Below are positions 1 through 64,000 of a stretch of DNA of 64,000 nt, one piece after another. A program made the translations under genes and the position numbers. A model generated the notes under the pieces. That model worked only from the letters and a program-made list of their open reading frames with translations. It had not been told where the DNA came from and searched no databases. Location of the stretch: assembly GCF_019823065.1 (NCBI RefSeq), contig NZ_CP081966.1, positions 6,216,779 to 6,280,778 on the forward strand, written 5' to 3'. Positions within the stretch are counted from its first letter, which is position 1. Every line of letters begins with the position of its first letter. The stretch is from Pseudomonas mosselii. Lineage in GTDB: Bacteria > Pseudomonadota > Gammaproteobacteria > Pseudomonadales > Pseudomonadaceae.

Positions 1-230
1 AACTGGTCGACAACGGTACGCGCGGTGACGAGAAACAGCTGGCCGGCCTCGGTCAGTTCGATCGGTGTGCGGGAACGATTCACCAAGGTCAGCCCCAACG
101 CCGCCTCCAGGCTGCGTATGCGCCGGCTGAAGGCCGGCTGGGTGACGAACCGGCGCTCGGCCGCCTGGGAGAAACTGCGGGTTGAGGCCAGGGCACTGAA
201 GTCCTCCAGCCATTTGCTTTCGAGGTTCAT
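1..230 (-). CDS. LysR-family transcriptional regulator (N-terminal 76 codons; cut by window edge)
   Basis: Only the N-terminal part is present; the gene runs off the left end of the window. The protein begins MNLESKWLEDF and contains a LysR winged helix-turn-helix, with FSQAAERRFVTQPAFSRRI as the recognition part (about residues 19-37). The phrase 'E(S/T)KWLxDF...FSQAA...QPAFSRRIR.LE' is close to E. coli HypT/YjiE, so a HypT-like regulator is my best guess, but the effector domain is missing and cannot be checked. It is divergent from aspA, separated by about 180 bp that holds a LysR-type inverted repeat. LysR proteins usually repress their own gene and control the divergent one, so control of aspA is possible but unproven. 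Confidence 0.85.
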   Translation of the reverse strand, partial: MNLESKWLEDFSALASTRSFSQAAERRFVTQPAFSRRIRSLEAALGLTLVNRSRTPIELTEAGQLFLVTARTVVDQ

Positions 231-298
231 CGACTACTCCGCAACGCGTGCACCAAAATGGAACACGCTCGATTGTCAATCGGCGTCACATCAAACCG

Positions 299-315
299 TA
301 TGCCGTTTGTGCATA
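299..315. promoter_or_regulatory. LysR-type inverted repeat between the LysR gene and aspA
   Basis: TATGC (299-303) and GCATA (311-315) are separated by 7 bp. Within it, A300 to T314 gives the 15-bp spacing usual for LysR boxes. It lies in the divergent intergenic region. Short arms make chance occurrence possible. Confidence 0.35.
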
Positions 316-411
316 GGTTAGCGTGCAACAGCATTGGCCGCAAAATCCGGGCAGCCCTAGCATTGGCGCCATTCCGGCAGGTGCCGGGTCAAAATCGAGA
401 TGATATCCATC

Positions 412-1836
412 ATGTCCTCCGCTGCATCGTTCCGCGTCGAAAAAGATCTGCTTGGTACCCTTGAAGTCCCTGCCGATGCCTACTACGGCATCCAGACTCT
501 GCGCGCTGCCAACAACTTCCACCTCTCCGGCGTTCCGCTGTCGCACTACCCCAAACTGGTAGTCGGCCTGGCGATGGTCAAGCAGGCTGCTGCTGACGCC
601 AACCGTGAGCTGGGGCACCTGAGCGATGCCAAGCACGCTGCCATCACTGCAGCCTGCGCCCGACTGATCAAGGGTGATTTCCACGATCAGTTCGTCGTGG
701 ACATGATTCAAGGCGGTGCCGGCACCTCCACCAACATGAACGCCAACGAAGTCATCGCCAACGTCGCGCTGGAGCACATGGGCCACCAGAAAGGTGAGTA
801 CCAGTACCTGCACCCGAACAACGACGTGAACATGGCGCAGTCGACCAACGACGCCTATCCGACCGCGATCCGTCTGGGCTTGCTGCTGGGCCACGACGCC
901 CTGCTGGCCAGCCTCGACAGCCTGATCCAGGCCTTCGCCGCCAAGGGTAAAGAGTTCGACCACGTACTGAAGATGGGCCGTACCCAGCTGCAGGACGCCG
1001 TACCGATGACCCTGGGCCAGGAATTCCGCGCCTTCGCCACCACCATGACCGAAGACCTGCAGCGCCTGCGCTCGCTGGCGCCGGAACTGCTGACCGAAAT
1101 CAACCTGGGCGGTACCGCCATCGGTACCGGCATCAACGCCGACCCGGGCTACCAGGCCCTGGCCGTGCAGCGCCTGGCGACCATCAGCGGCCAGCCGCTG
1201 GTCCCGGCTGCCGACCTGATCGAAGCCACCTCCGACATGGGCGCCTTCGTGCTGTTCTCCGGCATGCTCAAGCGTACCGCGGTCAAGCTGTCGAAGATCT
1301 GCAACGACCTGCGCCTGCTGTCCAGCGGCCCACGTACCGGCATCAACGAAATCAACCTGCCAGCACGTCAGCCAGGCAGCTCGATCATGCCAGGCAAGGT
1401 CAACCCGGTGATCCCGGAAGCCGTCAACCAGGTGGCCTTCGCCATCATGGGCAACGATCTGGCACTGACCGTCGCCGCCGAAGGTGGCCAGCTGCAGCTG
1501 AACGTGATGGAACCGCTGATCGCCTACAAGATCTTCGACTCGATCCGCCTGCTGCAACGCGCCATGGACATGCTGCGCGAGCACTGCATCGTCGGCATCA
1601 CCGCCAACGAACAGCGCTGCCGTGAACTGGTCGAGCACTCGATCGGCCTGGTCACCGCCCTGAACCCGTACATCGGCTATGAAAACGCCACCCGTATCGC
1701 CCGCGTCGCCCTGGAAACCGGCCGCGGCGTGCTAGAACTGGTGCGCGAGGAGAAGCTGCTAGACGAAGCGATGCTCAACGACATCCTGCGTCCGGAAAAC
1801 ATGATCGCTCCCCGTCTGGTTCCGCTGAAGGCGTAA
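412..1836 (+). CDS. aspA: aspartate ammonia-lyase (aspartase)
   Basis: Aspartase reversibly deaminates L-aspartate to fumarate and ammonia in the cytoplasm, feeding the TCA cycle. The protein is 474 aa from this start, the usual length for the fumarase/aspartase superfamily. The family signature GSSIMPGKVNP is at about residues 322-332 and carries the flexible-loop catalytic serine. STNDAYPTA and GRTQLQDAVPMT blocks are also intact. An ATG at 400 gives four extra residues, but GAG abuts that codon; the ATG at 412 has GAGAT at a normal distance and matches the family N-terminus MSSAASFRVEKD. A strong terminator follows. Fumarase C is the near relative; overall sequence favours aspartase. Confidence 0.93.
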   Translation: MSSAASFRVEKDLLGTLEVPADAYYGIQTLRAANNFHLSGVPLSHYPKLVVGLAMVKQAAADANRELGHLSDAKHAAITAACARLIKGDFHDQFVVDMIQGGAGTSTNMNANEVIANVALEHMGHQKGEYQYLHPNNDVNMAQSTNDAYPTAIRLGLLLGHDALLASLDSLIQAFAAKGKEFDHVLKMGRTQLQDAVPMTLGQEFRAFATTMTEDLQRLRSLAPELLTEINLGGTAIGTGINADPGYQALAVQRLATISGQPLVPAADLIEATSDMGAFVLFSGMLKRTAVKLSKICNDLRLLSSGPRTGINEINLPARQPGSSIMPGKVNPVIPEAVNQVAFAIMGNDLALTVAAEGGQLQLNVMEPLIAYKIFDSIRLLQRAMDMLREHCIVGITANEQRCRELVEHSIGLVTALNPYIGYENATRIARVALETGRGVLELVREEKLLDEAMLNDILRPENMIAPRLVPLKA

Positions 1837-1896
1837 CCCAGGCCGCTGCAAACAGTCTCACCAGGTCGAGGGACTAGACACCTCTCAACCTTTCAA

Positions 1897-1928
1897 GGGC
1901 CCGAGCGCACGCTCCGGGCCCTTTTTTT
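1897..1928 (+). terminator. Rho-independent terminator of aspA
   Basis: A GC-rich hairpin, GGGCCCGAGCG pairing with CGCTCCGGGCCC around a 2-nt loop and one bulge, is followed by seven T (1922-1928). It lies 60 bp after the aspA stop. Confidence 0.85.
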
Positions 1929-2004
1929 GTGCCAGGGATTCGATATCCCTCCAACGGCACACAACTTGCTCTCCAAAGCTTCTCAGCCCAATGGGACGCC
2001 GAGC

Positions 2005-2997
2005 ATGCTGCACAGCCACCTCACCACCCTCAACGCGGTTTCGCTGATCCTCCAGGTGTTCCAGGAGGCCGGCGTCGACCCGCGGCAGCTGCTCGCCGGC
2101 AGCGGCATAGGCCCGGCGGACCTGGGCCACGCCGATGCGCGCATCACCACCCAACAGGAGCTGCAGGTGTGCGCCAACGCCGTGGCCCGGCGTGAGGACA
2201 TCGGCCTGGAACTGGGCCGGCGGATGCATGTGTCGTGCTACGGGATGCTCGGTTACGCCCTGCTCTCCAGTGCCACTTTGGGTGACGCCCTGCGCCTGGC
2301 GCTGAGTTATCCGGCACTGCTGGGAACAGTCTTCCAGCTGCGCCTGGTGGATGACGGCCAGCGAGTCTGGCTCAGCGCCACCGACCATTACGACGCCCCC
2401 GGCCTTGCCGCCTTCAACGCCGAGTTCTGCCTGGTGTCGCTGAAGGTGATCTGCGATGACCTGCTCGGCCGCCCGCTGCCGCTGCTGGCGGCGCGCTTCG
2501 AACACTCGCGTCCCGGCTACCACACGCTCTATGACGGTGCGTTCCAGTGCCCGCTCGGCTTCCAGGCCAGCGACAACGCCTTTGCCTTCGAGCGCCGCTG
2601 GCTGGACATGCCACTGCCGCTGGCCGACCCGATCACCCACAAGGCCATGGGCGAACGCTGCAGGCGCCTGAACCTTGAGTTCACCGGACGCCAGGCCTGG
2701 CTCGGACGCATTCGCCAGCTGCTGGTCCAACAGCTGGATGCCGCCCCCGGGCTGGAGGGGCTGGCACGGCAGATGAACTGCTCATCGCGCACCTTGCGCC
2801 GGCACCTGCAAGCGCTGGGCAGCAGTTATCAACAGCTGCTCGACGAGTTGCGCTTCGAGCGGGCCAAGCAACTGCTGGCCGAAGACCAGATGCCGATCTA
2901 TCGCATTGCCGAATCGCTGGGATTCAGCGAGACCGCGAGTTTCAGGCATGCCTTCCAGCGCTGGAGCGGCGTTGCGCCCAGCCATTTCCGCGGCTGA
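2005..2997 (+). CDS. AraC-family transcriptional regulator
   Basis: The protein is 330 aa from ATG 2005. The N-terminal part (about residues 15-200) resembles the Arabinose_bd domain (PF12625 type) found in regulators of amino-acid and small-molecule catabolism. The C-terminal 100 residues carry the two AraC helix-turn-helix motifs, including LARQMNCSSRTLRRHL and the conserved IAESLGFSETASFRHAFQRWSG ending. Upstream in-frame codons back to 1927 overlap the aspA terminator, so the internal ATG is preferred. The next gene is an acetylpolyamine amidohydrolase on the same strand about 130 bp downstream, so the target may be polyamine genes (inference from neighbours only). Confidence 0.85.
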   Translation: MLHSHLTTLNAVSLILQVFQEAGVDPRQLLAGSGIGPADLGHADARITTQQELQVCANAVARREDIGLELGRRMHVSCYGMLGYALLSSATLGDALRLALSYPALLGTVFQLRLVDDGQRVWLSATDHYDAPGLAAFNAEFCLVSLKVICDDLLGRPLPLLAARFEHSRPGYHTLYDGAFQCPLGFQASDNAFAFERRWLDMPLPLADPITHKAMGERCRRLNLEFTGRQAWLGRIRQLLVQQLDAAPGLEGLARQMNCSSRTLRRHLQALGSSYQQLLDELRFERAKQLLAEDQMPIYRIAESLGFSETASFRHAFQRWSGVAPSHFRG

Positions 2998-3125
2998 CCA
3001 CCCCGCGATAGCGGTCGGCACAGGTGATGGCCATATCTATCCCCTTTTGGCCATTCATGCCGTTCTCCCTGCATCAGGCCAGCCAGCACAATCGGCCCAC
3101 GCCAGTCATAAACGGAGAACAACAC

Positions 3126-4166
<1,041 letters not shown>

Positions 4167-4168
4167 AC

Positions 4169-5272
4169 ATGGTCCGACTCAAGCGTCTGCTCGCCCCGCT
4201 CATCGCCACCGGCCTGCTCGCCGGCGCGCTCCAGGCCCATGCCGACCAGCGCACCCTGCGGGTCTACAACTGGTTCGACTACATCACCCCGCAGACCCTC
4301 ACCGACTTCCAGAAGGACAGCGGGGTGAAGCTGGTCTACGACATCTTCGACACCAACGAGGCACTGGAGGCCAAGCTGCTGACCGGCAACTCCGGCTACG
4401 ACGTGGTGGTGCCGTCCAACGTGTTCCTCGCCAAGCAGATCGAAGCGGGCGTGTTCCAGCCGCTCGATCGCGCCAAGCTGCCCAACTGGCAACACCTGGA
4501 CCCGGCGCTGATGAAGCTGATCGAGGCCAACGATCCCGGCAACAAGTTCGCCGTGCCCTACATGTACGGCACCGTGCTGATCGGCTTCAACCCGGACAAG
4601 GTCAAGGCGGTGCTCGGCGACAACGCCCCGGTGGACAGCTGGGACCTGATCTTCAAACCGGAGAACATCGCCAAGCTCAAGCAGTGCGGCGTGGCGCTGC
4701 TCGATTCACCGTCGGAGATCCTGCCGCTGGCCCTGTCGTACCTGGGTCTGGACCCTAACAGCGGCAAGCCGGCCGACTATCAGAAAGCCCAGGACCTGCT
4801 GCTGAAGATCCGCCCGCATGTCACCTACTTCCACTCTTCCAAGTACATGGCCGACATCGCCAACGGCGACATCTGCGTGGCAGTGGGTTATTCGGGCAGC
4901 TTCTCCCAGGCCGCCAACCGCGCCCGCGAGGCAAAGAATGGCGTGACAGTGGACATGCGCCTGCCCAGGGAGGGGGCACCGATCTGGTTCGACATGCTGG
5001 CGATCCCGAAGAACGCGGCCAACCCGGAGGATGCCCATGCCTTCATCAACTACCTGCTGCGGCCTGAGGTGATCGCGCCGATCAGCGATTTCGTCGGCTA
5101 CCCGAACCCGAACAAGGATGCGAACGACAAGGTCAGCCCAGCGATCCGCAACAACCCGAACCTGTACCCGACAACGGAGGCGATGGCCAAGCTGTATACC
5201 TTGAAGCCACTGCCACGGGATGCCGAGCGGGCACGCACCCGGGCCTGGACCAAGATCAAGTCGGGAACCTGA
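4169..5272 (+). CDS. polyamine ABC transporter periplasmic binding protein (PotF/SpuD family)
   Basis: A 367-aa periplasmic binding protein. Residues 1-25 are a signal peptide (charged start, hydrophobic core, cleavage near AHA-DQ). The mature start [14 protein letters not shown] is typical of PotF/SpuD-type putrescine/spermidine receptors, as are [17 protein letters not shown] and the C-terminal WTKIKSG. It is co-transcribed with the acetylpolyamine amidohydrolase, suggesting capture of an acetylated or free polyamine. No permease or ATPase genes follow, so it must use a transporter encoded elsewhere or act as a sensor. Confidence 0.88.
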
Positions 5273-5290
5273 TGGGGTTGGGGCCTGCTC

Positions 5291-5372
5291 TGCAGCCCCT
5301 CGCCGGCAAGCCGGCTCCTACAAAGGCATGCGCAGTTACTGTGGGAGTCGGCTTGCCGACGACGGGGCGCAG
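5291..5372. repeat. inverted pair of REP-like elements
   Basis: Two arms in opposite orientation, one with GCCGGCAAGCCGGCTCCTAC and the other with GTGGGAGTCGGCTTGCC, resemble the repetitive extragenic palindromes common in P. putida genomes. They lie between two convergent genes, a typical REP location, and may also block transcription read-through. Confidence 0.7.
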
Positions 5373-5384
5373 AGCGACCTCAAT

Positions 5385-6914
5385 TCAGCGCCGCCAAGCC
5401 TTGCGCAGACGCATCAACGCATCCGCTATCTGCGCCTCCGGCACCGCGGCAAACCCCAGCACCAACCCTGCCCTGTTATCCACTGGCTCCTCGCTATCCT
5501 CCAGCCAGTAGCTGCTCAGCGGATTGACCTCCACCCCCACCGCTTCCGCCCGAGCCACCAGCTCCTGCTCCCGCGCGAAGTTATCCACATCTACCTTCAC
5601 ATGCAGCCCCGCCGCCACCACGGGCATGGCCCCCAGCCCTGGCACGTCCTGCGGCCAGCCTGCCTTGAGCACATTGCGCCGCGCCAGCGCAGCCCGGCGC
5701 ATGCGGCGGATATGCCGCTGGAAATGCCCCTGGGCCATGAATTGCGCCATCACGCACTGGGTGCCGACCTCCGAATGGCGTACCGCCAGCGCCCGGCATC
5801 GACTGAACGCCTGCACCAGACGCCCGGGAAGCACCAGGTATCCCAGGCGCAAGGCCGGAAGCGCGATCTTGCCGAAGGTCCCCACGTACAGCACTCGCCC
5901 CTGGCGGTCCAGCGAGGCCAGTGGCGCCAGCGGCACACCGCTGTAACGGTACTCGCCGTCGTAGTCGTCCTCGAGGATCCAGCCATCCTGGCGCTCGGCC
6001 CAATCCAGCAGCGACAGGCGACGGGCCAGGCTCATGGTAACGCCCGTGGGGTACTGGTGGGCAGGCGTCACGTAGGCCAGCCGACACTCGGGCATCTCGG
6101 TCAGCCTTGCGCAGTCCATGCCCTCGGCATCCACCGGCACGCCCTTGAGCGTGGCCCCGGCCATCGCGAAGGCATGCCCGGCAGCCCGGTAGCCCGGGTT
6201 TTCCACAGCCACGCCATCGCCCGGTTGCAGCAGCAGCTGTGCACAAAGGCTGATGGCCTCCTGCGCGCCACTGGTGATCACTATTTGTTCAGCCGTGCAG
6301 CTAAGCCCCCGCGAGCGTCGCAGGTAGGTGGCAATCAATTCACGCAGCTGCCACTCACCGGCCGGGTCGCCATAGCCCAGCAACGCCGGGTCGGGATTTC
6401 GCCAGAAACCCGCTTGCAGCTTGGCCCACACCTCGAACGGGAACAGGTCGAACGCCGGCACGCCGACGCGAAAAGCCTTGGGCGCCCCGCCTCTGGGCAG
6501 CGGCAAATGATGATTCTTCAGACGTTGCAGGGGCTCGCTGATGACTGCCTGCCTGGATAAATCCTCAGTATCTGAAGCACTATATGTGGATAAGTCTGTT
6601 GATAACCCCAGGGATAACCCTGTTGATAATTGTGTGGATAGTTTCGGCAGCTGGCTCACATAGGTGCCATCGCCAACCCGGCTCTCGATGAAGCCCTCCG
6701 CATACAGCTGGTCGTAGGCTCGCACCACGCTGTTACGCGACAGCATCAGCATCGCCGCCAAATCGCGGGTGGCCGGCAACCGCGTGCCGCTGCCCAGGCG
6801 CCCATCCAGCACCCTGGCGCGCAAGGCATGGTAGAGCTGCTGGCTCAGCCCGCGGCGGCGGTCCAGGACAATACCCGCGGGGTCGAAAGGCAGAGGATGG
6901 CAACGTTCGCTCAT
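5385..6914 (-). CDS. MocR-family regulator (GntR-type HTH fused to aminotransferase-like domain)
   Basis: MocR proteins bind DNA through an N-terminal GntR winged helix and sense ligand through a PLP-dependent aminotransferase fold. In this 509-aa protein the HTH spans about residues 10-80 (LPATRDLAAMLMLSRNSVVRAY). The fold-type-I domain spans about 140-509, with DDYDGEYRY (about 318) and the PLP lysine in GTFGKIALPALRLGY (about 347) intact. The gene is divergent from a PaiB-like gene across a 90-bp gap with an inverted repeat, so that gene is the likely target. The linker (about residues 92-110) is odd: it reads LST-Q/G/D/Y repeats encoded by a 12-bp periodic array of DnaA-box-like sequences with rare TTA leucine codons. 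Confidence 0.9.
   Translation of the reverse strand: MSERCHPLPFDPAGIVLDRRRGLSQQLYHALRARVLDGRLGSGTRLPATRDLAAMLMLSRNSVVRAYDQLYAEGFIESRVGDGTYVSQLPKLSTQLSTGLSLGLSTDLSTYSASDTEDLSRQAVISEPLQRLKNHHLPLPRGGAPKAFRVGVPAFDLFPFEVWAKLQAGFWRNPDPALLGYGDPAGEWQLRELIATYLRRSRGLSCTAEQIVITSGAQEAISLCAQLLLQPGDGVAVENPGYRAAGHAFAMAGATLKGVPVDAEGMDCARLTEMPECRLAYVTPAHQYPTGVTMSLARRLSLLDWAERQDGWILEDDYDGEYRYSGVPLAPLASLDRQGRVLYVGTFGKIALPALRLGYLVLPGRLVQAFSRCRALAVRHSEVGTQCVMAQFMAQGHFQRHIRRMRRAALARRNVLKAGWPQDVPGLGAMPVVAAGLHVKVDVDNFAREQELVARAEAVGVEVNPLSSYWLEDSEEPVDNRAGLVLGFAAVPEAQIADALMRLRKAWRR
6585..6641 (-). repeat. five-unit 12-bp DnaA-box-like array inside the MocR coding sequence
   Basis: Read on the minus strand, units start every 12 bp: CTATCCACA (6633-6641), TTATCAACA (6621-6629), TTATCCCTG (6609-6617), TTATCAACA (6597-6605), TTATCCACA (6585-6593). 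A sixth relative, TTATCCAGG, is at 6552-6560 out of register. The last unit of the array is a perfect DnaA box and the others differ from it by one to three bases. All have the same orientation and encode Leu-Ser-Thr-type repeats. Confidence 0.75.
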
Positions 6915-6943
6915 GACATTGGACCTATGAAAACAGCCGTGAA

Positions 6944-6962
6944 TGGCTCTTACCTAGAGCCA
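6944..6962. promoter_or_regulatory. candidate MocR operator
   Basis: A perfect 7-bp inverted repeat TGGCTCT-TACCT-AGAGCCA lies midway between the divergent MocR gene and the PaiB-like gene. Its position fits a shared operator; its link to MocR is inferred. Confidence 0.5.
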
Positions 6963-7004
6963 ATAGCCTGCCTAGCATGGGGTCATTCAGCAAGGACATC
7001 CAGC

Positions 7005-7634
7005 ATGTACAACAACACGTCCCACCAGGAACACGACCTCGACCGCCTGCACCGGCACATGCTGCAAACCCGCCTGGCCCTGCTGGTCAGCCAGGGTGAC
7101 CAGGGCCTGCTGGCCACCCACCTGCCCGTACTGGTCGAGGCTGGCGAAGGCGAGTTCGGCACGGTCTACGCCCACCTGGCCCGGGCCAACCGCCAGTGGC
7201 AGGACCTGGAGCAAGGGGGCGAGGCGCTGCTGGTGTTTCCCGGTGCCGATGCCTACGTCAGCCCGAGCTACTACCCGAGCAAGGCGGACAACCCCAAGGT
7301 GGTGCCGACCTGGAACTACCTGGCCGTGCACGCCTATGGCCCGGTCGAAGTTATCCACAACGCCCAGTCGTTACTGGACATTGTCACCCGCCTCACCGAA
7401 CGCCATGAACAACTCCGCGACGAGCCCTGGAAAGTGTCTGACGCCCCAAGCGACTACCTCGACGGCATGCTCCGCGCCATCGTTGGCATCCGCCTGTCCA
7501 TCAGCCGCCTGCAAGGTGCGCGCAAACTGAGCCAGAACCGTTCGGCGCATGACATTGCCGGCGTGCGCAAAGGCCTCAGTGCCAGCAATGACCACCTGGA
7601 CAACCAACTCGCCGCGCACATGCGCGATCTCTGA
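7005..7634 (+). CDS. PaiB-family FMN-binding protein (negative transcriptional regulator family)
   Basis: A 209-aa protein of the PaiB / FMN-binding split-barrel family, named after the Bacillus subtilis PaiB repressor; most members probably bind flavin and some act with polyamine acetyltransferases. Supporting motifs are LLATHLPVL, GHVYAHLARAN-like GTVYAHLARAN, YVSPSYYPSK and VPTWNYLAVHAYG. The ATG at 7005 fits the family N-terminus (MYNN..., then the H-x-x-D region). It is divergent from MocR and followed 11 bp later by a GNAT acetyltransferase gene, so PaiB plus acetyltransferase form a likely MocR-controlled operon. The real function in Pseudomonas is unknown. Confidence 0.85.
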   Translation: MYNNTSHQEHDLDRLHRHMLQTRLALLVSQGDQGLLATHLPVLVEAGEGEFGTVYAHLARANRQWQDLEQGGEALLVFPGADAYVSPSYYPSKADNPKVVPTWNYLAVHAYGPVEVIHNAQSLLDIVTRLTERHEQLRDEPWKVSDAPSDYLDGMLRAIVGIRLSISRLQGARKLSQNRSAHDIAGVRKGLSASNDHLDNQLAAHMRDL

Positions 7635-7645
7635 AGGACAAGCCC

Positions 7646-8092
7646 ATGACCCCCGTTACCCTGCGCCCGGTCGGCACTCACGATCACGCCGCCTGGCGCT
7701 CCCTGTGGCAGGCCTACCTGCGCTTCTACCAGACCGAGCTGGCCGACGAGGTCTACCTCAGCACCTGGCAGCGCCTGCTCGACCCCAACGAGCCCACCCA
7801 TTCGACCCTGGCCTGGGTCGACGACAAGGCGGTGGGCCTGGTCAACTTCATCTACCATCGCACCAACTGGAGCATCCAGAATTCCTGCTACCTGCAGGAC
7901 CTCTACGTGGACGGCGAGCAACGCGGCCTGGGTATCGGCCGACAGCTGATCGAGCATGTTTACGCGACGGCCAAGGCCGCCGACTGCACGAGGGTGCACT
8001 GGCTGACCCACGAGACCAATGCCACCGCCATCAGCCTGTACGAACAGATCGCCGATCGGCCGGGCTTCATCCAATTCCGCAAAGCACTGTAG
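7646..8092 (+). CDS. GNAT-family N-acetyltransferase
   Basis: A 148-aa single-domain GNAT enzyme transferring acetyl from acetyl-CoA to an unidentified amine. The acetyl-CoA pyrophosphate loop is seen as QRGLGIGRQL (about residues 91-100), preceded by the beta-strand LQDLYVDG and followed by WLTHETNATAISLYEQI, all typical of the fold. A start ATG at 7646 has AAGGA nearby. It follows the PaiB-like gene by 11 bp and precedes a second GNAT gene by 7 bp, so the three are probably one transcript. Confidence 0.88.
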   Translation: MTPVTLRPVGTHDHAAWRSLWQAYLRFYQTELADEVYLSTWQRLLDPNEPTHSTLAWVDDKAVGLVNFIYHRTNWSIQNSCYLQDLYVDGEQRGLGIGRQLIEHVYATAKAADCTRVHWLTHETNATAISLYEQIADRPGFIQFRKAL

Positions 8093-8099
8093 GCCGAAC

Positions 8100-8771
8100 A
8101 TGAACGACGCATTGAACTGGAAGCCCGCCGGCACCCCGAAGGCCGAGCCCCTCGAAGGCCGTTTCATCCGCCTGGAAAAACTCGACCCGGCCCGCCATGG
8201 CAATGACCTGTGGGAAGTACTGCAAGGCCCGGGCTCGGACCCGTTGCTGTGGGACTACCTGCCCTACGGCCCGTTTGCCGAGCGCGCCGGATTCGACCAC
8301 TGGCTGCAAGGCAACGCCGCCAGCCGCGACCCGCTGTTCTACAGCGTGATCGACCGCGCCAGCGGCCAGGTCCAGGGCATCCTCAGCTACATGTCGATCG
8401 TCCCGGAACAGGGTCGCTTCGAAATCGGCCACATCGCCTTCGGCGCCGCCATGCAGCGCACGCCCAAGGGCACCGAGGCGGTCTACCTGCTGAGCAAGCT
8501 CGGCTTCGCGCTGGGCAACCGCCGGCTGGAATGGAAGTGCAACAACGCCAATGATCGCTCCAAGCGTGCAGCGGAGCGGTTCGGCTTTGTGTTTGAAGGG
8601 GTGTTCCGTAACCACATGGTGGTCAAGGACCGCAATCGGGATACCGCCTGGTACTCGATTACCGATGCCGAGTGGCCGGCCGTGGCGGTGGGGTTCGAGC
8701 GTTGGTTGAGTGAGGAAAACCAGCAGCCTCAGGGGCAGGTGCTGACGCTGGAGGCATGTCGCCTGGGTTGA
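8100..8771 (+). CDS. RimJ/RimL-type GNAT N-acetyltransferase
   Basis: A 223-aa GNAT protein of the Acetyltransf_3 subgroup, which acetylates protein N-termini or small molecules. Evidence: the N-terminal 'GRFIRLEKLDPARHGNDLW', the central GRFEIGHIAFG strand, the conserved RRLEWKCNNANDRSKRAAERFGFVFEG (shared with yeast and bacterial 'acetyltransferase, GNAT' proteins), and a WYSITDAEWP ending. ATG 8100 is chosen because upstream in-frame sequence overlaps the preceding gene and looks unrelated. It is last in the MocR-adjacent cluster. The substrate is unknown. Confidence 0.87.
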   Translation: MNDALNWKPAGTPKAEPLEGRFIRLEKLDPARHGNDLWEVLQGPGSDPLLWDYLPYGPFAERAGFDHWLQGNAASRDPLFYSVIDRASGQVQGILSYMSIVPEQGRFEIGHIAFGAAMQRTPKGTEAVYLLSKLGFALGNRRLEWKCNNANDRSKRAAERFGFVFEGVFRNHMVVKDRNRDTAWYSITDAEWPAVAVGFERWLSEENQQPQGQVLTLEACRLG

Positions 8772-8777
8772 AGCAGT

Positions 8778-8831
8778 GCGGGGCAAGTCGCATCGGCGCA
8801 CCGCCGCTCCCACGCTTGCGACTTGCCCCGC
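8778..8831. terminator. long inverted repeat between convergent genes (REP-like or terminator)
   Basis: A perfect 15-bp repeat, GCGGGGCAAGTCGCA at 8778-8792 and its complement at 8817-8831, flanks a 24-nt loop. It sits between the GNAT gene and the convergent XRE gene. There is no T-run. The internal 'CGCTCCCAC' recalls the tail of P. putida REP elements. Confidence 0.6.
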
Positions 8832-8838
8832 GATGCAG

Positions 8839-9117
8839 TCAACCGATCTGCCGGTGACGACTGACCACACCCATTTTCAAGCCGAACGGCTTGAACACTG
8901 CATTCAACGACTTGAGCGTGGGGTTGCCTTCCCCCTGCTCGATCTGAATCAGCGTGCGAACCGAAATCTTGCACATCTTCGCAAACTGCGCCTGCTGCAT
9001 CTTGGCCACCTCGACACGCAAGCGGCGCACTGCCGCGCCGAGTTCCAGGCTGCCGTCGGCGATACCTTCGCGCAAAGCATCGATCAACAACCCGTGCACA
9101 TCGATGGAAACTGTCAT
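8839..9117 (-). CDS. small XRE/HipB-like helix-turn-helix protein
   Basis: A 92-aa protein whose C-terminal two-thirds is an XRE-type helix-turn-helix (MQQAQFAKMCKISVRTLIQIEQGEGNPTLKSLNAVFKPFGLKMG). The second-half spacing and the 'LKSLNAVFKPFGLKM' ending resemble HipB-type antitoxins. Its ATG overlaps the stop of a 54-codon upstream frame (ATGA), a translational coupling typical of toxin-antitoxin pairs. No intact HipA or other recognisable toxin is present, so this may be an orphan antitoxin or the remaining half of an eroded locus. Confidence 0.75.
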   Translation of the reverse strand: MTVSIDVHGLLIDALREGIADGSLELGAAVRRLRVEVAKMQQAQFAKMCKISVRTLIQIEQGEGNPTLKSLNAVFKPFGLKMGVVSRHRQIG

Positions 9118-9278
9118 GCCAGCCCCCAGGCAGTCAGCCGCCGTTGCAGTGGGCCGAGGGCAATGGCCGGATGGTTCATTACCGCATCAGAGAGCCCCAT
9201 ATCGGCCAGGACGTCCGGCAATGCCAGCAGGCTGCCGGCATCCTGGCGCAGGCGCTGGAAGGCCTGCTCCGGATCCAT
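9114..9278 (-). CDS. 54-aa hypothetical protein coupled to the XRE gene, possibly the C-terminal remnant of a longer gene
   Basis: The frame starts at ATG 9278 (a TTG at 9290 is also possible) and its TGA overlaps the ATG of the XRE gene. It reads MDPEQAFQRLRQDAGSLLAL and ends LGPLQRRLTAWGLA. The frame is open upstream to a TGA near 9329, but the methyltransferase gene ends at 9356, leaving no room for a long protein. The codon pattern looks coding and the overlap indicates translational coupling. I do not recognise the family. It could be a small functional partner or the tail of a deleted toxin gene. Confidence 0.5.
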   Translation of the reverse strand: MDPEQAFQRLRQDAGSLLALPDVLADMGLSDAVMNHPAIALGPLQRRLTAWGLA

Positions 9279-9355
9279 CAGGGGCGCCAAGGCATCAATT
9301 TCTGGGATACTCGTCCCATTGGCCCACCCTCAGCGGCTGGCCACGATCTACCTCA

Positions 9356-10255
9356 TCAAACCAATTTCGCCTTGAGCTCGGCAATGTGCTCCGGGCCGAT
9401 TCCGCAGCAACCGCCGACCAGACTGGCACCGCGCTGGCGCCAGTTCTGTGCCCAGCTCAGGTAGCCCGGTGGGTCCAGGTCTTCACGCAGCTCGTCCAGG
9501 CCATCATTGGCCGTTGCATCCTTGGGCTGGGGTGGGAAGGCGTTGGCGTAGGCACCGATGGCGATATCGGCACCCAGGCGCTCGAATGCTGCCTTGGCGG
9601 CATCGATGGCATCACCGATCACTTCGGGCTGGCTGCAGTTGAACAACAACACCTGCGCACCAAGCGCGGCAACGGCTTCGGCGGCTTGCGCGACCGGTTC
9701 GCCCGAGCGCAGCCGTGGCACGTCATCGACGTCTTCATCGCGCAGGGTGAACGACACCCAGAACGGCTTGCCATCGCGCGGCAGCTGCGCGTGGATGGCA
9801 CGCACTTCCGCGATCGAACTCTGGGTTTCCGCCAGCCACAGGTCGACATGCTCGGCCAGGCCTTCAAGCAGCGGCGTCAGCACTGCGGCGACCTGTTGCG
9901 GCTGGAACAGGTCTGGGCGATAGGAACCGAACAGCGGCGGCAAGGAGCCGGCAACCCGCACCTTGCCCCCGGCAGCATCGGCAGCCGCCCGTGCCAATTG
10001 CCCTGCGGTTTGTGCCAGGGCGTAGCCCTCTTTGGCAAAGCGCGCTTCGCCGATATGAAACGGCACCACCGCATAGCTGTTGCTGGTGATCACTTCGGCA
10101 CCCGCCGCGATGTAGGCAGCATGGACGGCCACTACGGCCTCCGGCGCCTCGCTCAGCGCCAGCGCCGACCACTCCGGCTGACGAAACGGCGCACCCCGGC
10201 GCTGCAATTCCCGCCCCATGCCGCCATCCAGAATAACCAACGACCGTTCGCCCAT
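9356..10255 (-). CDS. homocysteine S-methyltransferase family protein (MmuM-like)
   Basis: The 299-aa protein has the homocysteine-binding barrel of the Hcy S-methyltransferase family: LDGGMGRELQRRG at the start, ITSNSYAV, and the zinc-binding GGCCG near the C-terminus (about residues 278-282) with an earlier Cys in LLFNCSQPE. These enzymes make methionine from homocysteine using S-methylmethionine or similar donors. An ATG at 10291 adds 12 residues that do not match the family, so 10255 is preferred. The gene is divergent from an amino-acid ABC binding protein and permease, suggesting the transporter supplies the methyl donor or methionine precursor (inference). Confidence 0.85.
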   Translation of the reverse strand: MGERSLVILDGGMGRELQRRGAPFRQPEWSALALSEAPEAVVAVHAAYIAAGAEVITSNSYAVVPFHIGEARFAKEGYALAQTAGQLARAAADAAGGKVRVAGSLPPLFGSYRPDLFQPQQVAAVLTPLLEGLAEHVDLWLAETQSSIAEVRAIHAQLPRDGKPFWVSFTLRDEDVDDVPRLRSGEPVAQAAEAVAALGAQVLLFNCSQPEVIGDAIDAAKAAFERLGADIAIGAYANAFPPQPKDATANDGLDELREDLDPPGYLSWAQNWRQRGASLVGGCCGIGPEHIAELKAKLV

Positions 10256-10361
10256 ATGCCATTCACTTATATTGATATGAATAAAATTCACTAGTTAGTA
10301 CATGTTTATAACTATTAAATATCAAACATCCTTTATTCAAGCACTTTTTCCAGGTATCTCC

Positions 10362-11183
10362 ATGCGTTTACCAACCTTGCTGGGCGCCGGTCTCCTTGCC
10401 CTGAGCGCTGCCACTCAAGCCTTCGCAGGCGCCACGCTGGAACGTGTGGAAACCCGCAAGGAACTGGTCAATGTGCTGATGGAGAGCTACCCGCCGTTCT
10501 CTTTCCTCAACGAGCAAAATCAGCTCGACGGCTTCGATGTGGACGTGGCCAAGGCCGTCGCCGAAAAGCTGGGGGTGAAACTGCGCCTGGAAACACCCTC
10601 CTGGGACGTGATCGCTGCTGGCCGCTGGAGCGGCCGCTACGACATCTGCATCTGCTCGATGACGCCGAGCAAGGCGCGCGCCGAAGTGTTCGACTTCCCG
10701 GTGCAGTACTACGCCTCGCCGGCGGTTATCGTGGTCAACGCCAAGGACGAGCGCATCCACTCGGCCAAGGACCTGAACGGGCGCAAGGTCGGCCTGACCA
10801 GTGCCTCCAGCTACGAGAGCTACCTGAACAAGAACCTGGTGATCGAAGGCGCCGAAGACCGCAAGATCGACTACCCCTTCGACTTCGTCCAGGCCGCCCC
10901 ATACGACACCGACAACGTTGCCTTCCAGGACCTCGGCCTGGGCGCCGGCGTGCGCCTGGATGCAATCCTGACCAACCTGGTGACCGCGCAACCCCGCCTG
11001 AACCAGGACAAGCGTTTCAAGCTGGCCGGGGCGCCGTTGTATGAAGAGCCCAACTCGGTGGCCATCGAGAAAGGCGACCCAGAATGGGATGCCAAGGTGC
11101 GCCAGGTGTTCGCCGAGCTGAAAGCCGAGGGTACGCTGGCGAAGCTTTCGCAGAAGTGGATCGGCGCCGACATCAGTAAATGA
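10362..11183 (+). CDS. amino-acid ABC transporter periplasmic binding protein
   Basis: A 273-aa family 3 extracellular solute-binding protein. Residues 1-22 form a signal peptide (MRLPTLLGAGLLALSAATQAFA). The signature LVNVLMESYPPFSFLNEQNQLDGFDVDVAKAVAEKLGV is typical of polar amino-acid receptors, as is ICICSMTPSKARAEVFDFPVQYY. An ATG at 10302 would put 20 non-signal residues in front; ATG 10362 has AGGTA at a suitable distance. The permease gene overlaps its stop codon by 4 bp. The ligand is unknown; the neighbouring homocysteine S-methyltransferase points to a sulfur amino acid or S-methylmethionine. Confidence 0.88.
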   Translation: MRLPTLLGAGLLALSAATQAFAGATLERVETRKELVNVLMESYPPFSFLNEQNQLDGFDVDVAKAVAEKLGVKLRLETPSWDVIAAGRWSGRYDICICSMTPSKARAEVFDFPVQYYASPAVIVVNAKDERIHSAKDLNGRKVGLTSASSYESYLNKNLVIEGAEDRKIDYPFDFVQAAPYDTDNVAFQDLGLGAGVRLDAILTNLVTAQPRLNQDKRFKLAGAPLYEEPNSVAIEKGDPEWDAKVRQVFAELKAEGTLAKLSQKWIGADISK

Positions 11184-12001
11184 ATGCACATCAACCTGCT
11201 CCCAAACCCGTCGCCACAACGACGGGCTCGCGCCTGCTCGGCTTTCGCAGCCGGCTGTACCTGACGTGGCTGGTATTGTTGCTGCTGTTCGTGGGCTTTT
11301 TCTTAAACTTTGATCTGAAATTTTCGATCATCGTAGAGAAATTCCCCAACCTTGCAGGCTTCCGGCTTGGCCCCAACGGCTTTTTGCAAGGCGCCGCGCT
11401 GACCCTGTTCCTGTGCATCTGCTCGATGTTCACCTCGGTGCTGCTGGGTTTTGCCGCCGCCTTGGCAAGGCTGTCCAGCAGTGCGGTGCTGTTTGGCCTG
11501 GCGAGTTTCTACACCTCGTTCTTTCGCGGCACACCGCTGTTGATCCAGATTCTGCTGATCTACCTGGGCCTGCCACAGCTGGGCCTGGTGCCGGGCGCCA
11601 TCGCCGCCGGGATCATCGCCCTGTCACTGAACTACGGCGCCTACCTGAGCGAGATCTTCCGCGCCGGCATCATCGGCGTCGCCGTCGGCCAGCGCCAGGC
11701 TGCCCTGGCCCTGGGCATGCGCCCGGCAGCGATCTTCTGGCACATCACCCTGCCCCAGGCCATGCGCACCATCATCCCGCCGAGCGCCAACCAGTTCATC
11801 TCAATGCTCAAGGACTCGTCGCTGATTTCGGTGATGGGTGTCTGGGAAGTGATGTTCCTGGCCCAGTCCTACGGCCGCTCCAGCTATCGCTACCTGGAGA
11901 TGCTGACCACCGCGGCGGTGATCTACTGGGTGCTGTCGATCCTGCTGGAGCTGGTGCAGGCCCGGCTGGAGCGGCATTTCGGCAAGGGTTACCAACGCTG
12001 A
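11180..12001 (+). CDS. amino-acid ABC transporter permease (HisMQ family)
   Basis: A 273-aa inner-membrane permease of the His/Glu/Gln/Arg type. About five transmembrane segments are visible (near 29-45, 70-92, 105-128, 130-155, 235-258). The EAA loop that contacts the ATPase is intact: ALALGMRPAAIFWHITLPQAMR, with the conserved G and ITLPQA. It overlaps the receptor gene (ATGA). No ATP-binding subunit follows: the next genes are convergent pyruvate carboxylase subunits. The transporter must therefore borrow an ATPase, unless one is encoded elsewhere. Confidence 0.9.
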   Translation: MNAHQPAPKPVATTTGSRLLGFRSRLYLTWLVLLLLFVGFFLNFDLKFSIIVEKFPNLAGFRLGPNGFLQGAALTLFLCICSMFTSVLLGFAAALARLSSSAVLFGLASFYTSFFRGTPLLIQILLIYLGLPQLGLVPGAIAAGIIALSLNYGAYLSEIFRAGIIGVAVGQRQAALALGMRPAAIFWHITLPQAMRTIIPPSANQFISMLKDSSLISVMGVWEVMFLAQSYGRSSYRYLEMLTTAAVIYWVLSILLELVQARLERHFGKGYQR

Positions 12002-12011
12002 GCGGCAGGCG

Positions 12012-12036
12012 AAAAAAAGGGGAGCATTCGCTCCCC
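12012..12036 (-). terminator. Rho-independent terminator of the pycA-pycB operon
   Basis: On the minus strand GGGGAGC-GAAT-GCTCCCC is followed by seven T (complement of A 12012-12018). It is 33 bp past the oadA/pycB stop. The stem may also slow transcription from the convergent ABC operon. Confidence 0.85.
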
Positions 12037-12068
12037 AGAGGTTAACCGCTTGTAGATGAAGGCTTATC

Positions 12069-13877
12069 TCAGCCTTCGATCTCGATCAGGATCTCGCCCG
12101 GGGTGACCCGGTCGCCCTTGGCCACATGGATGGCCACGACCTTGCCAGCGATCGCCGCCTGCACTTCGGTCTCCATCTTCATGGCTTCGGTGATCAGCAC
12201 CGCTTGACCGGCCTTGACCACGTCACCTTCCTTGACCAGCACATCGACGATGTTGCCCGGCATGCTGGTGCTGACATGGCCCGGCTCGCTGGCCTGCTTG
12301 CGCTTGCTGCCGCCACCGCCGACGAACTCGTTGAGCGGCTCGAACACCACTTCTTCCGGCATCCCGTCGATGGACAGGTAGAAGTGGCGCTTGCCTTCGG
12401 CCTTGACGCCCACGCCGGTGATGTCGACGCGGTAGGTCTCGCCGTGCACGTCGATGACGAACTCGGTCGGCACGCCCTCACCGCCCACCGAGCCCACCGC
12501 GCCGGCTTCCGGAATCGGCAGCAGGGCTTCGGGCTTGAGGGAGCCGGCTTCGCGCTCCTCGAGGAACTTGCGGCCAATGTCGGGGAACATGGCAAAGGTC
12601 AGCACGTCTTCCTCAGAATGCGCCAGGCTGCCGATATCGGCACGCAGCTTGGCCATCTCCGGCTTGAGCAGGTCGGCCGGGCGCACGTCGATCACTTCCT
12701 CGCTGCCGATCGCCTGGCGACGCAGCTGCTCGTTGACCACGCCCGGCGCCTTGCCGTAACCGCCCTGCAGGTACAGCTTCACCTCGTTGGTGATGGTCTT
12801 GTAGCGCTCGCCGGCCAGCACGTTGAAGAACGCCTGGGTACCGACGATCTGCGAGGTCGGCGTCACCAGCGGCGGGAAGCCGAGGTCTTCGCGCACCCGC
12901 GGGATCTCCGCCAGCACTTCGTTCATGCGGTTGAGCGCGCCCTGCTCCTTGAGCTGGTTGGCCAGGTTGGAAATCATCCCGCCCGGCACCTGGTTGACCT
13001 GCACGCGGGTGTCCACGGCGGTGAATTCACTCTCGAACTGGTGGTACTTCTTGCGCACGGCGTAGAAGTACAGGCCGATCTCCTGCAACAGCTCCAGGTC
13101 CAGGCCGGTGTCGAACTCGCTGCCCTTGAGGGCGGCGACCATCGATTCGGTACCTGGGTGGCTGGTGCCCCAGGCGAAGCTGGAGATGGCGGTGTCGATA
13201 TGGTCGGCGCCGTTTTCCACCGCCTTGAGCTGGCACATCGCGGCCAGGCCAGCGGTGTCGTGGGAGTGGATGAACACCGGCAGCGACTGTTCGGCCTTCA
13301 GTGCCTTGACCAGCTCGCCGGTGGCGAACGGGGTCAACAAGCCGGCCATGTCCTTGATCGCCACCGAGTCGCAGCCCATGGCTTCCATCTGCTTGGCCTG
13401 CTGCACGAAGGCGTCGATGGTGTGCACGGGGCTGGTGGTGTAGGCGATGGTGCCCTGGGCGTGCTTGCCGGCGGCCTTCACCGCCTCGATGGCCACGCGC
13501 AGGTTACGCACGTCGTTCATGGCGTCGAAGATGCGGAACACATCGATGCCGTTGACCGCCGCCTTGGCGACGAAGGCCTTGACCACGTCGTCGCTGTAAT
13601 GGCGGTAGCCCAGCAGGTTCTGCCCACGCAGGAGCATCTGCAGGCGGGTGTTGGGCAATGCGGCGCGTAGCTTGCGCAGGCGCTCCCACGGGTCTTCCTT
13701 GAGGAAGCGCACGCAGGCGTCGAAGGTGGCGCCGCCCCAGACTTCCAACGACCAGTAGCCGACTTTGTCGAGCTTGTCGCAGATCGGCAGCATGTCTTCG
13801 GTGCGCATGCGGGTGGCCAGCAGGGACTGGTGGGCGTCGCGCAGGATTGTGTCGGTGACAAAGATTTTCTTGGACAT
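12069..13877 (-). CDS. pycB: pyruvate carboxylase subunit B (carboxyltransferase and biotin carrier)
   Basis: Transfers carboxyl from carboxybiotin to pyruvate, making oxaloacetate (anaplerosis). The 602-aa protein has an HMGL-like TIM barrel (about 5-270, with DTILRDAHQSLLATRMRT and the metal-binding HSHDTAG), a conserved carboxylase domain (about 290-480), a Gly/Ser-rich linker, and a C-terminal biotinyl domain with the biotinylated lysine in EAMKMET (about residue 567). Some databases call such proteins oadA, but no membrane beta or gamma subunits are present, so it is the two-subunit pyruvate carboxylase. The ATG at 13877 has GAGGAA before it; an upstream start would add MRNRT only. pycA lies 11 bp upstream. 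Confidence 0.92.
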   Translation of the reverse strand: MSKKIFVTDTILRDAHQSLLATRMRTEDMLPICDKLDKVGYWSLEVWGGATFDACVRFLKEDPWERLRKLRAALPNTRLQMLLRGQNLLGYRHYSDDVVKAFVAKAAVNGIDVFRIFDAMNDVRNLRVAIEAVKAAGKHAQGTIAYTTSPVHTIDAFVQQAKQMEAMGCDSVAIKDMAGLLTPFATGELVKALKAEQSLPVFIHSHDTAGLAAMCQLKAVENGADHIDTAISSFAWGTSHPGTESMVAALKGSEFDTGLDLELLQEIGLYFYAVRKKYHQFESEFTAVDTRVQVNQVPGGMISNLANQLKEQGALNRMNEVLAEIPRVREDLGFPPLVTPTSQIVGTQAFFNVLAGERYKTITNEVKLYLQGGYGKAPGVVNEQLRRQAIGSEEVIDVRPADLLKPEMAKLRADIGSLAHSEEDVLTFAMFPDIGRKFLEEREAGSLKPEALLPIPEAGAVGSVGGEGVPTEFVIDVHGETYRVDITGVGVKAEGKRHFYLSIDGMPEEVVFEPLNEFVGGGGSKRKQASEPGHVSTSMPGNIVDVLVKEGDVVKAGQAVLITEAMKMETEVQAAIAGKVVAIHVAKGDRVTPGEILIEIEG

Positions 13878-13888
13878 TGTTCGGTTCC

Positions 13889-15304
<1,416 letters not shown>

Positions 15305-15411
15305 TGGAGTCTTCCCAAAGCCGTAGGAACAGACGAGCCGGTTTTACCGGTCGGCGCGTGACCAGACGTCGCTGGCCAGTCGCATATTCACCCTAGCGCC
15401 GAAGGTCAATA

Positions 15412-15431
15412 AACAAAAATCAATATTTGTT
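15412..15431. promoter_or_regulatory. candidate PycR-binding inverted repeat between pycA and pycR
   Basis: AACAAA (15412-15417) and TTTGTT (15426-15431) are separated by 8 bp in an AT-rich patch of the 188-bp gap. A second AT-rich palindromic patch (around AAGCTT, 15449-15454) follows. Position between divergent pycA and the LysR gene supports an operator role. Confidence 0.4.
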
Positions 15432-15492
15432 AGGGATAGTATTAGCAAAAGCTTATAGTGAGGTAACAAGGTTTTGCCGGAGCCCCGGAAAA

Positions 15493-16455
15493 ATGCGTAA
15501 GTCCTTGATGCGTATGACTTTGCGTCAACTGCAGGTGTTCAACGAGGTGTGTGATCTGCGCTCCTACAGCCGGGCGGCCGAGGAGATGGCGCTGACGCAA
15601 CCCGCCGTTAGTCTACAGATCCGCCAACTCGAGGAGCTGGTCGGCCAGCCGCTGTTCGAGTACGTCGGCAAGAAGCTCTACCTGACCGAGGCAGCCGAGG
15701 CGCTGCAACGCGCCAGCCGGGATATCTTCGGGCGTCTGGAGAACCTCGACATGCAGCTGTCGGACCTGCAGGGCTCATTGCAGGGGCAACTGAAACTGGC
15801 GATCGAATCCAGCGCCAAGTACTTCGTGCCACACCTGTTCGCCGCCTTCAAGCAGCGCCACCCGGAGGTCAACCTCACCCTCACGGTGGTCAACCGGGCC
15901 CAGGCGATCCGGCGCCTGTCGGACAACCGCGACGACCTGACCATCATGTCCATGGTGCCCCAGGACATGGGCCTGGAGTTCCTGCCCTTCCTCAACAACC
16001 CGATCATTGCCGTGGCGCCGCCGGACCATCCGCTTTGCAAGCTCGAACAGCTGCGCCTGCAGGATCTCGAGCCTCATGCCCTGCTGGTCCGCGAGCAAGG
16101 GTCGGGCACGCGCAAGGCCTGCGAGGAGTTCTTCAAGGACAAGCGCGTGCACTTCACCCAGACCGTCGAGGTGGCCTCCACGGACGCCCAGCGCGAATGC
16201 GTGGTGGCCGGCCTGGGCATCGCCCTGCTGACCCGCCACGCGGTCAATCTGGAGCTGGCCACCGGCGTGCTCAGGGAACTGCCGGTGGAAGAGCTGCCGC
16301 TGTACCGCAGTTGGTGCCTGGTGCAATCCAAAAACAAGCGCCAGTCGCCGGTCGCCCTGGCGTTCCAGGCGTTCATCCGCGGTGAACGTGCGCAGATCAG
16401 CGGGCTTGTGGAGCGTTTCTCGGGTAAGTTGCCGCCGAGACCTGCCACACCGTGA
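15493..16455 (+). CDS. pycR: LysR-family regulator of pyruvate carboxylase (PycR)
   Basis: The 320-aa protein has an N-terminal LysR HTH (about residues 8-66: MTLRQLQVFNEVCDLRSYSRAAEEMALTQPAVSLQIRQLE) and a CbbR-like effector-binding domain (LKLAIESSAKYFVPHLFAAF...). In P. aeruginosa the equivalent gene next to pycA (PA5437) is named pycR. ATG 15493 is chosen because it follows a weak GGA motif and the family starts near here; ATG 15508 or 15514 would also leave the HTH intact. It is divergent from pycA and likely controls it. Confidence 0.85.
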   Translation: MRKSLMRMTLRQLQVFNEVCDLRSYSRAAEEMALTQPAVSLQIRQLEELVGQPLFEYVGKKLYLTEAAEALQRASRDIFGRLENLDMQLSDLQGSLQGQLKLAIESSAKYFVPHLFAAFKQRHPEVNLTLTVVNRAQAIRRLSDNRDDLTIMSMVPQDMGLEFLPFLNNPIIAVAPPDHPLCKLEQLRLQDLEPHALLVREQGSGTRKACEEFFKDKRVHFTQTVEVASTDAQRECVVAGLGIALLTRHAVNLELATGVLRELPVEELPLYRSWCLVQSKNKRQSPVALAFQAFIRGERAQISGLVERFSGKLPPRPATP

Positions 16456-16615
16456 TGTCTTGCAGGTCGGGGTAGTCGGCCAGCTCGCGCAGCAGCTGGC
16501 GCTGGTCGCAGTAGCTTTCGATCGCGCGGCGGAACTCCATGCGGCGCTGGTCCTTTTCCTGCTGCTTGCGAGCCTTGGCGTTGGGTTGGTACACACCTGC
16601 GTGATCATGTGCCAT
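16397..16615 (-). CDS. small charged hypothetical protein (possible PA3496 family)
   Basis: A 72-aa soluble, highly charged protein: MAHDHAGVYQPNAKARKQQE, then KDQRRMEFRRAIESYCDQRQLLRELADYP. The N-A-K-x-R-x-Q-Q-E-x-x-Q-R-R-M-x-F-R-R-A-I-E pattern matches my memory of small PA3496-type Pseudomonas proteins, described as putative envelope-integrity proteins; this match is from memory. It overlaps the last 59 bp of pycR tail to tail. No signal peptide or membrane segment is visible. Confidence 0.65.
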   Translation of the reverse strand: MAHDHAGVYQPNAKARKQQEKDQRRMEFRRAIESYCDQRQLLRELADYPDLQDITVWQVSAATYPRNAPQAR

Positions 16616-16714
16616 TGCCTGTCTCCCAAATAGGATGCGGGAGTTTCAGACTGGCCTCAGGGGTTTACCGTTTTGCGGTGAAATAGTGACGAAATGATGA
16701 AATCTGCGTATCGC

Positions 16715-17581
16715 TCAGTCGTCGGTGGCCTTGATCGACTTGGGCGACAAACGCAGGCTGCGCAAGCTGCGCTTCACGCTCTTGAGGTGGTTGACCAGGC
16801 TCGGCCCGCGGGCCATGGCCACGCCCATGGCCAGCACGTCGATCACCACAAGGTGAGCGATGCGCGAGGTCAGCGGGGTGTAGATCTCGGTGTCCTCATG
16901 CACGTCGATGGCCAGGTTGACCGTCGACAATTCGGCCAGCGGCGTCTGGCTCGGGCACAGGGTGATCAGGTTGGCGCCACTTTCACGCACCAGGTTTGCG
17001 GTGATCAGCAGGTCCTTGGAGCGCCCCGACTGCGAAATGCACACCGCCACGTCGCCCGGCTTCAGGGTGACCGCCGACATCGCCTGCATGTGCGGGTCGG
17101 AATAGGCCGCAGCGCTGAGCAGCAGGCGGAAGAACTTGTGCTGGGCATCGGCCGCCACCGCGCCAGAAGCGCCAAAGCCGTAGAACTCCACGCGCTGGGC
17201 CTGGGCCATGGCGGTCACCGCCTGCTGCAGCGCCTGCGGGTCGAGGTGCTCGCGCACCTCCATCAGCGTGTGCAGGGTGGTGTCGAAGATCTTCAGGCTG
17301 TAGTCGGCGACCGAGTCGTCTTCGTGAATCGCGAACTGGCCGAAACTGGCGCCAGCGGCCAGGCTCTGCGCCAGCTTGAGCTTGAGATCCTGGAAACCCG
17401 AACAGCCAATCGCCCGGCAGAAACGCACGATGGTCGGCTCGCTGATCCCCACGCTGTGCGCCAGGTCGGCCATCGAACTGTGCATGACGGCAGCCGGATC
17501 GAGCAGCACATGGTCGGCCACTTTGAGTTCCGATTTGCGCAGCAGGTGCCGCGATTGGTCGATATGTTGCAACAGATTCAC
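16715..17581 (-). CDS. RpiR/HexR-family transcriptional regulator
   Basis: The 288-aa protein has an N-terminal RpiR HTH (about 1-77: MADLAHSVGISEPTIVRFCRAIGCSGFQDLKLKL) and a C-terminal SIS sugar-phosphate-binding domain (about 120-250: VEFYGFGASGAVAADAQHKFFRL and AVCISQSGRSKDL). This is the HexR architecture; HexR controls the Entner-Doudoroff genes and responds to KDPG. It is divergent from zwf with a HexR-like palindrome between them. P. putida has another hexR next to a different zwf, so this is probably a HexR paralogue dedicated to this zwf. The start codon is GTG at 17581. Confidence 0.88.
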   Translation of the reverse strand: MNLLQHIDQSRHLLRKSELKVADHVLLDPAAVMHSSMADLAHSVGISEPTIVRFCRAIGCSGFQDLKLKLAQSLAAGASFGQFAIHEDDSVADYSLKIFDTTLHTLMEVREHLDPQALQQAVTAMAQAQRVEFYGFGASGAVAADAQHKFFRLLLSAAAYSDPHMQAMSAVTLKPGDVAVCISQSGRSKDLLITANLVRESGANLITLCPSQTPLAELSTVNLAIDVHEDTEIYTPLTSRIAHLVVIDVLAMGVAMARGPSLVNHLKSVKRSLRSLRLSPKSIKATDD

Positions 17582-17625
17582 GGGCTGGACTCGGTTATGA
17601 TCGGCGTGCCGGGATGTAGCTTTCT

Positions 17626-17640
17626 TGTAGTTATACTACA
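17626..17640. promoter_or_regulatory. HexR-like operator upstream of zwf
   Basis: TGTAGT-TAT-ACTACA has perfect 6-bp arms, and with the preceding T it reads TTGTAGTTATACTACA. This matches the TTGTAATTA-AATTACA-type HexR site closely. It lies 45 bp before zwf, in the gap shared with the RpiR gene. Confidence 0.7.
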
Positions 17641-17684
17641 TGCTTGCCAACCCGCCCAGCTAAACGAACGTGGAGAGTGGTGGT

Positions 17685-19127
17685 TTGACGATTCCTTGCG
17701 ACATCCTGGTTTTCGGCGGCACGGGCGACCTGGCCCTGCACAAACTGCTTCCCGCGCTTTACCACCTGTATCGCGAGGCCCGCCTGCACAACGCCGTGCG
17801 GATCATCGCCCTGGCCCGGCGCCACCTGTCGCGCAACGACTACCTCAAGCTCGCCGAACGTCATTGCCGGGCGCAGATCGCCCGCCAGGACTTCGACGAG
17901 GACGTCTGGCAGCGCTTCTGCGCCCGCCTGGACTACTTCCCCATGGACGCCGCGCAGAGCGCCGACTTCGGCCGTCTGGCCCGCTACCTGGGCGAACCCG
18001 GCGGTTTGACCCGCATCTACTACCTGGCCACCGCGCCCAAGCTGTTCGTGCCCATCGCCAACCATCTGCGCATCGCCGGCCTGGCCGACAGCGAGGCGCG
18101 CATCGTGCTGGAGAAGCCCATCGGCCATTCGCTGGAGTCGGCCACCGCGATCAACGAGGCCATCGGCGCGGTGTTCAGCGAACCGCAGGTATTTCGCATC
18201 GACCACTACCTGGGCAAGGAAACCGTGCAGAACCTCATGGCCCTGCGCTTCGCCAATGCCCTGCTGGAGCCGGTGTGGCGCAACGGCCAGGTCGACCATG
18301 TGCAGATCAGCGTCTGCGAGACCCTTGGCGTGGAGAACCGTGGCGCCTACTACGACCGCGCCGGCGCCACCCGCGACATGCTGCAGAACCACCTGCTGCA
18401 ATTGCTCTGCCTGGTGGCGATGGAGCCGCCGGCGCAGTTCGAGGCCGAGGCGGTACGCGACGAAAAGGTGAAGATCCTTCGCGCGCTCAAGCCCATCACC
18501 GGCCAGGACGTGCAGGACAAGACCGTGCGCGGCCAGTACGGCGCCGGCAAGATCGGCGGCCAGGAGGTGCCGGCCTACTACTTCGAAAAGGACGTGGACA
18601 ACGACAGCGACACCGAGACCTTCATCGCGGTACAGGCGCACATCGACAACTGGCGCTGGGCCGGCGTGCCGTTCTACCTGCGCACCGGCAAGCGCATGAC
18701 ACGGCGCTCGTCGCAGATCGTCATCCAGTTCAAGCCGGTGCCCCACGAGTTGTTCAGCGGCGGACAGGTCAACCAGTTGCTGATCCAGCTACAGCCGGAG
18801 GAGCACATCAGCCTGCGCATGATGACCAAGAGCCCGGGCAAGGGCATGCGCCTGGCGCCGGTCGAACTGGACCTGAACCTCGCCCAGGCCTTTGCCCAGA
18901 CCCGCCGCTGGGACGCCTACGAGCGGCTGCTGCTGGATGTGCTGGAAGGCGACTCGACGCTGTTCATGCGCCGCGACGAGGTCGAGGCCGCCTGGGCCTG
19001 GATCGACCCGATCCTGCAGGGCTGGGAGGAACACTTCCAGGCGCCACGCCCCTACCCCGCCGGCAGCAATGGCCCGGAACAAGCCAACAGCCTGCTGACA
19101 CGCCAAGGCCAGGCCTGGCATTTTTAG
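17685..19127 (+). CDS. zwf: glucose-6-phosphate 1-dehydrogenase
   Basis: Oxidises glucose-6-phosphate to 6-phosphogluconolactone with NAD(P)+, entering the Entner-Doudoroff and pentose-phosphate routes. The 480-aa protein has the dinucleotide motif FGGTGDLALHKLLPAL at its N-terminus and the catalytic FRIDHYLGKETVQN (about residues 169-182, active His in DHYLGKE), plus the late YLRTGKRM. The likely start is TTG 17685 (MTIPCDILVF), with GGAG about 10 nt upstream; a GTG at 17670 would add five residues. Divergent to the RpiR regulator. The stop overlaps the convergent GGDEF-EAL gene stop. Confidence 0.92.
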   Translation: MTIPCDILVFGGTGDLALHKLLPALYHLYREARLHNAVRIIALARRHLSRNDYLKLAERHCRAQIARQDFDEDVWQRFCARLDYFPMDAAQSADFGRLARYLGEPGGLTRIYYLATAPKLFVPIANHLRIAGLADSEARIVLEKPIGHSLESATAINEAIGAVFSEPQVFRIDHYLGKETVQNLMALRFANALLEPVWRNGQVDHVQISVCETLGVENRGAYYDRAGATRDMLQNHLLQLLCLVAMEPPAQFEAEAVRDEKVKILRALKPITGQDVQDKTVRGQYGAGKIGGQEVPAYYFEKDVDNDSDTETFIAVQAHIDNWRWAGVPFYLRTGKRMTRRSSQIVIQFKPVPHELFSGGQVNQLLIQLQPEEHISLRMMTKSPGKGMRLAPVELDLNLAQAFAQTRRWDAYERLLLDVLEGDSTLFMRRDEVEAAWAWIDPILQGWEEHFQAPRPYPAGSNGPEQANSLLTRQGQAWHF

Positions 19128-22000
19128 CGCAACAGGTCGGCCGTCGAGCGATCAAGCAACGCGCGAAACGAGGTCGCGTCCACCGGCCGGCTGATCAGGT
19201 AGCCCTGCACCTCATCACAACCATGCTCGCGCAGGAACTGCAGCTGCTCGCGGGTTTCCACCCCTTCGGCCACCACTTTCAGTTGCAGGCTCTTGGCCAT
19301 GGCGATAATCGCCCGGGTAATGGCCGCGTCCTGTGAGCCTTCGAGCAGGCCGCGGATGAAGGCCTGGTCGATCTTCACGTAGTCGACCGGGAAGCGCTTG
19401 AGGTAGCTCAGCGACGAATAGCCGGTGCCGAAGTCGTCGATGGCCAGCTTCACTCCCAACGCGTGGAGCTGCTCGAAGGTGGTGATGATGTGCTCGACGC
19501 TGTCCAGCAGCTGGCTTTCAGTCAGTTCCAACTCCAGCAGGTGCGGCGCCAGGCCGGACTCCTGCAGGACCTGGCGCACCAGGCTGACCAGCTTGCCTTG
19601 GCGCAGCTGATACACCGACAGGTTGACCGAAACGCGCACCTCCAGGCCCTGGCGCAACCATTCGCACGCCTGCCAGCAAGCCTGGCGCAGCACTAACTCA
19701 CCCATGGGCGCGATCAGCCCGGTCTCTTCGGCCAGCCCGATGAACTCGCTGGGCGGCACCATGCCCCACTCGGGGTGCTGCCAGCGTACCAGCGCCTCGG
19801 CCGCGTGCAACTGGCCGGTGCGCAGGCACAGCTTGGGTTGGTAGTAGACCAGTAACTGGCGCTCGTCGATGGCCTTGCGCAGCTGGTTCTCCAGTTGCAG
19901 GCGTTCCAGAGTGCTGGCGCGCAGGCTCTCGGTGTAGAACTGAAAGCTGTCGCCGCCCAGGTGCTTGGCGTGCTGCTTGGCCATGTCGGCCTGGCTGACC
20001 AGGGCATTGAGGTCCTGGGTGGCGTCGGACAACAGGCTGATGCCCACCGATGCACTGATCACCACCTCGTGCCCGCCGACGCGCTGAGGCACACGCAGCT
20101 TGTCGAGCAGCCGGGTGGTGACGCGCACCAGGCTCGACAGGTTGGTGTAGCCGTCGAACAGCACGGCGAACTCGTCGCCGGACAGGCGCGCCACGGTGTC
20201 GGCCTCCGGCACCGCGTTGGCCAGGCGCTGGGCCATCTTCTTGAGCAACTGGTCCGCCAGTTCGTGGCCCAGGCTTTCGTTGAGCAGCTTGAAGCGGTCC
20301 AGGTCCACATGCAGCAGCGCCAGGCTGCGGCCGTTCAGGCGCATGCGCTGCGCCGCCTCGTGCAAACGCAAGCGGAAAAGTGCGCGGTTGGCCAAACCGG
20401 TGAGGTCGTCGTAATGCGCCAGGTAGCGCAGGCGCTCCTCGGATTCGCGGCGTGCGGACAGGTCGGTGAAGAAGCCGACGATATTGACGATTCGTCCCCG
20501 AGGGTCATTCACGCTGTTCAGTTGCAACCACTGCGGGTAGAGCTCGCCGTTCTTACGCGCCTCGACCAGCTCGCCCTGCCAGTGGCCCTGCTGCTCCAAC
20601 GCCTGGTCGATGGCCTGGCTGTGGCGGCGGGCATCGCGGCTGCAGGGCAGCTCCAGGGCGTTGCGGGCGATCAGCTCGGCCCGGCCGTAGCCGGTGACAT
20701 CGCAGAAGGCCTGGTTCACCGCCAGCAACTGGAAGTCCGCGTCGAGAATGGCGATCCCTTCGCTGGCCGCCTCGAACACCGTCGCGGCCAGGCGCTGCTG
20801 CTCTTCCTGTTCCTTGCGCGCGGTGATGTCGCGGCGGGTGCCGAGCATGCGCAGTACCTTGCCCTGGCCATCGGACTCCACCGCCCGCCCGCAGTCCTCG
20901 ATCCAGCACCAGTGCCCCTGGGCGTGGCGTACCCGGTACTCGACCCGGTAGTCCTCGGTGCGCCCCTTGAGGTGCTCGACCAGCGTGCGTCGCAGCACGG
21001 GCAGGTCGTCGGGATGCAGCCGCGGCTTGAGGTCGGCGCGCACCGAGCGTACCTGCTCCGGATCCAGGCCGAACAGCGCATGCAACTGGGTGTGATGGAC
21101 CTCGTCGGTTTCCAGATTCCAGTCCCACAGCCCAAGTTCGCTGGCCTGCAAGGCCAGGGCCAGGCGCTGCTCGCTCTTGCTCAGGGCCTGGTTGGCCAGG
21201 TCCAGCTCATGACTGCGTTGGGCCACGCGCTGCTCGAGGCCTGCATGGGCCTTGCGCAGGTCGTCCTCGGCCCGTCGCCGTTGGGCGATCTCTGCATTGA
21301 GCTGACGGTTGAGGCCCTCACCATGACGCTGGGCGTTCTGCAGGTGCTCGATCAGCGCCTGGTTCTGGAAGCGGCGCAGCAGGCCGCGCTCGATCAGGCG
21401 ATTGACCTGCCAGGCCACCACCATCAGCGCCACCAGCAGGATCAGCCCAAGCCAGCCCCAGCCGCGCTGGTGTCCGGCATCATAGACGAATAGAAACGCG
21501 ATCGGCGGCAGCAGGCACGGCAGGGCGAAGCTGAGAAACGCCGGCAGGCTGACCGCGTAGGCGACACTGGCCGACAACGCCGCCGCGCCGAGCAGGCCGA
21601 AGACCCAGGCCTGCTGCACGAAGTTGTCCGCCGGCGCCAGGGCGATCACCGCGCAGGCCAAGGTCAGGCCACTGAACGCCGAGCCGAGCAGGAACATGCG
21701 CCGCCAGGTCGGCTTGGCCTGGCGCGCCGGCGTCGCCGCGTCGAAGGCCGCCACCTGGATCACCCGAAGCGCCACCAGCGCCACCAGCCAGGCCATCCAA
21801 ACCCCGACCAGCAAATAGCGCGCAGGGCTCCACAGCAGCCAGGCGCAGAGCAGGCCGTTGAGCAACATGAACAAGGTGGGCAGCAACGAGCCCTGGTACA
21901 GCAGGCGAGTACGCTCGATCGACAGCTGGGTGGCGAATTGCCTGCGAACGCTCCTTGTCGTCTCCGGCGATGCTCCGATCGCCGCGCAATCCTGGGTCAT
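19124..22000 (-). CDS. membrane PAS-GGDEF-EAL cyclic-di-GMP signalling protein
   Basis: A 958-aa inner-membrane protein. Several hydrophobic segments fill residues 35-210, then a coiled coil (about 215-290), two PAS regions with a PAC-like link (about 280-400 and 405-520), a GGDEF domain (about 530-690) and an EAL domain (about 710-958). The diguanylate cyclase signature reads SGDEF (about 605), a variant that can remain active. The EAL domain keeps EALVRWQHPEWG, DDFGTGYSSLSYLKRFP and the VKIDQAFI metal site, so phosphodiesterase activity is likely. ATG 22000 is chosen over 22063 because the extra residues look non-coding. Tail-to-tail with zwf; the signal sensed is unknown. Confidence 0.9.
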   Translation of the reverse strand: MTQDCAAIGASPETTRSVRRQFATQLSIERTRLLYQGSLLPTLFMLLNGLLCAWLLWSPARYLLVGVWMAWLVALVALRVIQVAAFDAATPARQAKPTWRRMFLLGSAFSGLTLACAVIALAPADNFVQQAWVFGLLGAAALSASVAYAVSLPAFLSFALPCLLPPIAFLFVYDAGHQRGWGWLGLILLVALMVVAWQVNRLIERGLLRRFQNQALIEHLQNAQRHGEGLNRQLNAEIAQRRRAEDDLRKAHAGLEQRVAQRSHELDLANQALSKSEQRLALALQASELGLWDWNLETDEVHHTQLHALFGLDPEQVRSVRADLKPRLHPDDLPVLRRTLVEHLKGRTEDYRVEYRVRHAQGHWCWIEDCGRAVESDGQGKVLRMLGTRRDITARKEQEEQQRLAATVFEAASEGIAILDADFQLLAVNQAFCDVTGYGRAELIARNALELPCSRDARRHSQAIDQALEQQGHWQGELVEARKNGELYPQWLQLNSVNDPRGRIVNIVGFFTDLSARRESEERLRYLAHYDDLTGLANRALFRLRLHEAAQRMRLNGRSLALLHVDLDRFKLLNESLGHELADQLLKKMAQRLANAVPEADTVARLSGDEFAVLFDGYTNLSSLVRVTTRLLDKLRVPQRVGGHEVVISASVGISLLSDATQDLNALVSQADMAKQHAKHLGGDSFQFYTESLRASTLERLQLENQLRKAIDERQLLVYYQPKLCLRTGQLHAAEALVRWQHPEWGMVPPSEFIGLAEETGLIAPMGELVLRQACWQACEWLRQGLEVRVSVNLSVYQLRQGKLVSLVRQVLQESGLAPHLLELELTESQLLDSVEHIITTFEQLHALGVKLAIDDFGTGYSSLSYLKRFPVDYVKIDQAFIRGLLEGSQDAAITRAIIAMAKSLQLKVVAEGVETREQLQFLREHGCDEVQGYLISRPVDATSFRALLDRSTADLLR

Positions 22001-22239
22001 ATTGGCTGGGTTCTTTTGTCTTCTTGTTATGGCTGACCGCAAATGTGCAGGGAGCATACACAAGCACTGCGTCGGACCAAACTGCTCTGCGTCATGATTT
22101 CGAAAATGTCTGCTGCGTCCAGGTCTGACCGCTCAACCACGGGTACCGGACAAGTCCACCGATGAACGGTCGCGCGCCCATCCGGCGATTTGCGTCCGGG
22201 GCGTTTGCCCCTGCCTTCGCACGGCCATAGAATGCCCGG

Positions 22240-24423
22240 ATGCATAATGACGACCTCTCCCTCCTGCTGAACTCCCTCAACGACGCTCAACGCCAGGCCG
22301 TGGCGGCCTCGGTGGGGCGCCAACTGGTGCTGGCCGGCGCCGGCTCGGGCAAGACCCGCGTGCTGGTGCACCGCATCGCCTGGCTGATCCAGGTCGAACA
22401 GGCCTCGCCGCACTCGATCCTGTCGGTGACGTTCACCAACAAGGCCGCGGCGGAAATGCGCCAACGGATCGAGCAACTGCTGGGCATCAACCCGGCTGGC
22501 ATGTGGGTCGGCACCTTCCACGGCCTGGCCCACCGCCTGTTGCGGGCGCACTGGCAGGAAGCGGGGCTGGCGCAGAACTTCCAGATCCTCGACAGCGACG
22601 ACCAGCAGCGCCTGATCAAGCGGGTGATCCGCGAGATGGGCCTGGACGAGCAGAAATGGCCGGCGCGCCAGGTCCAGTGGTTCATCAACGGCCAGAAAGA
22701 CGAAGGCCTGCGCCCACGGCACATCCAGGCCAGCGGCGACCTGTTCCTGGCCACCATGCGTGACATCTATGTCGCGTACGAGCAGGCCTGCGATCGCGCC
22801 GGGGTCATCGACTTCTCCGAGCTGCTGCTGCGTGCCCTCGACCTGTGGCGCGACCACCCGGATCTGCTCAAGCACTACCAGCGCCGCTTCCGCCACCTGC
22901 TGGTGGACGAGTTCCAGGACACCAACGCCGTGCAGTACGCGTGGTTGCGCCTGCTGGCCTCCGGTGGCGACAGCCTGATGGCGGTGGGCGACGACGACCA
23001 GTCGATCTACGGCTGGCGCGGCGCCAAGATCGAGAACATCCACCAGTACACCGCCGACTTCCCGGACGCCGAGCTGATCCGCCTGGAGCAGAACTACCGC
23101 TCCACCGGCGGTATCCTCAAGGCTGCCAACGCCCTGATCGCCAACAACAGCGGGCGCCTGGGCAAGGAGCTGTGGACCGACATGGGCGAGGGCGAACCGC
23201 TCACGCTCTATGCCGCGTACAACGAGCACGACGAGGCGCGCTACGTGGTCGAGACCATCGAAAGCCTGGTCAAGCAGGGCAACGCGCGCAGCGAGATCGC
23301 CATCCTCTATCGCTCCAACGCCCAGTCGCGGGTGCTGGAAGAGGCCCTGCTGCGCGAACGCATCCCCTACCGCATCTATGGCGGCCAGCGCTTCTTCGAG
23401 CGCGCCGAGATCAAGAATGCCATGGCCTACCTGCGCCTGCTCGAAGGTCGCGGCAACGACGCGGCGCTGGAGCGGGTGATCAACGTGCCGCCACGGGGCA
23501 TAGGCGAAAAGACCGTCGAGGCCATCCGCGACCACGCCCGCCACAGCCAGCTGTCGATGTGGGAAGCCATGTGCCAGCTGCTCGCCGCCAAGGCCCTCAA
23601 GGGCCGTGCCGCCAGCGCCCTGGGCGCGTTCATCGAGCTGCTGGAGAACCTCGCCGCCAAGGTGCTGGACATGCCGCTGCACCTGATGACCCAAACGGTC
23701 ATCGAGCAGTCCGGGCTGATCGTCTATCACCAGGAAGAGAAGGGCGAGAAAGGCCAGGCCCGGGTGGAAAACCTTGAGGAACTGGTCAGCGCGGCGCGCA
23801 ACTTCGAAACCAGCGACGAAGACGCCGACCTCTCGCCATTGTCGGCGTTCCTCGGCCACGCCTCGCTGGAGGCCGGCGACACCCAGGCCGACGAGCACGA
23901 GGACAGCATCCAGCTGATGACCCTGCACAGCGCCAAGGGCCTGGAGTTCCCGTACGTGTTCCTGGTGGGCATGGAGGAAGGCCTGTTCCCTCACAAGATG
24001 AGCCTGGAAGAGCCCGGCCGCCTAGAAGAGGAGCGCCGCCTGGCCTACGTGGGCATCACCCGGGCCATGCGCCAGCTGGTCATGACCTACGCCGAGACCC
24101 GCCGCCTGTATGGCAGCGAGACCTATAACAAGGTGTCGCGCTTCGTCCGGGAGATCCCGGCCGGGCTGGTGCAGGAGGTGCGCCTGTCGAACACGGTCAG
24201 CCGCCCGTTCGGCGGCGCGAAGACGCCGGCCAGCAGCCTGTTCGCCAACGCCAGCATCCCGCAGACCGCGTTCAGCCTCGGCCAGCGGGTGCAGCATGCG
24301 GTGTTCGGCGAAGGCGTGATCCTCAACTTCGAGGGCTCCGGCGCCCAGGCACGGGTGCAGGTGAACTTCTCCGAGGGCAGCAAGTGGCTGATGCTGGGCT
24401 ACGCCAAGCTGGAAGCTATCTGA
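22240..24423 (+). CDS. uvrD: DNA helicase II
   Basis: A 727-aa SF1A 3'-5' helicase for nucleotide-excision and mismatch repair. Visible motifs: Q-motif LNDAQRQAV, Walker A LAGAGSGKTRVL (about 31-42), motif Ia TFTNKAAAEM, motif II VDEFQDTN (about 219-226), GDDDQSIYGWRGA (about 248-260), EQNYRST, LMTLHSAKGLEFPYVFL, and VGITRA. The C-terminal 50 residues (GQRVQHAVFGEGVI...) form the Tudor-like RNA-polymerase contact typical of UvrD and absent from Rep. It is divergent from the GGDEF-EAL gene, separated by 239 bp in which I see no other feature. Confidence 0.95.
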   Translation: MHNDDLSLLLNSLNDAQRQAVAASVGRQLVLAGAGSGKTRVLVHRIAWLIQVEQASPHSILSVTFTNKAAAEMRQRIEQLLGINPAGMWVGTFHGLAHRLLRAHWQEAGLAQNFQILDSDDQQRLIKRVIREMGLDEQKWPARQVQWFINGQKDEGLRPRHIQASGDLFLATMRDIYVAYEQACDRAGVIDFSELLLRALDLWRDHPDLLKHYQRRFRHLLVDEFQDTNAVQYAWLRLLASGGDSLMAVGDDDQSIYGWRGAKIENIHQYTADFPDAELIRLEQNYRSTGGILKAANALIANNSGRLGKELWTDMGEGEPLTLYAAYNEHDEARYVVETIESLVKQGNARSEIAILYRSNAQSRVLEEALLRERIPYRIYGGQRFFERAEIKNAMAYLRLLEGRGNDAALERVINVPPRGIGEKTVEAIRDHARHSQLSMWEAMCQLLAAKALKGRAASALGAFIELLENLAAKVLDMPLHLMTQTVIEQSGLIVYHQEEKGEKGQARVENLEELVSAARNFETSDEDADLSPLSAFLGHASLEAGDTQADEHEDSIQLMTLHSAKGLEFPYVFLVGMEEGLFPHKMSLEEPGRLEEERRLAYVGITRAMRQLVMTYAETRRLYGSETYNKVSRFVREIPAGLVQEVRLSNTVSRPFGGAKTPASSLFANASIPQTAFSLGQRVQHAVFGEGVILNFEGSGAQARVQVNFSEGSKWLMLGYAKLEAI

Positions 24424-24440
24424 CCGAATCGAACGACACG

Positions 24441-24564
24441 CCCCTGTAGGAGCGGCCTTGCGTCGCGAAAGGGACGCGCAGCGGCCCCAGATTCCGAGCC
24501 GCCATTGAAATTGCTGGGGCTGCTGCGCAGCCCTTTCGCGACGCAAGGCCGCTCCCACAGGGGG
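24441..24564. repeat. inverted pair of P. putida-type REP elements
   Basis: The left arm (CCCTGTAGGAGCGGCCTTG, 24442 on, followed by CGTCGCGAAAGG) is repeated in inverted orientation on the right (CCTTTCGCGACGCAAGG, then CCGCTCCCACAGGG). The arms are about 33 bp long and about 60 bp apart. This is a textbook Pseudomonas REP doublet. It fills most of the 299-bp gap after uvrD. Confidence 0.85.
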
Positions 24565-24722
24565 CGGTTTCCCAGCTCAAAGGGCTGGGCGATCACCTAC
24601 AGGTGAACGCATAGATCCGGTCAGTCAGGCAAAAGCTCGAAACATCTTGTCGCTGGCTATGTCTGTCAGTTCATGTGCACCATGACGCGCGTGCAATCCA
24701 CACAAACGGGAATCCCCATCTT

Positions 24723-25592
24723 ATGCAACGTTTTCTTAGCATCGCTCTGGCGCTCTGCGTCGGCCTGACGCTGAGCCTCGACGCCAACGCCAAGCGCTTC
24801 GGTGGTGGCAAGAGCTCGGGCTCCGCGCCTATCCACCAGACCCGCCAGGCCACCCCGACCACGCCTGCCGCCACCCCGACCACGCCTGCCGCCACCCCGA
24901 CCGCTCCTGGTCGCGCACCAGCCGCCGCCAGCGGTGCCTCGCGCTGGCTGGGCCCACTCGCCGGCCTCGCCGCCGGTGGCCTGCTGGCCTCCATGTTCAT
25001 GGGCGACGGATTCGATGGCATGCAGATCCTCGATTTCCTGATCATGGGCCTGATCGCCTTCCTGGTCTTCCGCTTCATCGCCGCGCGCCGTCGCCAGCAG
25101 CAGCCGCAACACGCTGCCGCCGGCCACGCCCCGTACCAGCGCGAAGCCCAGCCGCAGGCCGCCCCGCAGTCGATCTTCGGCGGCTCCGCCGCGCCGGTCG
25201 CCTCGCCTGTGATCAACGCTCCGGCCTGGTTCAACGAAGCCAGCTTCCTGTCCGCCGCCCGTTCGCACTTCCAGTCGCTGCAGCAGCACTGGGACGCCAA
25301 CGAGATGGACAAGATCGCCGAGTTCGTCACCCCGCAGATGCTCGAGTTCCTCAAGCGCGAGCGTGCCGAGCAGGGTGAAGGCTTCCAGTCCACCTACATC
25401 GACGACCTCGATGTGCAACTGGACGGCGTCGACGAGCGCGCCGACCAGACCGACGCCACCCTGACCTTCCGTGGCGTGTCGAAGACCTCGCGCTTCGACC
25501 AGGGCGAAGCCTTCAGCGAAAGCTGGCACATGGTTCGCGCCCATGGCGAAAATCAGCCTTGGCTGCTGGCCGGTATCCGCCAAAACGGTTAA
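24723..25592 (+). CDS. Tim44-like domain membrane protein
   Basis: A 289-aa protein. Residues 1-24 look like a signal peptide (MQRFLSIALALCVGLTLSLD, then ANA-KR). Next is a low-complexity Ala-Thr-Pro stretch coded by a 21-bp tandem repeat, two hydrophobic segments (about 76-95 and 101-122), a Gln/Ala-rich linker, and a C-terminal Tim44-like domain (about 165-289, FNEASFLSAARSHFQSLQQHWDANEMDKIAEFVTPQM). Bacterial homologues are conserved in Proteobacteria with unclear function, possibly in transport or envelope biogenesis. ATG 24723 gives a clean signal peptide; an ATG at 24675 does not. A strong terminator follows. Confidence 0.85.
   Translation: MQRFLSIALALCVGLTLSLDANAKRFGGGKSSGSAPIHQTRQATPTTPAATPTTPAATPTAPGRAPAAASGASRWLGPLAGLAAGGLLASMFMGDGFDGMQILDFLIMGLIAFLVFRFIAARRRQQQPQHAAAGHAPYQREAQPQAAPQSIFGGSAAPVASPVINAPAWFNEASFLSAARSHFQSLQQHWDANEMDKIAEFVTPQMLEFLKRERAEQGEGFQSTYIDDLDVQLDGVDERADQTDATLTFRGVSKTSRFDQGEAFSESWHMVRAHGENQPWLLAGIRQNG
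24849..24911 (+). repeat. 21-bp tandem repeat within the Tim44-like gene
   Basis: Two perfect units and one partial unit of GCCACCCCGACCACGCCTGC(C) encode ATPTTPA repeats in a linker. Such in-frame repeats commonly vary in copy number between strains. Confidence 0.8.
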
Positions 25593-25608
25593 CCGTCGCA
25601 CGTTGCAG

Positions 25609-25638
25609 AAAAAACCCCGGGCCTGTCCCGGGGTTTTT
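25609..25638 (+). terminator. Rho-independent terminator of the Tim44-like gene
   Basis: AAAACCCCGGG pairs with CCCGGGGTTTT across a 5-nt loop, with five T at 25634-25638. Confidence 0.9.
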
Positions 25639-25705
25639 GCTTTTGCCAGAGCGGCCTACTAGGGTATAACGCGCAGCGTTGTCATAAGGTCAGAGGATGT
25701 GAACC

Positions 25706-26113
25706 GTGGAAGAAGTGATCGAACAACTCCGTGAAGCCAACGAGCCGGTACCGGTGCCGCTGGAACTGCCGGACGAGGATCAGCTGGTCGAGATCGAGGA
25801 AGAGCTGTTCATCAACATCCCGTTCGTGTTCAAGGAATACCTGCTGACCGTCAGCGACGTGGTGTATGGCAGCCTCGAGCCGGTGACCGTGACCGATCCG
25901 CAATCCCACACCTACCTGCCGGAAGTGGCGGCCAACGCCTGGGACGCCGGCGTGCCTCGCGACCTCATTCCCATCTGCCAGGACGGTGACGACTACTACT
26001 GCGTCGAAGAGGACGGCACCGTTGTGCTGTGGTCGGGTGAAGAAGAAATCGTCACCGAGGAAAGCTGGGAATCGGTCTGGCACTGGGCACGGGATGTCTG
26101 GCTGGAAAGCTGA
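25706..26113 (+). CDS. SMI1/KNR4-family protein
   Basis: A 135-aa acidic protein. The core LPDEDQLVEIEEELFINIPFVFKEYLLTVSDVVYGSLEPV is the SMI1/KNR4 (SUKH) fold start, and WxxVWHWARDVWLE ends it. The fold occurs in immunity proteins against contact-dependent toxins and in housekeeping roles. No toxin gene is adjacent and the gene stands alone, so a housekeeping role is more likely here. GTG 25706 is preceded by AGAGG. A hairpin (TCGCCAGGC 26167-26175 with GCCTGGCGA 26183-26191) lies 54 bp past the stop but lacks a T-run. Confidence 0.8.
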   Translation: MEEVIEQLREANEPVPVPLELPDEDQLVEIEEELFINIPFVFKEYLLTVSDVVYGSLEPVTVTDPQSHTYLPEVAANAWDAGVPRDLIPICQDGDDYYCVEEDGTVVLWSGEEEIVTEESWESVWHWARDVWLES

Positions 26114-26256
26114 ATGAGAAATACCCGCATAAAGTGATGGCTTATCGCTACCCATCACTCGTAGAATCGCCAGGCTCTCTGCGCCTGGCGACACTGCTAC
26201 CGCTCCATCCCCTCGGACGACGGTGAAATCTTGCGCAGAAAGCGTTAGCCGCCTGC

Positions 26257-28017
26257 TCAGTGCGAATGATCGCGGCTGTTCTCCAACGTCTCCAGCAACG
26301 CCACCTGCATCCGCGTATGCACCCGGATCAGCCAGCGCCACAGCAGCGCCACCACCACTGCCGCCACCACGACGATGACCAGCAGCAGTTCGCTGGTCGG
26401 CAGGATGCTTGCCGACAAGGCCGACAGCAGCAGGAAGATCACCAGCAGTGACAGCAGCGGAATCACCTCGGCGATCACCCGCCGTACCCGCTGGGTATGC
26501 CGCCCTGCCATCTCGGGTTTGACGCCCATCTCCGCCAGCAACATCGACAGCGCCTTGAGCTTGCGATACGCCGCGATCAGGAACGGCAGCGACAGTAGCA
26601 ATGCCGCTCCCCAGATCAGCGCCTTCTGCTGGCCGGCATCCGCCACCCACTCGCTCAACCAGTTACCGATGCGCCCGGCGAAATAACCGCCACTGAAGAA
26701 GATCGCGATCACCAACGCCAGGTTTACCCCGACCTGCAGCAGAATGCGTCGGATCATCGCCGCCAGCATGGCCCCCTCGCCCTGCGGCTGGATGCTGCGC
26801 AACCATTCGCCGTACAGCGACAGCACCCGTGCCACGCGGCTCGGCACCACCTTGCCCAGCCTGATAGACAACGGATCGGCGGCACGGATCAGGTACGGCG
26901 TCAGCAAGGTGGTGATGGCCGACACCGCCACTGCGACCGGATAGAGAAAGTCGCTGGTGACCTGCAAGGTCACCCCCAGGGCGGCGATGATGAAGGAGAA
27001 CTCGCCGATCTGCGAAAGCCCCATCCCCACGCGCAACGAGGTGCGCCCGTCGTTGCCGGCGATAAACGCGCCCATGCCGCAGGAGAGCATCTTGCCCAGT
27101 ACCACCGCCAGGGTGATGACCACGATCGGCCAGGCGTACTCGACCAGGATCGACGGGTCGATCATCAGGCCGATGGCGACGAAGAAGATGGCGCTGAACA
27201 GGTCGCGAACTGGCTCGATCAGCCGTTCGATCTTCAGCAACTGGCGCGACTCGGCCATGATCGCGCCGATCAGGAAGGCACCGAGCACCATGCTGTATTC
27301 GAGCTTGACCACCAGCAGGCAGAAGCCAAAACACAGGCCCAGCACGGTGATCAGCAGCATCTCGTTGCTTTCGAATTTCGCCACGTAGGCCAGCAGCCGC
27401 GGCACCAGCAGGATGCCGATGACCAGTGCGACGATCATGAACAGCGACAGCTTGCCCACGGTGGAGAACACTTCGCCGGAGCTCACCGAGCCGCTGACGG
27501 CAATGCCCGACAGCAGCGCGATGATGCCGATGCCGAGGATGTCCTCGACGATCAGCACGCCGAAGATCAACTGGGCGAAACGCTCGTTTTTCATCTTCAG
27601 GTCGTTGAGCGCCTTGACGATGATGGTCGTCGAGGAGATCGCCAGGATTGCCCCGAGGAACAGCGAATCCATGGTGTTCCAGCCGAACCAGCGACCGATC
27701 TCGAACCCGATCCAGATCATCAGGACGATTTCCAGGAACGCCGCGATGAAAGCCGTGGCGCCAACCTTGAACAGCTTGCGCAGGCTGAACTCCAGGCCCA
27801 GGCAGAACATCAAGAAGATCACACCAAGTTCGGCCAGCGTCTTGATGGTGTCTTCGTCGTGGATCAGACCGAACGGCGGCGTGTGCGGGCCGATGATGAA
27901 GCCGGCGACGATGTAGCCCAGCACCACCGGCTGCTTGAGGCGATGGAAGAGGATGGTGACCACCCCGGCAACCAGCATGATCACCGCCAGGTCCTGGATG
28001 AAGCTGATGGCATGCAT
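26257..28017 (-). CDS. CPA2-family cation:proton antiporter (Kef/YbaL-like)
   Basis: A 586-aa inner-membrane protein. Residues 1-390 form the Na+/H+-exchanger fold with about 12 helices; VVLGYIVAGFIIGPHTPP and LGVIFLMFCLGLEFSLRKL near the start and VEDILGIGIIALLSG (ion-site Asp) in the middle are typical of Kef/YbaL proteins. The last 200 residues hold about four more helices rather than a cytoplasmic TrkA-N nucleotide-binding domain, so it lacks the usual NAD/glutathione gating domain. It probably exchanges K+ or Na+ for protons. The gene stands alone and is divergent from the thioesterase gene. Confidence 0.87.
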   Translation of the reverse strand: MHAISFIQDLAVIMLVAGVVTILFHRLKQPVVLGYIVAGFIIGPHTPPFGLIHDEDTIKTLAELGVIFLMFCLGLEFSLRKLFKVGATAFIAAFLEIVLMIWIGFEIGRWFGWNTMDSLFLGAILAISSTTIIVKALNDLKMKNERFAQLIFGVLIVEDILGIGIIALLSGIAVSGSVSSGEVFSTVGKLSLFMIVALVIGILLVPRLLAYVAKFESNEMLLITVLGLCFGFCLLVVKLEYSMVLGAFLIGAIMAESRQLLKIERLIEPVRDLFSAIFFVAIGLMIDPSILVEYAWPIVVITLAVVLGKMLSCGMGAFIAGNDGRTSLRVGMGLSQIGEFSFIIAALGVTLQVTSDFLYPVAVAVSAITTLLTPYLIRAADPLSIRLGKVVPSRVARVLSLYGEWLRSIQPQGEGAMLAAMIRRILLQVGVNLALVIAIFFSGGYFAGRIGNWLSEWVADAGQQKALIWGAALLLSLPFLIAAYRKLKALSMLLAEMGVKPEMAGRHTQRVRRVIAEVIPLLSLLVIFLLLSALSASILPTSELLLVIVVVAAVVVALLWRWLIRVHTRMQVALLETLENSRDHSH

Positions 28018-28292
28018 GGCGTGATACTCCTTGTTTTCGGTGCACGGGGCGAACCGCTCCTCTGCCGGACGATCCTTCGGCGCGGAGCAGGCACATACTG
28101 TTGTGATAGACGCAAAAGCCCACGTTGCATGGGCGTCGTCAGGTTAACATCGCGCCTTGCCACAAAATGCCGATGCAATATGCAGAAACAGATCGGCCGA
28201 TTCGACACCGCCGATGGCAAAATTGGCGTGACGATGGAGCGTCAGCCGACGTCCCGTACCAGGATGGGAAACCTCAACGAGGGGAAACAGAA

Positions 28293-28829
28293 GTGTCTGC
28301 AGATACCCGCCCCGAATCCGTGCAAATTCACCGTGAGCTCTCTATGGAACCTGGAAACGCCCAGCTGACCATGACCGTCCTGATGACACCGGACATGGCC
28401 AACTTCTCTGGCAACGTACACGGCGGCACCCTGCTCAAGTACCTCGACGAAGTCGCCTATGCCTGCGCCAGCCGCTATGCCGGCACCTATGTGGTGACCC
28501 TGTCGGTGGACCAGGTGATCTTCCGCGAACCGGTTCATGTCGGCGAGCTGGTGACCTTCCTGGCCTCGGTCAACTACACCGGCAACACCTCGATGGAGGT
28601 GGGCATCAAGGTGGTCACCGAGAACATCCGCGAGCGCTCGGTGCGCCACTCCAACAGCTGCTTCTTCACCATGGTCGCGGTGGACGACGACCGTCGCCCG
28701 GTGAAGGTACCACCGCGCCAGCCGCAGAGCAGCGAGGAGAAGCGCCGCTTCCTGCAGGGTCAGCAACGCCGTCAGATCCGCCAGGAGCTGGAACAGCGCT
28801 ACCAGAACCTCAAGACTGATTCGATCTAA
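28293..28829 (+). CDS. hotdog-fold acyl-CoA thioesterase
   Basis: Hydrolyses acyl-CoA to free acid and CoA. The 178-aa protein has the hotdog motif [34 protein letters not shown] (catalytic Asp/Glu in LDEVA, about residue 52), followed by [23 protein letters not shown]. It belongs to the BACH/YciA group, as a single-domain version. The GTG at 28293 (V-S-A-D-T-R) is preceded by GAGGGGAAA and is preferred over distant ATGs, whose upstream residues look non-coding. Its 3' end abuts convergent pdxY. Confidence 0.85.
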
Positions 28830-29698
28830 CAGAGCAAACGCTGCGCCTCGAAGCGCACCCGCGGGTGGGCGATGCGGTCCTGGGCTCGCACCAGTTGCAG
28901 TTCATAGCGGGTGCAGGCCTGGGTTTCCAGCAGCACTTCATGCACGGCGGCGGCGGTGAACTCGAAAGCCTGTAGCCAGTCGTCGCCCAGTAGCACGCGG
29001 GCGAGGAACAGCCCGGAGGTCAGGTCGCCCACCCCCACCGGCTGGCGTGGGAAGGCCAGCAAAGGCCGGCGCAGGTGCCAGCTGGCATCGCGGGTCACCA
29101 GCAGCATCTCGAAGGCATCGTCCGCCCGCTGTGGATAATTCAGGTGCTTGACCAGTACCACCTGCGGCCCGCGCTCCAGCAACCCGCGCGCCATGCCCAC
29201 GCAATCTTCCAGCGACTGCGCGCGACGGCCACAGAAGCTGTCCAATTCGAGCTGGTTCGGGCACAGGATATCGGCCTTGGCGACCGCCTCCTCGAGCAGG
29301 AACTCGCTGACCTCCGCCGGCACGATGCAGCCCTTCTCGGCATGCCCCATGACCGGGTCGCACAGGTACAGGGCCTTGGGATTGACCGCCTTGATCCGCT
29401 CGACGCCGGCCAGGATCGCCCGCCCCTGCTCGGCACTGCCCAGGTAGCCCGATAACACCGCATCGCAATGGCCCAGCTCACCGATATTGGAAATGCCTTC
29501 CACCAACGCGGGAATTTGCGCTGGGGCAAGCACTTCCCCGGCCCACTGTCCATACTGAGTATGGTTGGAGAACTGTACGGTGTTGAGCGGCCAGACGTTG
29601 ACCCCGACCCGCTGCATGGGAAACACCGCGGCGCTGTTGCCGGCGTGTCCAAAGACCACGTGGGACTGAATGGCGAGCAGGTGCGGTGTACGTTTCAT
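28826..29698 (-). CDS. pdxY: pyridoxal kinase
   Basis: Phosphorylates pyridoxal to PLP in the vitamin B6 salvage route. The 290-aa protein has the usual PdxY length. Motifs: [23 protein letters not shown] at the N-terminus, [43 protein letters not shown], and the ATP/anion-hole [12 protein letters not shown] (about 226-237, with the catalytic Asp). ATG 29698 matches the family start [14 protein letters not shown]; upstream in-frame residues do not. Convergent with the thioesterase gene by a 4-bp overlap. Confidence 0.92.
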
Positions 29699-29818
29699 GC
29701 GGGACGATTCCGAAACTGTGTGAATAAGTGTGCGGCCCGCAGTATGAACCCGATTGCCATCTGTACGACAGGCCAGAGACGCAGTTAAGCTGGATCGACC
29801 TGTCTGGAGCTTACGCAA

Positions 29819-30211
29819 ATGCTGACCCTGGAAAACCTCTTCGTCCTGATGCTGGTGGCGACCGCAGGCGCCTGGCTGTGGCACAACCACGGGCTGCGCG
29901 AAAAGGCCCTGGCACGGGTCAAGCAGCATTGCGCCAAGCTCGACCTGGAACTGCTCGACGACGCCGTGGCGCTCAAGCGCATCGCCTTCGTGCGCGACGC
30001 CAATGGTAGGAAGCGCCTGGCGCGCATCTACAACTTCGAGTTCACCGTCACCGGTGAACAACGCCACCCCGGGACCGTCACCCAGTTCGGCGCTCACACC
30101 ATGCAGATCGAACTCGCGCCCTACCCGTTCGAGATCAAGACCCCGCCGCGTACCGACAACGTTATCGAAATGCAGCAGTGGCGCCAGGAGCACAACCGCT
30201 GGCGCAATTGA
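29819..30211 (+). CDS. DUF3301 membrane-anchored protein
   Basis: A 130-aa protein with one N-terminal transmembrane segment (about residues 4-21, [18 protein letters not shown]) and a basic cytoplasmic part. The [27 protein letters not shown] and [24 protein letters not shown] stretches are typical of the DUF3301 family found across gamma-proteobacteria. Function unknown. It is convergent with the COG0523 GTPase gene, with stops 1 bp apart. Confidence 0.85.
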
Positions 30212-31186
30212 TCAACGGATCAGCGGGCAGCCGCCGAAGGCCGCTTGCAGGGCCTGCAAGGGCTGCGGCTGATCGAAAATCAGCTCGATGCGCGAGTCCT
30301 TGCGCCATTCGCTGGAACGCCATTCCAGCGTCCCGCCTTCAAGGCCATTGAACGACTGCCAGCCTTCGGTGCTGTGGATAACGCCCTTCGCCCGGCGCCA
30401 CGGCCATTGTTCCAGAACACCGCGCAGCACGGCCGCGTCGAGGCATTGGTCGGGATGCCAGCGCCAGCCGATGCTCCAACCTCCCTCCCCCTGCTGAAAA
30501 TGGCAGATCGGCTGTCGTGGATCGGTCCACAGGGTGGGCAACGGCACTGCATCGTTATCCACAGGCAGGCGGCCATGGTCGACTGTACCTGCCGCCACGA
30601 GGGTTGAAACAGGCAATGCAGCAAGCGGCAGTGTCCCGTGGTCCGTCCAGCGCGCCGGTATGGCGGGTAGTGATGCAGTTATCAACAAGCGTGCGGCTTC
30701 ATCCACAACGCTCGCCTTGTTGAACACCAGCAACCCCACCTTCGTCAGCGCCTGGTGCTGAGCCTCAGGCAGGACGTCACCCCGGGACAGGGCCGCGGCA
30801 TCCAGCACCATCAGCATTGGCTGCACCGACAGTACGCCAGTCCAAGGTGCGCGTCCCAGTTGCTCCAGCAACTCGACCGGGTGACCGAGGCCGGACGGTT
30901 CGATGAAAAGGCGGTCCGGGCGCGCCTTGCGCAGCAAGCGGCCAAGCCCCACTTGGAACGGTGCGCCATTGACGCAGCACAGGCAGCCTCCCGCCACTTC
31001 ACCGATGGCGATGCCCGCATCGTCGCGGCTGAGCAAGGCGGCATCGAGGCCGATCTGGCCGAACTCGTTGACCAGCACGGCCCAGCGCTCGCCGGCTGGA
31101 CGCTGGTCCAGCAGGTGGCGGATCAGGCTGGTCTTGCCGGCGCCGAGGGGGCCGGCGATCACATGGGTGGGAATGTTCTGCAGCAT
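30212..31186 (-). CDS. CobW/YjiA-type COG0523 GTPase (putative zinc chaperone)
   Basis: A 324-aa GTPase. It has Walker A GPLGAGKTSLIRHLL (about 12-26), the metal-binding CxCC motif in GGCLCCVNG (about 67-75), the IEPSGLGHP switch region, and NKAS-like guanine specificity. COG0523 proteins load metals into client enzymes, and zinc-related members are usually controlled by Zur. Together with DUF1826 and the second GTPase it forms part of a zinc-homeostasis block. A 52-bp gap separates it from the DUF1826 gene upstream, so it may be in the same transcript. Its in-gene DnaA-box matches are at 30373 and 30555. Confidence 0.82.
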   Translation of the reverse strand: MLQNIPTHVIAGPLGAGKTSLIRHLLDQRPAGERWAVLVNEFGQIGLDAALLSRDDAGIAIGEVAGGCLCCVNGAPFQVGLGRLLRKARPDRLFIEPSGLGHPVELLEQLGRAPWTGVLSVQPMLMVLDAAALSRGDVLPEAQHQALTKVGLLVFNKASVVDEAARLLITASLPAIPARWTDHGTLPLAALPVSTLVAAGTVDHGRLPVDNDAVPLPTLWTDPRQPICHFQQGEGGWSIGWRWHPDQCLDAAVLRGVLEQWPWRRAKGVIHSTEGWQSFNGLEGGTLEWRSSEWRKDSRIELIFDQPQPLQALQAAFGGCPLIR

Positions 31187-31238
31187 GGCTCGGTATCGGG
31201 ATGGCTTGATGGCAGTCTATACCGCCGGGCCCCGCGAT

Positions 31239-31856
31239 TCATGCCAACCAGTCCAGGCTCAGCAACAATCGGCGCTCCCCGGCAGGCGTCAGCGGTGACC
31301 GGTGAACCAATCCCGCGCCCTCGTTGCCCAGCCACTTCTCGCCCTTGAGCAGGGCCACCTCTCCCGCCGCCAGGCGCCGAACTTTATCCACAGCCGGTAA
31401 CGACTGCTGCAAGCGCGCGCGATCGATCGCTCCCTCCGCCAGCCATTCGCTGCCCGCGCCGGCATAGGTACTGAGCAGGCGCACCGGCACATGGTCCACA
31501 TGCATGCGCGGGCACATCGCCCCGTCCAGTACCCGCACGCGCACACCGAGACGACGGGCGCCCAGCAGGCAGGTATAGGCAGCCACCAGCCAAGCCACAT
31601 CCGCGACGAAACCGTCATAGCCGTGCAGATCGGCGGCCTCCCTGAGCAAACCGGGCAAGGCTGGCGGGTGGCGTTCATCCACCTCGATCACCCGCTCATC
31701 GGCCAGGGATTGGCCAAGGCTGAGCACCAGGTTGGCGAAGTCCTCCACCTGGGCCGGCAGGCGGCGCTGCCAGACCGCCAGGTTGACACCATCCTGAAGG
31801 ATGTCGGTCATCACCTGGGGCGATTCACCGAACACCTGGCGGATATCCACAGTCAT
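31239..31856 (-). CDS. DUF1826 protein of the zinc-response operon
   Basis: A 205-aa soluble protein of the DUF1826 family. The phrase [25 protein letters not shown] is diagnostic, and its Cys-His-His may bind a metal. The rest is helical. Its ATG overlaps the stop of the upstream zigA-like gene (ATGA), so the two are translationally coupled. Members of the family commonly sit beside zinc GTPase genes. The biochemical role is unknown; a metal-dependent hydroxylase-like fold is possible from the His-rich core, as inference. Confidence 0.8.
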
Positions 31857-33061
31857 GCCACCGCGTCCTCATGCCAGGCCCCGAAAGGATCGGGCAGACG
31901 CAGCCAGGCCATCGGCCCCAACTCCATCTCGTCGTCCGTGAGCAGGCAAGCCTCCAGCTCTGTGGATAACCGCTCGAAGTCGATGTTCTGCCCGATGAAC
32001 ACCAGTTCCTGGCGGCAATCGCCGCTTTCCACCGACCACTGCTTGAGGATCGCCGCGGTACTCTCTTCGTCCTGCGGCCATTGCTCTCGTGGCACGAAGC
32101 GCCACCAGCGCCCCGCCAGGCCGTGACGCATCATGCCACCGGCCTGGGACCAGCTCCCAGCCTCCTGGTACTTGCTGGCCAGCCAGAAGAAGCCCTTGGA
32201 ACGCAGCAACCGGCCGTTGCTCCAGGGTGTGTGGATAAAGTCGTAGAAGCGCTGCGGGTGGAATGGCCGACGTGCCTGCCAGGTGCTGGCGGCGATGCCG
32301 TATTCCTCGGTTTCCGGCACATGCTCGCCACGCAGTTCGCGCAGCCAGCCCGGTGCCTGGGCCGCCTGGTCGAAATCGAACAGGCCGGTATCGAGGATGC
32401 GCGACAGCGCCACCTGGCCCATCACCATCGGCACGATCTGCGCCCGGGCATTGAGGCTGCGCAGGATGGCCACCAGTTCCTCGCGGTCAGACTGGCTGAT
32501 CAGGTCGATCTTGCTCAGCAACAGCACGTCGGCGAACTCGACCTGCTCGATCAAGAGGTCGCTGATCGAGCGCTCGTCCTGTTCACCCAAGGTCTCGCCA
32601 CGGCTGGCGAGACTCTCGGCGGCCTGGTAGTCGCGCAGGAAGTTCAGCCCGTCGACCACGGTGACCATGGTGTCCAGGCGCGCCATGTCGGAGAGGCTGC
32701 GCCCCTGCTCGTCGCGAAAGGTGAAGGTCTCGGCGACCGGCAGCGGCTCGGATATTCCGGTCGACTCGATCAGCAGGTAATCGAAGCGGCCCTCACTCGC
32801 CAACCTCGCCACCTCTTCCAGCAGGTCCTCGCGCAAGGTGCAACAGATGCAGCCGTTGCTCATCTCCACCAGTTTTTCTTCCGCCCGATTCAGGCTGACG
32901 TTGCGCTGGACCTCGCTGGCATCGATGTTGATTTCGCTCATGTCGTTGACGATCACGGCGACGCGCAGGTTGTCGCGGTTGCGCAGGACATGGTTGAGCA
33001 GCGTGCTCTTGCCGGCGCCGAGGAAGCCGGACAGCACGGTGACAGGGAGACGGTTGGGCAT
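31853..33061 (-). CDS. zigA: zinc-responsive COG0523 GTPase (ZigA/YeiR type)
   Basis: A 402-aa GTPase probably delivering zinc to target enzymes when zinc is scarce. Motifs: Walker [18 protein letters not shown] (about 8-24), DMSEINID, CxCC in [14 protein letters not shown] (about 67-80), [16 protein letters not shown], and [10 protein letters not shown] (guanine specificity). The C-terminal part (about 260-400) with [13 protein letters not shown] is the CobW_C domain. ATG 33061 ([10 protein letters not shown]) matches the family; upstream residues do not. It is the first gene after a Zur palindrome and precedes DUF1826. P. aeruginosa zigA (PA5535) has the same setting. Confidence 0.87.
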
Positions 33062-33107
33062 GACTAACCTCATCGGGCAGGCGCATTCGAATCGATGCAT
33101 TGCACAA

Positions 33108-33122
33108 TGTTATATTATAACA
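33108..33122. promoter_or_regulatory. Zur box between zigA and the divergent secreted-protein gene
   Basis: TGTTATATTATAACA is a perfect 7-1-7 palindrome and matches the core of the Zur consensus (GTTATAWTATAAC). It lies 47 bp upstream of zigA and 50 bp upstream of the divergent 33172 gene, so one operator could control both directions. Confidence 0.85.
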
Positions 33123-33171
33123 ATACAATTTCGCCAAGCCGTGTCGACCGAACGGTTGTCTGGAGAGCGTC

Positions 33172-33549
33172 ATGAAATCATCCGGCCTCGCTGCCTTGCT
33201 GCTGCTCGCAGCACCTATGCAGCTTCTCGCCATGCCTCACACCGACCTCGCCCTGTGCACCCGCAGCGCGACCCTGCTCGCCTGCCAGGATGGCCAAGGC
33301 AACTACTACAGCGTGCGTACCGAAGGCAGCACCTTTTACCTGCGAGGCTACGAAGTAGCAGGCAAGCGCCTGTGGGCTCAGACCAACAGCCGCTACGGCA
33401 CGCTGACCTTCTTCACCGGGCTGGCCAGCGACGGTGAAGCCTGGGTGGGCTACAGCCGTCGCATCGGCTGGACCACCCTCAACCGTGTCTCCAGCTCCAG
33501 CGGTCAACGCTTCAACCTGCACTGCAGCCTTGTCGGCGGTTGCCGCTGA
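33172..33549 (+). CDS. small secreted protein of unknown function, zinc-starvation linked by position
   Basis: A 125-aa protein. Residues 1-20 are a signal peptide (MKSSGLAALLLLAAPMQLLA). The mature part, MPHTDLALCTRSATLLACQD, has four cysteines in two pairs (ALC..., LLAC, NLHC, GGC near the C-terminus), fitting two disulfides in the periplasm. It shows a Ser/Tyr/Gly-rich beta pattern (GSTFYLRGYEVAGKRLWAQTNSRYG). ATG 33172 has GGAG about 8 nt upstream. It is under the Zur palindrome and immediately precedes folE2 by 24 bp. I do not recognise the family; a zinc-sparing or zinc-scavenging role is inference. Confidence 0.75.
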   Translation: MKSSGLAALLLLAAPMQLLAMPHTDLALCTRSATLLACQDGQGNYYSVRTEGSTFYLRGYEVAGKRLWAQTNSRYGTLTFFTGLASDGEAWVGYSRRIGWTTLNRVSSSSGQRFNLHCSLVGGCR

Positions 33550-33573
33550 CTGCCATCACTTCAGGATCCTTCC

Positions 33574-34455
33574 ATGTCTAGCCTTGCCCTTCCCGACATC
33601 GCCACACAAAGCAGCCAGCAGACACTGCCGCTGGACTGGGTCGGCATGTGCGGTATCGCCCTGCCGCTGCTGGTCGACGGACGCAGTCTCGGCGCGCACG
33701 CCGATGCCGGCGTGAGCCTGGATGACGGCTCAGCCCGGGGCATCCACATGTCACGGTTGTACCTGGCGCTGGAAGCGCTGGAACAGCAAGCCTTGAGTCC
33801 ACGCCTGATTCGCCGGACGCTCGAGCAGTTTCTCGCCAGCCACGAGGGCCTTTCGAACGCCGCCTACCTGCGCCTGGCGTTCGATCACCTGCTCAAGCGC
33901 CCGGCGTTGGTCAGCCCGCTAGCAGGCTGGAAACGCTACCCAGTGAGCATCGACGCACAGCTGAAAGATGGAATGTTCCACGTGGAACTATCGGTGCACA
34001 TTCCCTACTCCTCGACCTGCCCATGCTCGGCGGCGCTGGCCAGACAGCTGATCCAGGCGCAATTCGACCGGGACTTCGCTGGCCAGTCACTGGAGTGGGA
34101 GCGTGTTCGCCAGTGGCTCGGCAGCAGTGACGGCATCGTTGCGACACCCCATAGCCAAAGGAGCATGGCCAAGCTGCAGGTCCGTCTGGACGGCGACGCG
34201 TTCAGGCTGACCGAGTTGATCGAGACTGCGGAGGCCGCCTTGGGCACGGCCGTACAGACGGCAGTCAAGCGCGCCGACGAGCAGGCCTTCGCCCTGGCCA
34301 ACGGACAGAACCTGATGTTCTGCGAGGATGCCGCCCGCCGCTTGCATGCGGCCTTGCGAACGCTAACGGGCGTAAGCGGCTTCAGCGTGCGCGTGGAACA
34401 TGCAGAGAGCCTGCATGCCCACGACGCGGTGGCGGTCAGTCGTTATCGCGGGTGA
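33574..34455 (+). CDS. folE2: GTP cyclohydrolase FolE2 (zinc-independent)
   Basis: Makes 7,8-dihydroneopterin triphosphate from GTP, the first step of folate and tetrahydrobiopterin synthesis. FolE2 replaces the zinc enzyme FolE when zinc is limited. The 293-aa protein carries the GCYH-IB signature SSTCPCSAALAR (about 148-159, with the active-site Cys-Pro-Cys). Other conserved pieces are WVGMCGIALPL, GAHADAGVSL and HSQRSMAKLQ. Its location downstream of a Zur box fits this role. A parS-type palindrome (33974-33989) lies inside the coding sequence. Confidence 0.93.
   Translation: MSSLALPDIATQSSQQTLPLDWVGMCGIALPLLVDGRSLGAHADAGVSLDDGSARGIHMSRLYLALEALEQQALSPRLIRRTLEQFLASHEGLSNAAYLRLAFDHLLKRPALVSPLAGWKRYPVSIDAQLKDGMFHVELSVHIPYSSTCPCSAALARQLIQAQFDRDFAGQSLEWERVRQWLGSSDGIVATPHSQRSMAKLQVRLDGDAFRLTELIETAEAALGTAVQTAVKRADEQAFALANGQNLMFCEDAARRLHAALRTLTGVSGFSVRVEHAESLHAHDAVAVSRYRG
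33974..33989. promoter_or_regulatory. parS-type ParB-binding site inside folE2
   Basis: TGTTCCACGTGGAACT contains a perfect 14-bp palindrome (GTTCCACGTGGAAC, 33975-33988). It matches the Pseudomonas parS consensus TGTTCCACGTGGAACA except at the last base. parA and parB are in this window, so ParB is available. It lies about 30 kb left of oriC, where parS sites of Pseudomonas cluster. It is read through as sense codons of folE2. Confidence 0.85.
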
Positions 34456-34459
34456 CCGA

Positions 34460-34987
34460 TCAGGTACGCGGTTTGACCGTTCCACAGTCATTTCCAAGCC
34501 AGACCGCCCGTGTATCCATGCTGCCCTGCTGCTGGACCCCGGAGGCATTGAAGGTGCCGTTGACCTTGGTCAGGAACTCCCGGTCGCTGAGGAAGGTGGC
34601 CTGGCCGTTACCCTGGGCCTTGGGGCAACTGAACTGGAACTTCCAGACATTGCCATTGCGCTCGGTGATCTTCTGCGTGCAGCCCGATTGCGGATCCTGC
34701 AGCGGAATGTCATTGGTCTTGACCTGCTCCGCGGTCAGGCACGAGCGCACCCCCTTGCCCCCCACCGTGATGCCCTGCTTGGCCAGGGCACCTTCCATCA
34801 TCGCCCGTTGCTCCGGCGGCAGGTTCTTCAACTGACCGAGCATGAACTCCATGTCCGGCAACGGCTTGCCATCGACCTGCATGTTGCTGGTGGTCAGCTC
34901 CCACAGGCCGGGTTGCAACATCTGCGCGTGGACCAGCGGGCTGCCCAGCCCCAGCGCCAGGGCGAGCAGTGGCAGACGAATCTTCAT
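34460..34987 (-). CDS. DUF3617 secreted protein
   Basis: A 175-aa protein. Residues 1-21 are a signal peptide (MKIRLPLLALALGLGSPLVHA). The mature protein has the DUF3617 pattern: LQPGLWELTTSNMQVDGKPLP, then a paired-Cys core (RSCLTAEQ, SGCTQKI, FSCPKAQG, NDCGTVKP). Periplasmic location with two disulfides is likely. Members are widespread in Proteobacteria and of unknown function. Convergent with folE2; the stops are 4 bp apart. Confidence 0.85.
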   Translation of the reverse strand: MKIRLPLLALALGLGSPLVHAQMLQPGLWELTTSNMQVDGKPLPDMEFMLGQLKNLPPEQRAMMEGALAKQGITVGGKGVRSCLTAEQVKTNDIPLQDPQSGCTQKITERNGNVWKFQFSCPKAQGNGQATFLSDREFLTKVNGTFNASGVQQQGSMDTRAVWLGNDCGTVKPRT

Positions 34988-35117
34988 GGATGAAAGCTCC
35001 TCGAAATACCGGCTCTTGCCGGACTGAGCCGTTAGACGTCAAAAACGCCTGCGGGTTGCAGGCCACCCCTCGAACGTGGTCTGTTAGGCAGCAGTGCTCT
35101 CGGCAAGCAGGATGCGT

Positions 35118-36557
35118 ATGGATTTCCACAGCCCCTACTTCTTCGGTTACTTGCTCGGCCTGATTCATCTGCTCGGCTTCATCGCCGCGCTGCATGCGGT
35201 GTTCACCGTACGCACCGCCCAAGGTGCGATCGCCTGGGCCATGTCGCTGCTGTTCATCCCCTACCTCACCCTCATCCCCTACCTGGTGTTCGGCGCCCGT
35301 TCCTTCTACGCCTACATCCAGGCCCGACGCCAGGCCAACCAGGAAATGCACGTGGCCATGGCCAACCTGAACTGGCGACCCTGGGTCGAGGAAGCGCTGA
35401 CCGCCCGCGAGTCCGACAGCTACGCCGCCCTGCGCGCCATGCCCAAGCTGGGGCGCATGCCGTGTCTGGCCAACAACGAGGTGAAGCTGCTGATCGATGG
35501 CGCAGCCACCTTCGAGGCGATCTTCTCGGCCATCCGCATGGCGCGGGACACCGTGCTGGTGCAGTTCTTCATCATCCATGACGACGCCCTCGGCCGGGAG
35601 TTGCAGCAACTGCTGCTGCGCAAGGCCGCCGAAGGCGTGCAGGTGTTCGTGCTGTACGACCGCGTCGGCAGTCATGCCCTGCCAGCCAGCTACAGCCAGG
35701 TGCTGCGCGACGGCGGCGTGCAGATCGAGGCGTTCGCCACCCGGCGTGGCTGGTTCAATCGTTTCCAGGTCAACTTCCGCAACCATCGCAAGATCGTCGT
35801 GGTCGATGGCGTGCAAGGCTTTCTCGGCGGGCACAACGTGGGCGACGAATACCTCGGCGCACACCCCAAGCTGTCACCGTGGCGCGACACCCATGTGCAG
35901 ATCGGCGGCCCGGTACTGGCCTGCCTGCAAGAATCCTTCGCCGAGGACTGGTACTGGGCCACGCGCCAGCTGCCGCCGCTGATCCTGCCCGACGCCTACC
36001 CGGAGAACGGCGTACTGTGCCAGGCCTTGGCCAGCGGCCCGGCCGATCCACAGGAAACCTGTGCGCTGTTCTTCCTCGAGGCGATTCACTCGGCCACCCG
36101 GCGGGTATGGATCACCAGTCCCTATTTCATCCCCGACGAAGCCATCTTCGCCGCCCTGCGTCTGGCAGTGCTGCGGGGTGTCGACGTACGTATCCTGATT
36201 CCCTCGCGCCCCGACCACCGCATCGTCTACGCCGCCTCCAGCCTGTTCGCCTTCGAGGCGGTACGCGCCGGAGTGCGTATGTTCCGTTACCTGCCCGGCT
36301 TCCTGCACCAGAAGGTGGTGCTGGTGGACGATGAGGTCAGCGCCATCGGCAGCGCCAACCTCGACAACCGCTCGTTCCGGCTGAACTTCGAGATCACCCT
36401 GCTCACCGTGGACCGCACTTTCGCCGACCAAGTCGAACGGATGTTGGAGAATGACTTCGAACAAGCCCGGGAGATCACCGCGGAAGACAGCCGCGACACC
36501 CATCGCCTGCAACAGTTGGGGATGCGTATCGCGCGGTTGATTTCACCGATCCTGTGA
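35118..36557 (+). CDS. clsA: cardiolipin synthase A
   Basis: Condenses two phosphatidylglycerol molecules to cardiolipin and glycerol in the inner membrane. The 479-aa protein is the ClsA length. It has two N-terminal transmembrane segments (about 5-30 and 39-59), then two phospholipase-D domains. Their HKD signatures are [10 protein letters not shown] (about 219-228) and [10 protein letters not shown]...SANLDNRS (about 394-418). ATG 35118 is preferred because AGG lies 6 nt upstream; ATG 35112 abuts that motif. A hairpin with arms CCCGGCG and CGCCGGG follows at 36558-36584. Confidence 0.92.
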
Positions 36558-36584
36558 CCCGGCGAGCCTTGTCGGCACGCCGGG
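36558..36584. terminator. hairpin between convergent cls and cfa
   Basis: CCCGGCG (36558-36564) and CGCCGGG (36578-36584) form a short GC stem between two convergent genes. There is no T-run, so termination strength is uncertain. Confidence 0.4.
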
Positions 36585-36592
36585 CTACCCGA

Positions 36593-37777
36593 TCAACGAT
36601 AGAGGTCCTCACGCGTCCAAGGCAGGTCGTGGTGGCCGTCGGCGTAGGGCTTCACCGCGAGAATCTGGTGCAGGTTGATCCAGCCCTTGGTGAAGGCATA
36701 GGCGCAACCGGCCAGGTACAGGCGCCAGATACGCAAGGTCTTCTCCGGCACCAGCGCGGCGGCGCGGTGCAACTGGTTCTCCAGGTTCTCACTCCAGTGG
36801 TTGAGGGTCTTGGCGTAGTGCAGGCGCAGGCTTTCGATATCGACCACCTCCAGGCCCGCCTCGCAGATACGCGCCGTGATCATCGAGATATGCGGCAGCT
36901 CGCCGTGGGGGAACACATAACGGTCGATGAAGTCCCCCGCGCCACGGCCGACTGGGCGACCATCGACGTGCTTGGCGGTAATGCCATGGTTCATCACCAG
37001 GCCACCTTCGCGCACCGCACCGAACAGCCGCTGGCAGTACAGCTCGAGGTTGGCATGCCCGACGTGTTCGAACATGCCAACGCTGACCGCCTTGTCAAAG
37101 CGGCCATCCTGCGGCAGGTCACGGTAGTCGAGAATCTGCAGGTCGACCTTGTCGGCCAGGCCCTCCTCCTTGACCCGCTGGCGGCCCAGCTTCAGTTGCT
37201 CCTTGCTCAGGGTGATGCCGAACACCTTGGCGCCGTACTCGCGGGCGGCGAATCGTGCCAGACCGCCCCAACCGCAACCGACATCCAGCAAGTAGTCGCC
37301 GGCCTGCAGGCGCAGCTTGCGGCACAGGTGGTCGAACTTGTCCTGCTGCGCCTGGGCCAGGGTGTTGTCCGGTTCCTTGAAGTAGGCGCAGGAATAGACC
37401 ATGTCCGGGTCGAGCCACAGTCGGTAGAAATCGTTGGACAGGTCGTAGTGGTAGGAAATGGCTTCGGCGTCGGTGCGCTTGTCATGGGAAGTGCGCTCCG
37501 GCACAAACTCGTCTTCATCCTTGAGCAATGCTTCGCTGAGCTCGTCGCAGACCCGGATGACTTCACCGATATCACCTTCCAGTTCCAGCTTGCCTTCAAC
37601 GAAGGCAGAGCCAAGCTCATCCAGGTTCGGATGGGTGAGCTGGGTGATCAGCTGGGGCTCCTTGACCAGGATGGTAACCTGCGGGCTCGGCCCCAGGTCG
37701 AACTGGTTGCCGTCCCACAGCTTGACGCGCAAAGGTAAGTGCAGGCTCTGCAATGCGGGTGGAAGTTGCGCAAGCAT
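36593..37777 (-). CDS. cfaB: cyclopropane-fatty-acyl-phospholipid synthase
   Basis: Adds a methylene group from S-adenosylmethionine to unsaturated acyl chains of membrane phospholipids, protecting stationary-phase cells. The 394-aa protein has an N-terminal lipid-binding part, the SAM motif [27 protein letters not shown] (about 162-188), the acyl-chain/bicarbonate-site region with [24 protein letters not shown] (about 109-132), and [13 protein letters not shown]. In P. putida KT2440 the gene next to this lpd is cfaB; the symbol is by that synteny. Divergent from lpd across 215 bp. Confidence 0.92.
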
Positions 37778-37914
37778 TCATGACCCTCCCTTTCATTGAT
37801 ACGGACGCCAAGCCTCAAGGTGTCGGACGTCACCGGATCAGGGTAGTTCATTCGTGCGAAGTTTCCGTTAATCGCGACCATAGTCTAGAACTATCTAGTC
37901 CGGGTCATCCACCA

Positions 37915-37928
37915 GATTGTATACAATC
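37915..37928. promoter_or_regulatory. 14-bp perfect palindrome upstream of lpd
   Basis: GATTGTATACAATC is a perfect palindrome in the 215-bp cfaB-lpd gap, 65 bp before the lpd start. A smaller one, CTAGA-ACTA-TCTAG, lies at 37885-37898. The form suits a GntR-type repressor. No regulator gene is nearby. Confidence 0.5.
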
Positions 37929-37992
37929 ATCATCACTCAGACTAACCTTGTGCCCCTCTTCGCTTCCTCACACTCTCGGAGTAACGAAACCC

Positions 37993-39393
37993 ATGAAATC
38001 CTATGACGTGGTGATCATCGGCGGCGGCCCCGGCGGCTACAACGCAGCGATCCGTGCCGGCCAGCTGGGCCTGAGCGTGGCCTGTGTCGAAGGTCGCTCG
38101 ACCTTGGGCGGCACCTGCCTGAACGTTGGCTGCATGCCGTCCAAGGCACTGCTGCATGCGTCCGAGCTCTACGAGGCGGCCAGCGGCGAGGAGTTTGCCC
38201 ATCTGGGGATCGAGGTCAAACCGACCCTCAACCTGGGCCAGATGATGAAGCAGAAAGACGAAAGCGTGACCGGCCTGACCAAGGGCATCGAGTACCTGTT
38301 CCGTAAGAACAAGGTCGACTGGGTCAAGGGCTGGGGCCGCCTGGACGGCGCCGGCAAGGTACTGGTCAAGGCCGAGGACGGCAGCGAAACCACCCTGCAG
38401 GCCAAGGACATCGTCATCGCCACCGGCTCCGAACCCACGCCACTGCCCGGTGTGACCATCGACAATCAGCGCATCATCGATTCCACCGGCGCCCTGTCGC
38501 TGCCTCAGGTGCCCAAGCACCTGGTCGTGATCGGCGCCGGCGTGATCGGCCTGGAGCTGGGTTCGGTGTGGCGCCGCCTGGGTGCCGAAGTAACGGTGAT
38601 CGAATACCTCGACCGCATCTGCCCGGGCACCGATGAGGAAACCGCCAAGACCCTGCAGAAGGCCCTGGCCAAGCAAGGCATGACCTTCAAGCTCGGCAGC
38701 AAGGTGACCCAGGCCACATCCAGCGCCGACGGCGTCAGCCTGACCCTGGAGCCCGCCGCCGGTGGCAACGCCGAAACCCTGCAGGCCGACTATGTGCTGG
38801 TGGCCATCGGTCGCCGTCCGTATACCAAGGGCCTGAACCTGGAAAGCGTGGGGCTGGAAACCGACAAGCGCGGCATGCTCGCCAACGACCATCACCGCAG
38901 CGCGGTCCCAGGCATCTGGGTGATCGGCGACGTCACCTCCGGCCCGATGCTGGCGCACAAGGCCGAGGATGAAGCGGTGGCGTGCATCGAGCGCATCGCC
39001 GGCAAGCCGCATGAGGTGAACTACAACCTGATCCCAGGCGTCATCTACACCCGCCCGGAACTGGCCACTGTCGGCAAGACCGAAGAGCAGCTCAAGGCCG
39101 AAGGCCGTGCCTACAAGGTCGGCAAATTCCCCTTCACCGCCAACAGCCGGGCCAAGATCAACCATGAGACCGAAGGCTTCGCCAAGGTCATCGCCGACGC
39201 CGTCACCGACGAGGTCCTGGGCGTGCACCTGGTGGGCCCGAGCGTGAGCGAGATGATCGGCGAGTTCTGCGTGGCCATGGAATTCTCAGCCTCGGCCGAG
39301 GACATCGCCCTCACCTGCCACCCGCACCCGACCCGCTCCGAGGCCCTGCGCCAGGCGGCGATGAATGTGGATGGGAAAGCGATGCAGATCTGA
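37993..39393 (+). CDS. lpd: dihydrolipoyl dehydrogenase
   Basis: FAD flavoenzyme that reoxidises dihydrolipoyl groups of 2-oxoacid dehydrogenase or glycine-cleavage complexes. The 466-aa protein begins [23 protein letters not shown]. The redox disulfide [17 protein letters not shown] (Cys pair at about 42 and 47), the NAD site [19 protein letters not shown], the [20 protein letters not shown] site, and the catalytic HPHPTRSEA (about 445-453) are intact. P. putida has several paralogues; this isolated one is the third type (LPD-3 in KT2440, by synteny). No E1 or E2 genes are nearby. Confidence 0.92.
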
Positions 39394-39398
39394 TTCCT

Positions 39399-39419
39399 GG
39401 GGGCCGCTTTGCGGCCCCC
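39399..39419. terminator. hairpin between convergent lpd and hcnC
   Basis: GGGGGCCGC-TTT-GCGGCCCCC is a strong 9-bp stem right after the lpd stop. It has no T-run; it can act on either strand. Confidence 0.55.
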
Positions 39420-39426
39420 GCATCCA

Positions 39427-40677
39427 TCAACCGTGCGCCAACTGTTTATCCATTCGCCCATGGAAGCGCGACGCCAAAAATGGCGTGATATCCAACGGCA
39501 ACGCCTCATTGTGGACAACCTTGTCCAGCAGCACACCGGTAATGGCCGACGTGAGGATTCCGGTACGGAAATGTCCACAGGCATTGAAGTAGCCCTGAAC
39601 ATTATCCACAGGCCCGAGAATCGGCAGTTCGTCCGGTGACCCAGGGCGCAGGCCGGCCCAGGTGCGCTTGAGGTTCACCTGCGCCAGCTGCGGCACGCAA
39701 CGGATCGCGCCCTGCACAAGGCCACTGATTTCCGGGAAAGTGTTGCTGACATCGAAGCCCTTCTCTTCGGTGGTGCTGCCGATCAGGATCTCGCCATTGT
39801 CCTTCTGCGCCATGTAGCAATCGCTGGTGGTGATGCAGCCATCGAGCAGTTTGGGCAGGCGCTCGGTCAGCACGATCTGGCCCTTCACCGGCTTGACCGG
39901 AATACTCTCCCCCGTCGCCCATTCGCTCAGCTCCGCGGCCCAGGCGCCAGCAGCATTGATCAACGTGCCGCAATGGAACTCGCCGGCCTCGGCAGTGCGC
40001 ACGCCCTTGATCCGCGAGCCTTCATGCAGCACACCAGTGATGTTCACGTTCGGGTACAAGTCGACGCCGTTCTGCCGCGCCGCCTCCATGTAGGCATCAC
40101 CCAGGCGGAACGGGCTGACCTGGTGGTCGCAGAGAAACTCCAGCGCGCCATTGGCCTTGAGCGTCACCGCCGGCTCCGAGGCCCGCAGCGCGTCACGGTC
40201 GAGCCAGCGAACCTGGTCGGCCAGGTGCGGGATCTGCTTGACGATGTGCTCGGCGTACAGCTGGTCTTCTTCATCCTGGATGATGTACTTGAGCCCGGTG
40301 CGTTCGAACTTGAAGTCCATGCCGTGGCGCTCGATCAGTTCCTGGTGCAGCTGTGGATAAAGCGCGTTGGACTTCAGGGCGAAGTCGAAGAAGCATTCCG
40401 GCAGGATATGCGGCGTGCTCGAGTCGACCACCACCGCGGCGCCGTTGGCCTCACGCTTGTTGCGCGAGGACATCATGCGAAAGAAGATCACCCCGCAGCC
40501 CAGCCCCACCGACTCACCGATGGCCCACAGGCCGCCGGCCGAGGCGCGGGTGGCGTTGCCCGGACGCTTGCAGTCGATCAGGGCGATCTTCATGTTGTGC
40601 CGCTTGGACAGCTGGTAGGCACAAGACGCGCCGATCACACCGCCACCGGCAATGATGATGTCGTAATGCTTGTTCAT
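39427..40677 (-). CDS. hcnC: hydrogen cyanide synthase subunit HcnC (FAD oxidase)
   Basis: Membrane-associated flavoprotein subunit of the enzyme that oxidises glycine to HCN and CO2. The 416-aa protein is of the D-amino-acid oxidase type: MNKHYDIIIAGGGVIGASCAYQLS (FAD fold) at the N-terminus, GNATRASAGGLWAIGESVGLGCG, IPVKPVKGQIVLTERLPKLL, and the LRPGSPDELPILG FAD site near the C-terminus. The long GESVGLGCGVIFFRMMSSRN phrase is, as I recall it, nearly identical in P. aeruginosa HcnC. ATG 40677 starts the FAD fold. It follows hcnB by 2 bp, completing hcnABC. A D-amino-acid or opine dehydrogenase trimer is the alternative. Confidence 0.88.
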   Translation of the reverse strand: MNKHYDIIIAGGGVIGASCAYQLSKRHNMKIALIDCKRPGNATRASAGGLWAIGESVGLGCGVIFFRMMSSRNKREANGAAVVVDSSTPHILPECFFDFALKSNALYPQLHQELIERHGMDFKFERTGLKYIIQDEEDQLYAEHIVKQIPHLADQVRWLDRDALRASEPAVTLKANGALEFLCDHQVSPFRLGDAYMEAARQNGVDLYPNVNITGVLHEGSRIKGVRTAEAGEFHCGTLINAAGAWAAELSEWATGESIPVKPVKGQIVLTERLPKLLDGCITTSDCYMAQKDNGEILIGSTTEEKGFDVSNTFPEISGLVQGAIRCVPQLAQVNLKRTWAGLRPGSPDELPILGPVDNVQGYFNACGHFRTGILTSAITGVLLDKVVHNEALPLDITPFLASRFHGRMDKQLAHG

Positions 40678-40679
40678 GT

Positions 40680-42074
40680 TCAGGCCTCCGTGCCGAGTTG
40701 TTCGAATGCGGAAAAAGGGATCGGGTCCACCGGGAAGCGCGGACGCAGCCAGCCCACGTCCGCGCGGCCGGTGGCGCTGCGCAGGCGGTCGCTGCAGTAG
40801 CCGACGCACATGCGCCCCTGGCAGTCGCCCATGCTTACCCGGGTACGCATCTTCAGGCTGGCCATGTCCTCCACACCCTGCTCCAGGGCCAGGTCAATCT
40901 GATCGCGGGTGACGTTTTCGCAACGGCAGATCACCGTATCGGCCTGGGGCAGCTGGATCTGCGCCGCGCCGCGCGCGGTGTAGCGTTCCACCCCGGAACG
41001 GAAGCGCTTGATCGCCGCCAGCTTGCCCAGGAAGCGTTCACGGCGCTCGATCGCCTGCTCGGCATCGAGCTTGCCCATCTGCTGCAACATCGACACCGCG
41101 GCGATACGCCCGGTGAGCATCGCTGCCTCGCCACCGCGAATACCGGCCATGTCGCCGGCCAGGTGAATGTTCGGCTGGCTGCTCTGCTGCCACACGTTGC
41201 ACTCGGCGCGCAGGTAGCCGTCCTCACTGAAACCATGGGCCAGGCCCAGTTGCTGGCTGAGCTGGGTCCGCGGAATGAAGCCGTAGCCCACCGCCAGGGT
41301 GCGCACCTGCTCGCGCTGGATGCGGGTCATGTCCGGCTGCCAATCCTGGGTGTAGGGGGCGACCTGGACCTCCTGCAATTCGCCGTCACCCGTGGCGCCC
41401 ACCACGCCCCAGCCGTAATGCATGGGGATGCCGTTGAGCTTCATGTAGGCCAGCATGCTCAGGCCGTCGAGGAACAGCTGCGGCTTGTTCATCAACGCCA
41501 GGCTTTCCTTGGCGATACGGTTGAACGAGCAGGCCTCGTACACGCCGGCCACCTTGGCGCCGGCGGCGTGCAGCTGGCAGGCGACCAGTGGCAGCAACGG
41601 CCCGGTACCGGCAATCAGCGTGCTGCCCAGTGGCTTGACCACGCCACTCTTGATCTGCAGCTGCAAGCCGCCGAGCAGGATCACACCGGGCAAGGTCCAG
41701 CCAGGGAACGGCACGTTGCGCTCGTGGCATCCGGCGGCCAACAGCAGGTGCGAGTAGTCGATCTCGTGCAGCTGTTCATCAGCGTCGAGGACCATCAGCC
41801 GTTGATCGTCCCCACCCACCACGCGATGGTTCAGGCGCAGGTCGATGCGCTCGGCGCAGGCGGCGAAATCTTCATGCAGCTTGGTCAGGGCCTTGGTGTA
41901 GCGCGGCCCCAGGTAGCCCAGGTCGACACCCGCGCGCAGCGGGCCCCGATAGACCACGCCACCGGGGCGCGACGCCTCGTCGAACAGCAGGCAGTCCACG
42001 CCATGTTCGGCCAGCTCGATGGCGGCGCCCATGCCGGCCGAACCGCCACCGACGATCACGGGACGAAGGCTCAT
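40680..42074 (-). CDS. hcnB: hydrogen cyanide synthase subunit HcnB (FAD and BFD-like [2Fe-2S] subunit)
   Basis: The 464-aa subunit has an N-terminal FAD site (MSLRPVIVGGGSAGMGAAIELAEHG), the central NAD/FAD region PGWTLPGVILLGGLQLQIKSGVV, HLAGDMAGIRGGEAAMLTG, and a C-terminal BFD-like [2Fe-2S] region (CRCENVT at about 381-387 and CQGRMCVGYC at about 416-425). Its ending TGRADVGWLRPRFPVDPIPFSAF matches my memory of P. aeruginosa HcnB closely. ATG 42074 matches that family start. It overlaps the end of hcnA by 4 bp, so HcnA, HcnB and HcnC are translationally coupled. Confidence 0.88.
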   Translation of the reverse strand: MSLRPVIVGGGSAGMGAAIELAEHGVDCLLFDEASRPGGVVYRGPLRAGVDLGYLGPRYTKALTKLHEDFAACAERIDLRLNHRVVGGDDQRLMVLDADEQLHEIDYSHLLLAAGCHERNVPFPGWTLPGVILLGGLQLQIKSGVVKPLGSTLIAGTGPLLPLVACQLHAAGAKVAGVYEACSFNRIAKESLALMNKPQLFLDGLSMLAYMKLNGIPMHYGWGVVGATGDGELQEVQVAPYTQDWQPDMTRIQREQVRTLAVGYGFIPRTQLSQQLGLAHGFSEDGYLRAECNVWQQSSQPNIHLAGDMAGIRGGEAAMLTGRIAAVSMLQQMGKLDAEQAIERRERFLGKLAAIKRFRSGVERYTARGAAQIQLPQADTVICRCENVTRDQIDLALEQGVEDMASLKMRTRVSMGDCQGRMCVGYCSDRLRSATGRADVGWLRPRFPVDPIPFSAFEQLGTEA

Positions 42075-42385
42075 GGGTGGGCCTCCTCTTGCACGCGATT
42101 GACCTCGGTCTCGATGCTCATGCCCGGCTTGACGATGGTCTGGCAGGCGCGACGCTTGGGACGACCATCGATCTGCACCAGGCAGCAATGGCAGACGCCC
42201 ATGCCGCAGAAGGCACCGCTGAGCTGACCATGATCGTTGCGGGCCAGCTGGCGCAGGCCAACGGCGTTGAGCACACTGAGTACGGTTTCGCCGGCACTGG
42301 CGACCGCAGGCAGGCCATTGACCAGCAGGGTCATTTCAGCGCCTTCCAATGGCTGGATATCGTGCTTTCGTTGCAGCGTCTGCAT
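42071..42385 (-). CDS. hcnA: hydrogen cyanide synthase subunit HcnA ([2Fe-2S] protein)
   Basis: The 104-aa electron-transfer subunit has a plant-type ferredoxin cluster: Cys60, Cys65, Cys68 and Cys81 (CGMGVCHCCLVQIDG and RRACQT). Its length and the phrases HDIQPL, VLSVLNAVGLRQLARNDHGQL are those of HcnA. ATG 42385 is chosen because it gives exactly the family length and follows AGGA; an earlier start at 42448 would swallow the promoter. A GacA/RsmA-type motif and an ANR box lie upstream, as in other cyanogenic pseudomonads. The 138-bp gap to the next gene holds this promoter. Confidence 0.9.
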   Translation of the reverse strand: MQTLQRKHDIQPLEGAEMTLLVNGLPAVASAGETVLSVLNAVGLRQLARNDHGQLSGAFCGMGVCHCCLVQIDGRPKRRACQTIVKPGMSIETEVNRVQEEAHP

Positions 42386-42392
42386 TTCCTGT

Positions 42393-42400
42393 CGTCCTTG
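42393..42400 (-). promoter_or_regulatory. RsmA/CsrA-binding motif at the hcnA ribosome-binding site
   Basis: On the minus strand CAAGGACG lies 7 nt before the hcnA ATG. It matches the CANGGAYG core bound by RsmA/RsmE. In cyanogenic pseudomonads this blocks hcnA translation until GacA-induced small RNAs titrate the protein. Confidence 0.65.
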
Positions 42401-42447
42401 ATGACTGATGGGTCGGGCGACGTTAGGGCAAACAACGAGGGAAAACA

Positions 42448-42461
42448 TTGATCCATGCCAG
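42448..42461 (-). promoter_or_regulatory. ANR (FNR-type) box upstream of hcnA
   Basis: On the minus strand CTGGC-ATGG-ATCAA; ANR sites of hcn promoters read TTGGC-N4-ATCAA, so one base differs. It lies 62 bp upstream of the start codon, fitting a class II activator site for low-oxygen induction. Confidence 0.65.
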
Positions 42462-42523
42462 AGGCAGGATTAGGAAACGTCCTACAACGACGAACGTGCA
42501 ACAGTGTTCACAAACGGGAAGGC

Positions 42524-42994
42524 TCAGGTTGGACAGATGAGCTTGTCAGGATTGATATCGACACTGAATAAGAAAGCGTTGTCATAGCCCGTATAGAAAT
42601 GTTCCTGGCGGAACTTGAACCTGCGCATGGCCTCGAGAAACTCTGGCTCCTTGCAGGCCAGGCGCTCCAACCCCGCGCGCACGCGCGCCTCCATCTTCGA
42701 CTTGCGCTCCCACGGCAGGCTGCTGGAGGCCATGTCGACCTGATAGCGGTAGGCGATCGTGTCGCCGGAGATGATATCGATCCTTTCCAGCCGGGTCAGT
42801 GCGTCGACCTGCCTGGGTAGGGTGCTGTTCAGATGAAGCACGTTCTCGACCCACTGGGCTCGCTGCGCAACCCGCTGCTCCTCGGCTTTGAGCGCGTAAA
42901 AACGCCCAGCCAGCATGAGCACGAGGGTTGCGCCAATGGACAGGTAGAAGTTGCGCAGGCTGCGCGGCTTTTTCGGTGCCAGTTTCATCAACAT
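42524..42994 (-). CDS. hypothetical single-pass membrane protein
   Basis: A 156-aa protein with a short basic N-terminus (MLMKLAPKKPRSLRN), one transmembrane segment (about residues 16-32) and a charged C-terminal domain that includes ERIDIISGDTIAYRYQVDMASSSLP and LERLACKEPEFLEAMRRFKF. The extracytoplasmic part likely folds as an alpha/beta domain. Two starts, ATG 42994 or 42988, are possible; AGGAAGAG about 10 nt upstream favours 42994. It lies between the hcn operon and glmS, on the same strand as both. I do not recognise it and cannot assign a function. Confidence 0.6.
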   Translation of the reverse strand: MLMKLAPKKPRSLRNFYLSIGATLVLMLAGRFYALKAEEQRVAQRAQWVENVLHLNSTLPRQVDALTRLERIDIISGDTIAYRYQVDMASSSLPWERKSKMEARVRAGLERLACKEPEFLEAMRRFKFRQEHFYTGYDNAFLFSVDINPDKLICPT

Positions 42995-43061
42995 CAGGTT
43001 TTCTCTTCCTGTAAACGAAAACGCCCCTGGCAGACCAGAGGCGATCGTGAAGCTAAACGAA

Positions 43062-43087
43062 GAAGGGAGCCAGTTACGACTCCCTTC
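43062..43087. terminator. hairpin downstream of glmS
   Basis: GAAGGGAG (43062-43069) pairs with CTCCCTTC (43080-43087) across a 10-nt loop. On the minus strand it lies 74 bp past the glmS stop and could end that transcript; the T-run is poor (TTCGTTT). Confidence 0.45.
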
Positions 43088-43129
43088 GTCAGCGACAGTT
43101 TTTATTGCCGTGCGACAGTCTTAATTCTC

Positions 43130-43196
43130 AGAAACCACCCTTGCCTCGACAGCAGTGGCGTTATTCCACCGTCACCGACTTGGCCAGGTTACGCGG
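43130..43196 (-). other. unoccupied attTn7 site (3' end of glmS and insertion region)
   Basis: Tn7-family elements recognise the last codons of glmS through TnsD and insert about 25 bp past its stop. The stop here is TAA at 43161-43163, so the expected insertion point is near 43136. The sequence runs straight from glmS into the hairpin and the unknown membrane gene, with no Tn7 ends or tns genes, so the site is empty. Confidence 0.75.
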
Positions 43197-44996
43197 CTGG
43201 TCGACGTCGGTGCCCTTGAGCACGGCGACGTAGTACGACAGCAGTTGCAGCGGAATGGTGTAGAGGATCGGCGCCAGCGCATCGTTGATGTGCGGCACGT
43301 TGATCACATGGGTGCCCTCGCCGTTGCTCATGCCGGCCTGCTCGTCGGCGAACACCACCAGCTCGCCGCCACGGGCGCGGACTTCCTGCAGGTTCGACTT
43401 GAGCTTCTCCAGCAGTTCGTTGTTCGGCGCCACGGTCACCACCGGCATGTCGTTGTCCACCAGCGCCAGCGGGCCATGCTTGAGCTCGCCGGCCGGGTAG
43501 GCCTCGGCGTGGATGTAGGAGATCTCCTTGAGCTTGAGCGCACCTTCCATCGCCACCGGGTACTGGGCGCCGCGGCCAAGGAACAGGGTGTGGTGCTTGT
43601 CGGCGAACAGCTCGGCGATCTTCTCGACCACGCCATCCATCGCCAGCGCCTCGCTCAGGCGGGCCGGCAGGCGGCGCAGCTCGTCCACCAGCTCGGCTTC
43701 GACACCGGCTTCGAGGGTGCCGCGCACATGGCCGAGGGCCAGGGTCAGCAGCATCAGCGACACCAGCTGGGTAGTGAAGGCCTTGGTCGAGGCGACGCCG
43801 ATCTCCGGCCCGGCCAGGGTCAGCAGGGTCAGGTCGGATTCGCGCACCAGCGAGCTGATGCCCTTGTTGCAGATCGCCAGGCTGCCGAGGAAGCCCAGCT
43901 CCTTGGCATTGCGCAGGGCCGCCAGGGTGTCGGCGGTCTCGCCGGACTGCGAGATGGAGACGAACAGGGTGTCCGGCTGCACCACCACCTTGCGGTAGCG
44001 GAACTCGCTGGCCACTTCCACTTGGCAAGGGATACCGGCCAGGCTTTCCAGCCAATAGCGGGCGACCATGCCGGCGTGGTAGCTGGTGCCACAGGCAACG
44101 ATCTGCACGTTGCGCACCTTGGCGAACAGCTCGGCGGCCTGTGGGCCGAAGGCCTGGACCATCACGTGGTCCTTGCCCAGGCGCCCTTCCAGGGTGCGCT
44201 GCACCACGGTGGGCTGCTCGTGGATTTCCTTGAGCATGAAGTGGCGGTAGTTGCCCTTCTCGGCGGCTTCGGCGCCTTCGTGGTACTGCACCGTCTCACG
44301 CTGGACCGGATGACCGGCCTGATCCCAGATCTGCACCTGGTCACGGCGGATCTCGGCGATATCGCCTTCTTCCAGGTACATGAAGCGGTCGGTGACCTGG
44401 CGCAGGGCCAATTGGTCGGAGGCCAGGAAGTTTTCGCCGAGGCCAAGGCCGATCACCAGCGGGCTGCCGCTGCGGGCGGCGACCAGGCGGTCTGGCTGGC
44501 TGGCGCTGATCACCGCCAGGCCATAAGCCCCGTGCAGGCGCTTGACCGCGGCCTTGAGCGCGTCGGTCAGGTCGGGAATGTCCTTGAGCAGGTGGTGGAT
44601 CAGGTGGACGATGACTTCGGTGTCGGTCTGCGAGACAAAGGCATAGCCCAGGCCCCTGAGCTCTTCACGCAGCTCTTCGTGGTTCTCGATGATGCCGTTG
44701 TGCACCACCGCCACGTCGTGCCCGGAGAAATGCGGGTGGGCATTGTTTTCGGTCGGCGCGCCATGGGTTGCCCAGCGAGTGTGGGCGATGCCCAGCTGGC
44801 CGGCCAGCGGGTCGGCGGTCACGGCGCCTTCGAGTTCGCTGACCTTGCCGATGCGACGGCGACGCTCCAGCGCGCCTTGCTGGTTCAGCACGGCCAGGCC
44901 GGCGCTGTCATAACCACGGTATTCCAGGCGCTTGAGGCCTTCGATGAGGATGGCTGTGATATTGCGCTCGGCAACGGCACCAACGATTCCACACAT
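43161..44996 (-). CDS. glmS: glutamine-fructose-6-phosphate aminotransferase (isomerizing)
   Basis: First enzyme of UDP-GlcNAc synthesis: fructose-6-phosphate and glutamine give glucosamine-6-phosphate. The 611-aa protein has the glutaminase domain with nucleophile Cys2 ([12 protein letters not shown]), GRVRWATHG-like [18 protein letters not shown], then two SIS domains ([18 protein letters not shown] and [23 protein letters not shown]) and the C-terminal [12 protein letters not shown]. Length and ends are canonical. It follows glmR by 12 bp and its 3' end is the attTn7 site. Confidence 0.96.
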
Positions 44997-45008
44997 AAGA
45001 TGTTGCTC

Positions 45009-45776
45009 CTAGCTGATAGCGGCGCAGATAAGGGTGATGCCGCGGGCTTGAATCCGGTCGCGTGCCTCGGCGGGCAGGCGATCATCAGTAATCAGGGTAT
45101 TGACGCTGCCCCAGGGCAGCTCGAGGTTGGGGATCTTGCGACCGACCTTGTCCGACTCGACCATGACGATCACCTCGCGCGCCACCTCGGCCATGACCCG
45201 GCTCAAGCCCAACAGCTCGTTGAAGGTGGTGGTGCCACGCTCCAGGTCGATGCCGTCGGCACCGATGAACAGCTGATCGAAGTCGTATGAGCGTAGTACT
45301 TGCTCGGCCACCTGGCCCTGGAAGGACTCCGAATGTGGGTCCCAGGTACCACCGGTCATCAGCAATACAGGCTCATGCTCCTGCTCGCTGATGGCGCGGG
45401 CCACGTTGAGCGAGTTGGTCATCACCACCAGACCCGGCTGGCGCCCGAGCTGGGGGATCATCGCCGCCGTGGTGCTGCCGCTGTCGATGATGATGCGCGC
45501 ATGCTCGCGGATGCGTCCGACCGCCGCCCGGGCGATGGCCTGCTTGTACAAGGACACCGGCTGGACTGTGTCGCCCAGCAGTTCCTGGGGCATGGTCACA
45601 GCGCCACCGTACCGGCGCAGCAGCAAGCCGTTGGCCTCCAGAGCGGCGAGGTCCTTACGGATGGTGACTTCGGAAGTTTCGAAACGCTTGGCCAGGGCGT
45701 CGACGCTCACCTCGCCCTGCTCGTTGAGCAAGGCCAGGATATTGTGGCGGCGCTGGGGAGTGTTTCGTTTCGACAT
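45009..45776 (-). CDS. glmR: DeoR-family regulator upstream of glmS (GlmR-like)
   Basis: The 255-aa protein has an N-terminal DeoR HTH (about 6-60: RRHNILALLNEQGEVSVDALAKRFETSEVTIRKDLAALE) and a DeoRC sugar-phosphate-sensing domain (IIDSGSTTAAMIPQL, LFIGADGIDLERGTTT). It is transcribed just before glmS (12-bp gap) and has been called glmR in Pseudomonas; it probably responds to an amino-sugar phosphate. It is the first gene of the glmR-glmS operon. The 198-bp upstream gap to glmU holds a glmU terminator and no other clear feature except REP-like fragments near 45890. Confidence 0.85.
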   Translation of the reverse strand: MSKRNTPQRRHNILALLNEQGEVSVDALAKRFETSEVTIRKDLAALEANGLLLRRYGGAVTMPQELLGDTVQPVSLYKQAIARAAVGRIREHARIIIDSGSTTAAMIPQLGRQPGLVVMTNSLNVARAISEQEHEPVLLMTGGTWDPHSESFQGQVAEQVLRSYDFDQLFIGADGIDLERGTTTFNELLGLSRVMAEVAREVIVMVESDKVGRKIPNLELPWGSVNTLITDDRLPAEARDRIQARGITLICAAIS

Positions 45777-45920
45777 GTCGGTCTAAGTTTCGATTCGAAA
45801 GATAAGAGATGCAATCAAAACCTAAGATGAGGGATTCGTCAAGTTGCCGCTGTGCTGTGGATAGTTTTTCCCTGCCCTGACGCGGTCCCTGTAGGAGCGG
45901 CCTCTATACGACACCCAATA

Positions 45921-45952
45921 AAAAGCCGGCTTATTCACATAAGCCGGCTTTC
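45921..45952 (-). terminator. Rho-independent terminator of glmU
   Basis: AAAGCCGGCTTA (45922-45933) and TAAGCCGGCTTT (45940-45951) form a 12-bp stem. On the minus strand the 3' flank is a T-run (complement of A at 45919-45924), 24 bp past the glmU stop. Confidence 0.85.
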
Positions 45953-45974
45953 GATTGAAAGTGCTGTGGATAAC

Positions 45975-47342
45975 TCAGCTCTTCTTGAGCTTCTCCGGCC
46001 GCTTCCAGCCTTCGATGTTGCGCTGGCGCGCACGGGCAACGCCCAACTGCCCGGCTTCGACTGTCTGGGTGATGGTCGAGCCCGCGGCGGTAGTGGCTCC
46101 CGCCTGGATTTCCACAGGTGCCACCAGCGAGTTGTTGGAACCGATGAACACATCCTCGCCCATCACGGTGCGGAACTTGTTCGCGCCGTCGTAGTTGCAG
46201 GTGATGGTGCCGGCACCGATGTTAGTGCGGGCACCGATCTCGGCATCGCCCAGGTAGGTCAGGTGACCGGCCTTGGCGCCCTCGCCCAGGTGCGCGTTCT
46301 TCAGTTCGACAAAGTTACCCACATGGGCGCGGGCTTCCAGCACGCTGCCCGGACGCAGACGGGCGAACGGACCAGCATCGCTGCCCTCGCCCAGCACCGC
46401 GCCTTCAAGGTGGCTGTTGGCCTTGACCACCACGCCCTTGCGCAGGGTGCTGTCCTTGATCACGCAGTTGGGGCCGATCTGCACGTCATCCTCGATCACC
46501 ACCTTGCCTTCGAGAATGACGTTAATGTCGATCAGCACATCGCGGCCAACCGTCACCTCACCACGCACATCGAAGCGCGCCGGATCGCGCAGCGTGACGC
46601 CCTGGGCCATCAAACGGCGGCCTTCACGCAGTTGATAGTGCCGCTCAAGCTCCGCCAATTGACGGCGGTCGTTGGCGCCCTGCACTTCCATCGGATCTTG
46701 GGGCTGCTCGGTGGCGACCACCAGGCCATCGGCCACGGCCATGGCGATCACGTCGGTAAGGTAGTACTCGCCCTGAGCGTTGTTATTGGACAACCGTCCC
46801 ATCCAGTCGGCCAGCCGTGCGGCAGGCATGGCGAGGATGCCGGTGTTGCCTTCCTTGATCGCCTTCTGCGCTTCGCTGGCATCCTTGTGCTCGACGATCG
46901 CGGTCACGTTGCCCGCTGCGTCACGCACGATGCGCCCGTAACCGGTCGGATCCTGCAAGGTCACGGTGAGCAGCCCCAGCTGCTGCTCGCTGACCTTGGC
47001 CAGAAGGCGCTGCAGGGTTTCCACCTCGATCAACGGCACATCCCCGTAGAGCACCAGCACGGTATCGGCGGTGATCGCCGGCAACGCCTGGGCCACGGCA
47101 TGGCCGGTACCCAGTTGCTTGTCCTGCATGACGAAGTTCAGATCGTCGGCGGCCAGGCGCTCACGGACCAGCTCGGCGCCATGGCCGATAACCACGTGAA
47201 TACCTTTGGGCTGCAACTGGCGTGCGCTGTGGATAACGTGGCCGAGCATGGAGTTGCCGGCGACCGGGTGTAGGACCTTTGGCAGTGCAGAGCGCATGCG
47301 GGTGCCTTGGCCTGCGGCGAGAATGACGATATCGAGGGACAT
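45975..47342 (-). CDS. glmU: bifunctional UDP-GlcNAc pyrophosphorylase / glucosamine-1-phosphate acetyltransferase
   Basis: Acetylates glucosamine-1-phosphate and then uridylates it, completing UDP-GlcNAc synthesis. The 455-aa protein has the nucleotidyltransferase motif [19 protein letters not shown] (about 7-25), VLYGDVPLI, and the left-handed beta-helix of hexapeptide repeats (about 250-440; [27 protein letters not shown]). Length is canonical. It follows the atp operon, with the operon terminator between. glmS and glmR follow downstream, keeping the GlcNAc genes together. Confidence 0.95.
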
Positions 47343-47391
47343 TGACTGGCTACCAATCCTGGGTGGTCAGGGACGTGACCGAAGGGAATTT

Positions 47392-47426
47392 CAGAAAAAG
47401 AAAAAGGGTAGCCGAGGCTACCCTTT
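47392..47426 (-). terminator. Rho-independent terminator of the atp operon
   Basis: On the minus strand AAAGGGTAGCC-TC-GGCTACCCTTT is an 11-bp stem followed by a T-rich tail (complement of A-rich 47392-47405). It is 38 bp past the atpC stop. Confidence 0.88.
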
Positions 47427-47463
47427 AACTCAATCGCAACAGCGGTAAGCGGCCAAGGCCGGT

Positions 47464-47883
47464 TTACTTGCCTTTGCGCAATTGCTGGACAGTACGCAGC
47501 TGAGCTGCAGCCTCGGCCAGACGTGCGGCAGCAGCGCCGTAGTCGAAGTCCGAGCCTTTAGTGTTCAGCGCGTTCTCGGCAGCCTTGAGGGCTTCCTGAG
47601 CCTGAGCTTCGTCCAGGTCGGCAGCGCGCTGCACGGTGTCGGCAAGAACCTTGACCATGTTCGGCTGCACTTCGAGGAAGCCACCGGAGATGTAGTACAC
47701 CTCTTGAGTGCCACCCTGCTTGGTCAGCGTGATCGGACCAGGCTTGAGATTGGTGATCAGCGGCGCGTGGCCTGGAGCGATACCCAGATCGCCCAGGTTG
47801 CCGTGCGCTACTACCATCTCGACCAGGCCGGAGAAGATCTCTCCTTCCGCGCTGACGATATCGCAATGGACTGTCATAGCCAT
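47464..47883 (-). CDS. atpC: ATP synthase epsilon subunit
   Basis: Regulatory/rotor subunit of F1. The 139-aa protein starts [24 protein letters not shown] and has the typical N-terminal beta-sandwich ([38 protein letters not shown]) followed by a C-terminal helical hairpin (about 85-139). Start at 47883 or 47877 (MTVH). It is last in atpIBEFHAGDC, 45 bp after atpD. Confidence 0.95.
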
Positions 47884-47927
47884 CTGCTTGCCTCAACCTG
47901 ATTAGCGCCCCTTGCGGGGCGCCGGGG

Positions 47928-49331
<1,404 letters not shown>

Positions 49332-50192
49332 TTAAACCGCGGCAGCGCCGCCGACGATTTCCGAGATCTCCTGGGTGATCGCAGCCTGACGCGCCTTGTT
49401 GTAGATCAACTGAAGCTCTTTGATCAAATCACCGGCGTTGTCTGTGGCGTTCTTCATGGCGATCATCCGGGCCGCTTGTTCAGCAGCGTTGTTCTCGACC
49501 ACCGCCTGGTAGACCTGCGACTCCACGTAACGCACCATCAAGCCGTCCAGCAGCTCTTTTGCGTCGGGTTCGTACAGGTAGTCCCAGTGGTGCTTGAGTT
49601 CCTGATCCGGGGTTGCCACCAACGGTACCAATTGCTCGACCGTCGGTTTTTGGGTCATGGTGTTGATGAACTTGTTCGAAACCACCGAGAGGCGATCGAT
49701 GCGGCCGTCCAGGTAGGCGTCCAGCATCACCTTAACGGAGCCGATCAGATCATTGATCGATGGCTCTTCGCCCAGGTGGCTGATCGCGGCTACGACGTTG
49801 CCGCCAAAGATGCGGAAGAAAGTCGCACCCTTGCTGCCGATCACGCACAGGTCGATTTCAACGCCCTGTTCGCGGTTTTCGTTCATGTCCTTGACCAGGG
49901 CCTTGAACAGGTTGGTGTTCAAGCCACCGCACAGACCACGGTCACTGCTCACCACGATATAACCGGCGCGCTTTACAGGGCGCTCGATCATGAACGGGTG
50001 GCGATATTCCGGGTTGGCGTTGGCCAGATGACCGATCACCTGGCGGATACGCTCCGCGTAAGGACGGCTAGCAGCCATGCGCATTTGTGCCTTGCGCATT
50101 TTGCTGACCGCCACTTTCTCCATGGCGCTGGTAATTTTTTGCGTGCTTTTGATGCTCGCAATCTTACTGCGAATCTCTTTTGCGCCTGCCAT
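49332..50192 (-). CDS. atpG: ATP synthase gamma subunit
   Basis: Central rotor shaft of F1. The 286-aa protein starts [20 protein letters not shown], the conserved gamma N-terminus (helical), includes [16 protein letters not shown], and ends in the long C-terminal helix ([27 protein letters not shown]). Located between atpA and atpD. Confidence 0.96.
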
Positions 50193-50240
50193 GTATCACC
50201 TATCAGGTTAGCAAGCGGGGGCCGGAGCCCCCGCTGCGGC

Positions 50241-51785
50241 TTACCAGGTCTGGGTGGCCTTGAACTTCTCGATACCGGCTTTCATGCCAGCGTCGATTTC
50301 GTCGTTGAAGTCACCCTTCACGTTGATCTTCGCCATCAGTTCGGCGTGATCACGGTTGAAGTAGGCGATCAGAGCTTGCTCGAAGCTACCGACCTTGGCG
50401 ACTTCTACGTCGGTCAGGAAACCACGCTCAGCGGCGTACAGCGACAGGGCCATGTCTGCGATCGACATTGGCGCGTACTGCTTCTGCTTCATCAGCTCGG
50501 TAACGCGCTGACCATGCTCCAGCTGCTTGCGGGTAGCCTCGTCCAGGTCCGAAGCGAACTGGGCGAAAGCCGCCAGTTCACGGTACTGGGCCAGGGCGGT
50601 ACGGATACCACCGGACAGCTTCTTGATGATCTTGGTCTGGGCGGCACCACCAACTCGGGATACCGACACACCGGCGTTAACGGCAGGACGGATGCCTGCG
50701 TTGAACATGGCCGATTCCAGGAAGATCTGACCGTCGGTGATCGAGATCACGTTGGTCGGAACGAACGCGGAAACGTCGCCAGCCTGGGTTTCGATGATCG
50801 GCAGGGCGGTCAGCGAGCCAGTCTTGCCGGTTACGGCACCGTTGGTGAACTTCTCGACGTACTCTTCGGAAACGCGCGATGCACGCTCCAGCAGACGGGA
50901 GTGGAGATAGAACACGTCGCCTGGGTACGCTTCACGTCCTGGTGGACGGCGCAGCAGCAGGGAGATCTGACGGTAGGCAACGGCCTGCTTGGACAGGTCA
51001 TCGTAGACGATCAGCGCGTCTTCACCGCGGTCACGGAAGAACTCGCCCATGGTGCAGCCGGCGTACGGGGCCAGGAACTGCAGTGCGGCGGATTCCGAGG
51101 CGCTGGCAACGACCACGATGGTGTTGGCCAGGGCGCCAGCTTCTTCCAGCTTGCGAACGATGTTGGCAACGGTGGAACGCTTCTGGCCGACTGCAACATA
51201 AACACAGAAAATACCGGAGTCTTTCTGGTTGATGATGGCGTCGATGGCCATGGCGGTCTTGCCGATCTGACGGTCACCGATGATCAGCTCGCGCTGGCCA
51301 CGGCCGACAGGGATCATGGCGTCGACGGACTTGTAGCCAGTCTGTACAGGCTGGTCTACCGACTTACGCCAGATCACGCCTGGAGCTACTTTCTCGACCG
51401 CGTCGGTCTGGGTGTTGCCCAGAGGACCTTTGCCGTCGATCGGGTTACCCAGTGCGTCGACGACGCGACCCAGCAGTTCCTTACCAACCGGAACTTCCAG
51501 GATGCGGCCGGTGCACTTGGCGCTCATGCCTTCGGCGAGGGTGTCATAGGCACCCAGGACCACTGCACCTACGGAGTCTTGCTCCAGGTTCAGGGCCATG
51601 CCGAATACGCTGCCCGGGAACTCGATCATTTCGCCGTACATGACGTCGGCCAGACCGTGGATCCGCACGATGCCGTCGGAAACCGAAACGACGGTACCTT
51701 CGTTACGGGCTTGGGAGCCAACATCGAGGTTGTCGATGCGGCCCTTGATGATTTCACTAATTTCGGAAGGATTGAGTTGCTGCAT
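50241..51785 (-). CDS. atpA: ATP synthase alpha subunit
   Basis: Regulatory nucleotide-binding subunit of F1. The 514-aa protein has [17 protein letters not shown] at its start, Walker [22 protein letters not shown], and the signature [21 protein letters not shown]. Length is canonical. Position between atpH and atpG is as in all gamma-proteobacteria. Confidence 0.96.
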
Positions 51786-51806
51786 TGCTCTGCTGCCCCT
51801 TCAAAC

Positions 51807-52343
51807 TCAAGATTTCAAGGCTTCGGCCAGTTTCGCGATCTTGCCGCGAACCGAACCGTCGATTACCAGGTCGCCAGCGCGGATGACGACGCCGCCGATC
51901 AGGCTGGCATCCTCCGACGCGTGCAGGCGCACTTCCTGGCCTAACCGTGCACTGAGAACCTTGGCGAGTTTGTCTTGCTGTTCTTGGTTCAACGCAAAAG
52001 CACTGGTGACTTCCACGTCCACGGATTTCTCTTGCTCGGCCTTGTACAGGTCGAACAGAGTCGAAATCTCCGGCAGAAGCAGGAGACGTTCGTTTTCCGC
52101 GGCAACATGAATGAAATTCTGTGCCTTGGCGTCAAACTTGTCACCGCACACTTCAATGAATGCGGCGGCCTTTTCTGCGCTAGTCAGTTGCGGGGCCTTG
52201 AGCAGGCGCTGCATGGTGTCGTCTTGCGACACCGCAGCAGCCAGGCCGAGCATGGCTGACCAATTGGCCAGTTGCTGATGGGCCTGGGCATGCTCGAAGG
52301 CAGCCTTAGCGTAAGGTCGGGCCAACGTGGTCAGTTCTGCCAT
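51807..52343 (-). CDS. atpH: ATP synthase delta subunit
   Basis: Stator subunit linking F1 to the b dimer. The 178-aa protein starts [23 protein letters not shown], the usual delta N-terminal helix bundle, and ends with [35 protein letters not shown], the delta signature. Between atpF and atpA. Confidence 0.95.
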
Positions 52344-52355
52344 GATCGCCCTCGC

Positions 52356-52826
52356 TTAAATTTCAGCGGCCAGTTTGTTAACCAGCTCCGCATGCGCGTT
52401 TTGATCGATTGTGGCGCCAAGGATCTTTTCAGCACCGCCAACGGCCAGGGCACCCACTTGGGCACGCAGGGCGTCTTTGACGCTGTTCAGTTCCTGTTCG
52501 ATCTCGGCTTGAGCCTGAGCCTTCACACGGTCAGCTTCGACGCGAGCCTGTTCACGGGCTTCCTCGACAAGCTGAGCAGCGCGTTTCTTGCTTTGCTCAA
52601 TGATTTCGGCTGCCTGTGCCTTCGCTTCACGCAGTTGCTGACCCGCTTTCTCTTGGGCCAGCTCCAGGTCGCGAGCTGCGCGGTTGGCAGCGTCCAAGCC
52701 GTCGGCAATCTTCTTTTGGCGCTCTTGCAGGGCAGTGATGACCGGAGGCCATACGTACTTCATGCAGAAGAGTACAAAAATCAGAAAAGCAACGGATTGG
52801 CCAATCAGGGTTGCATTAATGTTCAC
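52356..52826 (-). CDS. atpF: ATP synthase subunit b
   Basis: Peripheral-stalk subunit of FO. The 156-aa protein has one N-terminal transmembrane helix (about 5-25, [27 protein letters not shown]) and a long charged coiled coil rich in Ala, Lys and Glu. Between atpE and atpH. Confidence 0.95.
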
Positions 52827-52883
52827 GCCAACACCTCGCTCGGTCTTTGTCCATCACACCAATCAACTCGTAGGAACGAGTGA

Positions 52884-53156
<273 letters not shown>

Positions 53157-53285
53157 TTACGTCGTATTGGTTAGGTTTTTAGTTTGAAGCGGTAAAACAA
53201 ATCGTTTGGTACAGCATGCCCTTGCGGACTTTTTAAGCCCTCCCCCCAAACGGGCGGGGAAGGCTATCAGACACGCCAGGCGGTC

Positions 53286-54579
<1,294 letters not shown>

Positions 54580-54728
54580 CACAACTGCTCCTCGAAAGTC
54601 GACCGCCTAGTCAGCAATGACTTGGCATAATTTGTGCCGACAAAATGCGCGCAGAGTATAGGGGTGGATTAACCCCTATTCAACTCTTCGGTAGTGATTT
54701 CCGACTGCGCGCTACAACAGGAATTGTT

Positions 54729-55601
54729 TCAGCGGATGTGAGCAAGCACGCCTTGCAACTCGTCAAGGGAGTTGTAGCGAATAACCAACTGGCCTTTGCC
54801 CTTGTTGCCGTGGCGAATTTGTACCGCCGAGCCCAGGCGCTCTGCCAGACGCTGTTCAAGACGGGCGATATCCGGATCAGGTTTGCTGGCCTCGACCGGC
54901 TCAGGTTTGCCATTGAGCCACTGACGCACCAGTGCCTCGGTCTGGCGCACGGTGAGCCCGCGTGCGACAACATGACGCGCCCCTTCTTCCTGACGATCCT
55001 CCTCGAGGCCGAGCAAGGCGCGGGCGTGGCCCATCTCCAGGTCGCCGTGGGCGAGCATGGTCTTGATGGCCTCGGGCAGCGAGATCAGGCGCAGCAGGTT
55101 GGCCACGGTCACCCGCGACTTGCCGACGGCATCGGCCACCTGCTGCTGGGTCAGCTCGAACTCCTGCTGCAGGCGCTGCAGGGCCAGGGCTTCCTCCAGC
55201 GGGTTGAGGTCCTCGCGCTGGATGTTCTCGATCAGCGCCATGGCGATGGCGGCTTCGTCGGGCACTTCGCGGACCATGGCCGGCACGGTGTCCAGGCCGG
55301 CCTGCTGGGTGGCGCGCCAGCGGCGCTCACCGGCGATGATCTCGTAGCGGTTGTCGCCGATCGGGCGCACCACGATCGGTTGCATGACGCCGTGGGTGCG
55401 GATCGAGTGCGCCAGTTCCTCCAGCGCCTCGGGATCCATGTCGCGGCGCGGCTGGTACTTGCCGCGCTGGATCAGCTCGACCGGCAGCTGTTGCAGTTCA
55501 TTCTGGTCGATCTTCACTGCCTGCGCTTCGAGCGCGCTGACGGAAGGACCACTGAGCAGTGCATCCAACCCACGTCCGAGACCGCGTTTCTTGATGGCCA
55601 T
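54729..55601 (-). CDS. parB: chromosome-partitioning protein ParB
   Basis: CTP-dependent DNA clamp that loads at parS and spreads. The 290-aa protein starts MAIKKRGLGRGLDALLSG, has the CTPase boxes with QPIVVRPIGDNRYEIIAGERRWRATQ (about 77-102) and DEAAIAMALIENIQREDLNPLEEA, then the HTH (LTQQQVADAVGKSRVTVANLLRL, about 150-172). It follows parA by 9 bp. Confidence 0.96.
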   Translation of the reverse strand: MAIKKRGLGRGLDALLSGPSVSALEAQAVKIDQNELQQLPVELIQRGKYQPRRDMDPEALEELAHSIRTHGVMQPIVVRPIGDNRYEIIAGERRWRATQQAGLDTVPAMVREVPDEAAIAMALIENIQREDLNPLEEALALQRLQQEFELTQQQVADAVGKSRVTVANLLRLISLPEAIKTMLAHGDLEMGHARALLGLEEDRQEEGARHVVARGLTVRQTEALVRQWLNGKPEPVEASKPDPDIARLEQRLAERLGSAVQIRHGNKGKGQLVIRYNSLDELQGVLAHIR

Positions 55602-55610
55602 GCGGATTCC

Positions 55611-56402
55611 TTAAGTTGTTTGTGCAGTGCGTGATGGACGGCGCTGACGGCGGACCAGTTCCCCGGCCAGCGCCAGATAGGCGAGCGCGCCGCGGGATTG
55701 CTTGTCGTAGGCCAAGGCCGGCATGCCGAAGCTCGGCGCCTCGGCCAGGCGGATGTTGCGTGGAATCACCGTGTCGTACAGCTGATCGCCGAAGTGCTCC
55801 TTGAGCTGCGCCGAAACATCGTTGTTCAGGCTTAGGCGCGGATCGTACATGGTCCGCAGCAGGCCTTCGATCTTCAGCTCCGGGTTCAGCCGGGCGGCGA
55901 TGCGCTTGATGTTATCCACAAGGTCGCTGAGACCTTCCAGCGCGTAGTACTCGCACTGCATGGGGATGATCACGCCATCGGAGGCGACCAGGGCGTTGAG
56001 CGTCAGCATCGACAGCGACGGCGGGCAGTCGATGAGGATGTAGTCGTAGTTCTCGCGGATCGGCGCCAGCGCGTTGCGCAGGCGGCTCTCCTTCATCTGC
56101 ATCTCGAGCAGCACGACTTCCGCGGCGGTGAGGTCGCGGTTGGCCGGCAGCAACTGGAAGTTGCCGTGCTCGGAATAGTGCATGGCCTGGGCCAGGTCGC
56201 ATTCCCCGATCAGCAGGTCGTACACCGAGTGCTCGAGCTCGTGTTTATCCACACCGCTGCCCATGGTGGCGTTGCCCTGTGGATCGAGGTCGATCAGCAG
56301 CACGCGACGCTTGGTCGCGGCCAGCGATGCGGCGAGATTGATGCAGGTGGTGGTCTTGCCCACACCACCCTTCTGGTTCGCGATTGCGAATACCTTAGCC
56401 AT
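55611..56402 (-). CDS. parA: chromosome-partitioning ATPase ParA (Soj)
   Basis: ATPase that moves ParB-parS complexes. The 263-aa protein starts MAKVFAIANQKGGVGKTTT with the deviant Walker A (KGGVGKT), and has LLIDLDPQGNATMG and DYILIDCPPSLSMLTLNAL. In-gene DnaA-box matches lie at 55912 and 56245. It is 18 bp after rsmG; the order mnmG-rsmG-parA-parB is the conserved oriC-side operon. Confidence 0.96.
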   Translation of the reverse strand: MAKVFAIANQKGGVGKTTTCINLAASLAATKRRVLLIDLDPQGNATMGSGVDKHELEHSVYDLLIGECDLAQAMHYSEHGNFQLLPANRDLTAAEVVLLEMQMKESRLRNALAPIRENYDYILIDCPPSLSMLTLNALVASDGVIIPMQCEYYALEGLSDLVDNIKRIAARLNPELKIEGLLRTMYDPRLSLNNDVSAQLKEHFGDQLYDTVIPRNIRLAEAPSFGMPALAYDKQSRGALAYLALAGELVRRQRRPSRTAQTT

Positions 56403-56420
56403 TGTTGCGTGTGTTCCCAG

Positions 56421-57071
56421 TCATGCCTTGCGGCGCAGTATCAGCAGATGGCGCTGGCCCTGGCAACCTGGAACGGTCAGGGCCTGCTCGCTTTCCACTG
56501 TGAAGTCTGCGGGCAATGCTACCAGTTCGTCGGCAGGATGCAGCCCCTTCATTGCAAGCCATTGCGTGCGGGCGTCACCCAGGTGGCGGGTCCAGTTGGT
56601 GAAATTCTCCATGCTGCTGAAGGCCCGGGAAATGATCCCGCAGAACGGCTGCTCGGGCTGGACCTCTTCCACCCGGCTGTGGATAACCGAGAGGTTGTCC
56701 AGTTTCAGTTCCATCTTCACCTGGGTCAGGAAGCGGGTCTTCTTGCCGTTGCTGTCCAGCACCGTTACCTGCTTGTGCGGATGCAGGATGGCCAGCGGAA
56801 TGCCCGGCATGCCGCCGCCGCTGCCGACATCCAGCCAGCGCTGGGTGTCATTGTGGATAAACGGCATGACGCTCAGGCTGTCGAGCAGGTGGCGCGAGAC
56901 CATCTCGTCCGGGTCGCGCACGGCGGTCAGGTTGTAGGCCTTGTTCCATTTGATCAACAGGGCCAGGTAGCCCAGCAGCGACTCGTGCTGCTGCGCGCTC
57001 AGCTCGACACCGAGCTGGCGCGCACCTGTGGACAACTCTTCGGCGTGTTGCGGGGTGACCAGGGAACTCAA
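56421..57071 (-). CDS. rsmG: 16S rRNA m7G527 methyltransferase
   Basis: Methylates G527 of 16S rRNA using SAM. The 216-aa protein has the SAM motif [18 protein letters not shown] (about 79-96), [20 protein letters not shown], and the substrate region [10 protein letters not shown] (as [13 protein letters not shown]). Old name gidB. It overlaps the mnmG stop by 4 bp. Two exact DnaA-box copies lie inside it (56678, 56852). Confidence 0.95.
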
Positions 57072-58963
57072 GCGCTTTGCTCCAATTCGCGGCCTGCGCC
57101 GCGTTTTTTCAAGTGAATCAGCAACAGGGAAATCGCCGCCGGGGTGACGCCCGGAATGCGCGACGCCTGGCCCAGGGTCTGCGGGCGAGTCTGCCCGAGC
57201 TTGCCCTGGATTTCCTTGGACAGGCCGGAAATCGTGGTGTAGTCGATATCCACAGGCAAGCGCGTGTCTTCGCTGGCGCGCAGACGGGCGATCTCTTCCT
57301 GTTGGCGGTCGATGTAGCCGGCGTACTTGGTCTTGATCTCGACCTGTTCGGCGACCTGTGGATCGATCACTTCACCGCCGGTCGCCTCGATCAAGCCAGC
57401 GTAGTCGACTTCCGGACGGGCGAGCAGGTTGAGCAGGCTGTATTCGTGGGCCAGCGGCGTGCCGAACTTATCCACAATGGCCTGGCCCTGCGGCGTGCCC
57501 GGGCGGACCCAGGTGCTCTTCAGGCGTTGTTCCTCGCGCTCGATGCCTTCGCGCTTGGCGCAGAACGCGGCCCAGCGCTGGTCGTCGACCAGGCCCAGCT
57601 CGCGGCCCTTCTCGGTCAGCCGCAGGTCTGCGTTGTCTTCGCGCAGGATCAGCCGGTATTCGGCGCGCGAGGTGAACATGCGGTACGGCTCCTGGGTCCC
57701 CAGGGTGATCAGGTCGTCGACCAGCACACCGATGTAGGCTTCGTCGCGGCGCGGGCACCAGCTTTCACGGCCCTGGGCACGCAGCGCGGCGTTGGTCCCG
57801 GCCAGCAGGCCCTGGGCGCCGGCCTCTTCGTAACCGGTGGTGCCATTGATCTGGCCGGCGAAGAACAGGCCGCCGATGACCTTGGTCTCGAGGCTGTACT
57901 TCAGGTCGCGCGGGTCGAAGTAGTCGTACTCGATGGCATAGCCCGGGCGGACGATGTGGGCGTTTTCCATGCCGCGGATCGAGCGAACGATGTCCAGCTG
58001 CACGTCGAACGGCAGCGAGGTGGAAATACCGTTGGGATACAGCTCGTGGGTGGTCAGGCCTTCCGGCTCGATGAACACCTGGTGGCTTTCCTTGTCGGCG
58101 AAGCGATGGATCTTGTCCTCGATCGACGGGCAGTAGCGCGGGCCGATGCCTTCGATCACGCCGGAGTACATCGGCGAACGGTCGAGGTTCGAGGCGATGA
58201 TCTCGTGGGTACGGGCATTGGTGTGGGTAATCCAGCAACTGACCTGGCGCGGATGCATGTCGGCATTGCCCATGAACGACATTACCGGGATCGGCGTGTC
58301 GCCCGGCTGCTCGGTCATCACCGAGAAGTCCACTGAACGGCCATCGATGCGCGGTGGTGTGCCGGTCTTCAGGCGACCGACGCGCAGCGGCAGTTCACGC
58401 ATGCGCTGGGCCAGGGCGTTGGCGGGCGGATCACCGGCACGGCCACCGGAGTAGTTCTGCAGACCGATGTGGATAAGTCCGCCGAGGAAGGTGCCGCTGG
58501 TCAGGACCACGGAGTCGGCGAAAAAGCGCAGACCCATTTGCGTGACCACGCCCTTGACCTGGTCCTGCTCGACGATCAGGTCATCGCACGACTGCTGGAA
58601 TGTCCACAGGTTCGGCTGGTTTTCCAGGATTTCGCGCACCACCGCCTTGTAGATGGCGCGGTCGGCCTGCGCACGGGTGGCGCGCACGGCCGGCCCCTTG
58701 CGGTTGTTCAGGATGCGGAACTGGATGCCGCTCTTGTCGGTGGCCAACGCCATGGCGCCGCCGAGCGCATCGATTTCCTTGACCAGGTGGCTCTTGCCGA
58801 TGCCGCCGATGGCCGGGTTGCAACTCATGTGACCGAGGGTTTCCACGTTGTGGGTCAGCAGCAGGGTTTTCACACCCATGCGTGCGGACGCAAGCGCAGC
58901 CTCGGTACCGGCATGGCCGCCGCCGATGACGATCACTTCAAAACGGGAAGGGAAATCCACCAC
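57068..58963 (-). CDS. mnmG: tRNA uridine 5-carboxymethylaminomethyl modification enzyme MnmG
   Basis: FAD enzyme that with MnmE modifies wobble U34 of several tRNAs. The 631-aa protein starts with GTG 58963 ([29 protein letters not shown]), has [22 protein letters not shown], and [22 protein letters not shown]. Old name gidA. It heads the mnmG-rsmG-parA-parB operon. Its upstream gap (58964-59488) holds a DnaA-box cluster. Confidence 0.96.
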
Positions 58964-59488
58964 GCACCTCGTGCCTGTTTTTGCGAATAGAGAAGGTAAG
59001 CGGACAAGTATAGGGACTTACCGCCCTTCAAAGAAACCTTCTGAGCAAAAAATGAGCAGGCTGTGGATGAGTGGCAGGTAAAAGAAAACAAGTAGGAAAA
59101 ATTTAAAAAAGCTTTGTTTTTATGTTTATGTTTAGGCACCTATCCACATGTGGATAAGTTACCTAAGCCCTTTCACTGTGTGGCTTTGCCGGAATCATAA
59201 CCCTGTGGTGTAGTAGGCTTGGGGGTTCTGGATAACGGCGTGTAACCTGTGGATTAAAGTGTCGATTACCCACAGGCGGGTTTGTCCTCAGAAAAAAAGG
59301 CCAGTTATCAACGGAGCTGATGGCGAGTTTTCCACAGAGCTCCTGGGCCTGAAATCTCATCTGTGGATGACGGCTTGGGCGGCGGGCCTACAGATACCGC
59401 AGACCAAGCCGGCTCTCGCCCTACCCGGATCACAGGCAAAAAAAAGCCGCTCCAGACAGAAGCGGCCTTGTTATCGAAGGGCTGTGGA
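58964..59488. promoter_or_regulatory. AT-rich DnaA-box cluster between mnmE and mnmG
   Basis: This 525-bp non-coding stretch holds DnaA-box-like sites at 59062-59070, 59140-59148, 59149-59157 (exact), 59227-59235, 59248-59256, 59266-59274, 59305-59313 and 59362-59370. Two of them abut head to head, forming the palindrome TATCCACATGTGGATA (59141-59156). An AT-rich tract (59079-59135) lies beside them. The mnmG promoter must also be here. No gene is visible. Confidence 0.7.
59438..59469 (-). terminator. Rho-independent terminator of mnmE
   Basis: On the minus strand AGCGGC/GCCGCT arms (59446-59451 and 59461-59466) form a hairpin followed by eight T (complement of A 59438-59445), 20 bp past the mnmE stop. 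Confidence 0.8.
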
Positions 59489-60859
59489 CTATTTGCCGAT
59501 GCAGAAGCTCGAGAAAATCCTGCCAAGCAGGTCGTCCGAACTGAACGCCCCGGTGATTTCACCCAACGCTTGCTGTGCCTGGCGCAGATCCTCTGCCAGC
59601 AGCTCTCCGGCGCCAGCCAGGGTCAGTTGTGCCCGACCATGCTCCAGGTGCTCGCTGGCCTGGCGCAGCGCTTCCAGGTGTCGGCGACGGGCGCTGAAGC
59701 TGCTCTCCGCGGTCTGTTCATACCCCATGCAGGCCTTGAGGTGGTCACGCAGCAGATCCAGCCCCATGTCGTCTTCGCGGGCACTCAGGGTAATGGTTAC
59801 GTGGCCATCGTCACTCTGCTCCATGCCGACATGCTCACCGCTCAAGTCGGCCTTGTTACGGATGAGCGTGACTTTTGCCACATCTGGCCGTTGGTCCAGG
59901 AACTCCGGCCACAGCGCAAAGGGGTCACTGGCTTCCGGCGCGGTCGAGTCGACGACCAGCAGCACCCGGTCAGCCTCGCCGATGGCCTTGAGCGCCCTTT
60001 CCACCCCGATCTTTTCCACATGGTCATCGGTATCGCGCAGACCGGCGGTGTCGACCACATGCAGCGGCATGCCATCGATGTGGATATGTTCGCGCAGAAT
60101 ATCCCGGGTGGTGCCGGCGATATCGGTGACGATCGCCGCCTCGCGTCCGGCCAGCTGGTTGAGCAGGCTAGATTTGCCGGCGTTCGGCCGGCCGGCGATG
60201 ACCACCGTCATGCCGTCGCGCAACAGGGCACCCTGCCCGGCTTCACGCTGCACTGTGGACAACTCGTTGCGCACATCATCGAGCATGCGCAGCACATGGC
60301 CGTCGGCGAGAAAGTCGATTTCTTCCTCAGGGAAGTCGATCGCCGCCTCGACGTAGATGCGCAAGGCAATCAGCGCCTCGGTCAGCCCATGCACGCGCTT
60401 GGAGAAAGCCCCCTGCAACGAGCGCAGGGCATTACGGGCAGCTTGCGTGGAGCTGGCTTCGATCAGGTCAGCGATGGCTTCGGCCTGGGCCAGGTCGAGC
60501 TTGTCGTTGAGAAACGCACGCTCGCTGAACTCGCCCGGGCGTGCCAACCGGCAGCCCAACTGCAGGCAGCGCTGCAGCAGCATGTCCATGACCACCGGTC
60601 CCCCGTGGCCCTGCAGCTCGAGCACATCTTCGCCGGTGAACGAGTTCGGCCCGGGGAAGAACAGCGCGATGCCTTCATCCAGGACCAAACCATCGGCATC
60701 GCGGAACGGGCCATAGTGGGCATGGCGCGGGGTCAGCGTGCGGCCGGTAATGGCCTGCCCGGCCTGGCTGGCCAACGGCCCGGACAAACGGACAATGCCG
60801 ACCCCGCCGCGGCCTTGGGCGGTGGCGATGGCAGCGATGGTTTCACGCACAGTGTTCAT
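59489..60859 (-). CDS. mnmE: tRNA modification GTPase MnmE (TrmE)
   Basis: GTPase partner of MnmG. The 456-aa protein has the N-terminal tetrahydrofolate-binding domain ([20 protein letters not shown]...GHYGPF-like [12 protein letters not shown]), then a G domain with [16 protein letters not shown] (about 222-237), DTAGLRDT (G3) and NKADLSG (G4). The catalytic-metal cysteine is in the C-terminal FCIGK (residues 452-456). Terminator of the yidC operon lies just upstream. Confidence 0.95.
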
Positions 60860-60894
60860 GCTCGAAAGCCTCTACAACGAATTCGTCAGATAGC

Positions 60895-60921
60895 AAAAAC
60901 GCCCCACTAGGGGGCGTTTTT
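60895..60921. terminator. bidirectional terminator between mnmE and yidC
   Basis: AAAAACGCCCC and GGGGCGTTTTT form an 11-bp stem around ACTAG (60906-60910). On the minus strand it follows the yidC stop by about 25 bp and ends in T. Confidence 0.88.
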
Positions 60922-60946
60922 ATTCACAGGCAAACAGGCTTGCCCG

Positions 60947-62629
60947 TCAAGCGGCAGCTTTCTTGGTCGCTGCCTCGATGCTGCGGGTGATGTACCACTG
61001 CTGTGCAATCGACAGGCAGTTGTTCACAACCCAGTACAGCACCAGACCGGCCGGGAACCACAGGAAGAAGAAGGTGAAGATGATCGGCATCATTTTCATC
61101 ACCTTGGCCTGCATCGGATCCGGCGGGGTCGGGTTCAGACGCTGCTGGATGAACATGGTAGCGCCCATGATGATCGGCAGGATGAAGAACGGATCCTTGA
61201 TCGACAGGTCGGTGATCCACAGCATCCACGGGGCCTGGCGCATCTCTACGCTTTCCAGCAGTACCCAGTACAGGGCCAGGAACACCGGCATCTGTACCAG
61301 GATCGGCAGGCAGCCGCCCAGCGGGTTGATCTTCTCTTTCTTGTACAGCTCCATCATCGCCTGGGACATCTTCTGGCGATCGTCACCGAAGCGTTCCTTG
61401 AGCTGAGCCAGTTTCGGCGCCACGGCACGCATGCGCGCCATCGAGCGGTAGCTGGCGGCCGACAGCGGGAAGAACAGGCCTTTGATCAGCATGGTCAGGA
61501 CGATGATCGACCAGCCCCAGTTGCCGAGCAGGCTGTGGATATGTTGCAGCAGCCAGAAGATCGGCTGGGCGATGAACCACAGGAAACCGTAGTCGACGGT
61601 CAGTTCCAGGCCTGGGGACAGTTCCTTGAGCTTGGACTGGATTTTCGGACCTGCATACAGCATGGCGCTGGTTTCGACCTTGCCGCCGGCAGGAACGTTA
61701 AGCGCAGGGCCGGTGTAGCCGATGATGTAGTTGCCCTGGCTGTCCTTGCGGGTCTGGACAGCGTTGTTGTCCGATTTGCTCGGAATCCAGGCGGTCACGA
61801 AGTAGTGCTGCAGCCAGGCGACCCAGCCGCCGGTCACATTTTCTTTCAAACTGCCTTTGTCGATGTCTTTCATCGACACTTTCTTGTACGGCTCGGAAGC
61901 TGTCCACAGGGCGGCGCCCAGGTAGGTGGCCGTACCGGTCGCGGTGCTCGACGACGGGTCGGAGCTGGCGTCGCGCTTGAGCTGGGCAAACATGTTGCCG
62001 CTCCAGGCCTGGCCGCTCTGGTTGTCGATCAGGTAGCTGACGGTCAGGTCGTACTCACCGCGCTTGAAGCTGAAGCGCTTGATGTAGTTGACCCCGTTCT
62101 CGCTGAACTTCAGGTCCACGACCATCTGGTCCTGACCGTCGGCAAGCTGGAAGCTCTTCTGCTGCGCGGCGTACAGCGGGCGACCAGTGGCGCGGGCGTC
62201 CGGGCCGTTGGTGCCGGTCAGGCCGCTCTGGGCCAGGTACACGCGCTCGCCGCCGTTGTCGAACAGCTGGAACGGAATGTCCGGATGGTCCTGGCGACGT
62301 GGGTACTTCGGCAGGTTCAGCTGGACGATGTCACCACCGACCGGGTCGATAGCCAGGTCCAGGACATCGGTCTTGATCCGGATCAGGTCCTTGCTGACCG
62401 CGACCGGCGCCAGTTCAGCAGGGCTGGATTCAGCATTGGCGCTCGGCACATCGGCGCTGGCACCGGAGTTGCCGGCCGGCACGGTGTCCGGCAGGGCCGG
62501 GGCAGCATTGCTGGCAGCAGCATTCTGAGTCGGCAGGGCAGCCTGGCCATAGTCCTGGTTCCATTTGAGGACCATGACATAGGACACGATTGCCAGGGCG
62601 ACGATCAGGATCGTGCGTTTAATATCCAT
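60947..62629 (-). CDS. yidC: membrane protein insertase YidC
   Basis: Inserts and folds inner-membrane proteins, with or without SecYEG. The 560-aa protein starts MDIKRTILIVALAIVSYVMVLKWN (transmembrane 1), has a large periplasmic beta domain (about 60-335), and then the five conserved helices with LFFPLSAASYRSMARMRAV and WYITRSIEAATKKAAA at the C-terminus. ATG 62629 is preferred over 62737 because upstream residues belong to the yidD overlap region. Two bp after yidD. Confidence 0.95.
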   Translation of the reverse strand: MDIKRTILIVALAIVSYVMVLKWNQDYGQAALPTQNAAASNAAPALPDTVPAGNSGASADVPSANAESSPAELAPVAVSKDLIRIKTDVLDLAIDPVGGDIVQLNLPKYPRRQDHPDIPFQLFDNGGERVYLAQSGLTGTNGPDARATGRPLYAAQQKSFQLADGQDQMVVDLKFSENGVNYIKRFSFKRGEYDLTVSYLIDNQSGQAWSGNMFAQLKRDASSDPSSSTATGTATYLGAALWTASEPYKKVSMKDIDKGSLKENVTGGWVAWLQHYFVTAWIPSKSDNNAVQTRKDSQGNYIIGYTGPALNVPAGGKVETSAMLYAGPKIQSKLKELSPGLELTVDYGFLWFIAQPIFWLLQHIHSLLGNWGWSIIVLTMLIKGLFFPLSAASYRSMARMRAVAPKLAQLKERFGDDRQKMSQAMMELYKKEKINPLGGCLPILVQMPVFLALYWVLLESVEMRQAPWMLWITDLSIKDPFFILPIIMGATMFIQQRLNPTPPDPMQAKVMKMMPIIFTFFFLWFPAGLVLYWVVNNCLSIAQQWYITRSIEAATKKAAA

Positions 62630-62631
62630 GA

Positions 62632-62877
62632 TTACTCGGCTATCGAAGAAGTTCGGGAGGAAGGAGCAGGTGGAACGGGATCGAAACCGCCGTCGTTCCA
62701 CGGATGACAACGCCCCAGGCGACGAACGGCCAGCCACCCACCACGCAAGAGGCCATGGTTTTCGATGGCTTCATAGGCGTAACAGGAACAGCTGGGATAG
62801 AAACGACAGTGACTGGCCATCAGTGGACTGATGGCGTAACGGTAGAACTGGATCGGAACGAGGGCCAGTTTACGCAT
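62632..62877 (-). CDS. yidD: membrane protein insertion efficiency factor YidD
   Basis: An 81-aa protein assisting membrane insertion. The signature [19 protein letters not shown] is present (about 24-42), preceded by a hydrophobic amphipathic N-terminus ([16 protein letters not shown]) and followed by [16 protein letters not shown]. It overlaps the 3' end of rnpA by 8 bp, as usual in this operon. Confidence 0.95.
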
Positions 62878-63268
62878 TGTGACTGTCTACCCCTGCGGAA
62901 TCGGCGACCGCTGGAGAGGGCCGACTGCGGACCAGTCGCTTCCAGAGCTTGCCAAAGTGTTGGTGCAATTCTGGGTTTTCCACTTCGCCCAACCCCTTGC
63001 GTGCAACGATCACGATATCCAACCCGGCCAACATCTGCTGGTTCAGGCGGAACGAATCGCGCATCAGGCGTTTCAGGCGATTGCGTTGAACGGCGAGCTT
63101 GACGCTCTTCTTGCCGATCACCAGGCCGAGGCGTGGATGATCGAGGCCGTTCTCGCGGGCAAGGATAAGCAGGTTTTTCCCTGGAACCTTGCCGGTTGGG
63201 GAGTCGAAGACCGCTTTGAAATGCCGGGGTGTAAGCAGTCGCTTGTCCCGACTGAAGTCCTGACTCAC
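62870..63268 (-). CDS. rnpA: ribonuclease P protein component
   Basis: Protein subunit of RNase P, which matures tRNA 5' ends. The 132-aa protein from GTG 63268 begins (V)[23 protein letters not shown] and has the RNR motif [22 protein letters not shown] (about 54-75). The start is set by family alignment from memory; it leaves rpmH 16 bp upstream. Upstream in-frame codons overlap rpmH and do not match the family. Confidence 0.9.
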
Positions 63269-63284
63269 CACCTGTACCGAAAAA

Positions 63285-63419
63285 TCAAATGGCCAGACGC
63301 TTACGGCCTTTGGCACGGCGACGCGACAGAACGGCACGGCCGTTCTTGGTAGCCATACGGGCACGGAAACCGTGGGTGCGGGCGCGCTTGATGGTGCTTG
63401 GTTGGAAAGTACGTTTCAT
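63285..63419 (-). CDS. rpmH: 50S ribosomal protein L34
   Basis: A 44-aa ribosomal protein read from ATG 63419 (minus strand): [20 protein letters not shown] and ending GRKRLAI. This is the canonical L34 sequence. It is the first gene of rpmH-rnpA-yidD-yidC; the promoter lies in the oriC-side spacer. Confidence 0.97.
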
Positions 63420-63569
63420 GGCGTGTTACCTGGGTTGGTCGACAACGGGCCGGAAGGGCCCCCTTTTTAAGAGATCGGCGATTCTAGAGAAAGCAAGCCG
63501 ATAGGTCAATTTCCAACCAGCCTTTCCTTATGGAAGGTCGAGCCAGGTCGATGGGCATCCTGTTGACCT

Positions 63570-63935
63570 TGCTAACCTGAAAGCGGGCAAATCAAAAAAA
63601 CAGAAGAGGCATATAAAAAGCTTTTCTGAAGAACTTATAGATCTTAAGTGGATAACCTTCTGTGGATAACCTTCTCAAGGCCACGATTGACGTACTGTAC
63701 AGAAAATCACAACCTTGTCGGTAAGGAGTGTTCTGTCTGTGTCCCGCATGAGGAAAACCTGTGCGGGAAAAGGTGCTTTATCCACAGGTGCTTTATCCAC
63801 AGCCCAGAACCCAGGGTTGTGCATAGCCCTCATGTGTCGTTATCCACAGGGCTTATCAACAGTGGCCGAAGGGTATTCAAGTCGTTTTTTGGCGGATTTA
63901 CCCTGATAGTGGGTGGCGTCACGTGTGGATAACTG
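63570..63935. other. oriC: chromosomal replication origin oriC
   Basis: Between rpmH and dnaA. Exact DnaA boxes TTATCCACA (either strand): 63661-63669, 63778-63786, 63793-63801, 63841-63849, 63924-63932. Near matches are 63647-63655 (TTATCCACT) and 63854-63862 (TTATCAACA). An AT-rich tract (about 63585-63647), a likely unwinding element, lies left of the boxes. This is the Pseudomonas oriC position. The 63420-63569 part holds the rpmH promoter and nothing else I can name. Confidence 0.9.
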
Positions 63936-63954
63936 ATCGCCCGCCCGGTACAAT
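63924..63954 (+). promoter_or_regulatory. dnaA promoter with an overlapping DnaA box
   Basis: A TACAAT -10 hexamer at 63949-63954 lies about 17 bp after the region of the DnaA box 63924-63932, which covers the expected -35 position. DnaA bound there would repress its own gene. The dnaA start codon is past 64000. No primary sequence beyond this point is available. Confidence 0.6.
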
Positions 63955-64000
63955 GGCGGTTTGTTTTTGCCTCATCCGGCTTTCAACTCAGGGGATATCC

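Follow-up and report, generated by a model that had tools for sequence, protein, structure and literature searches.

The coding sequence of a PdxR-type MocR regulator gene (mocR) in the 64,000-nucleotide stretch analyzed here (the window) carries five DnaA-box-like 9-mers in a phased array and a second conserved patch, designated as E1 and E2, further downstream. We characterized this locus by its sequence, phase, synonymous constraint and internal spacing, by the co-occurrence and co-loss of its two parts and by its nearness to dnaA. Array and patch almost certainly form an element selected at the DNA level, and the data suggest that a replication-control site is written over mocR near the origin in many Pseudomonas.

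Much work has been done on extra-origin loci that control DnaA in E. coli and in a few other bacteria. Literature searches, which had most subscription journals outside their coverage, returned no such locus for Pseudomonas and no description of the array or patch locus itself. No DnaA ChIP data for Pseudomonas were found in literature searches.

Organization of the element within mocR

The minus strand from 6641 to 6585 reads CTATCCACA-CAA-TTATCAACA-GGG-TTATCCCTG-GGG-TTATCAACA-GAC-TTATCCACA. An earlier note on this DNA had described five DnaA-box-like 9-mers in a single orientation with starts exactly 12 bp apart, and this arrangement was read directly (Table 1). The array encodes LST.LST.LSL.LST.LST at residues 92–110, and the LST-type peptide does fall between the HTH and aminotransferase domains, as had been claimed. 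The open reading frame scored 421.8 bits against the NCBIfam MocR-like PdxR model NF052282 (cut-off, 320 bits). Since the Pfam GntR match stops at residue 86 and the aminotransferase match begins at residue 156, the array lies in the linker, whose flexibility is read from these domain limits only. The array has a GC content of 42%, compared with 65% for the gene. The rare leucine codons pointed out earlier were found in the orthologues as well: TTA and CTA account for 86% of Leu codons in the array columns and 3.7% outside the linker region, and ACA accounts for 97.6% and 6.6% of Thr codons, respectively (108 orthologues).

Table 1 Features of the mocR locus and the oriC region in the window.
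Feature	Position	Strand	Sequence and basis
PdxR-type MocR regulator gene, hosts the element	5385..6914	-	509-aa ORF; NCBIfam and Pfam matches
Box 1	6633..6641	-	CTATCCACA; 8/9 against consensus TT[A/T]TNCACA
Box 2	6621..6629	-	TTATCAACA; direct reading
Box 3	6609..6617	-	TTATCCCTG; weakest, 6/9 against DnaA consensus in own genome
Box 4	6597..6605	-	TTATCAACA; direct reading
Box 5	6585..6593	-	TTATCCACA; full consensus
Degenerate box	6552..6560	-	TTATCCAGG; direct reading
Box 6 slot	6539..6547	-	TTATCCACA in 74/110 unique anchored loci; absent in own genome
E1	6276..6290	-	GAACAAATAGTGATC; fits Fis consensus GNNYANNNNNTRNNC; conserved block 6293-6273
E2	6237..6248	-	CTTTGTGCACAG; contains palindromic DnaA-like box TTGTGCACA at 6246-6238
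oriC region, left part (for comparison)	63648..63932	.	Exact and near DnaA boxes

The 12-bp repeat was also detected by TRF. Allowing up to two mismatches, TTATCNACANNNTTATCNACA matched three times in the window (two in the array and one at 59248), where 0.01 matches would be expected. Across the complete own genome, the pattern TTATCNACAN{0,30}TTATCNACA was found at the array (2) and at oriC (2) only, with 0 matches for the reversed control; direct pairs of TTATCNACA at most 30 bp apart are thus confined to these two places. Box 5 is likely the anchor of the array.

The sixth box relative claimed at 6552 is present, and its residues (119–121) show no conservation across orthologues. A better-conserved sixth box was found at a neighboring slot. 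Its start lay 46 bp past box 5 in 74 of 110 loci and 34 bp past it in one, and the box was absent in 35. This set contained 118 anchored loci out of 148, 110 of them unique, and its pattern demands TTATCCACA as box 5, so that box-5 counts in it are no evidence. Box 6 is read in another frame (gTT ATC CAC A), giving VIH rather than LST. The same DNA word therefore occurs in two frames, which argues against explanations by peptide or codon rarity. The exact IHF consensus WATCAANNNNTTR occurred in none of the 110 loci within 400 bp of box 5 on either strand; one-mismatch IHF sites were recurrent in 32 loci, where they overlap box 5, and in 20 loci.

Toward the 3′ end of mocR, two DnaA-like boxes on the plus strand (5581–5589 and 5476–5484) face the array, and their slots hold TTATC[CA]ACA in 24 and 30 of 74 relatives, respectively. 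They were rejected as further parts of the element, codon-by-codon conservation being absent.

The second element, at 6293–6237, lies 303–347 bp downstream of box 5. It was not in the earlier note, and the locus is therefore composite rather than a single patch. The constrained columns outside the array are GCT GAR CAA ATW GTG ATC ACC (residues 208–214) and AGC CTT TGT GCA CAG (residues 222–226). We scanned for carrier-specific codons, defined as codons present in at least 93% of 114 carriers and in at most 45% of the 21 non-carriers with the same residue. Outside the array, the scan returned only residues 210, 223–225 and 165, the last with an amino-acid change; only E1 and E2 are fairly compared in it, because the linker residues of non-carriers are arbitrarily aligned. 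Residues 163–168, also low in third-position change, were rejected as a further part, being not carrier-specific save at 165.

The E1 sequence GARCAAATWGTGATC matches the published Fis consensus GNNYANNNNNTRNNC (PMC4585315, PMC4245941; these and the other papers are cited for their accessible parts), and P. putida Fis sites at lapA were compared with the E. coli consensus (PMC5612765). The variable bases of E1 (R and W) coincide with the free positions of the Fis consensus. A tightened Fis motif, with WWW at the center, was present at E1 in 113/114 carriers and 1/21 non-carriers; over the carriers' aminotransferase domains, 119,616 bases of sequence, it occurred 114 times in total. The constraint exceeds the Fis core: the GCT ahead of the core keeps its T in 114/114 carriers, and the extended constraint forms a TGA-N-CA / TG-N-TCA dyad. 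Because free positions and the preceding GCT are also constrained, the motif is possibly wider or belongs to another regulator. E1 was recognized as a putative Fis site after the fact, and its dyad could be read by another regulator.

Every base of E2 is kept in 112–114 of the 114 carriers, and its codons are free in the 21 non-carriers. TTGTGCACA is one base, at position 3, from the DnaA consensus TT[A/T]TNCACA (PMC8682772). The distance from box 5 to E1 is 303 bp in 104 of 109 loci and 291 bp in one, the other four having no strict E1; that to E2 is 347 bp in 107 of 109 and 335 bp in one, with E2 absent in the remaining locus. This spacing spans a fast-changing part of the linker.

Synonymous constraint, distribution and loss

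Orthologues were drawn from 57 genomes and 80 named loci, a sample that favors carriers because it came from best-identity lists. The constraint set comprised 112 of the loci L001–L113 (L030 was left out, its frame being broken), 108 after removal of near-identical sequences and 104 with the array. Fitch steps were counted per codon in these 104 non-redundant carriers on a tree of the mocR gene without the linker.

The array showed 7.7 third-position and 7.5 amino-acid steps per codon, compared with 24.6 and 7.6 in the rest of the gene. The low third-position value resides in the boxes (5.1) rather than the spacers (17.3). When the 15 box codons were compared with the 441 others, third positions differed strongly (Mann-Whitney p 1.8e-8) and amino acids did not (p 0.90), both values taking codons as independent. 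Box codons thus had about five-fold fewer third-position changes than the rest of the gene, with amino acids changing at the average rate. No 19-codon window was as low as the array at third positions (0/417 overlapping, 0/23 non-overlapping).

The earlier note had raised selection on the DNA itself as a possibility and proposed to look for synonymous conservation of the TTATC core under free amino-acid drift. This pattern was seen in the orthologues. The third-position and amino-acid steps of the 104 carriers support DNA-level selection, because third positions in the boxes are conserved and amino acids drift at the average rate. None of the 104 carriers showed, within the array columns, the same peptide with unrelated codons, which would have spoken against it. 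The box base is kept even at positions with a different residue: Val is GTA in 49/56 cases, Ile is ATA in 11/11 and Phe is TTT in 40/40. No indel occurs in the 57-bp array of the 104 carriers, though linker length varies. Box 5 is unchanged at every position in 104/104; two divergent genomes sampled afterwards, G077 and G115 (L128 and L129), have TTGTCCACA instead. Box 1 has TCC in 104/104 and ACA in 102/104. The inner boxes vary more freely among the 104 carriers, box 2 being GTATCCACA in 49, CTGTCCACA in 21, CTATCCACA in 12 and other sequences in the rest, box 3 TTTTCAACA in 29 and TTGTCAACA in 15, and box 4 TTATCAACA in 33, TTACCCACA in 33 and TTATCCCCA in 19. Extra LST peptides just outside the array use other codons, CTC TCC ACC (L045), CTC TCC ACT (L046) and TTG TCC ACG (L083), which fits DNA-level selection.

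As a separate observation, the mocR linker of one genome (L029 of G010) has an in-frame insertion of about 27 codons adjoining the array, which we take to be possibly a REP-like element; array and patch are retained there.

The strict array pattern was found in 291 of 398 Pseudomonas genomes and the strict patch pattern in 277. Both were present in 256 genomes, the array only in 35, the patch only in 21 and neither in 86. The six patch-only genomes read out of 21 (G077, G086, G087, G115, G151 and G157) all turned out to have an array that had escaped the strict pattern, and the three array-only genomes read out of 35 (G022, G073 and G393) have an intact E2, their E1 differing at one or a few bases. 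The class with neither includes at least one variant carrier (G137). Of 30 genomes in which the strict array pattern had no match, 27 yielded a mocR locus. Seven of these loci do have arrays, which that pattern had failed to detect (L122, L123 and L125–L129), two have decayed arrays (L139 and L148), one is a loss (L124) and 17 have none, the linker of one of the 17 (L144) being left unread. The deep loci L139 and L148 have kept E2. A direct pair in G058 was rejected as a relict array, as it sits in an unrelated open frame.

Non-carriers form one clade of 21 loci (support 1.0) in a genus gene tree with a distant outgroup, and their linkers are 41–46 aa long where read. Losses also occurred among carriers. 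In G150, G285 and G295 the gene is intact with a 60-aa linker without boxes and CTG TGT GCG CAG at E2; array, box 6, Fis consensus and E2 codons are all gone. The search for loss genomes gave nine loci from ten genomes, of which L167 and L168 were read. On a tree of the aminotransferase domain without the E1/E2 codons, which is one gene's tree, G285 and G295 are sisters (1.0) and G150 groups with carriers in a different subclade (0.97, 0.98). Parsimony thus gives two joint losses of array and patch, each with the gene intact. This is the strongest sign that array and patch are one unit and that the protein has no need of them. The element is not essential to the genus, since one well-supported clade is without it and losses occur among carriers too.

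Position relative to dnaA and other DnaA boxes

The window ends at the contig end (6,280,778), and the DnaA domain begins at C1:517, at the other end. If the contig is circular, the array therefore lies about 57.4 kb from dnaA, in agreement with the earlier figure of about 57 kb from oriC. In 21 of 22 carriers with both on one contig, the distance is 50–158 kb; the distances were worked by hand, four assume a circular contig, and seven carriers with separate contigs were excluded. An intact locus in G029 (L120, G029:C1:4370000-4381000) is 1.34 Mb from dnaA, perhaps a natural relocation by rearrangement, and nearness to oriC is thus not strict. Position is not independent evidence, because in the non-carriers G008 and G013 the mocR gene is also 65–92 kb from dnaA.

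Exact TTATCCACA occurs 106 times in the genome (reversed control, 12); the window holds 25 of these copies and the first 103 kb another 20. Thus 45/106 lie within 167 kb around dnaA, 2.7% of the chromosome, these limits being chosen after the fact. Crowding of DnaA boxes near the origin in E. coli was taken to favor titration (PMC12371093). The 12 boxes upstream of P. putida dnaA are described as being of no known role (PMC8203912).

Other box-rich places were noticed. On the opposite side of dnaA, a 26-kb stretch (G000:C1:77464-103421; L159 and L160) holds 16 of the 106 exact TTATCCACA, some within long open frames and some outside. The sequence TTATCAACAGA[GC]TTATCCACA, a direct pair at a 12-bp step whose flank (TTGTCAAAG) is conserved, occurs at L149:2029-2049, L150:2051-2071 and L151:1954-1974; it lies close to where an open frame, presumably dprA, begins, about 28–33 kb right of dnaA in G015 and G003, and is also found in G151. 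In another genus of the same order, a 12-bp pair TTATCGACAGTGTTATCCACA lies about 8 kb from dnaA (G036:C1:228437-228457).

Possible function and relation to known systems

DnaA is very probably the ligand of the element. A role in the control of DnaA or of initiation is probable to a lesser degree, and a negative, datA-like sign is possible but doubtful. We infer from the sequence data that DnaA and Fis would bind, act jointly and affect initiation. In the proposed mechanism, array and patch would be a single cis-acting locus within the mocR coding sequence, kept by DNA-level selection, in which a 9-mer box equals three codons and the 12-bp step four. DnaA would occupy box 5, the full-consensus box, first, and ATP-DnaA would then extend head-to-tail across the weaker boxes 4 to 1 at 3-bp gaps. 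In E. coli, a single strong box starts the ATP-DnaA oligomer, which forms best where boxes are 2–3 bp apart, and such an oligomer displaces Fis at DARS2 (PMC8682772). Fis at E1 would bend the DNA and carry E2 with its DnaA toward the array. Because it lies near oriC, the locus would be duplicated soon after initiation, and might then cut free or active DnaA by titration or ATP hydrolysis, as datA does; alternatively, Fis might switch it with growth phase, as at DARS2. In the own genome, Fis scored above the cut-off and SeqA had no match. With these two results, our best guess is that the locus senses or sets how much ATP-DnaA there is shortly after initiation.

The reading that survives best beside this one is that DnaA and Fis act here as transcription factors, controlling mocR by a roadblock in the ORF or through an internal promoter, with replication uninvolved; this would tie a PLP-dependent MocR regulator to the cell cycle. 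The element does lie within the gene in carriers, and DnaA is a transcription factor elsewhere (PMC8203912). However, the sites begin about 270 bp into the ORF and extend to about 677 bp, the gene remains intact where the element is lost, and G034 (L114) keeps array, box 6 and patch with the frame broken just upstream of the array, although this is one genome and a sequencing error is possible. We consider this reading unlikely.

Recognition of the 12-bp repeat by a DNA-binding protein other than DnaA is more improbable still. Boxes 2 and 3 deviate from the DnaA consensus, and the E1 dyad is readable by other regulators. Against this, boxes 5 and 6 are exact DnaA consensus, close direct pairs of the motif elsewhere in the own genome occur only at oriC, and TTATCCACA is enriched near dnaA (45/106, within limits chosen after the fact). 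The MocR protein itself is a less likely reader of the array, published MocR motifs having two to four repeats, mostly with TGT or TGG (PMC5320631).

An mRNA-level signal or a codon-rarity pause between the two protein domains has very little probability, although rare codons do cluster at the domain boundary. Identity rather than rarity is kept, as box 5 has TTA and never the equally rare CTA in 104 carriers; box 6 repeats the 9-mer in a second frame, where it uses the common codon ATC; and E2 was gained and lost with the array. Selection for an LST linker or neutral tandem-repeat expansion, to which the conserved LST peptides and the TRF repeat would point, is refuted by the codon data, since box amino acids change at the gene average and third positions do not, orthologues with 41–46 aa linkers or a lost array have an intact gene, and neutral repeats would not remain 104/104. 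Repeat expansion of one box-like unit, offered earlier as the alternative, possibly explains the origin of the array and leaves the conservation of box 5 in 104/104 unexplained. Peptide selection, codon-rarity pausing and neutral repeat were all set aside on the codon data.

An extra-origin DnaA-control locus overprinted on mocR and working like datA or DARS2 is, in our judgment, somewhat better than an even prospect. A wider version falls a little short of even: a DnaA-control center with an ATP-DnaA track, a Fis switch and a distal box, overprinted on the gene across the putida/fluorescens/syringae-type lineage and gained or lost as a unit, in which the replication site would have shaped the linker and would replace datA and DARS as well as the SeqA that is missing here. 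The locus is a clear case of a cis-acting chromosome site that dictates codons and a protein linker and is invisible to gene annotation. The candidate offers base-resolution constraint, natural loss strains and a synonymously recodable host gene, and titration versus switching thereby becomes testable in another gammaproteobacterial lineage.

The array has the same form as the substrate of ATP-DnaA oligomers in E. coli, with one full-consensus box and four weaker boxes at 3-bp gaps. It also resembles, in layout only, the low-affinity arrays of E. coli oriC, in which graded head-to-tail boxes are anchored by a strong box. Like E. coli datA, the locus is a cluster of DnaA boxes outside oriC but on the oriC side of the chromosome, with conserved boxes and early doubling. 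datA acts by means of IHF and ATP-DnaA oligomers, and its transfer to the terminus gave untimely initiations in rich medium (PMC5742627). In datA, however, which is intergenic, an essential IHF site lies between the spaced boxes, whereas the present five-box 12-bp array lies inside an ORF (5385–6914), accompanied by a Fis-like site but by no exact match to the IHF consensus. E. coli DARS2, which frees DnaA of ADP, likewise has a full-consensus box beside low-match boxes at 2–3 bp (V, V-a to V-c), and it has Fis sites, to which the consensus match at E1 may correspond. It differs in its conserved three-box core (I–III) and IHF sites IBS1-2 and is described as non-coding; E1 lies about 300 bp from the array, and the DARS2 core is set apart here by description only. 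We did not file the locus as datA or DARS2, since it lies within a gene and the scan gave no exact match to the IHF consensus. Clusters of DnaA boxes in B. subtilis and Streptomyces, likened here by description, are also extra-origin and thought to hold DnaA, but belong to other phyla; they are said to repress untimely initiation (PMC5742627). With several closely packed boxes whose sequence and place are conserved, the mocR locus is best classed, from its sequence, as a putative variant of the extra-origin DnaA-box cluster that is neither datA nor DARS2.
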